From positions 1 through 64,000 of the forward strand of contig JAFGBK010000052.1 of assembly GCA_016933175.1 (NCBI GenBank): DNA of 64,000 nucleotides. Reading direction: 5' to 3'. The notes beneath the pieces are model-generated. The model worked only from the letters and a program-made list of their open reading frames with translations, made no database searches and was not told the origin of the DNA. The translations under genes were made by a program, and so were the position numbers. The DNA is from Candidatus Krumholzibacteriota bacterium. Lineage in GTDB: Bacteria; Krumholzibacteriota; Krumholzibacteriia; JACNKJ01. Below, piece by piece: positions 1 to 64,000 of the stretch; within the stretch, counting starts at the first letter, position 1, and every line of letters begins with the position of its first letter.

Positions 1-1
1 C

Positions 2-433
2 GTGATCACCGTGATGACGCAGATGACCGTGGCGCGCTGGGCGCCGGGCCAGGAGCCGTCGCCGGAGATCGTCCAGCTGATCCGGCGCCTGAGCGAGGAT
101 CCCTGGCTGATGCTGGTCTGGCTGGGTCCGGTGGCATGGATCGGCGCGGCCCTCTTCGAGGAGCTGGCGCGCGTCTTCGTCCTGCGCCGCCTCTGGCTGG
201 CCTGGCCGGGCGCCACGGCGCGAAGCGTGGCCGTCATGGCCTCCGCCCTGGCCTTCGGTCTGGTGCACTACTACCAGGGGCCGCCGGGGATGGTCTCCAC
301 GGGCTTCATGGGGCTGGTGGCCGGGGCCGTCTTCCTGTTCCGCGGCCGCCTCTGGCCCCTGGTGCTCGGCCACGCCGTCTACGACATGATCAGCATCGGC
401 ATTGGGGTCCTGCAGGTGCGCGGCACCGTCTGA
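2..433 (+). CDS. CPBP-family intramembrane metalloprotease (5' partial)
   Basis: C-terminal part of a CPBP (CAAX-protease/bacteriocin-processing, Abi) membrane protein. The three family signatures appear in order: EELARVFVLRRL (the EExxxR-type motif), a histidine in AFGLVHYYQG, and GHAVYDM near the end (HxxxD). These would form the membrane-embedded metal site. Hydrophobic stretches flank each motif. Family members usually have 200-300 residues, and the frame stays open to the window edge, so the true start is probably outside; the GTG at base 2 is unlikely to be the start. The substrate is unknown. Confidence 0.75.
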   Translation: MITVMTQMTVARWAPGQEPSPEIVQLIRRLSEDPWLMLVWLGPVAWIGAALFEELARVFVLRRLWLAWPGATARSVAVMASALAFGLVHYYQGPPGMVSTGFMGLVAGAVFLFRGRLWPLVLGHAVYDMISIGIGVLQVRGTV

Positions 434-445
434 GTCCCGCGCGGG

Positions 446-934
446 CTAGCCGTCCCCCTCGGTCTCGACGGCGAGGGGATCCTCGGGACATACGGGCTCC
501 TCCGGATCCGTGTGGCGCACCACGAGCCAGTAGGCGACGCCCATGGCGAGCACGACGGCGGCCGTGGCGTAGATGTAGGGCGGCGTGACCTTCTCGAAGT
601 CGAGGATGATCACCTTCCGGGCGATGGCCATCAGCGCCGTGGCCAGGACGATCTTGACGTGGATCACGTCGTCGCGCAGGTAGATGCTGATGTTGACGAA
701 GATCTCGATGGCGATGAGCACCGCCATGAAGGCACCGAAGGTCGCCAGGATGTCGTTGATGGTCAGCAGGCCGTAGGGCGGCGTCCGCAGCTCCTGGTAC
801 AGCACCCAGGCCACGTCGATGACCCCCCAGAAGATCACGAGGGTCATGAGGACGGCCAGGACCCGCACGGCGAGGCGTATCAGGGCGCGCAGCCTCAGAA
901 CCAGGGGCTTTCGTGGGACGTGGAGGGGATCCAT
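446..934 (-). CDS. PsiE-like phosphate-starvation-inducible membrane protein
   Basis: A 162-residue protein with a basic N-terminus followed by four hydrophobic helices (about residues 20-45, 62-85, 95-112 and 120-140). The layout and the segment ISIYLRDDVIHVKIVLATALMAIARKVII match the PsiE family (phosphate-starvation-inducible E), whose molecular role is not established. The start ATG is preceded by AGGGAGGAG eight bases upstream, a clear ribosome binding site. It converges with the CPBP gene and lies 124 bases from the nitroreductase stop. No Pho-box was recognised upstream. Confidence 0.75.
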   Translation of the reverse strand: MDPLHVPRKPLVLRLRALIRLAVRVLAVLMTLVIFWGVIDVAWVLYQELRTPPYGLLTINDILATFGAFMAVLIAIEIFVNISIYLRDDVIHVKIVLATALMAIARKVIILDFEKVTPPYIYATAAVVLAMGVAYWLVVRHTDPEEPVCPEDPLAVETEGDG

Positions 935-1058
935 GCCGGCGGCTCCTCCCTGTCTGCGTGGCGCCGCGGCCGACGAGCGTCACGGCATCCCGATGCCCGC
1001 CGCCGCGACGGTCCGTCACCGCGGACGAGACCGAATCTGCAACGATTCGCGTCCGAGG

Positions 1059-1889
1059 TCAAAGTCCTTTTCCCCGGCCCCCGGCGGCGGCGTCCGGCCC
1101 GTCACCGAGGACCAGCCGCCGCAGCCCCGCTTCGGCCTCGCCGATGCGCCGGGCGTAGTGGGCGAGCTGCCCCGCGAAGGAGCGGCCGCCCGTGGCGGCC
1201 TGGTAGCCCGCCTGCATCTGGCGCCGCCACGCGGCCAGGACGGCCGCGTCCGCGTCGCGGTAGCCGCCCGCCGGGGCCACGGCCTCGACCGGCAGCTTGG
1301 GAGGCATGACGGGGCGCGGACGTCCGCTCAGCGGCCGGCCGAAGACCGCCGTCACCAGGGGCAGCACCCCTGCGGGCAGGACCAGCACGTCCGCCAGCTC
1401 GGCGGCGTCGTAGAAGCCCGTCTTGCCCGTCTCGCTGAGCAGGCAGGAGCCGAGGCCCAGGGCCTCGGCGGCCAGGACCATGCTCATGGCCGCCAGCGAA
1501 GCGTTCATGACGCCGACGGTGTGATCGCACAGCGGCGCCGCCGGGAATTCGAAGGCCCGCCGGGCGCGCCTCGTGTCGGCCAGGATCATCACGGCCCAGG
1601 GCGCGCCCAGGGGCAGCGGGCGGCTGAAGGTCCGCCGCCACTGCTCGCGGTCGAAGGGCAGGAAGGTCCAGGTCTGCAGGTTCACCGTCGATGGCGCCAG
1701 GCGGCCGGCCTCGAGGATGGCCTCGCGCTCATCGGGCGCCACGTCCTCGTCCCGGAAGCGACGGCGCGTGCGGCGTTCGAGGATCGTTCGCAGCAGGGGA
1801 TTGCCGGCCACGGAACGGGGCGCCCGCGGCCGGGCGGCCAGGATCCGCGCCAGCGAGGCGACGAGCTGCCGCTTGGTCAGGCGTTCCAT
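1059..1889 (-). CDS. Nitroreductase-family flavoprotein
   Basis: A 276-residue member of the FMN-dependent nitroreductase superfamily. An N-terminal TILERRTRRRF(R) segment followed by APSTVNLQTWTFL is the usual FMN-binding start of the fold. The later ALGLGSCLLSE stretch matches the conserved second FMN/dimer region. The ORF track begins further upstream, but the ATG at 1889 has AAGGAG six bases before it, so that start is chosen. The C-terminus (about 50 residues after the core) is a family-variable extension rich in Arg and Ala. The substrate cannot be inferred. Confidence 0.8.
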   Translation of the reverse strand: MERLTKRQLVASLARILAARPRAPRSVAGNPLLRTILERRTRRRFRDEDVAPDEREAILEAGRLAPSTVNLQTWTFLPFDREQWRRTFSRPLPLGAPWAVMILADTRRARRAFEFPAAPLCDHTVGVMNASLAAMSMVLAAEALGLGSCLLSETGKTGFYDAAELADVLVLPAGVLPLVTAVFGRPLSGRPRPVMPPKLPVEAVAPAGGYRDADAAVLAAWRRQMQAGYQAATGGRSFAGQLAHYARRIGEAEAGLRRLVLGDGPDAAAGGRGKGL

Positions 1890-1919
1890 GCTTACTCCTT
1901 CGTGGCGCGACCTTGCCGG

Positions 1920-1948
1920 TTGTCCGCCGGGCCGCCTTGCGCTACCAT
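1920..1948 (+). promoter_or_regulatory. Candidate sigma-70 promoter for surE
   Basis: TTGTCC, a 17-base spacer and TACCAT lie in the divergent gap between the nitroreductase and surE. Four of six bases match consensus in each element and the spacing is ideal. The expected start is about 35 bases before the surE ATG. Predicted from sequence only. Confidence 0.4.
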
Positions 1949-1988
1949 ACCGCTTCAACCCAGCGGATCAAACCGGAACGGAACGGCC

Positions 1989-2768
1989 ATGCGCATCCTG
2001 CTCACCAATGACGACGGCATCCACGCCCAGGGCCTGCAGTTGCTCAAGGAGGCCCTCGCGCCCCTGTGCGAGCTCTGGGTGGTGGCGCCCTCCAGCCAGC
2101 AGAGCGCCACGAGCCACAGCCTGACCCTCGGCACCATCCTGCGCCGGCGCAAGTGGGAGGATCGCATCTTCAGCGTCCACGGGACGCCGGCCGACTCCGT
2201 GCTGATGGGAGTCAACGGCCTGCTCAAGGGACGGGAGCCGGACCTGGTCATCTCCGGCGTCAACCACGGGCCCAACATGGGCGAGGACGTCCACTACTCG
2301 GGCACCGTGGCCGCGGCCATCGAGGGAGCCATCCTGGGCGTGCCCTCGGTGGCCATCAGCATCGCCTCATTCCGCGACCAGGTCTTCGCGAGCGCCGTGC
2401 GCTTCATGGCCGAGACGGTGCGTGACCACCCCGAGCGCCTGACCGGGCCGGGCACCCTGCTCAACATCAACGTGCCCAACCTGCCCTGGGACCAGATCCA
2501 GGGCGTGAGCGTCACACGCCTGGGCTCGCGCTTCTACGGGGACGTCATCATCAAGAAGCAGGACCCGCGCGGCCACGAGTACTTCTGGATCGGCGGCGAG
2601 GAGCCCACCTGGGCCGAGGGGGACGACACGGACTTCCATGCCGTCCACACGCTCCACCGCATCTCCGTGACGCCACTCAAGCTCGACTTCACCGATCGCG
2701 ACCGCATCGCCGCCATGGCAGCCTGGACCTGCACGTTCCAGCCCGACGAGGCGGGCCGGCGGCGATGA
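1989..2768 (+). CDS. surE: 5'/3'-nucleotidase SurE
   Basis: A 259-residue metal-dependent phosphatase that removes phosphate from nucleoside 5'- and 3'-monophosphates. The N-terminal RILLTNDDGIHAQGL carries the paired Asp ligands of the active site (residues 8-9). SSQQSATSHSLTL, SGVNHGPNMGEDVHYSGTVAAAIEG and NINVPN are the other SurE blocks, in the normal order and at normal length. The ORF track extends far upstream, but the block structure places the start at the ATG at 1989. The stop overlaps the next start as ATGA, so surE-pcm are translationally coupled. SurE-Pcm is a widespread stationary-phase survival pair. Confidence 0.95.
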   Translation: MRILLTNDDGIHAQGLQLLKEALAPLCELWVVAPSSQQSATSHSLTLGTILRRRKWEDRIFSVHGTPADSVLMGVNGLLKGREPDLVISGVNHGPNMGEDVHYSGTVAAAIEGAILGVPSVAISIASFRDQVFASAVRFMAETVRDHPERLTGPGTLLNINVPNLPWDQIQGVSVTRLGSRFYGDVIIKKQDPRGHEYFWIGGEEPTWAEGDDTDFHAVHTLHRISVTPLKLDFTDRDRIAAMAAWTCTFQPDEAGRRR

Positions 2769-3412
2769 GCGAGTTCCGCGTGGCCCGCGAGCGCATGGTC
2801 GAGCGCCTGCGCGCGGCCGGACTGGCCGGCGAGGCCGTCCTCGGCGCCATGGCCGAGCTGCCCCGCCACCGCTTCGTGGAGCCGGCCCTGGGCCGCCGCG
2901 CCTACGGTCGCGACAGCCTGCCCATCGGCCATGACCAGACCCTGTCGCACCCCGAGGTCGTCGCCTTCATGACCGAGTCCCTGCGCCTGGCGCCCGGGCA
3001 GCGCGTCCTGGAGGTGGGGACGGGCTCGGGCTACCAGGCGGCGCTCCTCTGCCTGCTCGGCGCCGAGGTCTGGACCGTCGAGCGCATCGCGCCCCTGCTC
3101 GACGGCGCCCGGGCCGCCTGGACGGAGCTGCGCCTGGCCGACCGCATCCGCGCCCGGGTGGGGGACGGGCACGCGGGCTGGCCCGAGGGCGCGCCCTTCG
3201 ACCGCATCCTCGTGACGGCCGCGCCGCGCGAGCTGCCACCGCACCTCCTGGCCCAGCTCGCCCACGGCGGCTTCCTGGTCCTGCCCCTGGACGGCGGTGG
3301 CGGCCAGCGCCTGGTGCGCGTGCGCCGCGAGGGCGAGCGCGCCTTCCGCGAGGACCTGGGCGCCTGCAGCTTCGTGCCCATGCGGGCCCGCACGGTGGGG
3401 GAGTCGCCGTGA
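2765..3412 (+). CDS. pcm: Protein-L-isoaspartate O-methyltransferase
   Basis: A 215-residue SAM-dependent repair enzyme that methylates L-isoaspartyl residues in damaged proteins. Visible blocks are IGHDQTLSHPEVVAFM (the substrate-side motif of the family), VLEVGTGSGYQAALL (SAM motif I, about residue 80), FDRILVTAAPRELP and GGFLVLPL. Length is normal. It overlaps surE by four bases (ATGA). The pairing with surE is the classic arrangement and supports a shared role in protein and nucleotide repair under starvation. Confidence 0.95.
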   Translation: MSEFRVARERMVERLRAAGLAGEAVLGAMAELPRHRFVEPALGRRAYGRDSLPIGHDQTLSHPEVVAFMTESLRLAPGQRVLEVGTGSGYQAALLCLLGAEVWTVERIAPLLDGARAAWTELRLADRIRARVGDGHAGWPEGAPFDRILVTAAPRELPPHLLAQLAHGGFLVLPLDGGGGQRLVRVRREGERAFREDLGACSFVPMRARTVGESP

Positions 3413-3479
3413 CGCGCGCTCCGCTCACCACGCGGCGCCGCTCGGCCGGGACCAGCCGCCGCGGTCGGGAGGGGCGGCC

Positions 3480-3983
3480 ATGAACGGACTCCTCCACTGG
3501 GCCCAGGGCCTGCCCGGCGTCTGGCCGGTCATCCTGCTGTCCATGCTGCCCGTCAGCGAATTGCGCGGGGCCATCCCCTGGGCGGTCTTCGTCGAGGGCA
3601 TGAGCTACCCCGAGGCCTTCCTGCTGGCCGTCATCGGGAACTTCCTGCCGGTCGTGCCGCTGCTTCTCCTGCTGGGTCCCCTGGAGCGGGGGCTGGGGCG
3701 CTGGCGGCCCTTCCGGAGGTTTTTCGACTGGCTCTTCGCCCGCACCCGCCGTCGCGGGAAGCTGGTGGAACGCTGGGAGTTCGTGGGGCTCATGCTCTTC
3801 GTTGCCATCCCCATGCCCGTGACGGGGGCCTGGACGGGAGTGGCGGCGGCCTACCTGTTCGGCGTGCCCTTGCGCCGGGCCGTGCCGGCCATCATCGCTG
3901 GCATCCTGATTGCTGGGATCATCGTCAGCCTGGCCTGCGCCGGCGTCCTCGGCTTCTGGCGCCTGGCGGCTCCCGGCGGCTAG
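3480..3983 (+). CDS. Small multidrug export family membrane protein
   Basis: A 167-residue protein with about five hydrophobic helices and the signature SMLPVSELRGAIPWAV near residue 20, which is diagnostic of the small multidrug export (COG2426) family. A second conserved stretch, FVAIPMPVTGAWTGVAAAYLFG, carries the mid-protein P-x-P-x-T-G motif. GGGAGG precedes the ATG by seven bases. Transport function in the family is inferred from its name rather than proven. It follows pcm by 67 bases and is probably the last gene of that unit. Confidence 0.8.
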   Translation: MNGLLHWAQGLPGVWPVILLSMLPVSELRGAIPWAVFVEGMSYPEAFLLAVIGNFLPVVPLLLLLGPLERGLGRWRPFRRFFDWLFARTRRRGKLVERWEFVGLMLFVAIPMPVTGAWTGVAAAYLFGVPLRRAVPAIIAGILIAGIIVSLACAGVLGFWRLAAPGG

Positions 3984-3987
3984 GGGC

Positions 3988-4016
3988 TTTACAGAAGTCC
4001 GTCGTTGGATTACCTT
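3988..4016 (+). promoter_or_regulatory. Sigma-70 promoter for tRNA-Pro
   Basis: TTTACA, a 17-base spacer and TACCTT. The predicted start falls a few bases before the mature tRNA 5' end at 4026. The -35 lies five bases after the upstream stop codon. Confidence 0.6.
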
Positions 4017-4025
4017 CGCTGCGTT

Positions 4026-4100
4026 CGGGGTGTAGCGCAGCCCGGTTAGCGCGCCTCGTTCGGGACGAGGAGGTCCGGGGTTCAAATCCCCGCACCCCGA
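4026..4100 (+). tRNA. tRNA-Pro (CGG)
   Basis: Cloverleaf closes with the acceptor pair CGGGGTG / CACCCCG plus discriminator A. The anticodon arm is CCTCG-TTCGGGA-CGAGG, giving anticodon CGG (reads CCG). The T arm contains GGTTCAAATCC. The 3' CCA is not encoded (CCG follows). Confidence 0.95.
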
Positions 4101-4106
4101 CCGGAT

Positions 4107-4134
4107 GCCCGGTTCCCCTGGGGCCGGGCTTTTT
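4107..4134 (+). terminator. Intrinsic terminator after tRNA-Pro
   Basis: GCCCGG pairs with CCGGGC, followed directly by TTTTT. It ends one base before the convergent znuB stop codon, so it separates the two transcription units. Confidence 0.85.
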
Positions 4135-4971
4135 CTATGGGGACCGCCGCCAACGTCGGCGGAGGGGAGCGCCGAGGAAGGTGGAGAGCAGGTAGGCGCC
4201 GCCAGCCACGAGGATGATCGTCGCGCCGGCCGGCAGGTCGGGCCCGTAGGAGGCGGCCAGGCCGGCGAAGGTGAAGACGGCGCCGAGGACGGAGGCCAGC
4301 ACCATCATGCGGCCCAGCGATCCCGCGTACTGCGAGGCGATGGCGGCCGGCAGGGTCAGCAGAGCGATGACCAGGATCAGGCCCACCACCTGGATCAGCA
4401 GCACCACCGTCAGGGCCGCCATGCACAGCAGCAGCAGCGTGAACAGCTCGACGTTGACGCCCCGCAGCCGCGCGAATTCCTCGTCGAAGGCCACGGCCAG
4501 GAGCTGCCGATGGAACATCAGCACCAGGACCAGGATGCAGCCGTCCAGGACCGCCATGGTGGCGAGCTGGGTCCGGTCCACCATGAGGATGTTGCCGAAC
4601 AGGTAGCTCATGAGGTCGACGTTGTAGCCCGGCGTGCGCGAGATGAAGACGATGCCGACGGCCATGCCCACGGCCCACAGGGCGCTGATGAGCGTGTCCT
4701 CGTGCTGGCGCCAGCGGAGGTTCACGGTGCCGATGAGCAGGGCCGCCGCCAGGGCGGCCACCAGGGCGCCGGCCATGGGGGAGGCGCCCAGGTAGTACGC
4801 CACGCCCATGCCGCCCAGGACGGCGTGGGCGATGCCGCCGGCGAGAAAGGCGATGCGCTTGACCACGACGTAGCTTCCCATGACGCCGCAGCCCAGGCTG
4901 GCGAGCAGGCCCGCCAGGACGGCGTTCTGCAGGAAGCCCTGCGTGGCCAGCGCGCGCAGGAACTCGCTCAC
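4135..4971 (-). CDS. znuB: Zinc/manganese ABC transporter permease
   Basis: A 278-residue polytopic protein of the ABC-3 (ZnuB/MntB) permease family with eight to nine hydrophobic helices. Characteristic segments are GLLASLGCGVMGSYVVVKRIAFLAGGIAHAVLGG near the N-terminus and LLTLPAAIASQYA in the coupling region. The start is GTG, overlapping the znuC stop as GTGA. It is the membrane channel of the importer encoded with znuC and znuA. Metal specificity cannot be read from the permease. Confidence 0.9.
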   Translation of the reverse strand: MSEFLRALATQGFLQNAVLAGLLASLGCGVMGSYVVVKRIAFLAGGIAHAVLGGMGVAYYLGASPMAGALVAALAAALLIGTVNLRWRQHEDTLISALWAVGMAVGIVFISRTPGYNVDLMSYLFGNILMVDRTQLATMAVLDGCILVLVLMFHRQLLAVAFDEEFARLRGVNVELFTLLLLCMAALTVVLLIQVVGLILVIALLTLPAAIASQYAGSLGRMMVLASVLGAVFTFAGLAASYGPDLPAGATIILVAGGAYLLSTFLGAPLRRRWRRSP

Positions 4972-5723
4972 GGGCGGCCCCGCGGGTCCAGCCGGCTGTC
5001 GTGGTCGATGCGGCGCATGGGCTCGCCGTAGAGGGTTTCCACGATCTTGCCACCCACGACGCTCGTGTCGTGACAGACCAGGCGCCGGTTCAGGCAGGCG
5101 ACGCGCGTGACGTAGCGCGAGATGAAGCCGATGTCGTGAGACACCACGACGATGGTCAGCGTCTCGTGGAGCGTCTTGAGCAGGTCGAAGATGCCCTCCT
5201 CGGCGCCCAGGTCGATGTTGGCCGTGGGTTCGTCCAGCAGCAGGATCTCCGGCGAGTCCACCAGGGCGCGCGCGATGAGCGCCCGCTGGAGCTGCCCGCC
5301 CGAGAGGGTGCCCAGGCGCCGCCCGGCGGCGTCCGCGATGTGCGCCTGGACCATGGCCCGCGTCGCGGCCTCGCGGTCGTCACGCCGGTAGCGGCCGGCG
5401 CCGCGGGAATGGCCGAGGCGGCCCTGGAGCACCATGTCCGAGACGCTGATGGGGAAGTCGCGCTGGAAGTGGGCGAACTGGGGCACGTAGCCCAGGGCCG
5501 CGCGCCTCATGCCGGGCGGTTCGCCCAGCACGATGACGCGCCCGCGGGTGGGCTCGATCAGGCCCAGCACCAGCTTGAGCAGTGTGCTCTTGCCGCCGCC
5601 GTTCGGACCCACGAGCCCCAGGAAGGCTCCGCGCTCGACGTCGAGATTGACGTCCTCGAGGACCGGCGGGCCGCCATAGTCGAAGCCGACGTGCTCCAGG
5701 CGAATCGCGGGCGCGGCGCTCAT
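4968..5723 (-). CDS. znuC: Zinc/manganese ABC transporter ATP-binding protein
   Basis: A 251-residue ABC ATPase. Walker A is GPNGGGKST (about residue 38), the Q-loop is VPQFAHFQRDFP, the signature is LSGGQLQRALIARAL, Walker B is ILLLDEPTANID, and the switch histidine is in VVVSHD. Length and the Q-loop context match the ZnuC/MntA group. ATG at 5723 overlaps the znuA stop (ATGA), so the order is znuA-znuC-znuB in one coupled operon. The longer ORF-track start would run through znuA in another frame and is rejected. Confidence 0.93.
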   Translation of the reverse strand: MSAAPAIRLEHVGFDYGGPPVLEDVNLDVERGAFLGLVGPNGGGKSTLLKLVLGLIEPTRGRVIVLGEPPGMRRAALGYVPQFAHFQRDFPISVSDMVLQGRLGHSRGAGRYRRDDREAATRAMVQAHIADAAGRRLGTLSGGQLQRALIARALVDSPEILLLDEPTANIDLGAEEGIFDLLKTLHETLTIVVVSHDIGFISRYVTRVACLNRRLVCHDTSVVGGKIVETLYGEPMRRIDHDSRLDPRGRP

Positions 5724-6685
5724 CGCAGGGCCTCCGCCAGGGCGGCCGCCACTCGTCGCAGGTTGGCGGCGTAGTCCTCGGCCAGGGGATCCACGGTGAT
5801 CACGGCGGCGCCGACCTCGGCGGCCACGCGCTCGGCCAGGGCGCGGCTGAACTGGGCCTGCACGAAGACCGCGCGGATCTGCTCGGCGCGGGCCGTCTCG
5901 ATCAGACCACTCAGCGCGCGGGCGCCGGGCTCCTTGCCCCCGACCTCGATGGCCACCTGCTCGAGGCCATAGGCCGCGGCGAAGTAGCCCCAGCTCGGAT
6001 GGAAGACGAGGAAGCGCCGGCCGGCGAGTCCGACGAGAATCTCGCGGAGCTCCGCGTCGAGGGCGGTCATCGCCTGGCCGAAGGACGCCGCGCCGGCCTG
6101 GTAACGCAGCGCGCCCGCGGGGTCGAGGTCGGCGAGCGCGGCGGCGATCTGCTTCGCCATGGCCGACGCGTTGCGTGGATCGGTCCAGACGTGGGGATCG
6201 CCTCGGCCGCCGTCCGGCTCCTTCCCGGCGACGGCCGGCGCGAGGTCGTGATGGCGCGCGTCCATCGCCAGGCGCGCGATGCCGGCCGTGCTGTCCCGGA
6301 TGGTCAGGCCGGGGTGGGCGCGCCGCAGGCGCGGCAGCCAAACCGCCTCGAAGGGCACACCGGCGGTCAGGAGCAGATCCGCAGCGGCCAGGCGGGCCAT
6401 CTGGCGGGGCGTGGGCTCGTAGGTCGCGGGGCTGCGCCCCGGGCCCACCAGCACCTCCACGATGACGCGTTCGCCACCCACGCGCTCCACGAAGTGCTTC
6501 TGGGGCAAGATGCTGACGAAGACGCGCCAGGGCCGCGCCTCGGCGCCATCTGCGGATGTCTCGAACCCGGCGGCCGCGTGGCCGGGGGCCTGCGTCGCCA
6601 GGAGCGCGGCGGACAGCCAGGGCAGATAGCGAGCGTGGAGGCGGCGACGGGCGCGCGTTATGGGGTTTGGCGTGGGAACTCCCAC
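5720..6685 (-). CDS. znuA: Metal ABC transporter substrate-binding protein (ZnuA-like)
   Basis: A 321-residue periplasmic cluster A-I solute-binding protein. The chosen start is GTG at 6685 because GAGGAGG lies six bases upstream and a signal peptide follows (ARRRLHARYLPWLSAALLATQA, cut after AAA). No ATG is usable; the ORF-track start is too long. Later metal ligands look intact: His in GDPHVWTDP, His in VFHPSWGY and Asp in VDPLAEDYA. The first ligand, His in the usual PHxYEP motif, is Ala here (SPATYEP). The histidine-rich loop is short. It could carry zinc, manganese or another divalent metal. Confidence 0.88.
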   Translation of the reverse strand: MGVPTPNPITRARRRLHARYLPWLSAALLATQAPGHAAAGFETSADGAEARPWRVFVSILPQKHFVERVGGERVIVEVLVGPGRSPATYEPTPRQMARLAAADLLLTAGVPFEAVWLPRLRRAHPGLTIRDSTAGIARLAMDARHHDLAPAVAGKEPDGGRGDPHVWTDPRNASAMAKQIAAALADLDPAGALRYQAGAASFGQAMTALDAELREILVGLAGRRFLVFHPSWGYFAAAYGLEQVAIEVGGKEPGARALSGLIETARAEQIRAVFVQAQFSRALAERVAAEVGAAVITVDPLAEDYAANLRRVAAALAEALR

Positions 6686-6792
6686 GAACAGCCTCCTCGG
6701 GCGGCGGTGGATCGGCCCATGCCCACGGTGCGCATTGTCTCCGGCGCCGGGAGGGCGGTCAAGACCCGCATGCGTGAAGTTTTGCTGGGCAC

Positions 6793-6817
6793 GTTTTGCA
6801 AAAATGCGTATTTTCAC
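6793..6817. promoter_or_regulatory. Candidate metalloregulator operator between znuA and the sigma factor
   Basis: In an AT-rich island of this GC-rich gap lies AAAAT-GCGT-ATTTT (6801-6814), an inverted repeat with perfect five-base arms, within GTTTTGCAAAAATGCG. Fur-family regulators such as Zur bind AT-rich palindromes before znu operons. No match to a specific published box is claimed. Confidence 0.4.
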
Positions 6818-6899
6818 ATCATAGCACGTTGACGACCCGCGCGGGCCGTCCCTTGCAAACCACGGCTCGGGCGGGGATTCCCGATGCACGGACAACGCA

Positions 6900-7736
6900 A
6901 TGCCCTTGAACGAGTACGAGACCATCTATGTCCGCGAGATCTCGCGCATTCCCGTCCTCAGTCCCGAGGAGGAGCGCGACCTCGCGCGCCGCTTCCACGC
7001 TGGCGATGACACGGCGCGCCGCAAGCTCATTGTCAGCAACCTGCGCCTCGTGCTCAGCATCGCTCGCTCCTACGCGGGGCGGGGAGTGTCCCTGCTCGAC
7101 ATCGTCGAAGAGGGCAATCTCGGCCTGATCCGGGCCGTGGAGAAGTTCAATCCCGAGCGCGGCTATCGCTTCTCCACGTATGCGTCCTACTGGATCAAGC
7201 AGGCCATGGCGCGCGCCGTGGCCAACCAGGGCCGCACCATTCGCATCCCGTTCCACGTCTTCCAGCTCGTCAACCGCTACACGCGTCTGGCGGCGCGGAA
7301 GCCGAGCATCCAGGTCCTCGGCGATAACGAGCTGGCCGAGATGCTCCGCTGTTCGCGGCGCAAGGCACACCTCGTGCGCAACCTCGTCATGGGCATCATG
7401 TCGTTGGATCTCATGATGAGTCAGGGCGCCATGAAGGAGCTCTACGCCGACGAGCAGAACCGCGTCACGCAAACGCCCGAGGACGTCGTCCTGCTGCAGC
7501 TCGAGCACGAGCAGCTGCACCGTCTCATGGAAAAGCTCTCGGACCGCGAGCGCGCGGTGCTGCGCATCCGCTACGGCTTCGAGACGGGAGGCGAGTTCCA
7601 GACCCTCGAGGAGACGGGCAAGGTCTTCGGCATCACGCGCGAGCGCGCGCGGCAGATCGAAATGAAGGCGTTGCGGAAGCTGCGCCTTCTGCTAACATCC
7701 GAACAGCAGGCTGGTAGCGCCAGCGTCGGCGAGTGA
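6900..7736 (+). CDS. RNA polymerase sigma factor, sigma-70 family (group 2, RpoD/RpoS-like)
   Basis: A 278-residue sigma factor. It opens with region 1.2 ([23 protein letters not shown]), lacks region 1.1, and has a canonical region 2 ([56 protein letters not shown]). Region 3 is less conserved. Region 4.2 carries [27 protein letters not shown]. Length and domain content fit an alternative group 2 factor rather than the housekeeping RpoD, which is not in this window. It starts at ATG 6900 with a poor ribosome binding site and is divergent from znuA. Confidence 0.9.
7671..7698 (+). promoter_or_regulatory. Candidate promoter for tRNA-Arg inside the sigma gene end
   Basis: TTGCGG, a 16-base spacer and TAACAT lie in the last codons of the sigma factor gene. 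The predicted start is about 33 bases before the tRNA. Co-transcription with the sigma gene, whose stop is one base from the tRNA, is also possible. Confidence 0.35.
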
Positions 7737-7737
7737 C

Positions 7738-7810
7738 GCCCCCGTAGCTCAGGCGGATAGAGCACTGGTTTCCTAAACCGGGTGCAGAGGTTCGAGTCCT
7801 CTCGGGGGCA
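7738..7810 (+). tRNA. tRNA-Arg (CCT)
   Basis: Acceptor GCCCCCG / CGGGGGC with discriminator A. The anticodon arm CTGGT-TTCCTAA-ACCGG gives CCT (reads AGG). The T arm is GGTTCGAGTCC. CCA is not encoded. It begins one base after the sigma factor stop codon. Confidence 0.95.
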
Positions 7811-8065
7811 CCGCGAAATGTGCAGAGAGTGGTAGGAATCTGGTCGCAGGGCGGTGGCGGCAGGCTGCTGGAGACACAAAAAGAGGAGGGGCTCAACCGC
7901 CTAGCACGTGAAACACCCACCCTTCAGAGGCCCGTGCGGCAATCGCTTCGCTGAGATGCATGAGGAAACGGGGACACGTGCTCGCAGAAAAGCCTCTCCT
8001 TCAATGCGAGAACATAGCAGGGGCATACCGGATTGTCAACGTATTCATGCAGAACTGACAAGAGG

Positions 8066-8087
8066 TAATGGACATGAAAGTCCATTA
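8066..8087 (+). repeat. Perfect 8-bp inverted repeat
   Basis: TAATGGAC, six-base loop ATGAAA, GTCCATTA, then TTTCC. Either a weak rightward terminator after the tRNA-Arg unit or an operator-like element. Confidence 0.5.
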
Positions 8088-8145
8088 TTTCCAAGCCCCG
8101 GCCAGCTTGACTTGATGTAATGTGTCAGGATATATTTGCAAGGAA

Positions 8146-8177
8146 GAAAGGAAAAGGCGCTTCCCGCAGGAAGCGCC
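8146..8177 (-). terminator. Intrinsic terminator for leftward transcription
   Basis: GGCGCTTCC, loop, GGAAGCGCC forms a perfect nine-base stem with a four-base loop. On the minus strand it is followed by TTTTCCTTTCTTCC. It lies about 215 bases beyond the stop of the SpoIIE-type phosphatase and would end that transcript. Confidence 0.8.
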
Positions 8178-8391
8178 CTCATGTGTCGAACTTCATGTTC
8201 CCCTCTTGAGTGACAGCTACGTCCTCAGATCCTCTAATCCTTGAGCCACCAGAAGAGATCCAAGAGGTTCAGGAAGATCAGCATTGCCTTCCTCCCTTTT
8301 CATGGATCCCTGGCCAGGGACAAAATCCAGTGTGGCCTAGCAATCCCTGTGCCTGTCACAAAAGTGCCTCCAAACGGAGCTATGGGGAGCT

Positions 8392-10893
8392 TCAGGGTGC
8401 CAATCGCATGATTACGAAAGAGATATCATCGCGACTGCGGCCGCCGGCGTAGGCCAGGAGTTCGGCCATGAGGGCCTCGGCGAGCAGATTGACGTTTCCT
8501 GCCTGCCGGCGCTGCAAATCGATGTATTCCTGGAGGCGCCGGGGCCCGTAGGGGATTTCCGCGGCGTCCTCTTGGTCCTCGAGGCCATCCGAGCGCAGGA
8601 AAAGGAGGTCGCCCGGCCGCATGCGCAGCACGCCGCTGCGGTAGCGCATGGCGGGATCCAGACCCATCGGGCCGCCGCCGCGATCGAGTCGCTCGACGCG
8701 GGCTCCATCGCCGCGGAAGAGCCAGGGCGCCGGCATGCCCGCGTTGCAGTAGCGGAGCGTGCCGCCGGCCGGCTCGTAGAGCGCGTAGACGAAACAGCTG
8801 AAGACGCGCGCCGGATCGTCGCTGCCCGCGGCCAGGCTGGCGAGACCGCTGTTCATTGCGGTCACGACGCGCTCCGGCGAAGCGCCGCCCGCCGCCTCGC
8901 TGCGGAAGGCCAGGGCCACCGAGGAGATGAGCAGGGCGGCCGGGATGCCGTGTCCGGAAGCGTCGCCCAGCGCGAGCCCGACGCGCTGGCCGGGAAGCTC
9001 AAGCCAGTCGAAGTAGTCGCCACCCACCTCGCTGCTGGACAGGACACGGCCGGTGATCTCCAGGTGGGGCAGGGACGGCGGCGTCTGGGGCAGCAGTCGC
9101 TGCTGGATGCTCCGCGCCAGGTCCAGCTCCGTGCGGAGCTGTTCCTCGTGAGTGGCCTGTTCCAGGAGGCCCAGACTGCGGAGCAGGAGCTCCAGGGTGG
9201 GCAGCAGGCCCTCGAGCCCGTCCAGGACGGCGCTCGGGTAGAGCGAGCGCTCCACCGCGGGTCCGAGGACGAGGATCAGGGGTGGCTGCCCGCCCTCGCC
9301 GCGCACCGCCGCCAGCAGGTTCCAGTCCCGCTCCTGGCAGAAGGGCAGTGCCTCGGATCCCATGAGTGTTTCGGCCCAGTAGGGATCCCACTGCTCGACG
9401 GCCAGAATGCGCCGGGAGCCGGCGAGCAGGGCGCGTTCGAGGCCCGCAGGGAGGCGGTAGGCGGTGCCGGTGGGGGGCAGCGGCAGCGACTGAGGCGGGC
9501 CGCCCTCGCGGCGCCAGCCGTCGCAGACAACCCAGGCGCCCTGGCCGTCCGGCTCCAGGCAGATGACCCAGGCGGCGCCGATGTCCCCGCCGAGTCGGGG
9601 CAGCAGCGAGCGTTGCAGTTCCGCCCGGCTGCGGAAGTAGCGTGGCGGAGCCAGCCAGCGCCGGCTGTCGAGGAGGAGATCGCCGCTCTCGCCGCGCGCC
9701 CGGCGCAGGCGCCGTCTCAGGAGCTGGAAGGCTGCCAGGCCGGCGCCCAGGGACACCAGGTCCAGGAACATCGCCTCGGCGACGTGACTGCTGGTGCCGA
9801 AGGCCTGGAAGAGAAGCAGTCGCATCCCCAGGAAGACGAGCACCAGGACGCCGCCGGCCATCAGAAGGGCCAGGGCGCGCCGGGCGAGGCGGTTGAGGGC
9901 CTGCAGGTCGCGACCGAGAATGCCCAGCGCGAAGCTGAGAGGCGGGAAGGTCAGGAACAAGGGCGTCCAATCGGCCAGCAGCAGCCGGCGCCCCGGCAGC
10001 ATCTCGTGCAGGAACTGGAAGACGGCGAGGGGCAGCAGCCCAAGCGCCGCGCCCACCAGGACCAGGCGCAGCCGGTGGCGCTCTCGGCGATGCTTGCGCC
10101 GCACCGCCTTGAGGACGAGCACGGCGATACCCGCCAACAGGAAGAGGCCGGAGTGCGCCAGTGCGGCGCCCTGGAGCGCCATGGGCCAGCCGCTGTAGGG
10201 TGCGTCGGCGCTGATGGCCACCGTGTCGGCGGCCCCGAGGATCGCCACGGGCAGGTAGAGCAGCCACCCCAGCCACTGCCGGCGTGGCCGCTGCTCGGGA
10301 AAGAGGATGAGGAAGTGCAGGAGCAGGGGCGCCAGCAGCAGGCCCACCAGATCGGATTCCCATTCCAGCATCTGGCGCCACGGCGCCGATCCCAGGCGGG
10401 GGTGGAGTGCGAAGAGGGAGCCCACCAGCAGCGTCAGGAGCAGGAAGACGTTGCCCAGGGGATCACGCCGTCGGAAATGAACCATCGCGCCCATGAAGAT
10501 GACCAGCAGCGCGCCCAGGGTACGCAGCGTCCAGCCGAGGCGGCGCATGGGTCCGGGTGTCGACGGCCGCAGGGTGAGCTCAAGGCGGGAGCCGTCGCGT
10601 TCCACGGCGAGCTTCACGGGGCCGTGGCGCGCGCGGGCGGCGAGGATGCTCAGGGCGGGATGGTCGCGCTGCGGGGTGATCCCCGCAATGCCCAGCAGGC
10701 GGTCCCCGGCCATGAGCGGCGCGATCTGCCCCGGCTCCGACGCCTGGTTGGGGATGACGCGCAGATGGCGGAGGCGGAAGGGGAGGTCCGGTCCGGTCCA
10801 GCGCTCGACGAGTCCGAAGAGGGCCAGGCACAGGGCCAGCGCCAGGGCGGCCCGCAGCAGGAATTGCGTCAGCGTTCCTCGCGGGGGCGGCAT
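8392..10893 (-). CDS. Membrane-anchored SpoIIE-type PP2C serine phosphatase
   Basis: An 833-residue signalling phosphatase. N-terminal order: one membrane helix, a PDZ-like segment (PGQIAPLMAGDRLLGIAGI), then about six to seven further membrane helices to roughly residue 380. A cytoplasmic region of about 180 residues, possibly GAF-like, follows, then a short coiled linker (LARSIQQRLLPQTPP). The C-terminal PP2C domain keeps its metal-binding motifs: SSSEVGGDYFDW, LGDASGHGIPAALL, RSDGLEDQ and SRDDISFV. Such proteins usually act on anti-sigma antagonists (STAS proteins), but none is encoded nearby. The ATG at 10893 was chosen as the first after non-homologous leader residues. Confidence 0.85.
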   Translation of the reverse strand: MPPPRGTLTQFLLRAALALALCLALFGLVERWTGPDLPFRLRHLRVIPNQASEPGQIAPLMAGDRLLGIAGITPQRDHPALSILAARARHGPVKLAVERDGSRLELTLRPSTPGPMRRLGWTLRTLGALLVIFMGAMVHFRRRDPLGNVFLLLTLLVGSLFALHPRLGSAPWRQMLEWESDLVGLLLAPLLLHFLILFPEQRPRRQWLGWLLYLPVAILGAADTVAISADAPYSGWPMALQGAALAHSGLFLLAGIAVLVLKAVRRKHRRERHRLRLVLVGAALGLLPLAVFQFLHEMLPGRRLLLADWTPLFLTFPPLSFALGILGRDLQALNRLARRALALLMAGGVLVLVFLGMRLLLFQAFGTSSHVAEAMFLDLVSLGAGLAAFQLLRRRLRRARGESGDLLLDSRRWLAPPRYFRSRAELQRSLLPRLGGDIGAAWVICLEPDGQGAWVVCDGWRREGGPPQSLPLPPTGTAYRLPAGLERALLAGSRRILAVEQWDPYWAETLMGSEALPFCQERDWNLLAAVRGEGGQPPLILVLGPAVERSLYPSAVLDGLEGLLPTLELLLRSLGLLEQATHEEQLRTELDLARSIQQRLLPQTPPSLPHLEITGRVLSSSEVGGDYFDWLELPGQRVGLALGDASGHGIPAALLISSVALAFRSEAAGGASPERVVTAMNSGLASLAAGSDDPARVFSCFVYALYEPAGGTLRYCNAGMPAPWLFRGDGARVERLDRGGGPMGLDPAMRYRSGVLRMRPGDLLFLRSDGLEDQEDAAEIPYGPRRLQEYIDLQRRQAGNVNLLAEALMAELLAYAGGRSRDDISFVIMRLAP

Positions 10894-11063
10894 GCGCCTA
10901 CTGTCCCGCGCCGGGCCCGCCGCGTCAAGGACCACGTTGGTCGCCCTAACTCACGCTGTCGCTGGCTATTGCAGCCGGCTGCCAGGGATGCTAGATTGAC
11001 AGCTCATTCCGGCTGGAACCGGCTTGCCTGCCGGCGGGGCGTGTGACGCGAGGAGGATCTGGC

Positions 11064-11762
11064 GTGAGTGCCGCGAAGCGACTGACCAAGAGACAGCTCA
11101 AGGACGACAAGTTCGTCGACGCCATGCTGAGCTACGGAGAGCTGGCGCGCAAGTACCAGCGCCATCTGCTGTACGGCATCCTGGTGATCATCCTCGTCAT
11201 CCTGGGTCTCACCTGGGGCGCCAACTACCGACGCGCCCAGGGCGAGGAGGCCCAGCACGCCTTCTCCACGGCTCTCAAGACCCTGGAAACGGCCATGACC
11301 TCCGCCGCGGAGACGGACTACGCCGTGGCCCAGGCGGCCTTCGAGGACGTCCACGCGCGCTACGGCGGCCGCCAGGTGGGCAAGTGGTCCCTGTACTTCA
11401 CGGGCTTCTGCAAGGAGCGCGTGATGGACTACATCGCGGCGCAGGCCGATTACGAGCGCTACCTGGAGGAGGATCCACGCGGCGAGTTCGAGATCCCGGC
11501 CCGCGCGGGCATCGCCGTGTGCTTGGGCAGCGTGGGCAAGATGAAGCAGGAGGCGGACATCCTGCGCGATCTGGCCGGCCGGAAAGGGATCGGCACCAAA
11601 CAGGCGCAGGCCTGGCTCTACCAGGCCAGTCAAATCTATCTGGACGAAGGCTACTTCAGCGTGGCGCGGGAGCTGCTCGAGGAGCTCGCCACGGGCGCGG
11701 ATCCCACGCTGGCACGCAAGATCGAGCAGGATCTGGAGGCGCTGAAGAGCCTGGGCTCCTGA
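11064..11762 (+). CDS. Single-pass membrane TPR-like protein
   Basis: A 232-residue protein with a basic/polar N-terminus containing LTKRQLKDDKFVDAML, one membrane helix (about residues 38-58, YGILVIILVILGLTWGA) and a C-terminal helical-repeat domain. Its pattern of paired helices (AEGLY/YAVAQAAFEDVHARYG, YERYLEEDP, YFSVARELLEELA) resembles tetratricopeptide repeats. The layout is like YfgM/ancillary translocon proteins, but the match is only topological. The GTG at 11064 is preceded by AGGAGG with seven bases spacing, better than the earlier GTG in the ORF track. It is the first gene of a unit with the GH57 gene. Confidence 0.7.
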   Translation: MSAAKRLTKRQLKDDKFVDAMLSYGELARKYQRHLLYGILVIILVILGLTWGANYRRAQGEEAQHAFSTALKTLETAMTSAAETDYAVAQAAFEDVHARYGGRQVGKWSLYFTGFCKERVMDYIAAQADYERYLEEDPRGEFEIPARAGIAVCLGSVGKMKQEADILRDLAGRKGIGTKQAQAWLYQASQIYLDEGYFSVARELLEELATGADPTLARKIEQDLEALKSLGS

Positions 11763-11772
11763 GTCCCTGAGC

Positions 11773-13950
11773 ATGACTATACTGCGGCTCGCCATTCTCT
11801 GGCACATGCACCAGCCCTTCTATCTGGAACCGAACGAAGGGCGCTTCGCGATGCCGTGGGTGCGGCTCCACTCCTTCAAGGACTACCTCGACATGCCCCT
11901 GCTGGCCGGCGCCCAGGCGGGGGTGTCCGTCAACTTCAATCTCGTGCCCTCGCTCATGGAGCAGTGGGAGGCCTGGCGCCGGGGCTGCCAGGACCGCGTG
12001 CAGGAGCTCTGCGAGCTGCCCGTGGCGCGCCTGGAGCCCGAGGAGCGGGTGGAACTGGTCGGCCTGCTGTTCCGGGCCCATCCCCAGACCATGATCGCGC
12101 CGCTGCCCGAGTACGCCGAGCTCCACCAGCGCTGGCAGGCGCGCGGCTCGGAGAGCATCCGCGATCCGGAGCTGGTGCGCCTCAAGTACTGGTTTCATCT
12201 CGCCTGGCTCGATCCGCTCTTTCGCGAGGAGCCCGTGCCCGCCGGCTTCCTGCAGGACAACCAGCGGCTCACCGAGGCGAACTGGCACGAGTTCCGGAAC
12301 TACCTGGACAGCTTCCCGGACCGCCTGTTCGACACCTACGGCCGCCTGCACCGCGAGGGGCGGATCGAGGTCTCGGTGACACCCTACTTCCATCCCATCC
12401 TGCCGCTGCTCATCGACACCGACTGCGCACGCGAGGCGCGCCCGGAGGTGGACCTGCCCGCGGAGCGCTTCCGGGCGCCCGACGACGCCCGCTGGCAGCT
12501 CCGCGAGGCGCGCGCGGCGGTCCACCGCTGGCTGGACATCACGCCGGATGGGCTGTGGCCCGCGGAGGGATCGGTGAGCGAAGCGGCACTGCGCATCGCC
12601 GCCGAGGAGGGCTTCGCCTGGGCGGCCACCGACGAGCAGGTCCTTGCCAACAGCCTCGGCCTGTCCAACCTGAACCTGCCCGGACCCGAGCGGGCCGCCC
12701 TGCTCTACCGGCCCCTGCGCCGGCGTTTCGGTGACAACGCCCTGCGACTGGTCTTTCGCGACCACTTCCTCAGCGATCGCATCGGCTTCGCCTATGCGAG
12801 CTGGGATCCCGAGAAAGCGGTGGACGACTTCCTCGGCCACCTCGAGCGCATCCGGCGCGAGGCGACTCAGCCCGAGCCGCTGGTGACGGTCATCCTCGAT
12901 GGCGAGAACTGCTGGGAGTTCTACCACCAGGATGGATTGCCCTTCCTGCGACTGCTCTACCGCCGCCTGGCCGAGACGGAATGGCTGCGCCTGGACACCA
13001 TCTCGCGTCACCTGGCCGAGACGGAGGCGGAGGACCTGGAGCGCGTCCGCGCCGGCAGCTGGATCGACGGCAGCTTCTCCATCTGGATCGGCCACCCCGC
13101 AGACAACCGCTCCTGGGACTATCTGGCACGAGCCCGGCGCGACCTGCTGGAGCACGGTGGGGGGGCGCATCCCCTGGCGAAGGGCGAGGGCGATCTCGCG
13201 CCGTCGCTCCAGAGCGCCTGGCGTTCCCTCTTCGCGGCCGAGGGCAGCGACTGGAACTGGTGGTACGGCGACGATCACAACAGCCTGGACGACGACACCT
13301 TCGATTCGCTGTACCGCAGCCATCTCCAGTCCGTCTACCGGGACCTGGAGCTCGAGGTGCCGGCCTGCCTGCACGAGCCCATCGCCGTCATGGGCGCTGC
13401 GGCGGCGGCAGGGGGGATGGTGCCCACGGGCTTCTCGGAGGTGCGCGTGGACGGGAAGGTCAGCCACTTCTACGAGTGGCGCAACGCGGCCTGCCACGTG
13501 GTCGCCGGCACGGGCGGCGCCATGACGCGCGCGGATCGCCTCGTCGAAGCCGTCTGGCTGGCCTTCGGCCCCGGGGACTGCTTCCTCCGCGTGGACCTCA
13601 ATACCGCGAGCCCCGACGCCGCGGCGCTGCGGCGGCTCAGCGTGAATTTCAAGGGTCCCCAGCCGCGACGATTCCGCATCGCCCTCCATGAGCCCGGCGC
13701 GCCCCTGCAGGCAGAGACCGAGGGTCCCGGCGGCTGGGATGCGGTGGCCAGCGGCGGTCGCTGGGCCTGGAAGGACATCCTCGAATTGGCGATTCCCTGG
13801 CCGGAACTGCCGGGACGCGCCGGCCAAGAGGTCAGCTTTGACTTGACGTTTTTGGGAGAAACGGGAATCCTGGATGTCATGCCAGCGGGAGCGCCACTGG
13901 TATTCGCTTTACCTGACGCCGATTACGATCGCATCATGTGGAAGATCTAG
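11773..13950 (+). CDS. Glycoside hydrolase family 57 protein
   Basis: A 725-residue GH57 enzyme; the family acts on alpha-glucans (amylase, amylopullulanase, 4-alpha-glucanotransferase or branching activity). Motif 1 is HMHQPF at residues 11-16. The catalytic nucleophile is Glu265 in LWPAEGSVSE and the acid/base is Asp376 in VILDGENCWEF. DGSFSIWIGHPADNRSWDYL is the last family motif. From about residue 550 there is a beta-rich C-terminal domain like those attached to other GH57/glucodextranase proteins. No signal peptide is visible, so it is probably cytoplasmic. glgA lies in the same window, consistent with glycogen metabolism. Exact specificity is uncertain. Confidence 0.88.
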   Translation: MTILRLAILWHMHQPFYLEPNEGRFAMPWVRLHSFKDYLDMPLLAGAQAGVSVNFNLVPSLMEQWEAWRRGCQDRVQELCELPVARLEPEERVELVGLLFRAHPQTMIAPLPEYAELHQRWQARGSESIRDPELVRLKYWFHLAWLDPLFREEPVPAGFLQDNQRLTEANWHEFRNYLDSFPDRLFDTYGRLHREGRIEVSVTPYFHPILPLLIDTDCAREARPEVDLPAERFRAPDDARWQLREARAAVHRWLDITPDGLWPAEGSVSEAALRIAAEEGFAWAATDEQVLANSLGLSNLNLPGPERAALLYRPLRRRFGDNALRLVFRDHFLSDRIGFAYASWDPEKAVDDFLGHLERIRREATQPEPLVTVILDGENCWEFYHQDGLPFLRLLYRRLAETEWLRLDTISRHLAETEAEDLERVRAGSWIDGSFSIWIGHPADNRSWDYLARARRDLLEHGGGAHPLAKGEGDLAPSLQSAWRSLFAAEGSDWNWWYGDDHNSLDDDTFDSLYRSHLQSVYRDLELEVPACLHEPIAVMGAAAAAGGMVPTGFSEVRVDGKVSHFYEWRNAACHVVAGTGGAMTRADRLVEAVWLAFGPGDCFLRVDLNTASPDAAALRRLSVNFKGPQPRRFRIALHEPGAPLQAETEGPGGWDAVASGGRWAWKDILELAIPWPELPGRAGQEVSFDLTFLGETGILDVMPAGAPLVFALPDADYDRIMWKI

Positions 13951-13961
13951 AATCCCTCGCC

Positions 13962-14381
13962 ATGCTCAAGGGGGCTCTGGTGCCCGACGCCGTCAGCGAG
14001 GATCGTCTCGAAGGAGCGCATCTGGACGCCTCGGAACGCTGGGCCGCAGCCCTCTCCTATGTCTTCGTCCTCTGCTGGATTCCCTACCTGTTCTTCTCCG
14101 ACCGGCCCTTCGTCTTCTATCACGCCCGCCAGGGAGTAGCGCTCTTCCTGGCGGAGCTGGTGGGGGCCTTCGTACTGTGGATCATCGATGTCACCCTGGG
14201 GAGGATTCCCTTCCTGGGACTCCTGATTCTCATCCTGCTGCGCCTGATCTTCTTTCTGGCCATCCTCGCCCTCTCGGTGCTGGGTTTCGCCAGGGGCCTG
14301 TCGGGTGAGATCGCGCCGCTGCCTTGGCTGGGAAGCTTCGGAGAGGGGCTGCCCGAACCGCCGTTCCGCGTCCGGCGCTAA
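13962..14381 (+). CDS. Tic20/DUF4870-like small membrane protein
   Basis: A 139-residue protein with three hydrophobic helices. DASERWAAALSYVFVLCWIPYLF followed by FYHARQGVALFLAELVGAFV resembles the DUF4870/Tic20-like family, in which a His-Ala-Arg-Gln-Gly motif precedes the second helix. Its function is unknown. The start is uncertain: ATG 13962 or GTG 13938, which overlaps the GH57 stop. Neither has a good ribosome binding site. It is the last gene of the TPR-GH57 unit. Confidence 0.65.
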   Translation: MLKGALVPDAVSEDRLEGAHLDASERWAAALSYVFVLCWIPYLFFSDRPFVFYHARQGVALFLAELVGAFVLWIIDVTLGRIPFLGLLILILLRLIFFLAILALSVLGFARGLSGEIAPLPWLGSFGEGLPEPPFRVRR

Positions 14382-14398
14382 GCGCCGCACAGATGGCG

Positions 14399-14414
14399 CA
14401 TAATGTACATTATG
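14399..14414. promoter_or_regulatory. Perfect 16-bp palindrome upstream of the acyl-CoA synthetase
   Basis: CATAATGTACATTATG reads identically on both strands. It lies 69 bases before the fadD-like start in the only non-coding gap ahead of the fatty-acid module. Size and symmetry suit a dimeric repressor such as a TetR or GntR family member. The regulator is not in this window. Confidence 0.55.
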
Positions 14415-14482
14415 TTAACCATTGAGACAGCCTCCGAATCGGAAACCCTGGCCCCGATTGCAGGGAACGCAAGGCTGGCGGC

Positions 14483-16288
14483 ATGAGCATCCGAACTGTC
14501 AACGAGCTCTTCCTGCACGCAACGCGCAACGTCTCCAACGAGAAGGCCTTCCAGCACCGCGTCAAGGGACGCTACGAGGTCGTCTCGGCCGCGCAGGCGG
14601 AACGCCTCTGCTTCATGGTCGCGCTGGGGCTGTCCGACCTCGGCTTCGGCGCGGATGACCGCGGCGCCATCCTGTCCCAGAATCGTCTCGAATGGGTGCT
14701 GGCGGACATGGGCATGCTGCTTCTGGGCGGCGTGGACGTACCCGTCTATCCGTCCCTCATCGCGGACCAGGTGGCCTACATCCTCGGTCACGCCGAATGC
14801 CGAGTCGCCTTCTGCGAGGACGCCCAGCAGGCGGACAAGGTGCTGGCCGTCCGCGACCGTCTGCCGCAGCTCGCGCACATCGTCCAGTTCGCCGCCGAGC
14901 CGGCCGCCGCAGGCGTGATGCCTTTCAAGGAGGTGCTCGCGCGCGGCGAGCGCGTTTACGAGGACCGACGCAGCCGTATCGAGGAGATCGCCCTTGCCGT
15001 GTCGCCGGAGGCGCCCTGCAGCATCATCTACACCTCGGGAACCACGGGACAGCCTAAGGGCGTGGTCCTGAGCCACGGCAACATCGTCAGCAACGTGCAC
15101 GCCTGCCTCAAGGTCTTCGAGATCGACCGCCGCGACACAGCCCTGTCCTTCCTGCCGCTGAGCCATATCTTCGAGCGCACAGGGGGCTACTACGCGCTGC
15201 TCTATGCCGGCTGCTCCATCGCCTACGCCGAGTCCATCCACACGGTGCCCCGCGACCTGCTGGACGTGCGTCCGACCGTCCTCATCTCGGTGCCGCGCCT
15301 GTTCGAGAAGATGCACGCCCGCATCCTCGACACGGCCTTGGCGGCCAGCTTCCTGCGCAAGCAGCTCTTCTTCTGGGCGCGTCGCGTGGGCCTGCGCTGG
15401 GCCGCGCTGACCCTGGCCGGCGAGGAGATTCCGCGTCTCCTGGCGCACTCCTTCCGGTTGGCCGATCGCCTGGTCTTCACGAAGATCCGCTCCCGCACCG
15501 GCGGGCGCCTGCGGCTGCTGGTTTCCGGTGGCGCGCCGCTGTCGGAGCTCATCGGACGCTTCTTCTACGCCGTGGGTCTCCCCATCATGGAAGGCTACGG
15601 ACTGACCGAGACCAGCCCCGTGGTAGCCGCCAACAACCCCCGCCACTACCGCCTCGGCTCCGTGGGCCGACCCGTGCCGGGCGTCGAGGTGAAGCTATCC
15701 GCCGACGGCGAGATTCTCACCCGCGGCCCCCACGTCATGCAGGGCTACTACAAGGATCCAGAGGCGACGCGAGCGACCATCGACGCGGCGGGCTGGCTCG
15801 CCACGGGCGACATCGGCGCGATTGACGCCGACGGCTACCTGCACATCACCGACCGCAAGAAGGACCTCCTCGTGACGGCCGGCGGCAAGAACGTGGCCCC
15901 GCAGCCCATCGAAACTCTTCTCAAGGCCGACAAGTTCGTCGGCGAGGCGATTCTGCTAGGTGATCAACTGCCCTTCATCTCAGCCCTTATCGTTCCGCAC
16001 TTCGAGTACCTGATGAAGTATGCAAAGCGCAAGAGCATCCTCTACACGTCCATGGCGGGGCTCGTGCGCGAGCCCCGCGTCCAGGACCTTTACCGGCGCC
16101 GGGTGGAACTCGCCAACTCCCGGCTGGCGCGCTACGAGCGCATTCGCAAGTTCCGTCTCCTCGATCACGAGCTGACCCTCGAGGATGGCGAGCTGACGCC
16201 GACCATGAAGGTGCGGCGGCAGCGGATCGCAGAACTCTACAAGGAGATCATCGCCGCCATGTATGACGAGGAGCCGCCCGCCTCGTGA
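14483..16288 (+). CDS. fadD: Long-chain acyl-CoA synthetase (AMP-forming)
   Basis: A 601-residue member of the ANL adenylating superfamily that activates fatty acids to acyl-CoA through an acyl-AMP. The P-loop motif is IIYTSGTTGQPKGVVLSHGN (about residue 183). Others are LSFLPLSHIFERTGGY, the A5 motif MEGYGLTETSPVVAANN and the hinge/A8 region WLATGDIGAIDADGYLHITDRKKDLLVTAGGKN. The long-chain (LC-FACS) type is indicated by the FERTGGYYALLYAG region and the C-terminal DGELTPTMKVRR. It lies 61 bases before the FadL porin gene. Confidence 0.9.
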   Translation: MSIRTVNELFLHATRNVSNEKAFQHRVKGRYEVVSAAQAERLCFMVALGLSDLGFGADDRGAILSQNRLEWVLADMGMLLLGGVDVPVYPSLIADQVAYILGHAECRVAFCEDAQQADKVLAVRDRLPQLAHIVQFAAEPAAAGVMPFKEVLARGERVYEDRRSRIEEIALAVSPEAPCSIIYTSGTTGQPKGVVLSHGNIVSNVHACLKVFEIDRRDTALSFLPLSHIFERTGGYYALLYAGCSIAYAESIHTVPRDLLDVRPTVLISVPRLFEKMHARILDTALAASFLRKQLFFWARRVGLRWAALTLAGEEIPRLLAHSFRLADRLVFTKIRSRTGGRLRLLVSGGAPLSELIGRFFYAVGLPIMEGYGLTETSPVVAANNPRHYRLGSVGRPVPGVEVKLSADGEILTRGPHVMQGYYKDPEATRATIDAAGWLATGDIGAIDADGYLHITDRKKDLLVTAGGKNVAPQPIETLLKADKFVGEAILLGDQLPFISALIVPHFEYLMKYAKRKSILYTSMAGLVREPRVQDLYRRRVELANSRLARYERIRKFRLLDHELTLEDGELTPTMKVRRQRIAELYKEIIAAMYDEEPPAS

Positions 16289-16309
16289 GCGACTAGCAAG
16301 CGACTAGCA
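16288..16309 (+). repeat. 11-bp tandem duplication at the fadD stop
   Basis: AGCGACTAGCA occurs twice in direct succession, beginning at the last base of the TGA stop. It looks like a recent slip or duplication in the short gap before fadL. No function inferred. Confidence 0.8.
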
Positions 16310-16349
16310 TCTGATCTCGCCGCCTGACCCAGCCCAAAAAGGGGTTACC

Positions 16350-17597
16350 ATGTCCGCACGCGCCCGCTTCCTCCTGTTGACCGGCGTCCTTCTCCTGATC
16401 GCCGCCGCCGCCCGTGGGGCCGGCTTCGCCATCTGGGAGATGGGGACCAAGAGTTCCGGCATGGGCGGCGTGGCCACGGCGAGCGCCGACGACCCCGCCG
16501 CGGTCTTCTACAACCCGGCGGGACTGGCCCGCCTCGGCCGAGCGCAGCTCAGCCTTGACCTGACCACCATCGACATCACCACCGAGTTCAGCGGCGTGGC
16601 CCCCCATCCCGGCTACGGCGTAACCGAGCACCTGGCCGATCCCTTCTTCGTCCTCCCCCAGCTCTACGTGGCCGTTCCGGTCGGCGAGCGCTTCGCCCTG
16701 GGCCTTGGCATCAACACGCCCTACGGCCTGTCGGTGGAGTGGGCCCATCCCGACACCTTCACCGGCCGCCACGTGGCCACCTTCACCGACCTCAAGACCT
16801 ACTTCGTCTCCCCCGCCGTCGCCTGGCAGGCCACCGAGCGCGTGAGCCTCGGCTTCAGCCTCAACCTGGTCCTGGCCGAGGTGGAGCTCAACAAGCACAT
16901 CGTCGAGATCCTGGGCAACCCGACGGAGGTCGGGAAGGTCCGCATCCGGGGTGACAATGAACTGAGCCTCGGCTACAACTTCGGACTGCTGGTGGATCTG
17001 GGGCCGCGCACGACTCTGGGCCTCGACGTCAAGAGCCGCATCGATCTGGAGCTGGCGGGCAACGCCGATTTCACGGCCTTCACGGGCTACGAGGCGGTCC
17101 TGCCCGCCGACGGCCCCGTGGAGACCGAGCTGCCCCTGCCCAACCTCGTCTCCCTCGGCGTCTCCCACCGCTTCGGCGAGCGGTGGCGTTTGGAGTTCAA
17201 CTACAACCGCATCCAGTGGTCCGCCTTCGAGACGCTGGACCTCCACTTCCCCGCGGCGCCGGCGGCGGACGAGTCCATCCACGAGGATTACACGAACACC
17301 AGCCAGTACCGCCTGGGCGTCGAGTATCAGGCCGCTCCGTCGCTGGTCCTGCGCGCCGGCGCGGTGCGTGACGAGTCGCCTCAGCCCACGGGAAGCTGCG
17401 GGCCGGTGCTGCCCGACGCCGACCGCAGGGGCGTTTCCCTCGGGGCGAGCTGGTGCCGCGGTGCAGTGACCCTGGAGGCCTACAACCTCTTCCTCTTTCT
17501 CGACGACCGCGCGGTGCGCGACAACTACGACGGCTACCAGGGCGACTACCGCAGCTTCACGAACCTGCTGGGCGCCGGCCTGACCTACCACTTCTAG
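16350..17597 (+). CDS. fadL: FadL/OmpP1/TodX-family outer-membrane transporter
   Basis: A 415-residue outer-membrane beta-barrel for uptake of long-chain fatty acids or other hydrophobic compounds. It begins with a signal peptide (FLLLTGVLLLIAAAARG, cut before AGFAIWEMG). The FadL hallmark N-terminal plug follows: KSSGMGGVATASADDPAAVFYNPAGLARL. Alternating strands continue to a terminal aromatic, LTYHF. AAAAGGGG precedes the ATG at a good distance. Position between an acyl-CoA synthetase and a secreted lipase supports a fatty-acid substrate. Confidence 0.9.
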   Translation: MSARARFLLLTGVLLLIAAAARGAGFAIWEMGTKSSGMGGVATASADDPAAVFYNPAGLARLGRAQLSLDLTTIDITTEFSGVAPHPGYGVTEHLADPFFVLPQLYVAVPVGERFALGLGINTPYGLSVEWAHPDTFTGRHVATFTDLKTYFVSPAVAWQATERVSLGFSLNLVLAEVELNKHIVEILGNPTEVGKVRIRGDNELSLGYNFGLLVDLGPRTTLGLDVKSRIDLELAGNADFTAFTGYEAVLPADGPVETELPLPNLVSLGVSHRFGERWRLEFNYNRIQWSAFETLDLHFPAAPAADESIHEDYTNTSQYRLGVEYQAAPSLVLRAGAVRDESPQPTGSCGPVLPDADRRGVSLGASWCRGAVTLEAYNLFLFLDDRAVRDNYDGYQGDYRSFTNLLGAGLTYHF

Positions 17598-17617
17598 CGG
17601 CGAAAGGCGGTACCACG

Positions 17618-19018
17618 ATGAAGTCGACCCGTTGGCTCACAGCGCTGCTCCTCGCGGCCGCTCTGGGCCTCACGGCCTGTTCCCTCCTGGCTCCCGACGA
17701 GGAGGCCCTGGCCCCGCCGCCCGTGCAACCCGGCACCGCGGACTTCAGCGTCTTCGTGGCCCTGGGCAACAGCCTGACGGCCGGCGTGCAATCGGGTGCC
17801 CTCTACGAGAGCGCCCAGCAGAGGAGCTGGGCGGCCCTGCTGGCGGCCGCCATGGACACCGGGTTCGAGCTGCCGTTGATCGCCGATCCCGGCTACTTCA
17901 ACTGGGTGGATCCCGTCGGCCATCTGGCCGTGAGCTTCGACAGCACCGGCGAGGCCGGCATCGACCCCGTTCCCTGGTCCGCGGGAGAGCCGGCCCTGCT
18001 CAACGCCGCGCTGCCACTCCCCTACCATGACCTGGGCATCCCGGGCGCCCTTGCCTGGGATCTGCTCAACGCGCGCGGAGCGGACGATTGCTTCAGCGCG
18101 CTATTCGGGGGCTCGCCCAATCCGTACTTCGATGTGATCCTGCGCAACGACGACATCGACTGGACGGCGGCCGGCGCCGCGGAGGCCGACCTGACGCCCC
18201 TGGCGCAGGCCGCCCTGCTCTCGCCCACCTTCCTCGCGGTGTGGATCGGCAACAACGAGATCCTGGGTGCGGCCACCCGGGGCGACGGCACGCCCCTGGT
18301 GTCCCCCGACGATTTCGCCGGTCTCTACACGGGGCTTCTCGACGCCATCGCCGCGACGATGCCCGGTGCGGACGTCATCGCGGCCAACGTGCCGCCCGTC
18401 GCCTGCTGCCCCTTCTTCACGACCATTCCCTGGCTGGTGGTCGACGGCGACCACGTGCCGGTTCTGGACGGAGCGGGCCTGCCCATCGGTCTGCTGTCGG
18501 CCGAGGTGGGACAGCTCGTGGCCGGCGATCGGGTGCTGCTCACTGCCAAGGATTACATGGAGGATGGCATGGGTATCCCCGACGCGGTACTGGTGGGATT
18601 CCTCATGGCGGAGCTGGGCGTGGATTCGCTGACGGCGGTCGGCGTCTTGACCGGTCCGGCAACGCCCTTCCCCCGGCATGGGCAGCCCCTGCCGGAAAGC
18701 CTGACCCTCACGGCGTCCGAGCTGGACGATCTGGCTGGCGCCGTCCTCGCCTACAACACCGTCATCGACACCCTGGCGGCGGCGCGCAGCATTCCCGTGG
18801 TGGACATCCACGCCCTGCTGGCGCGGGGCGCCGCCGAGGGACTGGTCCATAACGGCCAGCTGCTGACCGCGGAGCTGGTCACGGGCGGCCTCTTCAGCCT
18901 GGACGGAGTGCACCCCGCGGACCTGGGCCACGCCGTGGTGGCGGAGGCGTTCGCGCGGGTGATCAACGAGACCTGGAGCGCGCGGCTCCGCGTGCCCGAG
19001 CAGCCGCTGCTGCCCTAG
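17618..19018 (+). CDS. Secreted GDSL/SGNH lipase lipoprotein
   Basis: A 466-residue predicted lipoprotein with signal and lipobox ALGLTACS. It is an SGNH-hydrolase: block I is FVALGNSLTAGVQSGALYE (catalytic Ser in GNSLTAG), block III is WIGNNEILGA, and block V is DGVHPADLGHAVVAEAF (catalytic Asp and His). Several hundred residues separate blocks I and V, as in larger members of the family. Expected to hydrolyse esters outside the inner membrane. It starts 20 bases after the fadL stop. The stop shares CTAG with the convergent downstream gene. Confidence 0.87.
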   Translation: MKSTRWLTALLLAAALGLTACSLLAPDEEALAPPPVQPGTADFSVFVALGNSLTAGVQSGALYESAQQRSWAALLAAAMDTGFELPLIADPGYFNWVDPVGHLAVSFDSTGEAGIDPVPWSAGEPALLNAALPLPYHDLGIPGALAWDLLNARGADDCFSALFGGSPNPYFDVILRNDDIDWTAAGAAEADLTPLAQAALLSPTFLAVWIGNNEILGAATRGDGTPLVSPDDFAGLYTGLLDAIAATMPGADVIAANVPPVACCPFFTTIPWLVVDGDHVPVLDGAGLPIGLLSAEVGQLVAGDRVLLTAKDYMEDGMGIPDAVLVGFLMAELGVDSLTAVGVLTGPATPFPRHGQPLPESLTLTASELDDLAGAVLAYNTVIDTLAAARSIPVVDIHALLARGAAEGLVHNGQLLTAELVTGGLFSLDGVHPADLGHAVVAEAFARVINETWSARLRVPEQPLLP

Positions 19019-19674
19019 CCCTTCTCGCCGCGAGGCGCTGAGCGCACCGGCTTGGCGATGCTGGGCCGGCGCGGCGCCTCCATCATCTGCTCATCCGTCA
19101 GGCCTGCCGCGTAGTCGCGGATAATGCCATAGGTCTCGAGCAGCAGCGCGCGGTCGGGATCGTCCACGACGCGCAGGCGGCGCAGGCCGGGCAGGAAGAA
19201 CTGCACCGTGAGGCTGGATTCCATGATTCCCATCTGCAGGCAGCGGCGGTGCTCCTTGGGGATCTCCACGTAGACGTTGATGAAGTCGCGGCTCGCCGCG
19301 ACGAGGGTGGAATCCGTGTAGAGGCTGGGCAGCCGGTACAGGCAGTCCCGGCAGGTGTGGTCAAAGAGGTAGAGCGCGAGCGGGATCTTGGTCTCGGCTG
19401 AGATGCGCACGGCCAGATCGAGGTCGTTGTAGAAGTAGACCCGGTTCGGGTGTACGCGGATCCGACCGGCAGCGATGAAGTCGATGTCCGGATCGAGGTT
19501 GGAATTGCGGTCGTCGATGGAGTTCTGGTCGTAGATCCACTGGCGGTACTCGTGGCCCGCGTACCAGAGGCTGTCTCGCACCGCCGTGCCCGTGAGGGGC
19601 GCGTCGTCGCCGGCCGTCGCGGTCATGGGGATCAGAAGTCCTGACAGGATCAGGACCAGGATCGCTCGCTTCAT
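19015..19674 (-). CDS. Exported thioredoxin-fold-like protein
   Basis: A 219-residue protein with a signal peptide (AILVLILSGLLIPMTATA). After a tyrosine-rich segment comes LALYLFDHTCRDCLYRLPSLYTDSTLVAASRDFINVYVEI, which looks like a thioredoxin-like strand-helix with a CxxC (CRDC) pair. The usual cis-proline region is not clear. It could be a periplasmic disulfide or thiol protein, but the function is not established. The ATG at 19674 is preceded by GGAGGG; the ORF-track start is longer. Its TAG stop overlaps the lipase TAG stop on the other strand. Confidence 0.6.
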   Translation of the reverse strand: MKRAILVLILSGLLIPMTATAGDDAPLTGTAVRDSLWYAGHEYRQWIYDQNSIDDRNSNLDPDIDFIAAGRIRVHPNRVYFYNDLDLAVRISAETKIPLALYLFDHTCRDCLYRLPSLYTDSTLVAASRDFINVYVEIPKEHRRCLQMGIMESSLTVQFFLPGLRRLRVVDDPDRALLLETYGIIRDYAAGLTDEQMMEAPRRPSIAKPVRSAPRGEKG

Positions 19675-19738
19675 GGTGTCGCCCTCCGCTCGTGGGTCGG
19701 GGAAAGTTAGCAACGGACCGCCGGGCGCCGCAAGGCGC

Positions 19739-20779
19739 TCAGGCGGGAAGGTGCCGGCCGGCCAGGGATTCCAGCAGCGTCGTCGCGAACAACTGCGGCA
19801 GGCTCTCCCGCGGCAGCCGCTTGACCTGCAGATCCAGCTTCTGGAGGTTGAAGAGCCAGGCCAGCAACTGGCGCCGGCTCAGGGCCCCGGCCCTCTCGAC
19901 GTACTCGCGCGCCCGTCCTCCCCAGAGCGGCAGGCGCGCGGCCGCCTGGGCGGGCGGCAGGCCCTCGTCCAGAAGCAGGCGCGCGCGCAGCAGCATGGTG
20001 ACGGTCCAGCCCAGGGCGGGCACCAGCGAGGCGGGATTATACACGCCGGAATCCAGGAGTTCCCGCAGGTGGCCCAGGGCCTCGGCCTCGCCGCCGGGGC
20101 GTAGGGTGGCCGCCAGCCGCCAGACGTCCTCCAGGCGCTGGCGTCCCACCAGGCGCTGCAGGTCCGCGGCGCGGATGCGGCCGCCGGGCTCCACCATCAG
20201 CGACAGCTTGTCCAGCTCGCTCTCGATCTCGCCGGGATCCTCGGGCAGGGCTTCCACCAGCAGGCCCGGCACCGCTGCCGCGAAGGCCAGCCCGCGTGCG
20301 CGAAGCCGAGACGCCGTCCAGTCCACGAGCTGCCGGGCCGAGAGGGCCTCGAACTTGAGGACGAGTCCGCCGGCCTTGGCGATGCGGTTCTTGGCGGCCG
20401 TGAGCTGCGCGAGGTTGGGCGCCTCCAGGCAGAGCACGTTCTGGCCGGGCGTCTCCGCAAGATAATGCGCCAGCGCATCGCGCGTCTCCGCAGCCAGAAC
20501 ACCGGGCACCTCCAGGTGGATCAGCTTGCGGCCGCCGAAGAAGGAATAGCTGCGCAGGATGGCCTCAACATCGGCCCAATCGCTGTGACGGTCGAGGCGA
20601 CGGGATTCGAAGCTGAAATCCGCGGTACCGGACGGCACGATGCGGTCACGCAGCGTCTCGACGGCACGTCTCCGGAACCAGTAGTTCTCGCCGTGGAACA
20701 GGTAGAACGGACGCAGCGCGGCGGTCAGGTCCTCGTCGAGCCTGCGCAGGGGGTCCTCCTTGCCACGCCGTGTTGCCAT
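19739..20779 (-). CDS. holA: DNA polymerase III subunit delta
   Basis: A 346-residue clamp-loader subunit. N-terminal FYLFHGENYWFRRRAVETLRDRIV is the typical HolA opening. The AAA-like domain lacks a P-loop, as expected. Central AALRAR/GLAFAAAVPGLLVEALPEDPGEIESELDKLSLM and C-terminal LVPALGWTVTMLLRARLLLDEG match the lid and collar region of the family. Normal length. It reads divergently from the membrane protein at 20937. Confidence 0.88.
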   Translation of the reverse strand: MATRRGKEDPLRRLDEDLTAALRPFYLFHGENYWFRRRAVETLRDRIVPSGTADFSFESRRLDRHSDWADVEAILRSYSFFGGRKLIHLEVPGVLAAETRDALAHYLAETPGQNVLCLEAPNLAQLTAAKNRIAKAGGLVLKFEALSARQLVDWTASRLRARGLAFAAAVPGLLVEALPEDPGEIESELDKLSLMVEPGGRIRAADLQRLVGRQRLEDVWRLAATLRPGGEAEALGHLRELLDSGVYNPASLVPALGWTVTMLLRARLLLDEGLPPAQAAARLPLWGGRAREYVERAGALSRRQLLAWLFNLQKLDLQVKRLPRESLPQLFATTLLESLAGRHLPA

Positions 20780-20838
20780 GCCGTTCTAGGTAGCAACAAT
20801 GCGGGGCCCGGGCAAGTACAAACGCGGGTTTCTTCTGC

Positions 20839-20844
20839 TATACT
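20839..20844 (+). promoter_or_regulatory. Possible -10 element
   Basis: TATACT in the divergent gap about 95 bases before the membrane protein start; the -35 (GTACAA at 17 bases) is poor. Confidence 0.25.
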
Positions 20845-20936
20845 GGGCGGGAACCGATCGTGCGTGATCTTCTCCCGAAGCCCGGGACCGCGCTGCGGCG
20901 CGCAGCCGATCACGGCGACAAGCGGCATTGTACACC

Positions 20937-22244
20937 ATGGATGCTTGGTTCCGCGGACGGCGGCTGGTTGTTCTCATCGGCGCATGCTTTGCCATCGCGC
21001 TTGGTCTCTATGCGCGCGGTTTCGACAACGGCTTCCGGCGCGACGATTACTGGTTTCTCGAGCATGTCATATCGCAGCCGGCCGCCGACGCCGTCTTCCA
21101 CCCACTCGAGGGTATTCCCTTCTTCCGTCCGGGCGCCGTCGCGGTCTTCCTGCTCGAGTACCGCCTTTTCGGCCTTGCGGGCGGGCCCTACATCGCCTTC
21201 AACTTCATCCTGCACGCGCTGATCGCGCTTGCGACCTGGGCGGTGCTGCGCGCCTTGGGCTTCCGTCGCGAGGTGAGCGTCACGGCCGCCGGGTTCTTCC
21301 TGATCGGTTTTGGTCACTTCGGCAAGCAGGTGCTGTGGGCGTGCACCAGCGGGCCTCTCGTCGCGGTGCTCCTCTCGCTGGTCGCGGTGCTCGCGACGAA
21401 GGCCTGGCTCGGCGCCGCCGCCGCGCGCACTCGCGCCCGGCACCTGTGGCCGCCGGTGACGGTGGCGGTACTGCTCGCGGGCCCGCTCTTCCACGAACTG
21501 GCCTTCCTGACGCCCCTGCTGGTCATGCCGCTCCTGCTCGGGCGTCAGGGTCGCCGCGCCGCGCCCCTCGGCGTGCGGTTGGCGGTGCTGCTCGGCCCCA
21601 TCCTCCTGTGGTCGGCGGTTTTCCTCCAGCTTTCCGCTACGGAACCCCGCTACATGCGCATGGCCGGCGAGGCGCTGGCGGCGCCGCTCTACCAGCTCCG
21701 TCACGTGCTGCGCAGCCTCGCCTTCATGGTGATCCCCTTCCAGCAATGCTATCTGCTGGAACAGGCGCCGGCGTTTCTCGGGCGCCTGGGCGGCATCGCC
21801 GGCATCCTCCAGATGACCGTCGGCGGTCTGCTGGTCGCGGCGTCCATCCTTCTGCTTCGCCGGGGTGACACGAAGCTGCGCTTTCTCGTCCTGTGGATCT
21901 ACCTGGCCATCCTTCCCTTCGGCTACATTCGGCTCTCGCAGGACTGGTTCTGTCTGCGCTACGTCTACTACGCCGCCGTGCCTTTCTGCGGGCTGTTAGC
22001 CGCGGCCGCCGTCCGCCTGCTCGCCGGGCGGAGAACATGGCGGCGAGCGATCGTCCTGACGGTCCTGGCCGTCTACGCGGCGGGCGTCGTCGCGCTCCTC
22101 GTCGCGCTGGAGCGCCAGTACGATCTCAAGGCGAGCTCGGCAGCCCATCGCGCCTGGCTCGCCGAGCTGGAAGCGGCACGGGAAGCCGCCATCCCGGCGG
22201 GGACGTCCGACAATGCAGTTGGCGCGGAGAGAGAATCGCCGTGA
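20937..22244 (+). CDS. Polytopic membrane protein, GT-C glycosyltransferase-like
   Basis: A 435-residue protein with about ten to eleven hydrophobic helices. After the first helix, FDNGFRRDDYWFLEHV has the acidic Asp-Asp pair in the first external loop, which is typical of GT-C-fold (PMT/ArnT-like) transferases that use polyprenyl-phosphate sugars. Similarity beyond topology was not recognised. It is the only plus-strand gene between 19 and 64 kb. The ATG at 20937 is preferred to the TTG in the ORF track. Confidence 0.55.
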   Translation: MDAWFRGRRLVVLIGACFAIALGLYARGFDNGFRRDDYWFLEHVISQPAADAVFHPLEGIPFFRPGAVAVFLLEYRLFGLAGGPYIAFNFILHALIALATWAVLRALGFRREVSVTAAGFFLIGFGHFGKQVLWACTSGPLVAVLLSLVAVLATKAWLGAAAARTRARHLWPPVTVAVLLAGPLFHELAFLTPLLVMPLLLGRQGRRAAPLGVRLAVLLGPILLWSAVFLQLSATEPRYMRMAGEALAAPLYQLRHVLRSLAFMVIPFQQCYLLEQAPAFLGRLGGIAGILQMTVGGLLVAASILLLRRGDTKLRFLVLWIYLAILPFGYIRLSQDWFCLRYVYYAAVPFCGLLAAAAVRLLAGRRTWRRAIVLTVLAVYAAGVVALLVALERQYDLKASSAAHRAWLAELEAAREAAIPAGTSDNAVGAERESP

Positions 22245-22277
22245 GTCGGGCGCCGACCGAGGCGACGTAGACCGTCG

Positions 22278-22789
22278 CTACCATTCCCCGAAGATCGCGT
22301 CGAGGATGTCCTCGACGATCTGCTCCAGGGCGCGCACCTCGGCGCCCGCGCGGGTCAGCTCCTCGCCGGCGGCGCTGCTCTCGATGTAGAAATTGGCGCT
22401 ACCGGTGACACGCTTGTCGCGCCAGCCCCGCTGCTGGCCGGTCTGGTCGACGAAGGACACGACGATGGCGATGGAGAGCTTGTACTCGTCCGCCACTCCT
22501 TCGGCGCTGATGGAGAACGGCGCCTCCGTGTAGCGCGTGACGGCCCCCTGCAGCAAGAAATCCTCGTCGCCGGGGCTCACCACCTCCAGGTTGCCGTCCT
22601 GCTCGAGGGCCTCGACGAGCGCTTCCGTCAGCTGGACCTCCAGGTCCGGCTGGCCCGTGCGGTTGTCCAGGAAGGGCACGGCGATGCGGCCGTGCAGCGA
22701 GCGGCCGCGGCTGGTGGTGCGGTAGGCGCAGGCCGACGCGGCGAGCAAAACCGCCAGGCACACGATGATGAGAGCGCGGCGGCGCGGTT

Positions 22790-22793
<4 letters not shown>
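22278..22793 (-). CDS. lptE: LptE-like LPS-assembly lipoprotein
   Basis: A 171-residue lipoprotein: signal helix ALIIVCLAVLLAASAC with the lipobox Cys, then YRTTSRGRSLHGRIAVPFLDNRTGQPDLEVQLTEALVEALEQDGNLEVV. This is the usual LptE opening. A conserved LQGAVTRYTEAPFSISAEGVADEYKLSIAIVVSF middle follows. LptE plugs the LptD barrel that inserts lipopolysaccharide in the outer leaflet, so it supports a diderm with LPS. The start is GTG, overlapping the sigma-54 regulator stop as GTGA. Confidence 0.85.
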
Positions 22794-24208
<1,415 letters not shown>

Positions 24209-24218
24209 CGTTCCTCCT

Positions 24219-25160
24219 CTAGCGCGCGGCCTGCTCGCGGTACCAGTCCACGGTGATGCCCAGACCCGCGGCGAAATCCACCACCGGCTCGTAGCCGAGC
24301 AGCGCGCGGGCGCGGGTGATGTCGGCCATGGAGTGGTCCACGTCGCCCGCGCGGCGCGGCCCGTGGATGGGTTCGATGTCGACGCCCAGACGATCGCGTA
24401 TCTGCCGGAAAAGTTCCAGCACAGAGTAGGAGCCGCCGCAGGCCACGTTCACGGCCTCGCCGTTGGTGCGCGGCGCCGTCATGGCCTTGATGTTGCCTGC
24501 CACGACGTTGGCGACGTAGGTGAAATCGCGCGTCTGCTCGCCGTCGCCGTCGATGACCGGCGGCTCACCCGCGAGCAGCTTGGCGGCGAAGATGGGGATC
24601 ACGGCGGCGTAGGGCGAATTCGGGTCCTGGCGCGGTCCGAACACGTTGAAATAGCGGATGCTCACCGTCTCCAGGCCGTAGACCTCGCTGAAGGCACGGC
24701 AGTAGTACTCCCCCACCAGCTTGGATACGGCGTAGGGCGACAGTGGCTGCGGCACCAGACCCTCGTGCTTGGGGCTGACCTCCGAGTTGCCATAGGCCGA
24801 GCTGCTGCCGGCGTAGACGACGCGCTTGACGCCCGCGTCGCGGGCGGCGACGAGCACGTTCAGGGTGCCGGCGACGTTGACCGCGTTGGTCGTCACGGGA
24901 TCCTTCACCGAACGCGGCACGGATGCCAGGGCCGCCTCGTGAAAGACGTAGTCCTGGCCGGCCACGGCCGCCGCCACGCCGGCGGCGTCGCGCAGGTCCA
25001 CCTCGTGCAGCGTGATCTGCTCACGGAAGCCGGCCAGGTTCGCCGGATGCCCCGTGGAGAAGTTGTCCAGAACGCTGACCGCATTGCCGTCGTCAACGAG
25101 GGCCTGGGCGAGATGGCTGCCGATGAAGCCGGCGCCGCCCGTGACGAGGATCCTGGCCAT
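24219..25160 (-). CDS. UDP-GlcNAc/UDP-glucose 4-epimerase family protein
   Basis: A 313-residue extended SDR: NAD motif [10 protein letters not shown], catalytic Ser in AGSSSAYG and Tyr/Lys in [34 protein letters not shown] and [16 protein letters not shown] are like the WbpP/TviC group of UDP-N-acetylglucosamine C4-epimerases, although UDP-glucose epimerisation cannot be excluded. It lies nine bases downstream of the nucleotide-sugar dehydrogenase. Both probably make activated amino or uronic sugars for surface polysaccharide. Confidence 0.85.
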
Positions 25161-25169
25161 GCCTGCCTC

Positions 25170-26480
25170 CTAGAGCCGGAAGAGCTTGGGCGAGTCCACA
25201 CCCTTGTATGCGTTGCGGGTGTCCACGACCAGCGGCAGCGCGTCCAGCACGGCCGCGTAGTCGATATCCCGATGGTTCGTGACGATGACGCCCAGGTCGA
25301 ATCCACGCAGGACGGCCGGCGACAAGTCGGCGACCCGCGGCACGCCGGACAGCTCGGGGATGGGATGCGGCACCCAGGCGTCGTGGAAGCTGACCTTGGC
25401 GCCGCGCCCTTGCAGGAGCTTGACGATGTCCAGGGCGGGGCTCTCCCGGTAGTCGTCGATGTCGTTCTTGTAGGCGACGCCCAGTACCAGCAGCCGCGAG
25501 CCGTTGACGGCCTTGCGCTGCGAGTTCAGGGCCTCGCAGACCCGCTCCACCACGTGATCGGGCATGTGGCCGTTGATCTCGCCGGCCAGCTCGATGAAGC
25601 GCGCCTCGTAGCCGTGCAGGCGCGCCTTCCAGGAAAGATAGAAGGGGTCGATGGGGATGCAGTGCCCGCCCAGGCCCGGCCCCGGGTAGAAGGGCATGAA
25701 GCCGAACGGCTTTGTGGCCGCCGCGTCGATGACGTCCCAGACATCGATGTCCATCCGGCGGCAGATCATCGCGATCTCGTTGACGAGCCCGATGTTCACC
25801 GAGCGGAAGGTGTTCTCCAGGAGCTTGACCGTCTCGGCCACGCGGCAGGTCGAGACGGGCACCACGGTGTCGATCGCGCGGGCGTAGAGGGCCGCCGCGA
25901 CCTCGGTGCAGGCCGGGGTGACGCCGCCCACCACCTTCGGGATGTTGCGGGTCTGGTAGACGGCGTTGCCCGGATCCACGCGTTCGGGGCTGAAGGCCAC
26001 GAAGATCTCCTCGCCCACCCGGCGGCCGGTCGCCTCCAGCTTGGGCAGGATGACCTCCTCGGTCGTGCCGGGATAGGTGGTGCTCTCGAGGATGACCAGG
26101 GTGCCGTCGCTCAGGTAGCGCGCGATCTGGTCGGTGGCCGCGACGATGAAGGAGATGTCCGGATCGCGGGTCTTTCCCAGCGGCGTCGGCACGGCGATGT
26201 TGATGGTGTCCACCTCGGCCAGGCGCGAGAAGTCCGTGGTGGCCTCCAGCCTCCCCTGCTCCACCAGGGGCGCCAGCTCCCCGGTGGGCACGTCCTGGAT
26301 ATAGCTCTCGCCGCGGCCGATGGCCGCGACCTTCTGCTCGTTCAGATCCACGCCCAGGACGCGCAGTCCGCTCTTGCACAGCTCGACGGCAAGAGGCAGG
26401 CCCACGTAACCCAGGCCGATGACCGCACAGAGGGCCTCGCCCGTGGCAATCTTTTCCTTCAAGGCATCCCGATGGCTCAT
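25170..26480 (-). CDS. wbpA: UDP-N-acetylglucosamine 6-dehydrogenase (WbpA-type)
   Basis: A 436-residue NAD-dependent nucleotide-sugar dehydrogenase, which oxidises a UDP-sugar C6 alcohol to the acid. N-terminal [19 protein letters not shown] binds NAD. The catalytic Cys is in [34 protein letters not shown]-like, [16 protein letters not shown] and [23 protein letters not shown] fit WbpA rather than TviB/WbpO or UDP-glucose dehydrogenase. GGAGAG lies before the ATG. Later wbpB- and wbpD-like genes in the window fit a UDP-2,3-diacetamido uronic acid pathway. Confidence 0.88.
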
Positions 26481-26546
26481 GCTGTCTCTCCGCTTGATGC
26501 GTGGACCACGACCGTCGCCGGGGGGGTTGCCCGGCGCCGGAACGAC

Positions 26547-26897
26547 CTAGCTATCTTCTTCATCGACAGTGGATTCCGGCCAATTCCGCAACTCCCGCCA
26601 GAGCTCCCTGGCCTCGCGCCAGATGTGGCGGAGGCGGAAGAGCAGGAACAGGAAAAGCACCCCGATCCCGATCGGCAAGAGCCATGCCCGGCCGCCGAAC
26701 TCGGCGAGCAGGCGCACGCGCAGCAACTGGACGGTGGTGTAGAGGAGCCAGATCATGGCGATGTAGAGCAGGAGGGCCACCACGCCCTGGACCACCTTGG
26801 CGATGAACTCCTCGCGCACACGGCTGCGGGCGCGGAAGCGCGAGACCCTCCTTGACGTGCGTCGCGAGGAGCGCGGTCGCAGCAAGATCGGGCTCAT
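26547..26897 (-). CDS. Small two-helix membrane protein
   Basis: A 116-residue unrecognised protein. An Arg/Ser-rich N-terminus (SPILLRPRSSRRTSRRVSRFRARSRVREEF) is followed by two hydrophobic helices (about 36-60 and 70-88) and a charged C-terminus. GAGGAGGAGG precedes the ATG at 26897, so the much longer ORF-track version is rejected. Its start overlaps the preceding small gene as ATGA, so the two are coupled and may form a complex. Confidence 0.6.
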   Translation of the reverse strand: MSPILLRPRSSRRTSRRVSRFRARSRVREEFIAKVVQGVVALLLYIAMIWLLYTTVQLLRVRLLAEFGGRAWLLPIGIGVLFLFLLFRLRHIWREARELWRELRNWPESTVDEEDS

Positions 26898-27103
26898 GGC
26901 CGATCCTCCTCCTCGCCGTCGATCTCCTCGAATTCGGCGTCGCGGATCTCCCCCGCCGGAAAGCCCCGCGACGCCGTAGGCTGCGTTTCGGACTGCCGGG
27001 TGGCAGCGCCGGATCCCCGCCGCGGCTGCAGCCAGGAGCGCGTCAGGAGGCGTGCCAGCCAGACGGCCAGGAGGATGAGAAGCAACCGGGACAACCAGAT
27101 CAT
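26894..27103 (-). CDS. Short single-helix membrane protein
   Basis: A 69-residue unrecognised protein. One N-terminal membrane helix (IWLSRLLLILLAVWLARLLT) is followed by a polar linker and an acidic tail (GEIRDAEFEEIDGEEEDRP). The ATG at 27103 sits where the hydrophobic helix begins; upstream codons in the ORF track look non-coding. It overlaps the next gene by ATGA. Short membrane-anchor-plus-acidic-tail proteins of this shape are common in several phyla without known function. Confidence 0.55.
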   Translation of the reverse strand: MIWLSRLLLILLAVWLARLLTRSWLQPRRGSGAATRQSETQPTASRGFPAGEIRDAEFEEIDGEEEDRP

Positions 27104-27198
27104 GACACACTCCGCAGGCTGCGTCGGCGAGCCGCGCCGTGGCGGCGTGACTCTAGCAGATGGCGGCAGAGGGGTGTAGGGAAATGCCGAAACCTGAT

Positions 27199-27237
27199 GC
27201 TTCACATGAAGCAGCCGGCGCAATTCATTGCGCCGGC
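27199..27237. terminator. Double hairpin downstream of tRNA-Arg(CCG)
   Basis: Ten-base perfect stem GCCGGCGCAA / TTGCGCCGGC with a TTCA loop (27214-27237), directly next to the perfect inverted repeat GCTTCA-CA-TGAAGC (27199-27212). It lies 11 bases downstream of the tRNA 3' end. T-runs are weak on both strands. Confidence 0.55.
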
Positions 27238-27248
27238 TTGTCTTCGGG

Positions 27249-27322
27249 TACGCCCGGCAGGATTCGAACCTGCGGCCTCATGCTCCGGAGGCATGCGCTC
27301 TATCCAGCTGAGCTACGGGCGC
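27249..27322 (-). tRNA. tRNA-Arg (CCG)
   Basis: Minus strand: acceptor GCGCCCG / CGGGCGT (first pair G-U) with discriminator A. The anticodon arm CATGC-CTCCGGA-GCATG gives CCG (reads CGG). The T arm is GGTTCGAATCC. CCA is not encoded. Confidence 0.95.
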
Positions 27323-27332
27323 GACACGGCGA

Positions 27333-27361
27333 AATCTAGGCCATCGGCGCCGGCATTGCCA
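27333..27361 (-). promoter_or_regulatory. Candidate promoter for tRNA-Arg(CCG)
   Basis: TGGCAA, a 17-base spacer and TAGATT on the minus strand, ending 10 bases before the tRNA. Confidence 0.45.
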
Positions 27362-27378
27362 GATCAAAAACCCGCTTC

Positions 27379-29151
27379 CTAGGATCGCCGCCGGCCTCCG
27401 GCTGGCCCGGCGCGCCGACCGCCGCCGGCGGCGGCCCTGCGTGCCGGGGCGTCGCCTGGCGCTGGCGGCGCCAGCAGCGAGGCCGCCAGGCGTCGTGCGT
27501 CGCCCGCCCCGCCGCTCGCCTCCTCGCCCAGCATGCGGGCCAGCTCGGCGACGCGCGCGTCGCCCTCGAGGCGCTCGACGATGGTCCGCGTGCGCTGCCC
27601 CGTGAACTCCTTGCGCACGAGGAAGTGGCGGCGCGCGACGGCGGCTAGAGGCGCCTGATGCGTGACCAGGATCACCTGGCGCCGGGCGGCGAGCTCACGC
27701 AGGGGATCGGCCAGCGCGCGCGCCGTGTCCGCGCCGAGGCCGGCGTCCACTTCGTCCAGCACCAGGACCGGCGGCGTCTCCGCGCCGAGGCCGAGCAGGT
27801 GCAGGGCGAGGCTGATCCGGGACAGCTCGCCGCCGCTGGGCACCTCGCGCAGCTCTCCCTCGGGCAGGTCGGGATTGGGCCGCACCAGGACGCGGACGCT
27901 GTCCATGCCGGCCTCGCCGGCGTGGAAGCGGAGGCCATTCCGCTCGATCCAGCCGTCCGCCTCCTCGCGCGGCGTCACCTCGACACGCAGCCGGCTGCGC
28001 GCCATCCCCAGTTCGTGCAGGCGCTTCTGCCAGGCCGCGCCCAGCCGCGCGGCGGCGGCGAGGCGTGACTCGCTGAGGGCGGCCGCGCTCCCGGCGAGAG
28101 CCTTCTCGCCCTGCCGGCGCGCCGCGGCCCGCTCGGCCAGGAGGCGCTCGCCCTCGGCCAGGCCCTCCAGCAGGCGGCGCTGCGCGACGGCCCAGTCCAG
28201 GATCTCGTCCAGGGGTACGCCATGCTTGCGTTCCAGGGCGTGCAGGCGGCCCAGCCTCTCGGCGAGGCGCTCGCCCTCGTCGGCCTCGGCGGCGACGGCC
28301 TCGCGACGCTCGGCCAGGCCGCCGGCCAGCTCGCCCATCTGCTCCTCGAGCAGATCGAGGGGCGCGGCGCCGAGCCCGGCCTCGAGGCGGTCGAGGCGAT
28401 CCAGCACGCGGCGCAACTCGGCCAGCCGCGGCGCCAGCCCCCCCTCACCCTCCAGGAGCCGGAGTCCCTCGGCCAGGGTCTCCTGGATGCGGGCCGCGTT
28501 GCGCAGGCGCCGCTCGCGGCTGCCCAGCTCCTCCATCTCGCCGGGCCGGGGATCCAGGGCCGCGATCTCGTCCAGCTGGAAGCGCAGGTACTCCTCGTCG
28601 CGACGGACGCGCGCCAGCTCTAGCGCCAGGCGCTCCTCCTCGGCACGCCGGGTGCGTAACGCCGCCAGGTCGGCGCGGTAGGCGCCCAGCAGATCCGCGT
28701 GCCCCGCCCAGCGATCGAGCAACGCGCGCTGGCTCTCGGCGGCGAGCAGGTCGAGCTGCCCGTGCTGGTCCTGGCGTTCCAGGAGCAGGGCGCCCAGGTC
28801 GCGCAGACGCCGCACGGACAGGGGGAAGCCGTCGAGGAGGGCGCGGCCGCGGCCGTCGGGGCGCAGCTCGCGCGTCACCTGGCACTCGCCGCCTTCGACG
28901 TCGAAGCCTGCCTCGCGCAGGCGCGCCTCGCGGCCGGCGTCCAGCTCGAAGAAGGCCTCCACCCGGGCGCGGTCCGCGCTGGGCCGGATCCAGTCCGTCC
29001 GGGCCCGGCCGCCGGCCACCAGGGTCAGCGCGGCCAGGAGCACGGACTTGCCCGCGCCCGTGACGCCGCTGAGCACGTTGAGGCCACAGTCCAGCTCCAG
29101 GACGGCCTCCTCGACCACGACGAGATCGCGGATGCGCAGGTGGGTGAGCAT
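27379..29151 (-). CDS. recN: DNA repair protein RecN
   Basis: A 590-residue SMC-like ATPase of double-strand-break repair. N-terminal MLTHLRIRDLVVVEEAVLELDCGLNVLSG precedes a Walker A GVTGAGKS at 29-36; family members normally read GETGAGKS. Two long charged coiled coils occupy about 140-400. Signature VPSGGELSRISLALHLLGL and Walker B PVLVLDEVDAGLGADTA follow, then VILVTHQAPLAAVARRHF. The C-terminal 35 residues are an Ala/Gly/Arg-rich tail outside the family core. It closes the leftward nadK-recN run, three bases after the nadK stop. Confidence 0.92.
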   Translation of the reverse strand: MLTHLRIRDLVVVEEAVLELDCGLNVLSGVTGAGKSVLLAALTLVAGGRARTDWIRPSADRARVEAFFELDAGREARLREAGFDVEGGECQVTRELRPDGRGRALLDGFPLSVRRLRDLGALLLERQDQHGQLDLLAAESQRALLDRWAGHADLLGAYRADLAALRTRRAEEERLALELARVRRDEEYLRFQLDEIAALDPRPGEMEELGSRERRLRNAARIQETLAEGLRLLEGEGGLAPRLAELRRVLDRLDRLEAGLGAAPLDLLEEQMGELAGGLAERREAVAAEADEGERLAERLGRLHALERKHGVPLDEILDWAVAQRRLLEGLAEGERLLAERAAARRQGEKALAGSAAALSESRLAAAARLGAAWQKRLHELGMARSRLRVEVTPREEADGWIERNGLRFHAGEAGMDSVRVLVRPNPDLPEGELREVPSGGELSRISLALHLLGLGAETPPVLVLDEVDAGLGADTARALADPLRELAARRQVILVTHQAPLAAVARRHFLVRKEFTGQRTRTIVERLEGDARVAELARMLGEEASGGAGDARRLAASLLAPPAPGDAPARRAAAGGGRRAGPAGGRRRS

Positions 29152-29154
29152 GCC

Positions 29155-30030
29155 TCAGGTGAGCTCCGGTCCGCCCCAGCGCAGCTTCTCGCGCACGAGG
29201 CTGTAGTAGCCGAAGCCCAGGGGAAACAGGACGGGCTGCGTGCAGTCGGCGCGCCGGATCCGCACCTCGTCGCCCTGCTGCAGCAGGACCTCGACCATGC
29301 CGTCCAGGGAGATGGAGGCCAGCCCGCTCCGGTCGCCGATCTGGACCTCGATCTGCTCCTCGCCGCCGACGACGATGGGCCGGATGGCCAGGGCGTGGGG
29401 GCTGATGGGCGTGGCCACCAGCGCGTTCATGGTGGGATGGATGATCGGCCCGCCGGCCGACATGGAGTAGGCCGTGGAGCCCGTGGGGGTGGCGACGATG
29501 AGCCCGTCGGCGCGGTAGTTGCCCAGGTACTGCCCCCCCACCGAGATAATGAACTCGGTGAGGCGGGAGCCGCGCGCCGTGTGCATGACGGCGTCGTTGA
29601 GGGCGGTGTAGCTCTCGAATGGCTCCTCGTCGCGGAAGAGGGTTGCCTTGAGCAGCATGCGCTGCTCGATGCGGTAGTCCCCGGCGAGGATGGCGCTCAG
29701 GGCGGCCGTGACGTCAGCCAGACGCAGCACGGTCAGGAAGCCCAGGCTGCCCATGTTGATGCCCAGCAGGGGCACCTTGCAGGCTTCCAGGGCGCGGGCG
29801 GACCGGAGAAAGGTGCCGTCGCCGCCAAAGACCAGCACGAGCTGGCAGCGCTTGGCCAGCTCGGCCAGATTGCGCTCGGAGGGCTCCTCCTCAAGCCAGG
29901 TGGCCATCTCCGGTTCCAGGAGGACCTCGGCGCCGTTCTCCCGCAGGAAGGCCATGGCCTTGCGCGCCCAGGCGTCGGCCCCCCGGATCTCCCTGTTGGC
30001 GAGGATGCCCACGTGCTTGATGGGTTCCAC
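29155..30030 (-). CDS. nadK: NAD(+)/NADH kinase
   Basis: A 291-residue kinase that phosphorylates NAD to NADP. The GGDGT motif is in LVLVFGGDGTFLRSARAL. The family block GINMGSLGFLT and the substrate motif TALNDAVMH follow. YRADGLIVATPTGSTAYSMSAGGPIIHP is the core of the domain. The GTG at 30030 is chosen because GAGGAGG sits five bases upstream; the track's TTG lacks this. The SD overlaps the tlyA stop, giving close coupling. Confidence 0.93.
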   Translation of the reverse strand: MEPIKHVGILANREIRGADAWARKAMAFLRENGAEVLLEPEMATWLEEEPSERNLAELAKRCQLVLVFGGDGTFLRSARALEACKVPLLGINMGSLGFLTVLRLADVTAALSAILAGDYRIEQRMLLKATLFRDEEPFESYTALNDAVMHTARGSRLTEFIISVGGQYLGNYRADGLIVATPTGSTAYSMSAGGPIIHPTMNALVATPISPHALAIRPIVVGGEEQIEVQIGDRSGLASISLDGMVEVLLQQGDEVRIRRADCTQPVLFPLGFGYYSLVREKLRWGGPELT

Positions 30031-30040
30031 GGTCGCCTCC

Positions 30041-30772
30041 TCAGGCCCGGCGGCGGGCAAGGATGAAGTACTCGCGGTTGAGCTGATCGGGACCCTGCGG
30101 CGCTGGCCCCCGCGCCGTGACGCACCAGCCGGACTCCGCGGCGGCGGCTGCGACCGCTTCCAGGACGCGCGCGGCCTCGCGGGCGTCGCGCACGCGGCCG
30201 CTGCCCGTTCGCGACCGCGCCGGCAGTTCGAACTGCGGCTTGACGAGAGCCGCCAGGCGCGCGGCGGGCGCCAGGGGCAGGCGCAGGGCAGGCAGCACCT
30301 CGCGCAGGCTGGGGCCGCTCAGGTCGAGGAGGAGGATTTCGCAGGGCGCCGGCAGCGTGTCGATGGTGCGAAGATCGCAGCCCCCGCGCACGATGACGCG
30401 AGGATCGCCGCGCAGTTCCGGGGCGAGCTGTCCCTCGCCCAGATCCACGGCGACGACGCACCTGGCGCCTCGCTCCAGGGCGAGCTGCGTGAAGCCGCCG
30501 GTGGCGGCCCCACCGTCGACGACCCATCGGTCCGTGAAGTCCAGGGGATGCCCGTCCAGGAAAGCCCTCAGCTTGTCGTAGCCGCGGCCAACGCGGTGGC
30601 GGCTCGTGCCCGCCGCGACGTCCAGGTCGGCGTCTTCCGCCAGCTCGCGGCCGGGCCGGCGACAGGCGGCGCCGTCCACCAGGACGCGACCCGCGAGGAT
30701 GAACTCCCGGCCCTGGCTGCGGCTGCGCACGAGGCCGCGCCGGACGAGCAGGCGGTCCAGGCGGGGACTCAC
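30041..30772 (-). CDS. tlyA: TlyA-family rRNA methyltransferase
   Basis: A 243-residue protein with an N-terminal S4 RNA-binding domain (RLDRLLVRRGLVRSRSQGREFILAGRVLVDG) and an FtsJ-like Rossmann methyltransferase. The SAM loop reads VVDGGAATGGFTQLAL, where the family normally has DxGxSTGGFT. LLDLSG and ALVKPQFEL are also conserved. TlyA enzymes 2'-O-methylate 16S/23S rRNA cytidines; some homologues are called hemolysin A. The GTG start overlaps the dxs stop (GTGA). Its place between dxs and nadK is widespread. Confidence 0.9.
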   Translation of the reverse strand: MSPRLDRLLVRRGLVRSRSQGREFILAGRVLVDGAACRRPGRELAEDADLDVAAGTSRHRVGRGYDKLRAFLDGHPLDFTDRWVVDGGAATGGFTQLALERGARCVVAVDLGEGQLAPELRGDPRVIVRGGCDLRTIDTLPAPCEILLLDLSGPSLREVLPALRLPLAPAARLAALVKPQFELPARSRTGSGRVRDAREAARVLEAVAAAAAESGWCVTARGPAPQGPDQLNREYFILARRRA

Positions 30773-32685
30773 CGGGAGCCTCCCCCCGCCTCGCCGCTGG
30801 CCAGGGTCGGCATGCCGGCTATGGCCGCGCGCACGCGGCGGGCGACGCCCTCGCCGTCCAGGCCCAGCTCCGCCAGCAGTTCGCGGCGCGTGCCCTGGGG
30901 CACGAACTCGGCGGGCAGGCCGAGGGTCAGCAGGGGCGGGGCCAGACTCCGCTCGCGCAGGCAGGCTGCCACGGCCTCCCCGAAGCCCCCGCGCAGGGAG
31001 TTCTCCTCCAGGGTCACCAGCAGTCGCGCCCGATCGGCGGCGGCCGCCAGGGCGGCCTCGTCCAGGGGCGACGCGAAGCGCGCGTCCACGACGCGCGGCG
31101 AGAGGCCCTCGGCGGCCAGGCGGTTCGCGGCGTCCTCGGCCGCGGCCACCAGGCTGCCCAGTGCCCAGAGCTCGACACCCTCGCCCTCGCGGCGCACGCG
31201 GACCCGACCGAGAGGGATGGGCTCCAGTTCGGCCTTCTCCTTCAAGCCGCGGGCGGCGCCCCGCGGGTAGCGCAGGGCGATCGGTCCGGTCTCGTGGGCC
31301 AGCGCCGTGGCCAGCATGCGGCGCAGCTCGTTCTCGTCGCTGGGCGCCATGACGACCATGCCCGGCGCCAGGCGCAGGTAGCTCAGGTCCAGGGAGCCGT
31401 GGTGGGTGGGCCCGTCCTCCCCCACCAGGCCGGCGCGGTCCAGAGCGAAGACAACGGGCAGATGCTGCAGGGCGACGTCGTGGACCACCTGGTCGAAGGC
31501 GCGCTGCAGGAAGGTCGAGTAGATGGCCACCACGGGACGGAGGCCGTCGGCCGCCAATCCGGCGGCGAAGGTGACGGCATGGGGCTCGGCGATGCCCACG
31601 TCGAAGAAACGATCTGGAAAACGGGCGGCGAAGGCCTGGAGCCCGGTGCCCTCGGGCATGGCGGCGGTGATGGCCACGATGCGCTCGTCCCGCTCGGCCA
31701 GGGCGACAAGGGCCTCGCCGAAGGCCTGGGTATAGGTGACGGATCCGCCCGCGACCACGCCGCGCTTGGCACCGGTCTCGCGGATGAAGGGCGCGAAGCC
31801 GTGGTACTTGGCCGGATTCGCCTCGGCGAAGGTGCAGCCCTTGCCCTTCTGCGTCAGGACGTGCAGGAGCACGGGCTTGCGGATGCGGCGCACGCGGCGG
31901 AGGGTCTGGACGAGCAGGGTCATGTCGTGCCCGTCGATGGGTCCGTAATACGTGAAGCCGAGGTCCTCGAAGACGTTGCTGGGCACGACCAGGGACTTGA
32001 GCCCGTAACGCGCGCGTCCCATGAGCACGCGCAGCTTGTGGCCGATGCGCGGAATGCGTCCCAGCGCCCGCCAGGCGCCCCCCTCGAGGGTGAGGTAGGC
32101 GTTGGTGGACGTCAGCTTGGTCAGGATGCGGCTGATGGCGCCCACGTTGCGGCTGATGGACATCTCGTTGTCGTTGAGGATGACCAGCAGGCGGCCGGCG
32201 TGGCTCTGCACGTTGTTGAGGGCTTCGTAGACCAGGCCGCCCGTGGCGGCGCCGTCGCCCATGATGGCCACGGTATGGCGGTCCTCGCCGCGCAGCGCGG
32301 CGCCGGTGCTGAAGCCCAGGGCGGCGCTCAGGGCCGTGCAGGCGTGGCCGGCGCCGAAGTGGTCGTACGGGCTCTCGTCGCGGCGGCAGAAGCCGCTGAT
32401 GCCGTGGCGCCGGCGCAGGCCCTCGAAGCGGGCGCGGCGCCCCGTCAGGAGCTTGTGGGCGTAGGCCTGGTGGCTGGTGTCCCAGACGATGCGGTTCTCG
32501 GGCTCGGGGAAGACGTGGTGCACCGCCACGGCGAGGTCCACGGCGCCGAGGCTGGCGGCCAGGTGGCCCCCGTTGAGGGAGCAGACCCGGATGATCTCCT
32601 CGCGGATCTCATGGGAAAGGAAAGGGAGCTTCTCGTCGGGCAGGGCCGCGACGTCCCGAGGCGAGTGGATGTGGTCGAGCAGCAT
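30769..32685 (-). CDS. dxs: 1-deoxy-D-xylulose-5-phosphate synthase
   Basis: A 638-residue thiamine-diphosphate enzyme that joins pyruvate and glyceraldehyde-3-phosphate, the first step of the MEP isoprenoid pathway. The ThDP motif is GDGAATGGLVYEALNN...LVILNDNEMSIS. Others are TYYGPIDGHDM, VGEDGPTHHGSLDLSYLR and LEENSLRGGFG. Length is normal. The ATG at 32685 precedes LLDHIHSPRDVAAL and has AGAGGA upstream. ispA lies two genes upstream, so two steps of isoprenoid synthesis are encoded together. Confidence 0.95.
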   Translation of the reverse strand: MLLDHIHSPRDVAALPDEKLPFLSHEIREEIIRVCSLNGGHLAASLGAVDLAVAVHHVFPEPENRIVWDTSHQAYAHKLLTGRRARFEGLRRRHGISGFCRRDESPYDHFGAGHACTALSAALGFSTGAALRGEDRHTVAIMGDGAATGGLVYEALNNVQSHAGRLLVILNDNEMSISRNVGAISRILTKLTSTNAYLTLEGGAWRALGRIPRIGHKLRVLMGRARYGLKSLVVPSNVFEDLGFTYYGPIDGHDMTLLVQTLRRVRRIRKPVLLHVLTQKGKGCTFAEANPAKYHGFAPFIRETGAKRGVVAGGSVTYTQAFGEALVALAERDERIVAITAAMPEGTGLQAFAARFPDRFFDVGIAEPHAVTFAAGLAADGLRPVVAIYSTFLQRAFDQVVHDVALQHLPVVFALDRAGLVGEDGPTHHGSLDLSYLRLAPGMVVMAPSDENELRRMLATALAHETGPIALRYPRGAARGLKEKAELEPIPLGRVRVRREGEGVELWALGSLVAAAEDAANRLAAEGLSPRVVDARFASPLDEAALAAAADRARLLVTLEENSLRGGFGEAVAACLRERSLAPPLLTLGLPAEFVPQGTRRELLAELGLDGEGVARRVRAAIAGMPTLASGEAGGGSR

Positions 32686-32723
32686 GATTCCTCTCGGTTC
32701 CGCCAGGCCCGATCCCATCAAGC

Positions 32724-33158
32724 CTAGCAGGACAGGAGCAACAGGGCAAGCCAGGCGCGCTCGATGACGATGCCCAGCAGGGCGCCGCCACAGGCGGCCA
32801 GCAGGGCGCGGGCGGGGCTCTGGCCGAGGAGCTCCGTCAAGTGTCGCTCGAGCGACACCTCGCGCCCCAGGCGCTTGAGGATGCGCGCCTGGCGGCCCGC
32901 CGCGCGCTTAACGCCCATGGTGTCGTAGAGCACGATGCCGGTGAACCCCATGGTCACCGCGGCCGCCGTGCTGCTCCAGCCAGCGCCGTCGCCCACCTGC
33001 CAGCAGAGACAGCCCGCGAGCAGGGGATGCAGGCTCGGGAAGCTCTCGAAGTCGCCCAGCCGAGCCAGGCGCCAGCGGCGCGCGCGCAGGCTGTGGAAGA
33101 GCACCTTCAACAGCTGCCCCACGATGCCGGTTCCGAGCACGGGCACGAGGATCATCAC
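32724..33158 (-). CDS. Divergent PAP2 (DUF212/YuiD) family membrane protein
   Basis: A 144-residue protein with about four hydrophobic helices. The block ARLGDFESFPSLHPLLAGCLCWQVGDGAGWSSTAAAVTMGFTGIVLYDTMGVKRAAGRQARIL matches the divergent PAP2 family, related to lipid phosphatases. The usual GGMPSSHSA-like region is degenerate here (FPSLHPLLAG). The start is GTG 33158 or ATG 33155; both overlap the ispA stop. Location between ispA and dxs suggests polyprenyl phosphate metabolism, as an inference. Confidence 0.75.
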   Translation of the reverse strand: MMILVPVLGTGIVGQLLKVLFHSLRARRWRLARLGDFESFPSLHPLLAGCLCWQVGDGAGWSSTAAAVTMGFTGIVLYDTMGVKRAAGRQARILKRLGREVSLERHLTELLGQSPARALLAACGGALLGIVIERAWLALLLLSC

Positions 33159-34042
33159 GACCGCCTGTGGACGAGGGCGTCCGCCAGCTCGCGCAGGGGC
33201 GCCGCCGCCGGCCGCGCGGGCAGGGCGGCGAGGGCCTCGGCCAGCCAGGCCTCGGCCCGCCGTCGCGTCTCGTCGGCGCCCAGGAGCGCCGGGAGGGTCA
33301 GCTTGCCCAGGGCGGCGTCCCGGCCGGGGGTCTTGCCCAGATCATCCCGCTCGCCCTCGGCGTCCAGGAGGTCGTCCACGGCCTGGAAGGCCAGGCCCAG
33401 GGAGTCGCCGGCCCGCCCGAGGCCGGCGATCTCTCCTGGCGGCAGGGCGCCGAAGCGGCCGCCGATGACCAGCGCGGCCCGCAGGAGCGCCCCCGTCTTG
33501 CGCGCGTGGATCCACAGGACCCGGTCCAGGTCCGCGGGGACCGGCGGCGGCTCCAGGTCCCCCGCCTGCCCGCCTACCAGGCCCAGGGCGCCCGCGGCGC
33601 GCGACAGGTCGGCGAGGGCATCCCGCGTCGCCTCGGACGGCAGGTCCGCCGCCGCGGCGGCGCCGAGCAGGGTTTCGAAGGCCAGGGCCTGCAGGGCGTC
33701 CCCGGCGAGGATGGCCATCGCCTCGCCGAAGGCGCTGTGGCAGGCGGGCTGGCCGCGCCGCCAGTCGTCGTCGTCCATGGCCGGCAGGTCGTCGTGGACG
33801 AGGGAGTAGGCGTGCAGGCACTCCAGGGCGGCCCCGGCCCGCAGCACGGGCCCCGGCGCGACGTCCTCGCCCAGGGCCGCCGCGGCGGCCAGCAGGCGCG
33901 GGCGCAGGCGCTTGCCGCCGCCCAGCAGGGCGTGGGCCATGGCCGCGTGCAGGCGGGGATGGCACGCCGCCATCTCGGGCAGGCAGCCGGCCAGAACCTC
34001 CTCGAAGGCGTCCGGAAAGAGGCTGCGCGGATCCAGGGGCAC
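33155..34042 (-). CDS. ispA: Polyprenyl (farnesyl/geranylgeranyl) diphosphate synthase
   Basis: A 295-residue trans-isoprenyl diphosphate synthase. First aspartate-rich motif is SLVHDDLPAMDDDDWRRG; the second is FQAVDDLLDAEGERDDLGK. GGGKRLRPRL near the N-terminus binds the allylic or isopentenyl diphosphate. Length and the short distance to dxs fit IspA-type synthases; chain length cannot be fixed. The start is GTG 34042 with GGAGG upstream, one base after the folD stop. xseA and xseB, often next to ispA, are absent here. Confidence 0.92.
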   Translation of the reverse strand: MPLDPRSLFPDAFEEVLAGCLPEMAACHPRLHAAMAHALLGGGKRLRPRLLAAAAALGEDVAPGPVLRAGAALECLHAYSLVHDDLPAMDDDDWRRGQPACHSAFGEAMAILAGDALQALAFETLLGAAAAADLPSEATRDALADLSRAAGALGLVGGQAGDLEPPPVPADLDRVLWIHARKTGALLRAALVIGGRFGALPPGEIAGLGRAGDSLGLAFQAVDDLLDAEGERDDLGKTPGRDAALGKLTLPALLGADETRRRAEAWLAEALAALPARPAAAPLRELADALVHRRS

Positions 34043-34043
34043 G

Positions 34044-34922
34044 TCAGGCCTCCACCCGGCCGCTCTGGCGGCGCCAGGCGTCCAGCGTGTTGCTCATGAG
34101 CATGGCCACCGTCATGGCGCCGACGCCGCCGGGCACGGGCGTGATGGCCGACGTCCGCGGGGCGACGGCCGCGAAGTCGACGTCCCCCACGAGGCGGTAT
34201 CCCCGCTTGGACGACGGGTCCGCGATGCGGTTGATGCCCACGTCGACGACGACGGCGCCCTCCTTGACCATCTCGGCCGTGATGGCGCCGGGCCGGCCCA
34301 CGGCCGCCACCAGGATGTCCGCGCGGCGCGTGTGGGCGGCCAGGTCGGTCGTGCGGCTGTGGCAGACGGTCACCGTGGCGTCGCCCCGGCCGCCCTTCTC
34401 CAGGAGGAGGAGGGCCAGGGGCTTGCCGACGATGAGGCTGCGCCCCACCACCACGACCTCGCGGCCGCGGATCGCGATGCCCTCCTTCGCCAGCAGGGCG
34501 AGGACGCCCGCCGGCGTGCAGGGCCGCGGGCCGGGCAAGCCCGCCATCAGGCGGCCCAGGTTCACCGGATGGAAGCCGTCGACATCCTTCTCCGGATCGA
34601 CGTGGCGCATCGCGTCGTCGGCGTCGAGATGGGCGGGCAGGGGAAGCTGGAGCAGCAGCCCGTGCACGGCCGGATCGGCGCTCAGCGCGTCGAGGACGGC
34701 CGCGAGCTCCGCCTGGTCGACAGCCGCGGGCAGGTGGCGGTGCTCGCTGCGAACGCCGGTCGTCCTGCAGGCGCGCATCTTGTTGCGGACATAGACCGCG
34801 CTGGCGGGATCCGCACCCACCTGCACCACCACCAGCCGCGGCGGATCCGTGACGCCCGCCAGCTCGGCGGCGATGTCGGCGAGGATGGCGTCGCGCAGCG
34901 CGTTTCCGTCCAGCAGTCGCAT
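34044..34922 (-). CDS. folD: Bifunctional methylenetetrahydrofolate dehydrogenase/cyclohydrolase
   Basis: A 292-residue FolD enzyme that interconverts 5,10-methylene- and 10-formyl-tetrahydrofolate. YVRNKMRAC carries the YxxxK catalytic pair. LLLQLPLPAHL, PEKDVDGFHP, GRSLIVGKPLALLLL (NADP site) and PVPGGVGAMTVAMLM are in normal order. Start ATG directly follows the ymdB TAG. It belongs to the rny-ymdB-folD-ispA run. Confidence 0.95.
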   Translation of the reverse strand: MRLLDGNALRDAILADIAAELAGVTDPPRLVVVQVGADPASAVYVRNKMRACRTTGVRSEHRHLPAAVDQAELAAVLDALSADPAVHGLLLQLPLPAHLDADDAMRHVDPEKDVDGFHPVNLGRLMAGLPGPRPCTPAGVLALLAKEGIAIRGREVVVVGRSLIVGKPLALLLLEKGGRGDATVTVCHSRTTDLAAHTRRADILVAAVGRPGAITAEMVKEGAVVVDVGINRIADPSSKRGYRLVGDVDFAAVAPRTSAITPVPGGVGAMTVAMLMSNTLDAWRRQSGRVEA

Positions 34923-35705
34923 CTAGTCCTCCAGGGGCAGGTCGAGGCGCTCCAGGGCGAGGGCGCGCCAGCTGTCCGGGTCGAAATCGAGCAGGGCGCC
35001 CTGGAGGCGGATCGCCTCCTGGCTTACTTCGAAACGGCGTGGCGTTGTGCGCAGGAAGCGGTGCAGGGCCGTCTCGACGGTGATGCCAATGACGCCGCCG
35101 TGGGGCCCGGTCATCCCGGCATCGGTCAGGAAGGCCGTGCCGCCGGGCAGGATGCGCGCGTCCGCCGTCTGGACGTGGGTGTGGGTGCCGATGACGGCGG
35201 TCACCCGCCCGTCCAGGTGATGCGCGAGGGCGGTCTTCTCGCTGGTCGCCTCGGCGTGGAAGTCCACCAGGACCGGTCCGCGACCGCCCCAGTCGGCCAG
35301 GATGGAGTCGGCGCGACGGAAGGGGCAATCGATGGCCGGCAGGTAGACGCGGCCCTGGAGGTTGACCACCAGGAGTTCCCGCCCGCCGGGCAGGGGCAGG
35401 ACCGCGGTGCCGCGCCCGGCGACACCGGGCGGGAAGTTGTCCGGCCGCAGCGCCCGCTCGGCCGTCTCCAGGTAGGCCGCGCCGTCGCGGTTGTCCCAGC
35501 TGTGATTGCCGCCCGTGAGCAGGTCCACGCCGGCGGCCAGCAGCTCCTCGGCGGTGTCCCGCGTGAAGCCCGCGCCGCCGGCGCTGTTCTCGGCGTTGGC
35601 CACCACCAGGTCCGGCGCGTGGCGCTCGCGCAGCCCGGGCAGCAGGCGGGCCAGGGCCCGGCGGCCCGGGCGCCCGAAGACGTCAGCGATGAAGATGAGG
35701 CGCAT
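34923..35705 (-). CDS. ymdB: YmdB-family metallophosphoesterase
   Basis: A 260-residue TIGR00282/YmdB phosphodiesterase. RLIFIADVFGRPGRRAL, LVVANAENSAGGAGF, LLTGGNHSWDNRD, VLVDFHAEATSEKTA and GTHTHVQTADARILPGGTAFLTDAGMTG provide the two-metal-site Asp, Asn and His residues. Family members act on 2',3'-cyclic nucleotides. The ATG at 35705 replaces the over-long ORF-track start; GAGG lies upstream. Location after RNase Y is conserved in many genomes and suggests a role in RNA turnover signalling. Confidence 0.9.
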   Translation of the reverse strand: MRLIFIADVFGRPGRRALARLLPGLRERHAPDLVVANAENSAGGAGFTRDTAEELLAAGVDLLTGGNHSWDNRDGAAYLETAERALRPDNFPPGVAGRGTAVLPLPGGRELLVVNLQGRVYLPAIDCPFRRADSILADWGGRGPVLVDFHAEATSEKTALAHHLDGRVTAVIGTHTHVQTADARILPGGTAFLTDAGMTGPHGGVIGITVETALHRFLRTTPRRFEVSQEAIRLQGALLDFDPDSWRALALERLDLPLED

Positions 35706-35707
35706 GG

Positions 35708-37273
35708 CTACCTCGCCGTGTCCGTGGCGCGGGTCTCGCGGATGACGACCACCTTGATCTCGCCGGGATACTCGAGCTCGCTCTCGATGCGCCGCGCGAT
35801 CTCGTAGGAGAGCGTGGCGGCCTGCTCGTCGTCGAGCGCCTGGGCGTTGACGACGATGCGCAGCTCGCGGCCCGCCTGGATGGCGTAGGAGGTCTCGACG
35901 CCGTGGAAGCCGTCGGCGATCTCCTCGAGCCGCTGGAGGCGTTTGACGTAGTGCTCGAGGGATTCCCGGCGGGCGCCGGGACGCGCGCTGCTGATGGCGT
36001 CCGCGGCCGAGACCAGCCAAGTGACGAGGTTCGTGGGTTCGATCTCCTCGTGGTGGCCGGCGATGGCGTTGACGACGACGGCGTTCTCGCCGTGGCGCTC
36101 GGCGATCTGCGCGCCGATGGCGGCGTGGGTGCCTTCCATTTCATGGTCCAGGGCCTTGCCGATGTCGTGGAGCAGACCGGCCCGGCGCGCCAGGGCGGGA
36201 TCGAGGTCCAACTCGGCGGCCATGAGCCCGCTGAGGGCCGCCACCTCGCGGCTGTGGGCCAGGGCGTTCTGGCCGTAGCTGCTGCGGTACTGGAGCTCGC
36301 CGAGGAGCTTGACGAGCTCCGTATGGACGCCGTGTACGTCCAGGTCGTAGAGGGCCTGTTCGCCGGTCTCGATCACCTTGCTGGCGAGGTCTTCGCGGGT
36401 CTTGAGGACGATCTCCTCGATGCGCGTCGGGTGGATGCGGCCGTCCGCGATGAGGCGCTCGAGGCTCAGACGGGCGATCTCGCGCCGGAAGGGATTGAAG
36501 CCCGAGAGGATGACGGCGCCCGGCGTGTCGTCGATGATCACGTCGACGCCCGTGGCGCTCTCGAAGGCGCGGATGTTGCGGCCCTCGCGGCCGATGATGC
36601 GTCCCTTCATCTCCTCGCCGGGCAGCTCCACCACGGACACCGTGGTCTCGGCGCAATGCGCCGCGGCGTAGCGCTGGATGGCCATGGTGATGATGCGCTG
36701 GCCTTCCTTCTTGGCCGCGCGCTCGGCCTCGGCCCGGAGGTCTTTGAGCCGGCGGCCGAAGTGGTGGCGTGCCTCCTCCTCCATGTTGGCCAGGAGCCGC
36801 TGCCGGGCGTCGTCCCGGGACAGGCCGCTTATCTGCTGCAGCCGCGCGTTCTGGTCCTCGAGGACGCGGTCCAGGCGCTCCTGCTCCTGCGCCAGCCGGG
36901 CGCGCTGGCGCGCCAGATCCTGGCGCGCGCGCTCCTGCTCGGTCTCGCCGCCGGCCAGGAACTCGGCCCGACGCGCCAGATCCTGGGCCAGGCGCTCCAG
37001 CTCCGCGGCCCGGCCGTCGAGTTCCTGGCGCTCCTGGCGCGTCTTGTCGTCGAACTCGCTCTGGACCCGCAGCCGCTCCTCGCGAGCGACCAGGTTCGCG
37101 TCGCGGCGCAGGCGCTCGGCCTCGCCCTGGGCATCGGCAAGGATGTCGGCGGCGAGCCGGCGCGAACGGGCCAGGAGCAGGCGCTGGATCAGGAATCCCG
37201 CCGTCGCCCCGATCAGGAGGAAGAGGAGGGCGGCCAGCAGGGCGCCCGGTGACAGGGAGAGAAATTCGGACAT
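35708..37273 (-). CDS. rny: Ribonuclease Y
   Basis: A 521-residue membrane-bound endoribonuclease. One N-terminal helix (GALLAALLFLLIGATAGFLIQRLL) is followed by a long Arg/Glu-rich coiled coil (about 40-200). A KH domain includes GREGRNIRAFESATGVDVIIDDTPGAVILSGFNP. The HD domain has ARRAGLLHDIGKALDHEMEGTHAAIG. ATG at 37273 (AGGTGG upstream) is used; the track begins at a GTG three codons earlier. It lies 39 bases downstream of the 6S RNA candidate and may be expressed by read-through. Confidence 0.95.
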   Translation of the reverse strand: MSEFLSLSPGALLAALLFLLIGATAGFLIQRLLLARSRRLAADILADAQGEAERLRRDANLVAREERLRVQSEFDDKTRQERQELDGRAAELERLAQDLARRAEFLAGGETEQERARQDLARQRARLAQEQERLDRVLEDQNARLQQISGLSRDDARQRLLANMEEEARHHFGRRLKDLRAEAERAAKKEGQRIITMAIQRYAAAHCAETTVSVVELPGEEMKGRIIGREGRNIRAFESATGVDVIIDDTPGAVILSGFNPFRREIARLSLERLIADGRIHPTRIEEIVLKTREDLASKVIETGEQALYDLDVHGVHTELVKLLGELQYRSSYGQNALAHSREVAALSGLMAAELDLDPALARRAGLLHDIGKALDHEMEGTHAAIGAQIAERHGENAVVVNAIAGHHEEIEPTNLVTWLVSAADAISSARPGARRESLEHYVKRLQRLEEIADGFHGVETSYAIQAGRELRIVVNAQALDDEQAATLSYEIARRIESELEYPGEIKVVVIRETRATDTAR

Positions 37274-37311
37274 GGCGACCACCTGTCGCGCAGGGGGTCG
37301 GGCGCGGGCAG

Positions 37312-37498
37312 AAAGAAGAATTCCCCTCTCATTGCCGTGCTGGAAGCGTCAACATGGGCCTCGGACCCATGGTGGAGAGCCTCACGAGCGGTTCGGGAGC
37401 CCGGCGGCGGGCGCCCTCGGCCGTCCGGATTCGGCCCTCCATGACATCAGTGTTGGCTCAATTGTCAACTTCCCGCACGAGCACGGAAGGGAATCTTC
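37312..37498 (-). ncRNA. ssrS: 6S RNA (SsrS) candidate
   Basis: On the minus strand, about 187 bases with the 6S architecture. The 5' region (GAAGATTCCCTTCCGTGCT) pairs with the 3' region (AGCACGG...GGGGAATTCTTC) to form the closing stem. Inside lies a long internal-bubble region with the side hairpin ATGGGTCCGAGGCCCAT on its 3' strand. An apical arm is closed by GGAGGGCC / GGCTCTCC. Length is close to known 6S RNAs (around 185). A strong promoter precedes it and a T-rich tail follows. It is directly downstream of zapA, where 6S RNA lies in many bacteria. 6S RNA traps sigma-70 holoenzyme by mimicking an open promoter. The sequence was folded by eye only. Confidence 0.75.
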
Positions 37499-37504
37499 GG
37501 TTCC

Positions 37505-37534
37505 AGTATAGCAAGCGGCGCCCGACTCCTTCAA
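37505..37534 (-). promoter_or_regulatory. Promoter of the 6S RNA candidate
   Basis: TTGAAG, an 18-base spacer and TATACT on the minus strand. The -35 overlaps the zapA stop codon. The predicted start is seven to eight bases downstream, at the paired 5' end. Confidence 0.75.
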
Positions 37535-37848
37535 GGCTCGTTGCCTGTCGTGTCGATCGCTTGCGCGTCTTCGTCTTCGAACAGCTTCAGCAGCTCGGCG
37601 GCCCGCTTCTCCGCGACCCGGCCGGCGTCCGGACCCCTGCCTCGCGTCTGCAGCAGCTCATCCGCGATGTTGAAGGCGGCCAGGATGGCGATGCGCTCCG
37701 CCGATATGGTGCGACCGCGCGCTGCGATGTCGCGCATGGTCCGGTCCACGTAGTCAGCGATCTCGCGGATGTACTTCTCATCCGCCTCGCCGCGCACCCG
37801 GTACTCGTTGCCATAGATGCTGACACGGACCGGTACGTTGGCATTCAT
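37531..37848 (-). CDS. zapA: Cell division protein ZapA
   Basis: A 105-residue FtsZ-ring-associated protein: VRVSIYGNEYRVRGEADEKYIREIADYVDRTMRDIA is the ZapA core, followed by the coiled-coil helix ISAERIAILAAFNIADELLQTR. It bundles FtsZ filaments. The acidic C-terminus is variable. The neighbouring gene encodes a short coiled-coil protein like ZapB. The gene ends in the 6S promoter. Confidence 0.9.
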   Translation of the reverse strand: MNANVPVRVSIYGNEYRVRGEADEKYIREIADYVDRTMRDIAARGRTISAERIAILAAFNIADELLQTRGRGPDAGRVAEKRAAELLKLFEDEDAQAIDTTGNEP

Positions 37849-37883
37849 GCTGCCCTCCCCAAGAGGCGTGACCGGCGGCCCCG

Positions 37884-38165
37884 TCAGAGGTCCAGCTGGT
37901 CGAACTTGGACAGGATTGCGTCCACGCGCGTGCGGAGGCTCTCCAGGTTGGTGCCGTCCGCCTGGGATCCCCTGGAGTGGCTCTCGAGGGCCTCGAGATT
38001 CCGGCGCAGCTCGCCGTTGGCTCGTGACAGTTCGTCCACCCGGCCGGCGAGCTGCGACTTCGCGTCTCGCAGTTCCTTGTTCTCGGCCTTCATCGATGCG
38101 AGCTTCTCGAGCGCGGACGTTATCTTGCGCTCGAGGGCGTCGAGGTTCGATAGCTCAGAAGTCAC
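37884..38165 (-). CDS. Short coiled-coil protein, ZapB-like
   Basis: A 93-residue, almost wholly alpha-helical protein with heptads from LDALERKITSALEKLASMKAENKELRDAKSQLAGRVDELSRANGELRRNLEAL. No other domain is visible. Size, coiled-coil content and position immediately before zapA suggest a ZapB-type divisome partner, but sequence identity is too low to assert it. The start is GTG 38165 with AGAGGTG upstream, 23 bases after pheT. Confidence 0.65.
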   Translation of the reverse strand: MTSELSNLDALERKITSALEKLASMKAENKELRDAKSQLAGRVDELSRANGELRRNLEALESHSRGSQADGTNLESLRTRVDAILSKFDQLDL

Positions 38166-38188
38166 GGCTCACCTCTGGGTCCATGGTG

Positions 38189-40585
38189 TCACGAACGCAG
38201 GCGCACCTGCAAGGTCTTATCGAGGGCCTGCAGAACACGCGTCAGCTGCTTGTCCGCCTGCTTGTCCGTCAGCGTCCCCTCGGGCGAACGAAACACCAGG
38301 CGGACGGCGTAGCTGGCGTGCCCCGCCGGCAGGCCCTCGCCCCGGTAGACGTCGAAAAGTCCGCAGCGCTCCAGCAGGCGCCCGCCGGCCTCGGTGATGG
38401 TCTCGGCGACGCGCCGCCAGGGCAGCCCGTCGGGCACCAGCAGGGCCAGGTCGCGCAGCAGGGCCGGATAGGCCGGCAAGGGCGCGAAGCAGCGCTGTCC
38501 CGGGTCGCCGCCACCGGATAGATCCATCTCCAGGGCGAAGACGTCGCGCTTCTGCTTCAGGTCATGCATGAGCGAGGGCCGCAGCAGGCCGGCCCAGCCG
38601 ACGGCCGCCTCGCCGCGCAACAGGTGGACGGCGGCGCCGGGCACCAGGCAAGGCTCGTCACCCGCGTAGTCCGGCGCCAGGTCCGGCAGGAGGTCCTGCA
38701 GGCCCTGGACCACGCCCATCAGGTCGGCGAATCCCAGGGCCGAGGCGGGCTGGCGCCAGTGCGCCGGCTGGGCGTGCCCCGTGAGGAGGACCGCGAGGTG
38801 GACCGGCTCGTCGGGCAACGTCGTGCCCTCGCGACGCCGGTAGACGCGGCCGATCTGGTACAGGCGCAGCTCCTCCTGTCCGCGGTGAAAGTTGGTCTTG
38901 AGCACCTCCAGCATCCCGGGCAGCAGGGTACTGCGCATCTGGGCGTTGAAGCTGACGAGGGGATTGCGCAGGACCACCACGCGGCGGCGCGGATCATCGC
39001 CGGGCAGGCGCATGGCGTCGAGGCTGCGCGCGTCCATGAAGCTGCTGGCGATGACCTCCTGGCAGCCGAGCCCGCGCAGGGCCTCGTGGAGGCGGGCCGC
39101 CAGGCGCTCCTCGGGGAGCCGGGTCGCATAGAGGGTGTTGCGCACCCGGTTCTCCAGGGGCAGCCGGTCGTAGCCGTAGAGGCGCGCCACCTCCTCGATC
39201 AGGTCGATCTCCGCCGCCAGGTCGCGACGGAAGGAGGGCACCGTCACGGCCAGGCCGCCAGGCGCCGTCTCGGCGGGCAGCTGCAGCCTCTCCAGCAGGT
39301 GTTCGACGGTGGCCGCGTCCAGGTCCGTGCCCATCAGGCCGTTGACCTTCGCTACGCGCAGGATCACCTTGCGCGGTGCGGCGCGGCCGGGATAGTGATC
39401 GTCAGGTTCGGCGGCGACACGCGCGCCGGCCAGCTCGGCCAGGAGCCGGCAGACGCGGCGGCTGGCGAAGTCGGCCATCTCCGCGTCGGCGCCCCGCTCG
39501 AAGCGGTAGGCGGCGTCCGTTGTGAGGTCAAGGCGCTGGCGCGTCCCGCGGATCAGGCCGGGATGGAAGCAGGCGCTCTCGAGGATGATCTCGCGACTGG
39601 ACTCCGTCACCAGGGAGTTGGCGCCGCCCATGACGCCGGCGATGCAGACGGTGCGCTCGGCGTCGGCGATCACCAGGTCGGCGGGATCGAGGGCGACCTC
39701 CTTCTCCTCGAGGGTGACGGTCGTCTCGCCGGGCCGCGCCCGTCGGATGACGATCCGCCCGCCGGCCAGCTTGGCGGCGTCGAAGGCATGAAGCGGATGG
39801 CCCGTCTCGAACAGGACGAAGTTGGTCACGTCGACGATGTTGTTGATGGGCCGCAGGCCCATGCTCTCCAGCCGGCGGCAGAGCCAGGCGGGACTGGGCC
39901 CCACCGTCACGTCCCTCAGGCGCCGCGCCAGGTAGCGCGGACAGTCCGCCGGATCCTCGATGTCCACCGGTACGGGTTCCATCGCGGCGAGGGCTGCGGC
40001 GGGGATCTCGGTCGCCGGCAGGCGCAAGGGGCGCTCGTAGCGGGCGGCCACCTCCCGGGCGACGCCCAGGTAGCCCAGCTGGTCGGGGCGGTTGGGCGTC
40101 ACGTCGATGTCGAGGATCCAGTCCTCGTGTCCGAAGAGCGCCGACAGCGGCGTGCCCGGCGCCAGACCGCTTTCCAGGACCATGATGCCGTCGGCCTCGG
40201 CGCCGAGGCCCAGCTCGCGGACGGAGCAGATCATACCTTCGCTGAGGGCGCCGCGGATCTTGCCCTTCTTGATGACGGTGCCGTCGGGCAGCGGCTCGCC
40301 GGCCGGAATGATGGGCACCTCCTGGCCCGCCCGTACGTTGGGCGCGCCGCAGACGATGTCGCGCGGCGCCGCCTCGCCGATGTCCACGGTGCAGACGGAG
40401 AGCCGGTCGGCGTTGGGATGGCGCTCGCAGGTGAGGACGCGGCCGATGCGCAGTGGCGCGAAGGGATTGGGCCGGTGCTCCACGCCCTCCACATTAAGTC
40501 CCAGCATGGTCAGGTCCTCGGCCAGCCGGCGCGGCTCCTCCTCGATGTCAACGTACTGTCGCAGCCAGTCCAGGCTGATCAGCAT
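38189..40585 (-). CDS. pheT: Phenylalanyl-tRNA synthetase beta subunit
   Basis: A 798-residue beta subunit. N-terminal tRNA-binding domain (GRVLTCERHPNADRLSVCTVDIG, CGAPNVRAGQ), the B3/B4 editing domain (about 210-390), B5 (about 400-470) and the C-terminal FDX-ACB domain (FAPLPAYPALLRDLALLVPDGLPWRRVAE ... SYAVRLVFRSPEGTLTDKQ) are in normal order. Forms an alpha2-beta2 enzyme with PheS. It starts nine bases after the pheS stop. Confidence 0.96.
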   Translation of the reverse strand: MLISLDWLRQYVDIEEEPRRLAEDLTMLGLNVEGVEHRPNPFAPLRIGRVLTCERHPNADRLSVCTVDIGEAAPRDIVCGAPNVRAGQEVPIIPAGEPLPDGTVIKKGKIRGALSEGMICSVRELGLGAEADGIMVLESGLAPGTPLSALFGHEDWILDIDVTPNRPDQLGYLGVAREVAARYERPLRLPATEIPAAALAAMEPVPVDIEDPADCPRYLARRLRDVTVGPSPAWLCRRLESMGLRPINNIVDVTNFVLFETGHPLHAFDAAKLAGGRIVIRRARPGETTVTLEEKEVALDPADLVIADAERTVCIAGVMGGANSLVTESSREIILESACFHPGLIRGTRQRLDLTTDAAYRFERGADAEMADFASRRVCRLLAELAGARVAAEPDDHYPGRAAPRKVILRVAKVNGLMGTDLDAATVEHLLERLQLPAETAPGGLAVTVPSFRRDLAAEIDLIEEVARLYGYDRLPLENRVRNTLYATRLPEERLAARLHEALRGLGCQEVIASSFMDARSLDAMRLPGDDPRRRVVVLRNPLVSFNAQMRSTLLPGMLEVLKTNFHRGQEELRLYQIGRVYRRREGTTLPDEPVHLAVLLTGHAQPAHWRQPASALGFADLMGVVQGLQDLLPDLAPDYAGDEPCLVPGAAVHLLRGEAAVGWAGLLRPSLMHDLKQKRDVFALEMDLSGGGDPGQRCFAPLPAYPALLRDLALLVPDGLPWRRVAETITEAGGRLLERCGLFDVYRGEGLPAGHASYAVRLVFRSPEGTLTDKQADKQLTRVLQALDKTLQVRLRS

Positions 40586-40594
40586 GGCACCCTC

Positions 40595-41608
40595 CTAGAA
40601 CTGGGACAGGAAGCGGACGTCGTTCTCGAGAAAGAGGCGGATGTCCTCGATGCCGTAGCGCTGCATGGCCATGCGCTCGATGCCGATGCCGAAGGCGAAG
40701 CCCGTCACCCGCTCCGGATCGTAGCCGACGGCGCGGAAGACGTTGGGATGGACCATGCCGGCGCCGAGCAGCTCGATCCAGCCGGTGCCGCCGCAGATGC
40801 GGCAGCCCTCCCCCCCGCAGTTGAAGCAGAGCACGTCCGCTTCGGCGCTGGGCTCCGTGAAGGGGAAGAAGTGGGGCCGGAACCGCAGCTCGGCCCGGGG
40901 GCCGAAGAACTCGCGTGCGAACTGGCGCAGGGTGGTCTTCAGGTCGCCGATGGTGACGCCCGCATCGACGTAGAGACCCTCGAGCTGGAAGAACTCGGCC
41001 GCGTGCGAGGCGTCCACGGCCTCGTTGCGGTAGACCCGCCCGGGCGCGACGATCCGCACCGGCGCCGGGTGGGTCTCCATGTATCGCACCTGGACGGGAC
41101 TGGTGTGGGTGCGCAGCAGCACCTCGTCGTCGACGTAGAAGGTGTCCTGGCTGTCGCGCGAGGGGTGGTTCGCCGGGAAGTTGAGGGCCTGGAAGTTGTA
41201 GTAGTCGGTCTCGACCTCGGGGCCCTCGGCCACCGAGAATCCCATGCCCCGGAAGATGTCGATGATTTCCTCGAGCACAGCCGACAGGATGTGGCGGCGC
41301 CCTCGCCAGGGACGCCGCCCCGGCAGGCTCGGATCGAAGCCCGCCGGCAGGCGCTCCTCGGCGCAGGCGCTGAGCGCCGTCTTGCGCGCCGCGAGGCCTT
41401 CCGCCACCACCTGCTCGAGGGCATGGATGGCCTTCCCCATGGCGGGCCGCTCGGCCGCGGCCGCCTTGCCAAGATCCTGGAAAAGCCCGGCGAGAGCGCC
41501 CTTGCGGCCGAGGTAACGGATGCGGAGCTCCTCGAGGGCTCGCTCGTCGGCGACGCCGGCCAGCTCCTCGCGGAACCGTGACGCCAGATGCTCGATCTCC
41601 GGTTGCAT
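40595..41608 (-). CDS. pheS: Phenylalanyl-tRNA synthetase alpha subunit
   Basis: A 337-residue class II catalytic subunit. Long N-terminal coiled coil (to about 85), motif 1 region HILSAVLEEIIDIFRGMGFSVAEGPEVETDYYNFQALNFPANHPSRD, motif 2 IVAPGRVYRNEAVDASHAAEFFQLEG, and motif 3 GFAFGIGIERMAMQRYGI. A CxxC-x4-CxxC stretch (CFNCGGEGCRICGGTG) is common in this family. It follows rplT by eight bases, in the classic infC-rpmI-rplT-pheST order. Confidence 0.96.
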   Translation of the reverse strand: MQPEIEHLASRFREELAGVADERALEELRIRYLGRKGALAGLFQDLGKAAAAERPAMGKAIHALEQVVAEGLAARKTALSACAEERLPAGFDPSLPGRRPWRGRRHILSAVLEEIIDIFRGMGFSVAEGPEVETDYYNFQALNFPANHPSRDSQDTFYVDDEVLLRTHTSPVQVRYMETHPAPVRIVAPGRVYRNEAVDASHAAEFFQLEGLYVDAGVTIGDLKTTLRQFAREFFGPRAELRFRPHFFPFTEPSAEADVLCFNCGGEGCRICGGTGWIELLGAGMVHPNVFRAVGYDPERVTGFAFGIGIERMAMQRYGIEDIRLFLENDVRFLSQF

Positions 41609-41616
41609 CGCTGCGT

Positions 41617-41982
41617 CTAGCTGGCCTTGGCCAGCTCGGCCTGGACCATGTCCGTCAGGCGGCCGAAGGCGGCCGGGTCGTTGACGGCCATCTCGGCGAG
41701 CTGCCGGCGATCGATCTGCACGTCGAGCTGCTTGAGGCCGTTGATGAGCCGGCTGTAGCTCAGGCCGTGCTGGTGCGCGGCGGCGTTGATGCGGATGATC
41801 CAGAGGCGGCGGAAATCGCGCTTCCGGGTCCGACGGTCGCGGTAGGCATACTGCCCGGCGCGGTGGACGGCGTCGGTGCCGGCGCGGACGCTGTTCTTCC
41901 GCTTGCCGTAGAAACCCTTGGCGCGCGTGAGGATCTTCTTGCGGCGGGCGCGCGAGGCGACGTTGTTGGTGGCACGGCTCAT
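41617..41982 (-). CDS. rplT: 50S ribosomal protein L20
   Basis: 121 residues. The basic N-terminal arm (ARRKKILTRAKGFYGKRKN) and the conserved DRRTRKRDFRRLWIIRINAAAHQHGLSYSRLINGL core are typical of L20, which assembles early on 23S rRNA. In many bacteria L20 also represses its own operon by binding the mRNA leader. Forty-three bases separate it from rpmI. Confidence 0.97.
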   Translation of the reverse strand: MSRATNNVASRARRKKILTRAKGFYGKRKNSVRAGTDAVHRAGQYAYRDRRTRKRDFRRLWIIRINAAAHQHGLSYSRLINGLKQLDVQIDRRQLAEMAVNDPAAFGRLTDMVQAELAKAS

Positions 41983-42025
41983 GGCTTATCTCTCCTGGGC
42001 TTCGGTTCGCTGGCGGGATGTGGGC

Positions 42026-42223
42026 TCACTTGGAGAGGATCATCCTCTTGATGCGCGGGCTGTCGGGCGGGCTGGCCAGCGTGGCGTCCCGCAGATTGCG
42101 CTTCCGCTTGGACGACTTCTTCGTGAGGATGTGGTTCGCGAAGGCCTTGTGGCGGCGCACCTTTCCCTGGCCGGTCGTGCGGAAGCGCTTCATGGCGGCG
42201 CGGTTGCTCTTCATCTTGGGCAT
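42026..42223 (-). CDS. rpmI: 50S ribosomal protein L35
   Basis: 65 residues: [44 protein letters not shown] is the full L35 signature. It lies 36 bases downstream of infC and before rplT. Confidence 0.97.
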
Positions 42224-42259
42224 CGGTCGTTCCTCCTGCCTGTTGTCGCGGGGCCGCGC

Positions 42260-42838
42260 TCAGGCGCCCTCGGCGCTCTCTTCCTTGGACTCGGCCACCG
42301 AGCGCTGGCGGCGCTCCTTCTCCCCGAGCGAAGCCAGCATCATGACCACGGTGCGGCCCTCCTGGCGGGGTTCCTGCTCCACCTTGGCGACGTCGGCCAG
42401 ATCCTCCAGCAGCCGCTCGAAGGTCTGCATGGCGTAGTCCATGTGACTCATCTCGCGACCGCGGAAGCGCATGGTCACCTTCACCTTGAAGTCGTGGTCG
42501 ATGAAGCGCACGATGTTCCGCACCTTGAACCGATAGTCGTGCTCGTCGGTCTTGGGGCGGAACTGGACCTCTTTGATGACGATCTGGTGCTGCTTCTTGC
42601 GCGCCTCCTTGGCGCGCTTGCTCTGCTCGTACTTGTACTTGCCGAAGTCCATGATCCGGCACACGGGCGGCCGGCTGTTGGGCGAGACCTCGACGAGGTC
42701 GAGGCCGCGTTCCTCGGCCATCTGCATCGCGATGGCCGTGGCCACGACGCCTACCTGGTTCCCCTCCTCGTCGACGAGGCGGATCTCGGGGATGCGGATT
42801 CGCTGGTTGACGCGTGGCTCGTCGGAGTCTCTTCTGAT
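42260..42838 (-). CDS. infC: Translation initiation factor IF-3 (AUC start)
   Basis: A 192-residue IF-3 if translation starts at ATC 42838. AGGAGG lies eight bases before this ATC, in the right frame. No in-frame ATG, GTG or TTG follows the Shine-Dalgarno near the conserved RVNQRIRIPEIRLVDEEG. The only upstream ATG lies before the SD inside a terminator. infC uses AUU, AUC or AUA starts in other bacteria for autoregulation by IF-3. N-domain PPVCRIMDFGKYKYEQSKRAKEARKKQ and C-domain FRPKTDEHDYRFKVRNIVRF ... VKVTMRFRGREMSH are complete. A Glu-rich tail ends it. Confidence 0.93.
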   Translation of the reverse strand: MRRDSDEPRVNQRIRIPEIRLVDEEGNQVGVVATAIAMQMAEERGLDLVEVSPNSRPPVCRIMDFGKYKYEQSKRAKEARKKQHQIVIKEVQFRPKTDEHDYRFKVRNIVRFIDHDFKVKVTMRFRGREMSHMDYAMQTFERLLEDLADVAKVEQEPRQEGRTVVMMLASLGEKERRQRSVAESKEESAEGA

Positions 42839-42858
42839 AGGATGTACCTCCTGGCTAC

Positions 42859-42887
42859 AAAAAAAGAGTGGATACATAGACCCACTC
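42859..42887 (-). terminator. Terminator/attenuator in the infC leader
   Basis: Minus-strand GAGTGG, ten-base loop, CCACTC, then TTTTTTT. The T-run ends six bases before the infC Shine-Dalgarno AGGAGG, so the hairpin sits within the leader rather than just after thrS, from which it is more than 100 bases away. Confidence 0.85.
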
Positions 42888-42992
42888 GTTGCTGCTCCCG
42901 CCTGGCGGTCGCGAAACGCTGACGTACACGCCACGGCGGTAGTCAGGTGAGAGGGTCCCTCTGCTTTCGATATTCACTTGTAAGGAAACAGA

Positions 42993-44918
42993 TTAGTGCT
43001 TGCGGGACACTTCGTCAAGGGCCCGGGCGATGAAATCCTCCAGGCCGACTGCCCCCTCGTCGCCCTGTTTCTTGCTCCGCAGCGAAACGGTGCCCTGCTC
43101 CATCTCCCGGGAGCCGACGATGAGCATGTAGGGCACCTTCTGGAGCTCGGCCTGCCGGATCTTGTAGCCCACCTTCTCGTCGCGGGTGTCCAGTTCCGCC
43201 CGCAGGCCGGCGCTCCGGAGGCGCTCGGTCACCTGCCCGCCGTAGTCCCGGAAGGGGGCGCTGACGGGCAACACGGCCACCTGGACGGGGGCCAGCCAGA
43301 GGGGGAACTCCCCCGCGAAGTGCTCCGTGAGGATGCCCACGAAGCGCTCCAGGGACCCCAGCAGGGCGCGGTGGATGATGTAGGGGTGCCGGTGCTGGCC
43401 GTCCTCGTCCACGTACTGGACGTTGAAGCGCCGCCCGAGGTTGAAGTCGAACTGGATGGTGGTCGTCTGCCAGAGGCGGCCGATGGCGTCGCGCAGCTTG
43501 AGGTCGATCTTGGGGCCGTAGAAGACGGCCTCCCCCTCCATGCGCTTGACGGCCAGGCCCACCTCGTCGGCGGCCGATTTCAAGGCCGCCTCCGCCTCCT
43601 CCCACTCCCCGTCGCTGCCGATGTACTTGTCCCCGTTGGCGGGGTCCCGGACGCTGAGCTCGGCCTGGAATTCGTTGAACCCCAGATCGCGCTGCAGCTC
43701 CTGGGAGAAGTCGATGAGCTTGGTGACCTCGCCTGCGAGCTGGGCCGGCGTGCAGAAGATGTGGGCGTCGTCCTGGGTGAAGCCGCGCACGCGCAGCAGG
43801 CCGTGCAGCGTACCGCTGCGCTCGTAGCGGTAGACGGTGCCCAGCTCGGCCAGGCGCAGGGGCAGGTCGCGGTAGCTGTGCAGCTCGTTCTGGAAGACGA
43901 GGATGTGCCCCGGGCAGTTCATGGGCTTGACCACGTAGGTCTGCCCGTCCTGGTCGAAGGTGTACATGTTGTCGGCGTAGAAGTCGAAGTGTCCGCTGGT
44001 CCGCCACAGCTCGCCGCGAAAGATGTGCGGCGTCACGATGAGCTGGTAGTCCCGGCGGCGGTGCTCGGCCTTCCAGTGGTTCTCGATCTGCTCGCGCAGG
44101 ACGGTGCCCTTGGGATACCAGAAGACCAGCCCCGCGCCGGCGTCTTCCTTGATGCCGAAGAGCCCGAGTTGCTGGCCCAGGCGGCGGTGGTCGCGCTTCT
44201 CGGCCTCGGCCAGCATGGTCAGGTGGGCCTCGAGGTCCTTGGCCTTGAACCAGCTGGTGCCGTAGATGCGCTGCAGCTGCTCGCGCTTCTCGTCGCCCTT
44301 CCAGTAGGCGCCGGCGACGCTCATCAGCTTGAAGGCCTTGAGCAGGCCCGTGTCGGGCACGTGCGGCCCCTCGCACAGGTCGACGAAGTCACCCAGCTCG
44401 TAGATGGAGATCTCCGCGGCATCCGGCAGGTCGTCGATGTGCTCGACCTTGAAGCCCTGGCCCCGCTCGGCGAAGAAGCGCTTGGCCTCCTCGCGGCTCA
44501 TGATGGTCTTGACGAAGGGCAGCTTCGCCCTGGCCAGCTCCTTCATCCGCGCCTCGATGCGCGCCAGGTCATCGGGCGTGAAGGGTCGGCCGACGAGGAT
44601 GTCGTAGTAGAAGCCATTCTCGACGTCGGGTCCGAACGCGAAGCGGGCCTCCGGGAAGAGCTCCTGGACCGCGTAGGCCATGAGATGGGCCGTGCTGTGG
44701 CGTAGCACCTGCAGGCTGTCCTCGTCGTTGTCGGTGAGGACCTCGAAGCGGCCGCCCGCGCGCAGCTCGGAGTGGAGATCTATGACACGGCCGTCGAGCC
44801 GGACGGCGACGGCGCGGCGCGCGAGGCCCTCGCTGACGGCGCGCGCGGCGGCGGCCGCGGGCAGCGGTCCGTCCAGCTCGAGGACCTCGTCATCGGGAAG
44901 CGTGAGGGCGATCTTCAT
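42993..44918 (-). CDS. thrS: Threonyl-tRNA synthetase
   Basis: 641 residues with the full bacterial architecture: TGS domain (1-60), editing domain (HSTAHLMAYAVQELFPEARFAFGPDVENGFYYD, with the His-x3-His), class II core and C-terminal anticodon domain. The zinc Cys is in VKPMNCPGHILVF; motif 2 is LRLAELGTVYRYERSGTLHGLLRVRGFTQDDAHIF. ATG 44918. Upstream is an intrinsic terminator after tRNA-Val, so thrS may depend on read-through. infC follows 154 bases downstream. Confidence 0.96.
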   Translation of the reverse strand: MKIALTLPDDEVLELDGPLPAAAAARAVSEGLARRAVAVRLDGRVIDLHSELRAGGRFEVLTDNDEDSLQVLRHSTAHLMAYAVQELFPEARFAFGPDVENGFYYDILVGRPFTPDDLARIEARMKELARAKLPFVKTIMSREEAKRFFAERGQGFKVEHIDDLPDAAEISIYELGDFVDLCEGPHVPDTGLLKAFKLMSVAGAYWKGDEKREQLQRIYGTSWFKAKDLEAHLTMLAEAEKRDHRRLGQQLGLFGIKEDAGAGLVFWYPKGTVLREQIENHWKAEHRRRDYQLIVTPHIFRGELWRTSGHFDFYADNMYTFDQDGQTYVVKPMNCPGHILVFQNELHSYRDLPLRLAELGTVYRYERSGTLHGLLRVRGFTQDDAHIFCTPAQLAGEVTKLIDFSQELQRDLGFNEFQAELSVRDPANGDKYIGSDGEWEEAEAALKSAADEVGLAVKRMEGEAVFYGPKIDLKLRDAIGRLWQTTTIQFDFNLGRRFNVQYVDEDGQHRHPYIIHRALLGSLERFVGILTEHFAGEFPLWLAPVQVAVLPVSAPFRDYGGQVTERLRSAGLRAELDTRDEKVGYKIRQAELQKVPYMLIVGSREMEQGTVSLRSKKQGDEGAVGLEDFIARALDEVSRKH

Positions 44919-44957
44919 GATGGGCCACCCGTCCGTGCGTGATGCTGAACCATAGCG

Positions 44958-44983
44958 AAAAGGCCAGACTCAAGCGCCTGGCC
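44958..44983 (-). terminator. Intrinsic terminator between tRNA-Val and thrS
   Basis: Minus-strand GGCCAG, loop, CTGGCC, TTTT. It lies 12 bases after the tRNA and 40 before the thrS start. It is either a tRNA terminator or an attenuator for thrS, since no good promoter was found between the two. Confidence 0.75.
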
Positions 44984-44994
44984 TCAGCGTCGGG

Positions 44995-45068
44995 TGGGCG
45001 ATACTAGACTCGAACTAGTGACCTCTTGCGTGTCGAGCAAGCGCTCTAACCAACTGAGCTAATCGCCC
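44995..45068 (-). tRNA. tRNA-Val (GAC)
   Basis: Acceptor GGGCGAT / ATCGCCC with discriminator A. The anticodon arm CTTGC-TCGACAC-GCAAG gives GAC (reads GTC). T arm GTTCGAGTC. The 3' end continues ACCC, so CCA is not encoded. Confidence 0.95.
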
Positions 45069-45095
45069 ACGGGCCTATTGCCATAGCATGCGGGG

Positions 45096-45124
45096 ATTTA
45101 AGCGCCTGATTCCGGCTTTGTCAA
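45096..45124 (-). promoter_or_regulatory. Sigma-70 promoter for tRNA-Val
   Basis: Perfect TTGACA, 17-base spacer, TTAAAT on the minus strand, about 20 bases before the tRNA start point. It lies just after the upstream ATPase stop codon. Confidence 0.8.
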
Positions 45125-45139
45125 GACCGCCCCGCGGAG

Positions 45140-46216
45140 CTAGGCCATGGGCACGGCCTCCCCCACGACCTTCAGCCGCGGGCTGGCCTTCTGGAACTCC
45201 AGGGCGCCGTTGCGCTTTCTGAAGTCAACCTGGATGTGGTCGCCGTAGCGGACCTGACCCGTGGAGATGAGGTTGGACAGGGGGTAGACCAGATAGCGCT
45301 CGATGGCCCGCTTGATGTGGCGGGCGCCGTACTTGCGGTCCACGCCCTCGGCGAGGAGGAAATCCTTGGCCCGCTGGCTCAGCTCGAATGAGAACTTGGT
45401 GTCGCCCGCCGACTGCATGATCCGGCGCTGGAGGTTGCCCAGCTCGATGTCGAGGATCTGCCGGATGTGGTCGTCGGTCAGGTTACGGAAGACCACCACC
45501 GAGTCGATGCGGTTCATGAACTCGGGTGAGAACTTGCGGCGGGCCGCTTCGAGAACGGTGCTGTAGATCTGCTTGTCCATCTTGGGATCGTGGACCCGGG
45601 CGCCGACATCCGTGAAGCCGATGCCGCCCTCGAGCAACCGCTCGATGCGCTCGGCCCCGATGTTGCCCGTCATGAAGATGATGGTCCGGGTCATGTCGAC
45701 TTCGGAGTTGTCGCCGAGAGTCAGCCGCCCCTTGTCGAGAATCCCCAGGAGAAGGCTCCACAGCGTGTCGCTGGCCTTTTCGATCTCATCGAAGAGGATG
45801 AGGGTGAAGTCCAGCTCCGGCGTGCGGTAGCGCTCGAGGTTCGCCTGCGAGAAGTAGGGTGTCGTTTCGCGGTGGCCCAGGTAGCCCGGCGGCGATCCGA
45901 TGAGGCGGCTGATCTCGTGGCTGTGCGCGTACTCGGCGCAGTCCACCTTGAGCACGGCGTTGAGTGTCCCGAAGAGGATCTCCGACGAGGCCTCGATGAT
46001 GCGCGTCTTCCCGCTGCCCGTCGGTCCGAGGAACAAGTAGTTACCGATGGGGCGCTGCGGCGGATAGAGCCCCGCCAGGTAGATCTGGTAGAGGCGGGCG
46101 ATGCGCTCCACGGCGCGTTCCTGTCCGACGATGCGCTCGCGGAGCTGCTCCTCGAAGTGCTCGGCTGCCATCGACTTCTTCTGCGGATCCAGGGTGCTCT
46201 TGGTGGCAGTACTCAC
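45140..46216 (-). CDS. Stand-alone ClpA/ClpB D2-type AAA+ ATPase
   Basis: A 358-residue protein with one AAA+ module of the Clp/Hsp100 second-domain type and no N-domain or first ATPase domain. Walker A GPTGSGKT (64-71), Walker B LILFDEIEKA (Asp143-Glu144), sensor 1 TGN (183-185), arginine finger in FSPEFMNRID (Arg236) and the small C-domain (KYGARHIKRAIERYLVYPLSNLI). Between sensor 1 and the finger is GGIGF (IGF 199-201), the position of the ClpP-docking loop in ClpA/ClpX. No ClpX zinc finger. clpP is not in the window. GTG start with AGGAGGG upstream. Function unknown. Confidence 0.85.
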   Translation of the reverse strand: MSTATKSTLDPQKKSMAAEHFEEQLRERIVGQERAVERIARLYQIYLAGLYPPQRPIGNYLFLGPTGSGKTRIIEASSEILFGTLNAVLKVDCAEYAHSHEISRLIGSPPGYLGHRETTPYFSQANLERYRTPELDFTLILFDEIEKASDTLWSLLLGILDKGRLTLGDNSEVDMTRTIIFMTGNIGAERIERLLEGGIGFTDVGARVHDPKMDKQIYSTVLEAARRKFSPEFMNRIDSVVVFRNLTDDHIRQILDIELGNLQRRIMQSAGDTKFSFELSQRAKDFLLAEGVDRKYGARHIKRAIERYLVYPLSNLISTGQVRYGDHIQVDFRKRNGALEFQKASPRLKVVGEAVPMA

Positions 46217-46733
46217 GACGCGTCCCTCCTGATGCAGAGCTGGTGCTTCGTCCGCGGCCCGTACAGCAAGGAGTCTGCCAAGGCGCCCTTTTGCCGGGAG
46301 GCACCGGCTACCGGCGGCGAGCCGCCAGGCCGGCGTCCTATCCTCTTTGGAGCGTGTGTTTTTCCGGCCTGACGCCGCCGCCGGCTCGCAAGTGACCGGG
46401 CGGCACCTTGTTCCCGGCGCTGGGATGGACCGGAACCGCCGCCGGTGGCGGGAGGCGCCACTGCAACGCGGCGCCGCAAATTCGAGACGGGACGCGCGTC
46501 ATCACGACCGCCGCCGGCGACTTCGCCAGATGTGATATTGCATGGCGATCGTTCGCATATTACGAGAAGATAATGATCGGCCCGCGAACGGATGGCGCCG
46601 CAAGAGAGCCGCGCTGCCCTCGCCGTGGCGCGTCATTACGCATCGTCTGCTGTCGGACCAGATTCGGCTGCAGCATCATTCAACATGTAGCATCCCATAT
46701 GATCGTCGGTATCCGATATCCACCACATAATAC
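46217..46733. other. Intergenic region between the AAA+ ATPase and dnaK
   Basis: About 515 bases with no coding frame that has both a ribosome binding site and plausible composition. The left half is GC-rich like the genome; the right half near 46540-46730 is AT-richer with runs such as CATATTACGAGAAGATAATGATC. No RNA gene recognised. It must hold the promoter of the AAA+ gene, but no confident element was found. Confidence 0.6.
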
Positions 46734-46760
46734 AAAAGGCGCCGGGCAATACCCGGCGCC
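46734..46760 (-). terminator. Intrinsic terminator of dnaK
   Basis: Minus-strand GGCGCCGGG, five-base loop, CCCGGCGCC, TTTT. Thirty bases after the dnaK stop. Confidence 0.9.
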
Positions 46761-46790
46761 TCGGTCAACGATGGGGAACGACGACGGCGT

Positions 46791-48710
<1,920 letters not shown>

Positions 48711-48746
48711 CGTGTTCCTCCATCATGAGACGTTCGACGGACTGCT

Positions 48747-48763
48747 TGGAAGTGCCGTGCCAA
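48747..48763 (-). promoter_or_regulatory. Near-consensus sigma-54 promoter before dnaK
   Basis: Minus strand TTGGCACG-GCAC-TTCCA. The -24 element matches YTGGCACG completely and the spacing is right. The -12 element is TTCCA against TTGCW, a mismatch at a strongly conserved position. The expected start is about 25 bases before the dnaK ATG. Confidence 0.35.
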
Positions 48764-48771
48764 CTCATCGC

Positions 48772-48811
48772 GATACCATAACGTGATATGATACTGTGGA
48801 TTATCTGATAC
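48772..48811. repeat. Three GATAC repeats upstream of dnaK
   Basis: GATAC at 48772, 48790 and 48807, spaced 18 and 17 bases; the latter two share GATACTG. They lie just upstream of the sigma-54-like site. Possible activator sites; no function known. Confidence 0.45.
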
Positions 48812-48887
48812 TGGCCGAGTCCTACCCCAGGCCATCACCATGAGTGGCTGCCAAGATGGCTTTATTCTGCCAGGTTGGCGTCCTGGG

Positions 48888-50126
48888 TCACGCCAGGCCG
48901 TCACGCGTGGCGAGGAAGTCCGCGAAGAGCTCCGCGCGGGCGCGGGAGTTGGCGGTCATGTCGTAGTGCATCTCGATGTGCCGGCGAGCGCGGCGCGCCA
49001 TCTCACGCGCGCGCCCGGTGTCGGCCAGGATCTCCGCGATCCGCGCGGCGAACTCCTCGGTACGGCGGGGATCGGCGAGCAGACCCGTGACGCCATCCTC
49101 GACGAGTTCTGGCAGACCAGTGACGCGCGGCCCCAGGACCGGCGTCCCCAGCGCCATCGCCTCCATGAGCGAGACGGGGATGCCTTCACTGAGACTCGCC
49201 AGCACCGCCAGGTCGGCCGCCCGGAGGTAGCGAGCGATCTCGCCGTGGTCGACCACGCCGTGGAAGCGGACGCGCTCGCCGATGCCGAGCTGATCCGCCA
49301 GCCGCGTCAGGCGCTGGCGTCGGTCCTCTGCGTCCCCACCCACCAGGTCGAGCCGGAAGTCGACGCCGCGCGAAGCGAGCAGAGACGCGGCGCCCAGCAG
49401 GGTTTCGTGGTTCTTGATCGGATAGAAGGAGGCGATGCAGACCAGGCGGCTGGGTCCTGGGGTGCAAGGCCCGCGCTCCGTGAAGGGGTACTGATCCAGC
49501 AGGACGCCGCAGCGGCTGACGGCGACGCGCCCCGGCGGATAATCGGGATAGAGCGACAGCAGTGTCCGCCGGTTGAACTCCGAGACCGCTAGGACGAAGG
49601 CCGCGTGCCGCACCTTGCTGCGCAGGCAGAGGCGCTTGGCCCGGTAGACGGTGTGGCTGCCGTGGGCCGTGAAGCTGTAGCTGTTGCCGTTGAGCCGTGA
49701 CGCGACGTGCGCCGCCAGCGCGGCCTTGTGCGCGAAGTGCGCGTGCAGGTGCTCGCCGTGGTCGCGGATCAGCCAGGCGAAGTAGACGGCGACGCCCAGG
49801 TGCGCGAGGGTGCGCAGCGCCTGGGCGGGACGGTCGTTGTCCAGAGGCAGCCGGAGGACCATGCCCAGCAGACGGCGCGGGCGGCGACGCAGGTAGTGGA
49901 ACCACGCGCGCAGGAACCCCCGCCAGGGGACCGGACGTACGTTGCATGTCCGCGCGAGGTAGTCGCGCGCCTCGGCGGGGCAGGTCGTCGCCGGCAGCAG
50001 GGAGTAGAGCGCGATGCGGAACCCGGCCTCCTCCAGGACCCGGATCTCGTTGTAGATGAAGTTCAGCGTGTAGGAGGGGAAGCGGTCCAGCACGTAGAGG
50101 AGCCGCCTGTCGGACGGGCGTTTCAT
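48888..50126 (-). CDS. GT4-family glycosyltransferase (WcaL-like)
   Basis: A 412-residue GT-B fold retaining transferase. N-terminal RRLLYVLDRFPSYTLNFIYNEIRVLEEAGFRIALYSL resembles colanic-acid WcaL-type proteins. LHAHFAHKAALAAHVAS and SFTAHGSHTVYRAK lie mid-protein. The C-terminal donor site is LASLSEGIPVSLMEAMALGTPVLGPRVTGLPELVEDGVTGLL, with the E-x7-E motif. ATG at 50126, as the ORF-track start crosses the upstream gene. Six bases from the algD stop; third gene of a GT-algD-GT operon. Acceptor unknown. Confidence 0.85.
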   Translation of the reverse strand: MKRPSDRRLLYVLDRFPSYTLNFIYNEIRVLEEAGFRIALYSLLPATTCPAEARDYLARTCNVRPVPWRGFLRAWFHYLRRRPRRLLGMVLRLPLDNDRPAQALRTLAHLGVAVYFAWLIRDHGEHLHAHFAHKAALAAHVASRLNGNSYSFTAHGSHTVYRAKRLCLRSKVRHAAFVLAVSEFNRRTLLSLYPDYPPGRVAVSRCGVLLDQYPFTERGPCTPGPSRLVCIASFYPIKNHETLLGAASLLASRGVDFRLDLVGGDAEDRRQRLTRLADQLGIGERVRFHGVVDHGEIARYLRAADLAVLASLSEGIPVSLMEAMALGTPVLGPRVTGLPELVEDGVTGLLADPRRTEEFAARIAEILADTGRAREMARRARRHIEMHYDMTANSRARAELFADFLATRDGLA

Positions 50127-50131
50127 CGTCC

Positions 50132-51445
50132 CTACCAGCAGATGCCCTGATAGGCATCGTCGGCGGGCGGCTGGCGCCAGAGGCGGACCAGGTCGATGAT
50201 CTTCTTGCCTCGCCCCGGACCCGCGAGGAGGTCGGCGTAGCCCGACAGCGCCGCGCCGACGATGACGACGCCGGCCTCGTTCACGACCGACTCCGGATCG
50301 CCGACCAGCAGCTCGCTGATGTGCGGCAGCCGCGCCTCGATGTAGGCCTTGTTGCCGCCGCGGAGGCGCGCCAGCGCGACGTTCTCGTCGTGGATGCGGA
50401 CCCGGCACCCCTTGCCGATGAGCCGCTCCACCAGCTCGACGAGCGGGCTCTCGCGCAGGTCGTCGGTGCCCGGCTTGAAGCTCAGCCCGAGCACGCCGAT
50501 CCGCGTCTCGCCGAGCGACAGCACGAGGTCCAGCGCGCGCAGGATGTGGCGGTCGTTGCTGTCCTGGATCGCGCGGATGACGGGCATCTCCACATTCCGC
50601 GCCCGCGCCAGGTAATTCATCGCGCGCAGATCCTTGGGCAGGCACGAGCCGCCGTAAGCGAAGCCGGGCATGAGGTAGGCGGGCGAGATGTTCAGGCGCG
50701 TGTCCTGGCAGAAGATCGTCATCACCTCGTGGCTGTCGATGCCGAGGGCGCGGCAGAGGGTGCCGATCTCGTTGCCGAAGGCGACCTTGAGTGCGTGGAA
50801 GACGTTGTCGGCGTACTTGACCATCTCGGCGGTCTTGATCCCGGTGATGAACAGGGGCGACGGGAAGCCCTGGTAGAGGCCGGCCAGCGCCTGGGCCGAT
50901 CGGGCGTCCGCCGCGCCGATGACGATCTTGGGCGGCGCACGGAAATCCCTGACCGAGGAGCCCTCGCGCAGGAACTCGGGGTGGAAGCAGAGCCCGAAAT
51001 CGTCGCCCGCTAGCTTGCCGGCGCTCGCGTTGAGGGCTGGCGTCACCACCGTCTCCATGCTGCCCGGCAGGATGGTGCTGCGCACCACCACGACATGGTA
51101 GTCCGCCTTGTCCCGCAGCGCCGCGCCGATCTCGGTGGAGACCCGCGTGACGTAGTCCAGGTTCGGCTTGCCCGCCGCGTCGGAGGGCGTCCCCACGCAG
51201 ACGATGGACATCTCGGAGCCCAGGATCGCCTCGGCGGCGCTGGTGGTGGCGCGCAGCCTGCCGGCGGCGGCCATGGCGGCGGTGATCTCGTTGATCAGCT
51301 CCTCGACGATGGGGCTCTCGCCGCTGTTGATGGCCTCCACCTTCTCGGGCACGACGTCCACGCCGATGATTTCATGGCCCATCTCGGCCAGGCAGGCCGC
51401 CGTGACGACACCGACGTAGCCGAGTCCGAAGACGCTGATGCGCAT
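50132..51445 (-). CDS. algD: GDP-mannose 6-dehydrogenase (AlgD-like)
   Basis: A 437-residue nucleotide-sugar dehydrogenase, expected to oxidise GDP-mannose to GDP-mannuronic acid. ISVFGLGYVGVVTAACLAEMGHEIIGVD binds NAD. SPIVEELINE, FRSTILPG-like VVVRSTILPGS, and the catalytic Cys in GFAYGGSCLPKDLRAMNYLA are present. IFCQDTRLNISPAYLMPG and the LVELVERLIGKGCRVRIHDENVALARLRGGNKAYIE C-terminus fit AlgD rather than UDP-glucose dehydrogenase. Supplies uronic acid for the neighbouring transferases. Confidence 0.85.
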   Translation of the reverse strand: MRISVFGLGYVGVVTAACLAEMGHEIIGVDVVPEKVEAINSGESPIVEELINEITAAMAAAGRLRATTSAAEAILGSEMSIVCVGTPSDAAGKPNLDYVTRVSTEIGAALRDKADYHVVVVRSTILPGSMETVVTPALNASAGKLAGDDFGLCFHPEFLREGSSVRDFRAPPKIVIGAADARSAQALAGLYQGFPSPLFITGIKTAEMVKYADNVFHALKVAFGNEIGTLCRALGIDSHEVMTIFCQDTRLNISPAYLMPGFAYGGSCLPKDLRAMNYLARARNVEMPVIRAIQDSNDRHILRALDLVLSLGETRIGVLGLSFKPGTDDLRESPLVELVERLIGKGCRVRIHDENVALARLRGGNKAYIEARLPHISELLVGDPESVVNEAGVVIVGAALSGYADLLAGPGRGKKIIDLVRLWRQPPADDAYQGICW

Positions 51446-51449
51446 GGGT

Positions 51450-52439
51450 TTATCCTTCCTGCAGTTCCGGCAGTCGCTGGGCGAGCTCGGCGCGTGTCCG
51501 GACCCAGCTCGCCTGGCGCTCGTTCGCCAGTTCGCGGATCTCGCGCCGGTAGCGCTCGTAGGATCCCCGCAGCGTGCCGACGGCCGCCTGGATCGACTCG
51601 GCGCTGTTGTCCACGTGCACGGTCCCCTTGCTGAAGATCTGGCGCAAGACGGGCCAGTCGGAGGTGATGAGGGGCCGGCCGACGGAGACCGCCTCGCTGC
51701 CCCCGCGCTGCATCGTGAAGTCGCGCGTCGTGAGCACCATGAGGGCATCGGCGGCCCGGAGCAATCCCGCGTAGTCCTCGTTGCTCAGGTACCCGGTGAA
51801 GACCAGGTTCCGCGGCTGCGACCCTCGCAGCGCCGGATCGGCCTTGCGGGCGTCCCCGGTGACATAGAAGCTCACGTCCGCGAGGCCGCGGGCGGCCTCG
51901 AACACCGCTGCCAGCGGTTCGTCCGGAGCGTAGGTGCAGACGAACACGATGGTGAACGCGGCCGCGGGCAGGGGATAGCTCCCGGCCGGCAGTGTGTAGG
52001 GAATGTCCGTGATCCGAAACGCCTCGCCGCCCAGCGCGCGGACCGCGTCGCACAGCGTCTCGTTGGTGACGATGGACAGGACGGCGCGCCGGGCGGCGAA
52101 CGCGTGCAGGGGGTGCAGCCAGGTCCACTTGCGCATGTCGAAGGCCGCCGAATGGGAGTCCAGGATGAAGCGGGCCCGATAGAACCTGGTGTAGACGGCG
52201 GCCACGAGCGGCAGGAAATAAGGCGGATTCATGCAGATGACCAGCGCGGGCCGCCGCCTCGTGAGCAGGCGCCACGTCTTCCAGGCGCGGGGGAGGTACT
52301 TGAGCAGGCCCAGTCGCTGCCCGTCGTGGATGAAGTGGCACTCGGCACCAAGGCCCTGGGCAAGGCTGCTGCTCCGCGTGGAATGGCGCACCCAGGAGAT
52401 GAAAAGCGAACGTGCCGGCACCGTACCTAGCCAACCCAT
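51450..52439 (-). CDS. GT4-like glycosyltransferase
   Basis: A 329-residue GT-B type transferase. N-terminal MGWLGTVPARSLFISWVRHSTRSSSLAQGLGAECHFI, then LVICMNPPYFLPLVAAVYTRFY and ILDSHSAAF suggest an acceptor domain. The donor half has TGYLSNEDYAGLLRAADALMVLTTRDFTMQRGGSEAVSVGRPLITSDW. The canonical E-x7-E is altered (GGSEAVSVGRP). ATG 52439 chosen because upstream codons in the track cross the tRNA-Leu gene. First gene of the operon, four bases before algD. Confidence 0.75.
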   Translation of the reverse strand: MGWLGTVPARSLFISWVRHSTRSSSLAQGLGAECHFIHDGQRLGLLKYLPRAWKTWRLLTRRRPALVICMNPPYFLPLVAAVYTRFYRARFILDSHSAAFDMRKWTWLHPLHAFAARRAVLSIVTNETLCDAVRALGGEAFRITDIPYTLPAGSYPLPAAAFTIVFVCTYAPDEPLAAVFEAARGLADVSFYVTGDARKADPALRGSQPRNLVFTGYLSNEDYAGLLRAADALMVLTTRDFTMQRGGSEAVSVGRPLITSDWPVLRQIFSKGTVHVDNSAESIQAAVGTLRGSYERYRREIRELANERQASWVRTRAELAQRLPELQEG

Positions 52440-52550
52440 TGCATGCTCTCGGGTATCGGACACCTCCGTGGGCCCTGATGGCACCGGCCTTCGCCGCGCG
52501 CCACTCGCGGCGCGGCACCGCGATTCGCGCGCGAGAAGGGCGCCTGAGGA

Positions 52551-52580
52551 GACGGGCCTGCCCAGATGCACAGGCCCGTC
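52551..52580 (-). terminator. Ten-base-stem hairpin after tRNA-Leu
   Basis: GACGGGCCTG, ten-base loop, CAGGCCCGTC is a perfect stem three bases after the tRNA-Leu 3' end. No good T-run follows on the minus strand (TCTCC), so termination efficiency is doubtful. Confidence 0.5.
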
Positions 52581-52583
52581 GAA

Positions 52584-52668
52584 TGCCGGAGGCCGGAATC
52601 GAACCGGCATGGCCCGAAGGGCCGGGGGATTTTAAGTCCCCTGCGTCTACCCGTTCCGCCACTCCGGC
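52584..52668 (-). tRNA. tRNA-Leu (TAA)
   Basis: Class II tRNA of 85 bases. Acceptor GCCGGAG / CTCCGGC with discriminator A. The anticodon arm GGGGA-CTTAAAA-TCCCC gives TAA (reads TTA). Long variable arm CGGCCCTTCGGGCC. CCA is not encoded. Confidence 0.95.
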
Positions 52669-52679
52669 TCAGGATGAGG

Positions 52680-52750
52680 AGGCGGCACCCGGAATCGAAC
52701 CGGGGATAACGGTTTTGCAGACCGTCGCCTTACCACTTGGCTATGCCGCC
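52680..52750 (-). tRNA. tRNA-Cys (GCA)
   Basis: Acceptor GGCGGCA / TGCCGCC with discriminator U, as normal for tRNA-Cys. The anticodon arm ACGGT-CTGCAAA-ACCGT gives GCA. Only 71 bases. Eleven bases separate it from tRNA-Leu, so the two are probably co-transcribed. Confidence 0.95.
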
Positions 52751-52817
52751 CTATCGTGCGCCGAGCTGCGCTTACTGAAACCCCCACAAGGACTTCGCGC
52801 TCTGGTCGGCGAGTCAC

Positions 52818-52846
52818 AGCATAGGTAGAGCCGCCGCGGCTGTCAA
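52818..52846 (-). promoter_or_regulatory. Sigma-70 promoter for the tRNA-Cys/tRNA-Leu unit
   Basis: Perfect TTGACA, 17-base spacer, TATGCT on the minus strand. The predicted start gives a leader of about 60 bases before tRNA-Cys. Confidence 0.8.
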
Positions 52847-52892
52847 GCGCCGCACGGCGGGCCCCACCGCCGTCATGCGGCTTGGCCCAAGC

Positions 52893-52919
52893 AAAAACCC
52901 CGCCGCCGAAGCGACGGGG
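52893..52919 (-). terminator. Strong terminator after tRNA-Gly
   Basis: Minus-strand CCCCGTCGC, TTCG tetraloop, GCGGCGGGG, TTTTT. The very stable UUCG loop and T-run separate tRNA-Gly from tRNA-Cys/Leu. Confidence 0.92.
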
Positions 52920-52925
52920 CCCGGG

Positions 52926-52997
52926 AGCGGGAAACGGGATTTGAACCCGCGACCCCCACCTTGGCAAGGTGGTGCTCTACCACTGAGCTATTCCCGC
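52926..52997 (-). tRNA. tRNA-Gly (GCC)
   Basis: Acceptor GCGGGAA / TTCCCGC with discriminator U. The anticodon arm CCACC-TTGCCAA-GGTGG gives GCC (reads GGC). T arm GGGTTCAAATCCC. CCA is not encoded (UCCCG). Confidence 0.95.
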
Positions 52998-53008
52998 AAG
53001 CGCCTCTA

Positions 53009-53037
53009 CCAGTAAGACATGGGCCGTGGAAAGTCAA
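53009..53037 (-). promoter_or_regulatory. Candidate promoter for tRNA-Gly
   Basis: TTGACT, 17-base spacer, TACTGG (poor -10) on the minus strand. The -35 overlaps the glgA stop codon. Confidence 0.5.
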
Positions 53038-54578
53038 GCCCCCCGGGCGGCCGCGAGGTGCAGCTCCTCCAGCAGCGGCCGGGCCTGCTCGGGTCGGCCC
53101 TGCCGTCGCAGGCGGGCCACCTGGTAGAGCTTCTCGTAGGCGGCGGCCGAGGCGTCCCAGCTGAAGTCGAGGGCCATGGCCCGCCGCCTCAGGGCGGAGA
53201 AGGCGTCGCGCCGGCCGAAGAAGGCGATGGCCCGCCCCAGGGCCGCCAGCAGGGCCTCGGGCTCGTAGTCCGTGAAGCCGAAGCCCGTGCCCCGCGCGCC
53301 TTCCGCGTCCACCTCCGTCACCGTATCGGCCAGGCCGCCCGTGTAGCGTACCACGGGGATGGTGCCGTAGCGCAGGCTGTACATCTGGTTGAGACCGCAG
53401 GGCTCGTAGCGGCTGGGCATGAGGAAGAAGTCGGCGCCGGCCTCGATCTGGTGGGCCAGGGCGTTGTCGAAGGTGAGAAACACGGCGAGGCGAGCGGGCC
53501 AGCGCTCCGCGTACTCCGCGAAGGCGGCCTCCATCTCCTTCTCGCCCGTGCCCAGGACGACCATCTGCAGCGGGAGGCTCATGATCCGCTCCATGACGGG
53601 CGGCAGCAGGTCGAAGCCCTTCTGGCCCACCAGGCGCGAGATGATCCCCACCAGGGGCAGGCCGGGGCGGTACTCGAGTCCCGCCCGCGCCAGCAGGGCG
53701 ATCTTGTTGACCTCCTTGCCCGAGTCGGGGTCCCGGGCATCGTAGCCCACCTCGATGAGGGGATCGTGCTCCGGCGACCAGACCTCCGGGTCGATGCCGT
53801 TGAGGATGCCCACCAGGTCGCCGCCGCGCTGGCGCAGAACTCCTTCCAGCCCGCAGCCCAGCTCGGGATCCGTGATCTCCCGGGCGTAGCGCGGGCTCAC
53901 GGTGGTCACCAGGTCCGCGTGGTGGATCCCCGCCTTCATGAAGTTCACGCGGCCCCAGTACTCGAAGGGGCTTCCCGGCCGGAACTCCGCCCGGGAGATG
54001 CCGGCCAGGTCCAGGATCCCTGGCTCGTAGAGCCCCTGGTAGGCCAGATTGTGGATGCTGTAGATGGTGGCGCAGCCCTCCAGGGCCGGGCGGTGGCGCC
54101 AGAAGCGCTCTAGGAGGGCCGGGATCATGCCGGTGTGGTAGTCGTTGCAATGGACGATGTCGACGCCGATGTCCAGGCGGTCCAGGGACTCCAGCACCGC
54201 CAGGGAGAAGAAGAGGAAGCGTTCGCCGTCGTCGTCGTAGGCCAGGCCCGTCTCGGGATCCGTGTAGAGGCCGGGTCGGTCGAAGTAGCCCGGCGCGTCC
54301 ACGAAATAGACGCGCAGGTCCCCGCCGCCGGCCAGGCGCAGGAGCCGGAAGGAGGCGGCCGGCCGCCCGCCGAAGAAGGGCACGCGGGCCTCGAGGACCG
54401 GGTCCAGCGCCCGCGCCGGCGCGTCCACGGCGGCGTACAACGGCAGGAACAGGCTGGGCTGATGCCCGTGCGCGGCGAGAGCGCGGGGCAGGGCGCCGGC
54501 GACGTCGGCCAGGCCGCCCGCCTTGGCCCAGGGCACGGCCTCGGCGGCGATGAAGGCCGGTCGGACAGGAGCGCTCAC
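53034..54578 (-). CDS. glgA: Glycogen synthase (ADP-glucose type)
   Basis: A 514-residue GT5 glycogen synthase. N-terminal AFIAAEAVPWAKAGGLADVAGALP carries the K-x-G-G-L donor-binding motif. VHCNDYHTGMIPALL, TIYSIHNLAYQG and LVGIISRLVGQKGFDLL follow. ADFFLMPSRYEPCGLNQMYSLRYGTIPVVRYTGGLADTV is the C-terminal site. GTG 54578 overlaps the galT stop as GTGA, which overrides the longer track start. Makes alpha-1,4-glucan; the GH57 enzyme at 11.8 kb is a plausible partner. Confidence 0.92.
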   Translation of the reverse strand: MSAPVRPAFIAAEAVPWAKAGGLADVAGALPRALAAHGHQPSLFLPLYAAVDAPARALDPVLEARVPFFGGRPAASFRLLRLAGGGDLRVYFVDAPGYFDRPGLYTDPETGLAYDDDGERFLFFSLAVLESLDRLDIGVDIVHCNDYHTGMIPALLERFWRHRPALEGCATIYSIHNLAYQGLYEPGILDLAGISRAEFRPGSPFEYWGRVNFMKAGIHHADLVTTVSPRYAREITDPELGCGLEGVLRQRGGDLVGILNGIDPEVWSPEHDPLIEVGYDARDPDSGKEVNKIALLARAGLEYRPGLPLVGIISRLVGQKGFDLLPPVMERIMSLPLQMVVLGTGEKEMEAAFAEYAERWPARLAVFLTFDNALAHQIEAGADFFLMPSRYEPCGLNQMYSLRYGTIPVVRYTGGLADTVTEVDAEGARGTGFGFTDYEPEALLAALGRAIAFFGRRDAFSALRRRAMALDFSWDASAAAYEKLYQVARLRRQGRPEQARPLLEELHLAAARGA

Positions 54579-55594
54579 GGCGGCTCCGTCGGAACGGGAT
54601 CCAGGCGCAGCTCGCGCAGGTACTCGGCGGCTTCCTCGGGCGGCGTCGGGTTGATATAGAAGCCGCTGCCCCACTCGAAGCCCGCCACCTTGGTCACCTT
54701 GGGCATGATCTCGATGTGCCAGTGGAAGTACCAATCGCGGCGGTCGTTCACGGGCGCCGTGTGGATGGCGTAGTTGTAGGCCGGACCGTCGAGGGCCACG
54801 TCCAGCTTGCGCAGGACGGTGCTCAGGATCGCGGCGAAGTGGCGGCGCTGCTCGGCGTCGATGCCCGCGAAGTGGGACGCATGGCTCTTGGGCAGGATCC
54901 AGGTCTCGAAGGGGAAGCGCGCGGCGAAGGGCGCCAGAGCCGCGAAGTGGGGATTCTCCGCCACCACGCGGCGCCCGTCCCAGAGTTCCTGGTCGAGGAT
55001 GTCGCAGAAGATGCAGCGCTCCTTGGCCTGGAAGTGCCGCGCGGTGCCGTCCAGCTCCTCGATGACGCGCTTGGGCACGATGGGCGTCGCGATGAGCTGG
55101 GTGTGCGAGTGCTCGAGGCTCGCGCCAGCCTCCTCGCCCTGGTTCTTGAACAGGAGCAGGTAGCGGAAGCGCTGATCCTGCTGGAGGTCGTTGAGGCGGC
55201 TCTGGTAGGCGAGAAGCAGCTCGTCGAGTTCGCCCACGGAGAAGTCGGACAGGGTGCGGTCGTGGCGCGGGGTCTCGATGATGACCTCGTGGGCGCCGAT
55301 GCCGTTCATCATGTCGTAGAGGCCCACGCCCTTCGGCCGCAGGGGCCCCTCCACCACCAGGGCCGGGAACTTGTTGGGGACGACGCGGACGCGCCAGCCG
55401 GGGCTGTTGGGCTTGCCGCCGTCGCGGAAGGCGAGGATCTCCGGCGGCGTCTTGTCCTCGTTCCCCTCGCAGAAGGGACACAAGCCGCTGCGGGGCGTGG
55501 CTTCCCGCCGCCCGAAGTCCAGGGGGCGTTTTCCGCGCTCGGTGGAAATGACCACCCAGCGCCCGATGACGGGATCCTTGCGTAGCTCGGGCAT
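54575..55594 (-). CDS. galT: Galactose-1-phosphate uridylyltransferase (GalT)
   Basis: A 339-residue HIT-superfamily enzyme that exchanges UMP between UDP-glucose and galactose-1-phosphate, or a related nucleotidyl transfer. Opening ELRKDPVIGRWVVISTERGKRP and the zinc motif LCPFCEGNE are typical, with a second CxxC (CIFCDI). The catalytic region reads LEHSHTQLIATPIVPKR, with the H-x-H-x-Q nucleophile His. WYFHWHIEIMPKVTKVAGFEWGSGFYINPTPPEEAAEYLR is the C-terminal block. Coupled to glgA by GTGA. No galK or galM is present. Confidence 0.88.
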   Translation of the reverse strand: MPELRKDPVIGRWVVISTERGKRPLDFGRREATPRSGLCPFCEGNEDKTPPEILAFRDGGKPNSPGWRVRVVPNKFPALVVEGPLRPKGVGLYDMMNGIGAHEVIIETPRHDRTLSDFSVGELDELLLAYQSRLNDLQQDQRFRYLLLFKNQGEEAGASLEHSHTQLIATPIVPKRVIEELDGTARHFQAKERCIFCDILDQELWDGRRVVAENPHFAALAPFAARFPFETWILPKSHASHFAGIDAEQRRHFAAILSTVLRKLDVALDGPAYNYAIHTAPVNDRRDWYFHWHIEIMPKVTKVAGFEWGSGFYINPTPPEEAAEYLRELRLDPVPTEPP

Positions 55595-55619
55595 GCCCTC
55601 GCGATGTCTCCGGTGACGG

Positions 55620-56144
55620 CTAGTACTCGAAGATCCAGGCGTCCTCGTAACCCAGCGCGACCACGTCGCGCCTCAGGTCGACCGCGTCCTCGCGATCGAC
55701 GAAGCCCCCCACCAGGACCTTGTAGTAGGGCTCCACGTACTCGACGCGGACGCGCTCATCAAGACGCGCGGCGGCGGCGCGGGCCGTCTCCTCGGCGCTG
55801 GCGCGGGTGCTGCCGGCGAAGATCTGCACCCAGTAGAGCGGGCCGTCGATCTCGGCGGCAGGCGGCGCGGTCTGCACCGGCGCCGGCGTCGTCGTCGCGG
55901 GGGCGGGTTCGGCTTCCTCCTCGATGACGGGCAGGTCGGCCTCGGCCGGCGCCGTCTCGGCGGCGGCAGCCTCGTCCGCCAGCGGCGGCGCCTCCTCGAT
56001 CAGGAAGTCGTAGCTCAAGGTATCGGGCGCCGCCTCGACGGCCGCCTCGGGCTCGAGCCAGGGATCGTTCCGCACCGGTTCCTTGGGGCTGCAGCCGACC
56101 AGCAGGGAGAGTGCGAGCAGGATCAGGAGCGCGCGCTTCGTCAT
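55620..56144 (-). CDS. SPOR-domain lipoprotein
   Basis: A 174-residue protein. Lipoprotein signal (ALLILLALSLLVGC, Cys after Gly), then an Ala/Glu/Pro/Thr-rich linker, low complexity and probably spanning the periplasm. A C-terminal SPOR domain is about 100-174 (LYWVQIFAGSTRASAEETARAAAARLDERVRVEYVEPYYKVLVGGFVDREDAVDLRRDV). SPOR domains bind denuded septal peptidoglycan. Unusually, it lies among polysaccharide genes, 60 bases after a glycosyltransferase. ATG 56144 follows AGGGAG; the track start is longer. Confidence 0.82.
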   Translation of the reverse strand: MTKRALLILLALSLLVGCSPKEPVRNDPWLEPEAAVEAAPDTLSYDFLIEEAPPLADEAAAAETAPAEADLPVIEEEAEPAPATTTPAPVQTAPPAAEIDGPLYWVQIFAGSTRASAEETARAAAARLDERVRVEYVEPYYKVLVGGFVDREDAVDLRRDVVALGYEDAWIFEY

Positions 56145-56204
56145 CTTCGACTCCCTTCGCCAAAGCGGCGGCAGGATAGCAGGCGGCGCCCCATCCGGCA
56201 ACAG

Positions 56205-57458
56205 TTAAGGACGGGCACCCAGGCGCGCGTAGAGGGTGAGGGTCTCGGCGAGGATGCGGTCGGGATGGAAGCGGCGCCGTGCCTCGGCGTGGGCCCTCTC
56301 GCCGCGCCGTCGGCGCTCCTGTGGCGCGCCGGCCCAGTCGTCCAGGCAGGCGGCCAGGGCGTCCGCGTCACCGGCGTCGAAGAGCCAACCCGTCTCGCCC
56401 TCGGCGACCAGCTCCGGCGTGCCGCCCAGGCGGCTGGCGAGCACCGGCCGTCCCAGCGCCAGGGACTCCAGCACGGACAGGGGCGCGTTCTCGTACCACT
56501 CGCTGGGCAGGACGGTGGCGTCGGCCGCGGCCAGCAGAGCCGGGATCTCGTCGCGAGGCCGGCGTCCCAGGAAGCGCACCCGATCGCCGAGGGCCAGCTC
56601 GCCGGCCAGGCGGCGCAGGGGCCCCTCCTCGGGACCGTCGCCCACCAGGGCGAGGCGCAGGGGACGGCGGGCGCGGGACACGGCGGTCAGCAGCGTGGCC
56701 AGCCCCTTCTCGTAGCTGAGCCGCCCCACCCAGAGCAGCTCCGGCGCCTCTCTGGCGGGCGGCGGCGCGTAGGCCCGGGCCAGGGTGGCCGCGTCCAGGG
56801 GCAGCGCGTTGGCCAGGTGGACGATGCGGCCGGGATCAAGGCCGGTGGCGACCAGCTTGCCCCGCAGGAAGCGGCTCGGCGCGGTGAACAGGGTCACGCC
56901 GCGCTCGTAGCTGCGCAGGGCGCGGTGGAGAAGGGCCTCGCTGAAGAGGACGGCGCTCTCGGCCAGGCTGCCGCCCTTGCAGCGGTGGCGGAGCAGAGGC
57001 AGGGGCAGGCGGCCCAGGCACTCCTCGCAGACGCCCCCGTCGCGGAGGAAGGTGTAGACGGGGCAGGCCAGCTTGTAGTCGTGCAGGGTCAGCAGTACGG
57101 GGACCTTCCGCGCCCGCGCCGGCGCCAGGATGGCCGGCGTGAGCTGGTGGTAGATGTTGTGCGCATGGATCAAGTCGGGCCGCCAGCGGTCCAGGAGGCG
57201 CGCCATGCCGCGCCGGGCGCGCAGTCCGTAGATGGTGCGCAGGGCCTCGGTGGCCTTGCGGGCCGCGCTGCGCCGGGCGTGGTAGTCCACGGCCGGCGGG
57301 AAGCAGTCGTCGTCCGGGCCGGTCGGGTTGCGCGGGTCCTGCATGCCGAACAGGCGCACCTCGTGGCCCGCCGCGCCCAGCTGTTCGGCCAGGCCCAGGC
57401 AGACGATCTCCGCGCCTCCCTTGGGATAGAGGAACTTGTTCACCTGGAGCACGCGCAT
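56205..57458 (-). CDS. GT4-family glycosyltransferase
   Basis: A 417-residue GT-B retaining transferase. Opens RVLQVNKFLYPKGGAEIVCLGLAEQLGAAGHEVRLF; LIHAHNIYHQLTPAIL and LTLHDYKLACPVYTFLRDGGVCEECLG (with clustered Cys) follow. The donor half has LLWVGRLSYEKGLATLLTA and VLPSEWYENAPLSVLESLALGRPVLASRLGGTPELV, with the E-x7-E motif. Overlaps the upstream glycosyltransferase stop by one base (TGATG). Expected to be cytoplasmic and to build repeat units on a lipid carrier. Confidence 0.88.
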   Translation of the reverse strand: MRVLQVNKFLYPKGGAEIVCLGLAEQLGAAGHEVRLFGMQDPRNPTGPDDDCFPPAVDYHARRSAARKATEALRTIYGLRARRGMARLLDRWRPDLIHAHNIYHQLTPAILAPARARKVPVLLTLHDYKLACPVYTFLRDGGVCEECLGRLPLPLLRHRCKGGSLAESAVLFSEALLHRALRSYERGVTLFTAPSRFLRGKLVATGLDPGRIVHLANALPLDAATLARAYAPPPAREAPELLWVGRLSYEKGLATLLTAVSRARRPLRLALVGDGPEEGPLRRLAGELALGDRVRFLGRRPRDEIPALLAAADATVLPSEWYENAPLSVLESLALGRPVLASRLGGTPELVAEGETGWLFDAGDADALAACLDDWAGAPQERRRRGERAHAEARRRFHPDRILAETLTLYARLGARP

Positions 57459-58540
57459 CAGGGCGCCCCCAGATGGGAGGCCAGCCGCGCATAGCGTTCC
57501 GCAAAGCGCGCGGGATGGTGCTCCGCGGCGACGGCCCTCGCCTTGGCGTCCCGCTGCACCGCCGCGGGCGGAGCGGCGAGGAAGGCGTCCACCTGATCGA
57601 CCCAGCCCGCGGGGTCCTCGCCGCCCAGGAGCAGACCACAGCCCGCCAGCAGGGCGGGCAGGGCGCCCCGGGGCGGCGCCGCCACGGGCACGCCGGCCGC
57701 GAGCGCCTCCAGGACGCTCAGGGGCAGCGCCTCCTCGGCGCTGGTGAGGATGAACAGGTCCATGCGCGCCAGCAGCGCCGGCACGTCGTCGCGCCTGCCC
57801 CAGAAGCGCACGCGGTCCGCGATGCCCAGATCCTCTGCCCGGCGGCGGAGAGCGGCCTCCTCGGGCCCGGCCCCCACCAGCCAGAGCTCGATCTCGCGGC
57901 GTCCCGCCAGGCGCGCGGCCAGGTCCAGCAGCAGATCCTGGCGTTTCTCCGGCCGCAGGGCGGCCACCGTGCCGAGGATGATGGGCCCGCCGTCTTCCCG
58001 CCGCGGACCGGGGCGGAGCCGCTCCCCGTCCACCGGGTTGGGCACCCTGACCCAGAAGCCCGGAGAGAGCCCCTCGCGGCGGCGCAAGCCATCCTCCTGC
58101 CAGGAGCCGAGGGTGACCAGGTTGGGAGAGAGACCCAGGAGGAGGCGATTGTAGGCCCGGAACGCCCGCAAGCCTCCCTGGGCGGAGCTGTGGACGGGCG
58201 ACAGCACGGGCAGGAAGCCGGCCAGGGCGGCGGCCAGGCGCCCCCAGAAGAGGCAGTCGTGGTGATCCTGAACGTAGAGCAGAGCGGCTCCGTCCCGGCG
58301 CAGGGCGACCAGGACGGCAAGCAGGGCGCGCGGGTGGCGCGTGCTGCCCAGACCGAGGGCCCGCGTGGGAATCCCCGCCTTCGCCAGCTCGCCGCCCACC
58401 GGTCCCGGTTCCTTGAGCAGCAGGAGGGACAGGGGCGTGCCCCGGTCCCTCAGCGCGAGCAGCAGCTGGGCCAGGACCCGCTCGCCGCCCCCCACCCGCA
58501 GGGTCGAGGCCAGGACCAGGATGCCGCCCGCCTCGCCCAT
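57458..58540 (-). CDS. GT4-family glycosyltransferase
   Basis: A 360-residue GT-B retaining transferase: ILVLASTLRVGGGERVLAQLLLAL at the start, LLYVQDHHDCLFWGRL, and donor half IILGTVAALRPEKRQDLLLDLAARL and FILTSAEEALPLSVLEALAAGVPVAAPPRGALPALL with the E-x7-E motif. Starts four bases after the WbpD-like stop. Same operon as the other surface polysaccharide genes. Confidence 0.87.
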   Translation of the reverse strand: MGEAGGILVLASTLRVGGGERVLAQLLLALRDRGTPLSLLLLKEPGPVGGELAKAGIPTRALGLGSTRHPRALLAVLVALRRDGAALLYVQDHHDCLFWGRLAAALAGFLPVLSPVHSSAQGGLRAFRAYNRLLLGLSPNLVTLGSWQEDGLRRREGLSPGFWVRVPNPVDGERLRPGPRREDGGPIILGTVAALRPEKRQDLLLDLAARLAGRREIELWLVGAGPEEAALRRRAEDLGIADRVRFWGRRDDVPALLARMDLFILTSAEEALPLSVLEALAAGVPVAAPPRGALPALLAGCGLLLGGEDPAGWVDQVDAFLAAPPAAVQRDAKARAVAAEHHPARFAERYARLASHLGAP

Positions 58541-58544
58541 GGCC

Positions 58545-59189
58545 TCAGGCCGGCGGCTCGTAGGGCCGCTGCCGCAAGTCGACGACGCAGTCGATGTCGT
58601 AGATGGAACCGTGCACGCGCGCGGGATTGCCGTAGGCCACCGTCGCGGGCGGTATGTCCCGTGTCACGACGGCGCCGCTGCCGATCAGCGCCCGGGCGCC
58701 GATGCGTACCATGGGCACGATGGTGACGTTGACGCCGATCTGGGCGCCCGCCTCGATGATCGGGCCCTTCATGCACTCGCCGGACTGGGGGCAGCCGGGG
58801 TGCGGGTCGTTGGCGATGGTGACGCCGGGCGCCAGGAATGCGCCGTCGCCGATCTCCGTGAACTGGGCCACGTAGCAGTTGGCGTGGATCTTCACGTCGT
58901 CGCCGATGACGCAGCCGTAGTCGATGACGGTGTTGTTCCAGACCGCGAAGCGGTCGCCGATGCGGTTCTCCTCGCGGATGACCACGTTGTGCCCGGTTTC
59001 CAGGCGCTCGCCGATGGTGGTGCCCTGGTAGATGACGGTACCCGAGCGCAGGTGGGCGCCGGGCGCGATGCGAAGCTCGAGGGCGACGTTCCGCCTGCCC
59101 GTCAGGTAGCCGAGCAGGACGTCAGGATCGACGTGGCGGGGATCGCCCAGGATCACGTGCGCGGGCAGGGAGAAACTCACGTCAGCCAC
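58545..59189 (-). CDS. wbpD: Hexapeptide-repeat acyltransferase (WbpD-like)
   Basis: A 214-residue left-handed beta-helix enzyme; its hexapeptide repeats (IAPGAHLRSGTVIYQGTTIGERLETGHNVVIREENRIGDRF and IIEAGAQIGVNVTIVPMVRIGARALIGSGAVVTRDIPPATVAYGNPAR) mark acetyl-CoA-dependent N-acetyltransferases. Context after a WbpB-like oxidoreductase suggests acetylation at C3 of a 2-acetamido-3-amino uronic acid. The GTG at 59189 has AGGAGG six bases upstream; the track start is rejected. Confidence 0.82.
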   Translation of the reverse strand: MADVSFSLPAHVILGDPRHVDPDVLLGYLTGRRNVALELRIAPGAHLRSGTVIYQGTTIGERLETGHNVVIREENRIGDRFAVWNNTVIDYGCVIGDDVKIHANCYVAQFTEIGDGAFLAPGVTIANDPHPGCPQSGECMKGPIIEAGAQIGVNVTIVPMVRIGARALIGSGAVVTRDIPPATVAYGNPARVHGSIYDIDCVVDLRQRPYEPPA

Positions 59190-59199
59190 GGGCCGCCTC

Positions 59200-60219
59200 C
59201 TAGAGACCGTAATCGATGGCGGTTTCGCCGCCGCTGTCCCCCATGGAGCGGCAGGCGTGCTCCAGGGCGACGACCACCTGGTGGCCGTGCAGGAAGCTCG
59301 AGCGGCAGGGGGTGCCCTTGCGGATGCAGTCCAGGAAATGCGCCGTCTCCGCCTTGAGCGGCTCGCCGTCGGCCAGCTTGGGGATGCTGATGTCGCCGAA
59401 GCGGTAGGCGAGGTGGAATTCGCCGAAGGTGTCGTAGTGGCGGTGCACGTCGACGCCCTTGTCGTAGACGCGGATCTTCTCCAGCGTCGACACGTCGTCA
59501 TAGACCAGCATCTTCTTGGAGCCGACGACGGTGGTCTTGCGGATCTTGTTGGGATCCAGCCAGCTGACGTGCACGTGGGCCAGCTTGCCCTTGGGATAGC
59601 GGAAGGTCAGGAAGGCCACGTCCTCGATCTCGGGCTGGATGTAGTCGTGGCCCACCGCGTTGACGCGGTCCGGCACCGAGCCGAAGATGAAGTTGAAGAT
59701 CGAGATGTCGTGGGGCGCCAGGTCCCAGACGACGTTGATGTCGTCCTGGAAGAGGCCCAGGTTGACCCGGATGGTGCTGATGTACTGAACCTCGCCCAGC
59801 TCGCCGGCGTCGACCAGCTCCTTGATCTTCATTACGGCCGGCGAGTAGAGGAAGGTGTGCCCCACCATCCCCACCAGGCCCTTGGCCTCGGCCAGCTTGA
59901 CCAGCTCCAGGCTCTCAGCCGCGTTGTGCGTCAGGGGCTTCTCGAGAAACACGTGCTTGCCGGCCTCCAGGGCCTCCTTGGCCAGCTTGTAGTGCGTCGT
60001 CACGGGGGTCGAGATGACGATGGCGTCCAGGCCGGGATCCTCGATCAGCTCCCGGTGGTCCTGGGTCGTCTCCAGGGCGGGGAAGAGCGTCTCCATGTGC
60101 TGGAGTCTCTCGCGCGACAGGTCGGCGACCTTGGTCACTCGCGTGTCCGGCTGACTGTAGAAGTTGCGGACGAGGTTGGGCCCCCAGTAACCGCAGCCGA
60201 TGACTCCCAAGGTCAGCAT
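59200..60219 (-). CDS. wbpB: Gfo/Idh/MocA-family oxidoreductase (WbpB-like)
   Basis: A 339-residue NAD-dependent sugar dehydrogenase. N-terminal LGVIGCGYWGPNLVRNFYS binds NAD; AIVISTPVTTHYKLAKEALEAGKHVFLEKPLT carries the EKP motif with the catalytic Lys. VWDLAPHDISIFNFIF is the H-containing substrate loop. Position before a WbpD-like acyltransferase suggests 3-oxidation of UDP-GlcNAc uronic acid as in WbpB. AGGAGG before the ATG. Has its own promoter in the gap upstream. Confidence 0.85.
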   Translation of the reverse strand: MLTLGVIGCGYWGPNLVRNFYSQPDTRVTKVADLSRERLQHMETLFPALETTQDHRELIEDPGLDAIVISTPVTTHYKLAKEALEAGKHVFLEKPLTHNAAESLELVKLAEAKGLVGMVGHTFLYSPAVMKIKELVDAGELGEVQYISTIRVNLGLFQDDINVVWDLAPHDISIFNFIFGSVPDRVNAVGHDYIQPEIEDVAFLTFRYPKGKLAHVHVSWLDPNKIRKTTVVGSKKMLVYDDVSTLEKIRVYDKGVDVHRHYDTFGEFHLAYRFGDISIPKLADGEPLKAETAHFLDCIRKGTPCRSSFLHGHQVVVALEHACRSMGDSGGETAIDYGL

Positions 60220-60261
60220 CGCTTCCTCCTAAGGCCAGAAAAACAGAGAGCGTACCGCTCC

Positions 60262-60290
60262 TATGTAGGGGGGGCGTGCCCCGCTGTCAA
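60262..60290 (-). promoter_or_regulatory. Promoter for the wbpB-like gene
   Basis: Perfect TTGACA, 17-base spacer, TACATA on the minus strand. The spacer is largely the palindrome GGGGCACGCCCC. The predicted start gives a leader of about 35 bases. Confidence 0.6.
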
Positions 60291-60304
60291 CCGAAAGTCG
60301 GCGC

Positions 60305-61033
60305 CTAGTAGCCTCCAACTCCGAAGAGGACCACGGGTACGGTTCGCAGGAGGATCTTGAGATCCAGCAGGAAGGACCAGTGCTCCAGGTAGTGGATGTC
60401 CAGCATGACCATCTCGTCGAAGGGGACGCGGCTGCGCCCGCTCACCTGCCAGAGGCCCGTGATGCCGGGCTTGGCCAGGAGCCGCTGCTTGTGCCACTCC
60501 TGGTAGTGATCGAGCTCGTACTCGATGGGCGGCCGCGGGCCCACGAGGCTCATGTCCCCCTTCAGGACGTTGAACAGCTGCGGCAGCTCGTCCAGGCTGC
60601 TGCGCCGCAGGAAGCCGCCCACGCGTGTGATGCGCGGGTCGTTGGTCATCTTGAATGTCGAGCCGCTGCCCTGAAGCCCCCATCCGTTGATGAGTCGCGC
60701 GGAGTACTGGCGGTGGATGGAGTCGTCGTTCCGGTGATGCATGGTCCGGAACTTGTAGAATTTGATGATCCGCCCGTGCTGGCCCAGGCGTCGCTGGGTG
60801 AAGATCACGGGACCGGGCGAGGTGATGGCCACGGCGATGGCGACGACGAGGAAGACGGGCGACAGGAACGCGATGGCGACGGCAGCGGTCACCGCGTCGA
60901 ACACGCGCTTGCGCAAGGCGCCTGCCTCGTAGATCTGATGATTGGGGTGGGGAGGTACCAGGGTCAGTCGGGGCCGCGTGGAAATCCGATACCCCTCCGC
61001 CGCGGAGCTGGCCAGGATCGAGGTCTTTTTCAA
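60305..61033 (-). CDS. Polyprenyl-phosphate sugar-1-phosphate transferase (WcaJ/WbaP-like)
   Basis: A 242-residue initiating transferase of the bacterial sugar transferase family. One hydrophobic helix ([37 protein letters not shown]) leads into the catalytic core: [47 protein letters not shown], and [25 protein letters not shown]. It loads the first sugar on undecaprenyl phosphate. The start is TTG 61033 with GAGGAG seven bases upstream; the track TTG is 36 codons earlier. Confidence 0.88.
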
Positions 61034-61142
61034 GCTCGAACTCCTCGATGATGTGCTGAGATGTGATTCAAGCCTGACTAGAGCTTTAACAAGCGATCGA
61101 TACGGCCTCCTCGCGGCTCCATTGTCATACGAGTGTTCCAAC

Positions 61143-61158
61143 TCGCGACCATTCGCGA
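61143..61158. promoter_or_regulatory. Paired TCGCGA palindromes at the sugar-transferase start site
   Basis: TCGCGA-CCAT-TCGCGA: two six-base palindromes spaced by four bases, directly beside the predicted start of the sugar-transferase transcript. Candidate operator. Confidence 0.4.
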
Positions 61159-61166
61159 TTATATCA
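61158..61166 (-). promoter_or_regulatory. Extended -10 promoter for the sugar transferase
   Basis: TGATATAAT on the minus strand: perfect TATAAT with the extended TGn. The -35 region is weak. Predicted leader of about 118 bases to the TTG start. Confidence 0.7.
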
Positions 61167-61211
61167 CAGGGTCGTCCGGGAAAACTAGTGGAAACAGGGC
61201 GCTTTTCGGTG

Positions 61212-62327
61212 TCAGGCCGGCCTGTTGATGAGGCCGGTCAGGAGGCCCTCCCAGCGGTCCGCCAGGACCGCGGGATCATGCCGCTCCTTCAGGAACGACA
61301 GGGCGCGATCGGCCCTTGCGAGGCGTTCGGCCGGTGTTTCGGTCAGCAGGGCGGTCAGCGCGGTTTCCAGCCCCGCCAGATCCCGGACCGCGGCGCCCAA
61401 CCCTCCCGCCGACAGTAGTCCATCGGGATCCACGGTGGACAGGACGGGCATCCCCTGTCGCCAGGCTTCCAGGAAGGTGTTGGGAAAGCCCTCGCTCTGC
61501 GAGGTGTTGAGGAAGACCCGCGCCCGCCGGAACAGGCCGGGCAGGTCCTCGGGCGCCACCGGTCCCAGGTACTCGATGTTCGCCGCCGCCGCCAGGCGTT
61601 CAGCGATCCCGCGCGCGTAGGCCTCGTGCCCGGGAGCGGCCCCCCCGTAGACGATGAAGGGCACCGTGGCGAAGCGCTCCGCCAGGGCCAGCAGCCACTC
61701 GGGGCGCTTGACGGGGCGCAGGTTCCCCCCCCACAGCACCGCCTCACCGGCGGGATGGGTCGGCGCCGCCGGCAGGTCCCCGGCCGGGAAGGAAGGTATC
61801 AGCGTCGCCGCGATTCCAAAGCGCTCCCGCAGGCGGCGCACCTGGGCCTCGGTCTGGGCCACGACGGCCGCGGCGCGGCGCAATCCGGCCCGGTAGAGCA
61901 GGTGGTCTTGGGGATGGGGCACGATCTCCCGGCCAGGCTGCAGGTCCCGGTTGCTCGCCACCATGAAGATGAAGGGAATGCCCACGCGCCGGCAGGCGAA
62001 GGCGCCCAGTCCCGTCAGTTCCGCGGCGCCGCGCTGCAGGAGCGCCCCGGCGCGGCAGTCGAGGAGGAATCTCCGCAGGGCGCTGCTCTTGGGATGGATC
62101 AGCTTGATCAGCGGCACGCCGCCCAGTGGATAGCGCGGCCAGACGCGCCCGGCCGGACACTCGCGCGGCGGCCCGCTGTCCCCGGCCACCATGATATCGA
62201 CGACATGCCCCCGGGCGCGCAAGGCTGCGCCCAGGGCCGCGATCTGGCGCTCGGCGCCCCCCACCGCGCCGGCCGCCTCCCGGATCAGCGCCGGAGCCGC
62301 GGTGGGCGCCAGGACGGCGATCCTCAC
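61212..62327 (-). CDS. GT4-family glycosyltransferase
   Basis: A 371-residue GT-B transferase. N-terminal RIAVLAPTAAPALIREAAGAVGGAERQIAALGAALRARGHVVDI, mid region LLYRAGLRRAAAVVAQTEAQVRRLRERFGI, donor half VLWGGNLRPVKRPEWLLALAERF and VFLNTSQSEGFPNTFLEAWRQGMPVLSTVDPDGLL with the E-x7-E-like motif. Overlaps the upstream O-antigen ligase/polymerase stop by four bases. It ends 46 bases before the promoter region of the sugar transferase. Confidence 0.87.
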   Translation of the reverse strand: MRIAVLAPTAAPALIREAAGAVGGAERQIAALGAALRARGHVVDIMVAGDSGPPRECPAGRVWPRYPLGGVPLIKLIHPKSSALRRFLLDCRAGALLQRGAAELTGLGAFACRRVGIPFIFMVASNRDLQPGREIVPHPQDHLLYRAGLRRAAAVVAQTEAQVRRLRERFGIAATLIPSFPAGDLPAAPTHPAGEAVLWGGNLRPVKRPEWLLALAERFATVPFIVYGGAAPGHEAYARGIAERLAAAANIEYLGPVAPEDLPGLFRRARVFLNTSQSEGFPNTFLEAWRQGMPVLSTVDPDGLLSAGGLGAAVRDLAGLETALTALLTETPAERLARADRALSFLKERHDPAVLADRWEGLLTGLINRPA

Positions 62328-63823
62328 GGCGGCAGGGTATTGGCGGAGTTCGCCGCGGGCAGCGTCCGCAGGGATCGCGTCCGCTTCTCCTCAGGCGTCC
62401 TCTGGAACAGCACGCCGCCCAGCAGGAAGATGAGAATGGCCGAATACTGAGCGTTGAAGACCATGTCCGTGGTGAGTGCCTGGACGTACTGGGTGAGGAA
62501 AATGCCCACGCAGACCATGACCTCCATCTTGCCTGCGATGTGACCGTGGACCCGGTTCGACAGCAGCTTCCACATGCGGAGAATGAACAAGAGGAGGATG
62601 CCCAGGTACAGCAGGGCCAGCATCGGGCCGCCCTCGACCCAGAGGCGGATGTAGGAGTTGTGTGCCGAGGTGATGCCGTGGGCGTATTCCGTGGACACCG
62701 TGTTGCCGTGGAAGGTGAAGTACTTCGTGTAATAGGTCCCGAACATGTCCAGCCCCGTCCCGAGCAGGGGATAGTCCTTGATCATCTCCCAGCTGGTGGT
62801 CCAGACGACCCAGCGGTCGTTGACCGTGCGCGAGTCAGCGAATCGCTCCTGGTAGACGGTCGTCTGCGTGATCGAATGCCATTGCGTCGCCGAGATCAGC
62901 AGAATCAGGACGAACATCGCGAGCAGGGGACGCCGGAAGCGTTTCTCCACGATGCCGAGGAACACCATGGTCACCGCGTAGCCCATCCAGACGGAACGTC
63001 GGTAGGTCCAGTAGGCCACCATCGTGTGGATGAAGAGGATGCAGGCCGAGAAGAGGCGCATGCGCAGGTTCTTGGCGTTGAACAGGTGGTAGAAGAAGAA
63101 GACGATCCCGCCAACCATGACCGAGCCCAGGACCTGCGGCGTGTCGAAGGGACCCTGGACGCGGTCGGCCATCCCCTCCTGCTTCCAGTTGAGCTCGCCT
63201 GTCGCCGTAAAGAAGCTGTGTTCGGTGAAGTGCTCCTGGAAACCCAGCAGGGCGCAGTAGACGGTCACGATGCCGAAGGTCCAGACGAGAGAGCGGATGC
63301 CTTCCTTCGTCGTGATGAGATTCTTCGTGAGAAAAAACACGATGAAGGGCGTCATCAGATGGTCGAATACCACCTGTCCCGCCTTGATGGGGTCAGAGCC
63401 ACGGAAGATGGCGGGCAGCGCGATGAGGATGGTTCCGACCATCAGCCAGTCAATGACCTGCATCTTCTGCAGCTGCCGCACCTTGACGGCTATCTGGAAG
63501 AGCAGCACGAGCATGAGTGCGGACACGGCGACCCGGTTGATCGTGATGTCCGGGATGCCGGCACCGAGGTTGATGCGAATGAAGTGGTTGAGGATGGGCG
63601 CCGAGGCCACCCAGACCAGGAAGACCGCCGTGGTGTTGGTCATCATCGCGTAGACCAGGAAGGGCACCATCGCGATCAGGATCGCCTGGGTCCAACCGCC
63701 GTACAGGAGGACGTTGGCCAGTACAACGCCGATCACCGCAGCTAGCAGAACAACGGATTTGAACTGCAGATGTCCCAGCAGTCGCTCGAGCAGGGGGTGC
63801 TTCTGGAAGATCACCTGCTGCAT
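62324..63823 (-). CDS. O-antigen ligase/polymerase-family membrane protein
   Basis: A 499-residue polytopic protein with about eleven hydrophobic helices. A large periplasmic loop (about 300-400) contains the Wzy_C/O-antigen ligase region: WVVWTTSWEMIKDYPLLGTGLDMFGTYYTKYF and EYAHGITSAHNSYIRLWVEGG, with the conserved Arg and His. It either polymerises repeat units (Wzy) or attaches them to lipid A or another acceptor (WaaL). Context favours a polymerase. Starts three bases after the Wzc-type stop. Confidence 0.85.
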   Translation of the reverse strand: MQQVIFQKHPLLERLLGHLQFKSVVLLAAVIGVVLANVLLYGGWTQAILIAMVPFLVYAMMTNTTAVFLVWVASAPILNHFIRINLGAGIPDITINRVAVSALMLVLLFQIAVKVRQLQKMQVIDWLMVGTILIALPAIFRGSDPIKAGQVVFDHLMTPFIVFFLTKNLITTKEGIRSLVWTFGIVTVYCALLGFQEHFTEHSFFTATGELNWKQEGMADRVQGPFDTPQVLGSVMVGGIVFFFYHLFNAKNLRMRLFSACILFIHTMVAYWTYRRSVWMGYAVTMVFLGIVEKRFRRPLLAMFVLILLISATQWHSITQTTVYQERFADSRTVNDRWVVWTTSWEMIKDYPLLGTGLDMFGTYYTKYFTFHGNTVSTEYAHGITSAHNSYIRLWVEGGPMLALLYLGILLLFILRMWKLLSNRVHGHIAGKMEVMVCVGIFLTQYVQALTTDMVFNAQYSAILIFLLGGVLFQRTPEEKRTRSLRTLPAANSANTLPP

Positions 63824-63825
63824 GG

Positions 63826-64000
63826 CTAGATCCGCCGGTAGATGAAGTCCGGGATCGGGAATTCCCGCTTGTTGAAGAGGATGCCAGTTACGGGAATGGC
63901 GGCGTTGCGGAAACCGTTCAGGACGCGCTCCAGGATCTCCTGCTTGGTGCGGCGGTAGCTGGTCACGATGAACACCGTATCGCTGTGGCGGCTCCAGATC
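63826..64000 (-). CDS. C-terminus of a Wzc/BY-kinase-type P-loop protein (partial)
   Basis: 58 codons run to the window edge, on the minus strand. The translated end includes SDTVFIVTSYRRTKQEILERVLNGFR and PVTGILFNKREFPIPDFIYRRI. A D-x-V-hydrophobic strand, a helix and G-I-L-F-N-K are typical of the last part of the MinD-like P-loop kinase domain in Wzc, CapB or CpsD. The usual C-terminal Tyr cluster is reduced to one Tyr. It likely sets chain length with the adjacent polymerase. The catalytic motifs lie outside the window. Confidence 0.65.
   Translation of the reverse strand, partial: IWSRHSDTVFIVTSYRRTKQEILERVLNGFRNAAIPVTGILFNKREFPIPDFIYRRI

Follow-up and report, generated by a model that had tools for sequence, protein, structure and literature searches.

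To our knowledge, the known ATPase partners of ClpP either have two rings (ClpA, ClpC and ClpE) or are ClpX. The tripeptide [IGF/L] tells the ClpA subfamily, which partners ClpP, from ClpB (PMC9495089), and an LGF loop has served for predicting ClpP partners (PMC10149685). Clp proteins are also found in phages. Jumbo phages encode ClpA and ClpX, also ClpS and ClpP, and for the phage ClpA and ClpX proteins the authors proposed roles as translocase or in virion assembly (PMC7824862). The ClpA of a moraphage is another phage-borne Clp ATPase (PMC12619734). A precedent for phage interference with Clp is the adaptor-like protein Gp53 of SPO1, which acts on ClpCP (PMC6873191).

Here we describe a Clp ATPase encoded in a stretch of 64,000 nucleotides (the window) from a Candidatus Krumholzibacteriota bacterium. 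We favour, with some confidence, the reading that the protein is a single-ring unfoldase of the D2 type which docks on the ClpP of its host and belongs to a family carried mainly by phages, from which it was probably derived. Among open-access papers we found no description of this stand-alone family.

The window protein and its IGF loop

The gene (clp) lies on the reverse strand, as do all features of the window described below, at positions 45140 to 46216 and codes for 358 amino acids. Its GTG start is supported by the N-terminus MSTA(T/I)KSTLDP, which is conserved in two relatives (G001 and G003). An earlier note on this DNA had described a stand-alone D2-type protein with one AAA+ module, and this was borne out. 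Pfam finds AAA_2 (residues 55-239) and ClpB_D2-small (246-330) besides a weak match to AAA_5. Neither zf-C4_ClpX nor Clp_N turned up in the Pfam scan, nor did a further AAA module; D1, M-domain and N-domain are absent from the 358 residues, and the zinc domain of ClpX is missing, as the note had said.

The motifs of the module are intact. Walker A reads GPTGSGKT (residues 64-71; 46004-46027) and Walker B LILFDE (residues 139-144 with D143-E144; 45785-45802). Alignments place pore loop 1, GYLG, at residues 111-114 (45875-45886), and it is followed by a family-specific stretch, HRETxPxxxQxxL... (residues 115-137; 45806-45874). The sensor-1 residue Asn185 (45662-45664) and the arginine finger Arg236 in FMNRID (45509-45511) are invariant, and the sensor-2 residue Arg299 in GAR (45320-45322) is nearly so. 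The full set of Walker motifs, sensor and arginine finger claimed earlier is present, and in an alignment over 35 homologues most of these motifs are invariant. Judged from its sequence the protein has the anatomy of a complete AAA+ motor including the pore-loop tyrosine. The gene is under purifying selection (dN 0.138 and dS 0.66 against G003). An AlphaFold2 model has a pLDDT of 91.6 and a pTM of 0.87, and the nearest solved structures in a structure search are ClpC in ClpC-ClpP assemblies and NBD2 of ClpB.

The tripeptide IGF at residues 199-201 (45614-45622, reverse complement ATC GGC TTC) was read directly in the window open reading frame, where the earlier note had placed it, between sensor 1 and the arginine finger. 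In the alignment this ClpP-docking-like loop falls in the column in which ClpC, ClpA and ClpX have [LMIVF]GF or IGL; the ClpC proteins of the same phylum carry M/L/F/V-G-F at the docking position. In the three ClpB proteins which we read (E. coli, Nostoc and the window's own genome) the loop is missing at this column, which agrees with the note's remark on disaggregases. IGF is kept in four of four genomes of the window's own family (group A, see below), each time as GGIGF, and in 36 of 36 copies read of a second bacterial family (group B). A loss in close relatives, which the note had named as a point against its docking idea, was not seen.

We then consider a non-redundant set of 66 family members, that is, three of group A, nine of group B and 54 viral proteins. 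G200 is kept in 64 of the 66 and F201 in 60. The column entropies are 0.23 bits for G200 and 0.57 bits for F201, whereas most flanking columns are at about 3 bits. The xGF motif is conserved amid a scrambled surrounding loop over a range of about 35-82% identity, and conservation of IGF is far beyond chance. In the model the mean pLDDT of the loop is 77 for residues 191-200 and 68 for residues 201-210, among the lowest values of the AAA core. A conserved GF within a variable loop is consistent with a contact motif exposed on a free loop. It could be argued that IGF arose by chance or has a structural purpose alone, without a docking role, since GF could be kept for packing inside the module. 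We regard this as improbable, as the loop is one of the least confidently modelled parts of the core, its flanking columns are near-random and the ClpB proteins read manage without it.

Bacterial copies and the dnaK locus

Each of the four genomes in the window's taxonomic family (f1) carries the gene; these copies make up group A, and the relatives are 78-81% identical to the window protein. A scan of 84,980 genomes for close relatives gave one locus, apparently from the same genome as G002. Group B is a second family of stand-alone D2 Clp proteins of about 410 amino acids with 36% identity to the window protein (for example L060:7471-8718, L071-L100 and others). Half of the 80 genomes of the phylum (40) encode it, and it is nearly universal in the families f4 and f5. 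Its C-terminus carries a conserved acidic extension (DLGVKDDGGEKK...). Two group B copies, L099 (in G050) and G040:C47, stand in unusually long frames of 880-1050 codons, either a fusion or a mere lack of stops. The plasmid matches which we opened were ordinary two-module Clp proteins.

The upstream neighbour of clp is dnaK (46791-48710), and directly downstream lies tRNA-Val(gac) (44992-45069). The order dnaK, clp, tRNA-Val(gac), thrS, infC is found in the window, G001 and G003; in G002 we see clp, tRNA-Val and thrS, with clp split over two contigs. Twelve relatives from the families f3, f6 and f7 have dnaK and then tRNA-Val and thrS within 50-354 bp, without clp. Only f1 has the gene at this position. 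Thus dnaK at this place predates clp, and the clp-less relatives fit an arrival of the group A gene at this locus within f1. The earlier note had taken the position next to dnaK as a hint. This hint did not hold up; because the block exists without clp in relatives, the proximity is no evidence for a partnership with DnaK.

Upstream of clp, dnaK is followed by a hairpin which resembles an intrinsic terminator and has a stem of 12 pairs (46736-46762; one found, 0.5 expected by chance). Together with the twelve clp-less relatives of the same order it weakens the case for a functional operon with dnaK. Read directly in the gap between clp and the tRNA is a promoter-like TTGACA-17-TTAAAT (45096-45124), ahead of tRNA-Val. 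We also considered whether the gene had recently integrated at tRNA-Val and left att repeats, but no matching direct repeats flank clp and the gene is 5′ of the tRNA. Apart from clp, the order dnaK-tRNA-Val(gac)-thrS-infC (42993-48710 in the window) is common to f1, f3, f6 and f7, and in most genomes of the class which we read tRNA-Val(gac) precedes thrS.

There is no clpP adjacent to clp in the 64,000-nucleotide window. The genome has clpP adjoining clpX elsewhere, as well as homologues of clpC (cut at a contig end) and clpB. With these genes at hand a partnership of the window protein with ClpP seems likely.

Viral relatives and the origin of the gene

The earlier note missed that the closest family is viral. 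Outside the window's own family the closest relatives come from viral contigs of IMG/VR and are likewise stand-alone Clp ATPases, with 45-60% identity; one scan of that collection brought up such proteins with identities as high as 57%. A 29-base degenerate pattern for PPGY(I/L/M)GHxET was run over IMG/VR and gave 94 stretches. All 79 new loci encode relatives, every one of them stand-alone, and all scans combined gave 77 distinct stand-alone proteins. The signature of the family is GHxxET; the window protein reads PPGYLGHRET after pore loop 1, in agreement with PPGYxGHxxET, and shares with the family the single D2 module and the length, which is mostly below 450 amino acids. Short flanks of 38 of the 77 viral loci contain at least one strict phage-type gene. 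The neighbours code for SbcC/gp46-like (gp46/47-like) nuclease, UvsX, RNA ligase, UvsW-type helicase, terminase, portal and late sigma factor. In the collections searched the stand-alone family is phage-dominated. Among the top isolate-phage matches listed, a stand-alone member with GHxxET was not recognised.

In the viral loci clpP was not found as a recurrent neighbour of clp. A ClpP-family gene is present on three of 33 viral contigs, which are fragments, and in none of them beside clp. Since the other 30 show no ClpP gene, a docking motif of the viral proteins would act on the ClpP of the host. The one strong ClpP homologue (E 9e-77) is at 428603-429142 of G102, the 463-kb IMG/VR contig holding L318, about 300 kb from the stand-alone Clp. 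Weaker ClpP-family matches are found at G098:89729-90121 and G081:856-1329, about 7 kb and about 17 kb from the Clp gene; these are possibly head-maturation proteases. The missing adjacency to clpP counts against the docking reading, as do a few viral members with a lost or changed loop. Two of the latter, L325 and L271, are candidates for natural ClpP-independent forms.

It is conceivable that the proteins are remodellers or assembly chaperones whose ring unfolds or threads proteins with no need of ClpP, and that the GF loop meets another partner, for example a virion-assembly protein. In principle such a partner could account for the conservation of GF. Near relatives of the window protein lie in head-tail and tail modules: L339 adjoins head closure Hc1, Neck1, tail terminator and tape measure, and L190 has a head-closure Hc3 match nearby. 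A gene for a GroES-like co-chaperonin is near clp in six viral loci, ClpP is lacking on most viral contigs, and the roles suggested for ClpA and ClpX of jumbo phages point the same way (PMC7824862). However, the tripeptide has the pattern and the position of a ClpP-docking loop, which the ClpB proteins read do not have, and the bacterial copy is retained where no phage is assembled. We therefore think this unlikely, though it deserves to be kept in mind. As to the six loci with the GroES-like gene (L191, L203, L268, L291, L332 and L337), several also encode a conserved protein of about 250 amino acids near the stand-alone Clp.

Phylogeny was among the checks proposed in the earlier note, and it placed the protein outside ClpX. 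The split of ClpX from all D2-type rows has support of 100/100, and a ClpX with domain loss was not seen. In a tree rooted on ClpX, group A and group B come together in a single clade distinct from the D2 modules of ClpA, ClpB and ClpC (96/87), and this clade persists at 100/99 when the columns of the insert and the loop are removed. The profile scores agree: the best NCBIfam models match the D2 halves of ClpB and ClpA far below the cut-offs (ClpB, the best among the named models, 254.6 bits against 1232.1), and the ClpX model reaches 36.5 bits against 359. A truncated ClpX or ClpC is ruled out by domain content and trees. An ordinary ClpX or ClpC stripped of its extra domains, with ClpP as partner and no special origin, would explain the fold and the docking loop, which are as in the D2 of ClpC. 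This we consider very improbable indeed, as the genome also encodes separate homologues of ClpX and ClpC, the trees exclude a placement inside ClpX or the D2 of the phylum's ClpC, and the insert is common to the family, whose numerous viral members are built in the same way.

When viral rows were added all stand-alone proteins formed a single clade, with support of 99 in one tree and 100/100 in a reduced tree from which the insert and loop columns had been removed. In both of these trees the window group falls among the viral proteins, in the reduced tree with support of 96/91 and 97/92. In the reduced tree group B lies outside the clade of viral proteins plus group A. AU tests do not reject a grouping of all viral rows with group A outside (p = 0.155), and one clade of bacterial A and B is only marginally disfavoured (p = 0.065, not rejected). 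Because these alternatives are left by the tests, the direction from phage to bacterium is likely but not proven. The stand-alone Clp may instead have arisen in bacteria, where A and B are chromosomal in the phylum, and have been captured by phages at least once. The position of group B and both AU tests speak for such an origin, which we nevertheless hold to be the less likely course by some distance: the trees put group A among the viral proteins, the viral diversity is far above the bacterial diversity seen, and the clp-less relatives fit an arrival of the gene within f1. We suggest that the window lineage probably acquired clp from a phage and has retained it at its place after dnaK and ahead of tRNA-Val.

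Proposed mechanism and comparison with known Clp systems

We suggest that the window protein could act as follows. The single D2-type AAA+ module would assemble into a hexamer. The GYLG loop, powered by ATP hydrolysis, would thread substrates through the central pore. Flexible IGF loops would dock on the bacterium's own ClpP and feed it chosen proteins, and the unfoldase would work beside the resident ClpX and ClpC. In phages, the same loop could allow the use of the host ClpP. A wider proposal, that a large phage family of single-ring Clp caps uses IGF to plug into host ClpP and to choose the substrates and that at least one bacterial lineage domesticated one as a permanent extra ClpP partner, we put forward only tentatively, as its chances seem slightly less than even.

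If true, a ClpP partner with one ring and only the D2 module would be a minimal Clp cap and would reveal which tasks can be done without D1 and the N-domain. Phages that use such an unfoldase, if they do, would have a direct route to redirect host proteolysis, beyond adaptor-like proteins such as SPO1 Gp53 and beyond phage ClpS and ClpP. Phages may thus steer host protein degradation with such machines, and the window lineage seems to have retained one. The short signature and the conservation of the loop render the docking idea testable.

Among phage proteins the best PHROG match is the ClpA-like phrog_4871. Both are Clp ATPases in phage-borne families; however, the phrog_4871 profile spans two modules over 764 positions, and the match to the window protein is confined to its second half. 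Similar in length and fold is the single-domain phage protein A0A6J5MAM5 of BFVD (356 amino acids, TM 0.75), though with only 27% identity and annotated merely as 'AAA domain containing protein'. ClpB shares the NBD2 structure, but it has a long M-domain and D1 and no IGF loop, whereas the window protein is a single module with the loop. ClpX also has one AAA+ ring and an IGF docking loop, but differs in its zinc domain and is related only distantly. Similar, too, is the D2 of ClpC and ClpA (class I Hsp100, ClpA subfamily), with 35-41% identity to ClpC. Like the window protein it combines AAA_2 and ClpB_D2-small with a GYxG pore loop, an NRID finger, GAR at sensor 2 and an xGF or IGL loop; the window IGF agrees with the [L/I/M]G[F/L] which ClpA and ClpC have between sensor 1 and the arginine finger. 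ClpA and ClpC, however, have two AAA+ modules with an N-domain, whereas the window protein is without N-domain, D1 ring and M-domain, carries the extra stretch after pore loop 1 and belongs to a separate clade.
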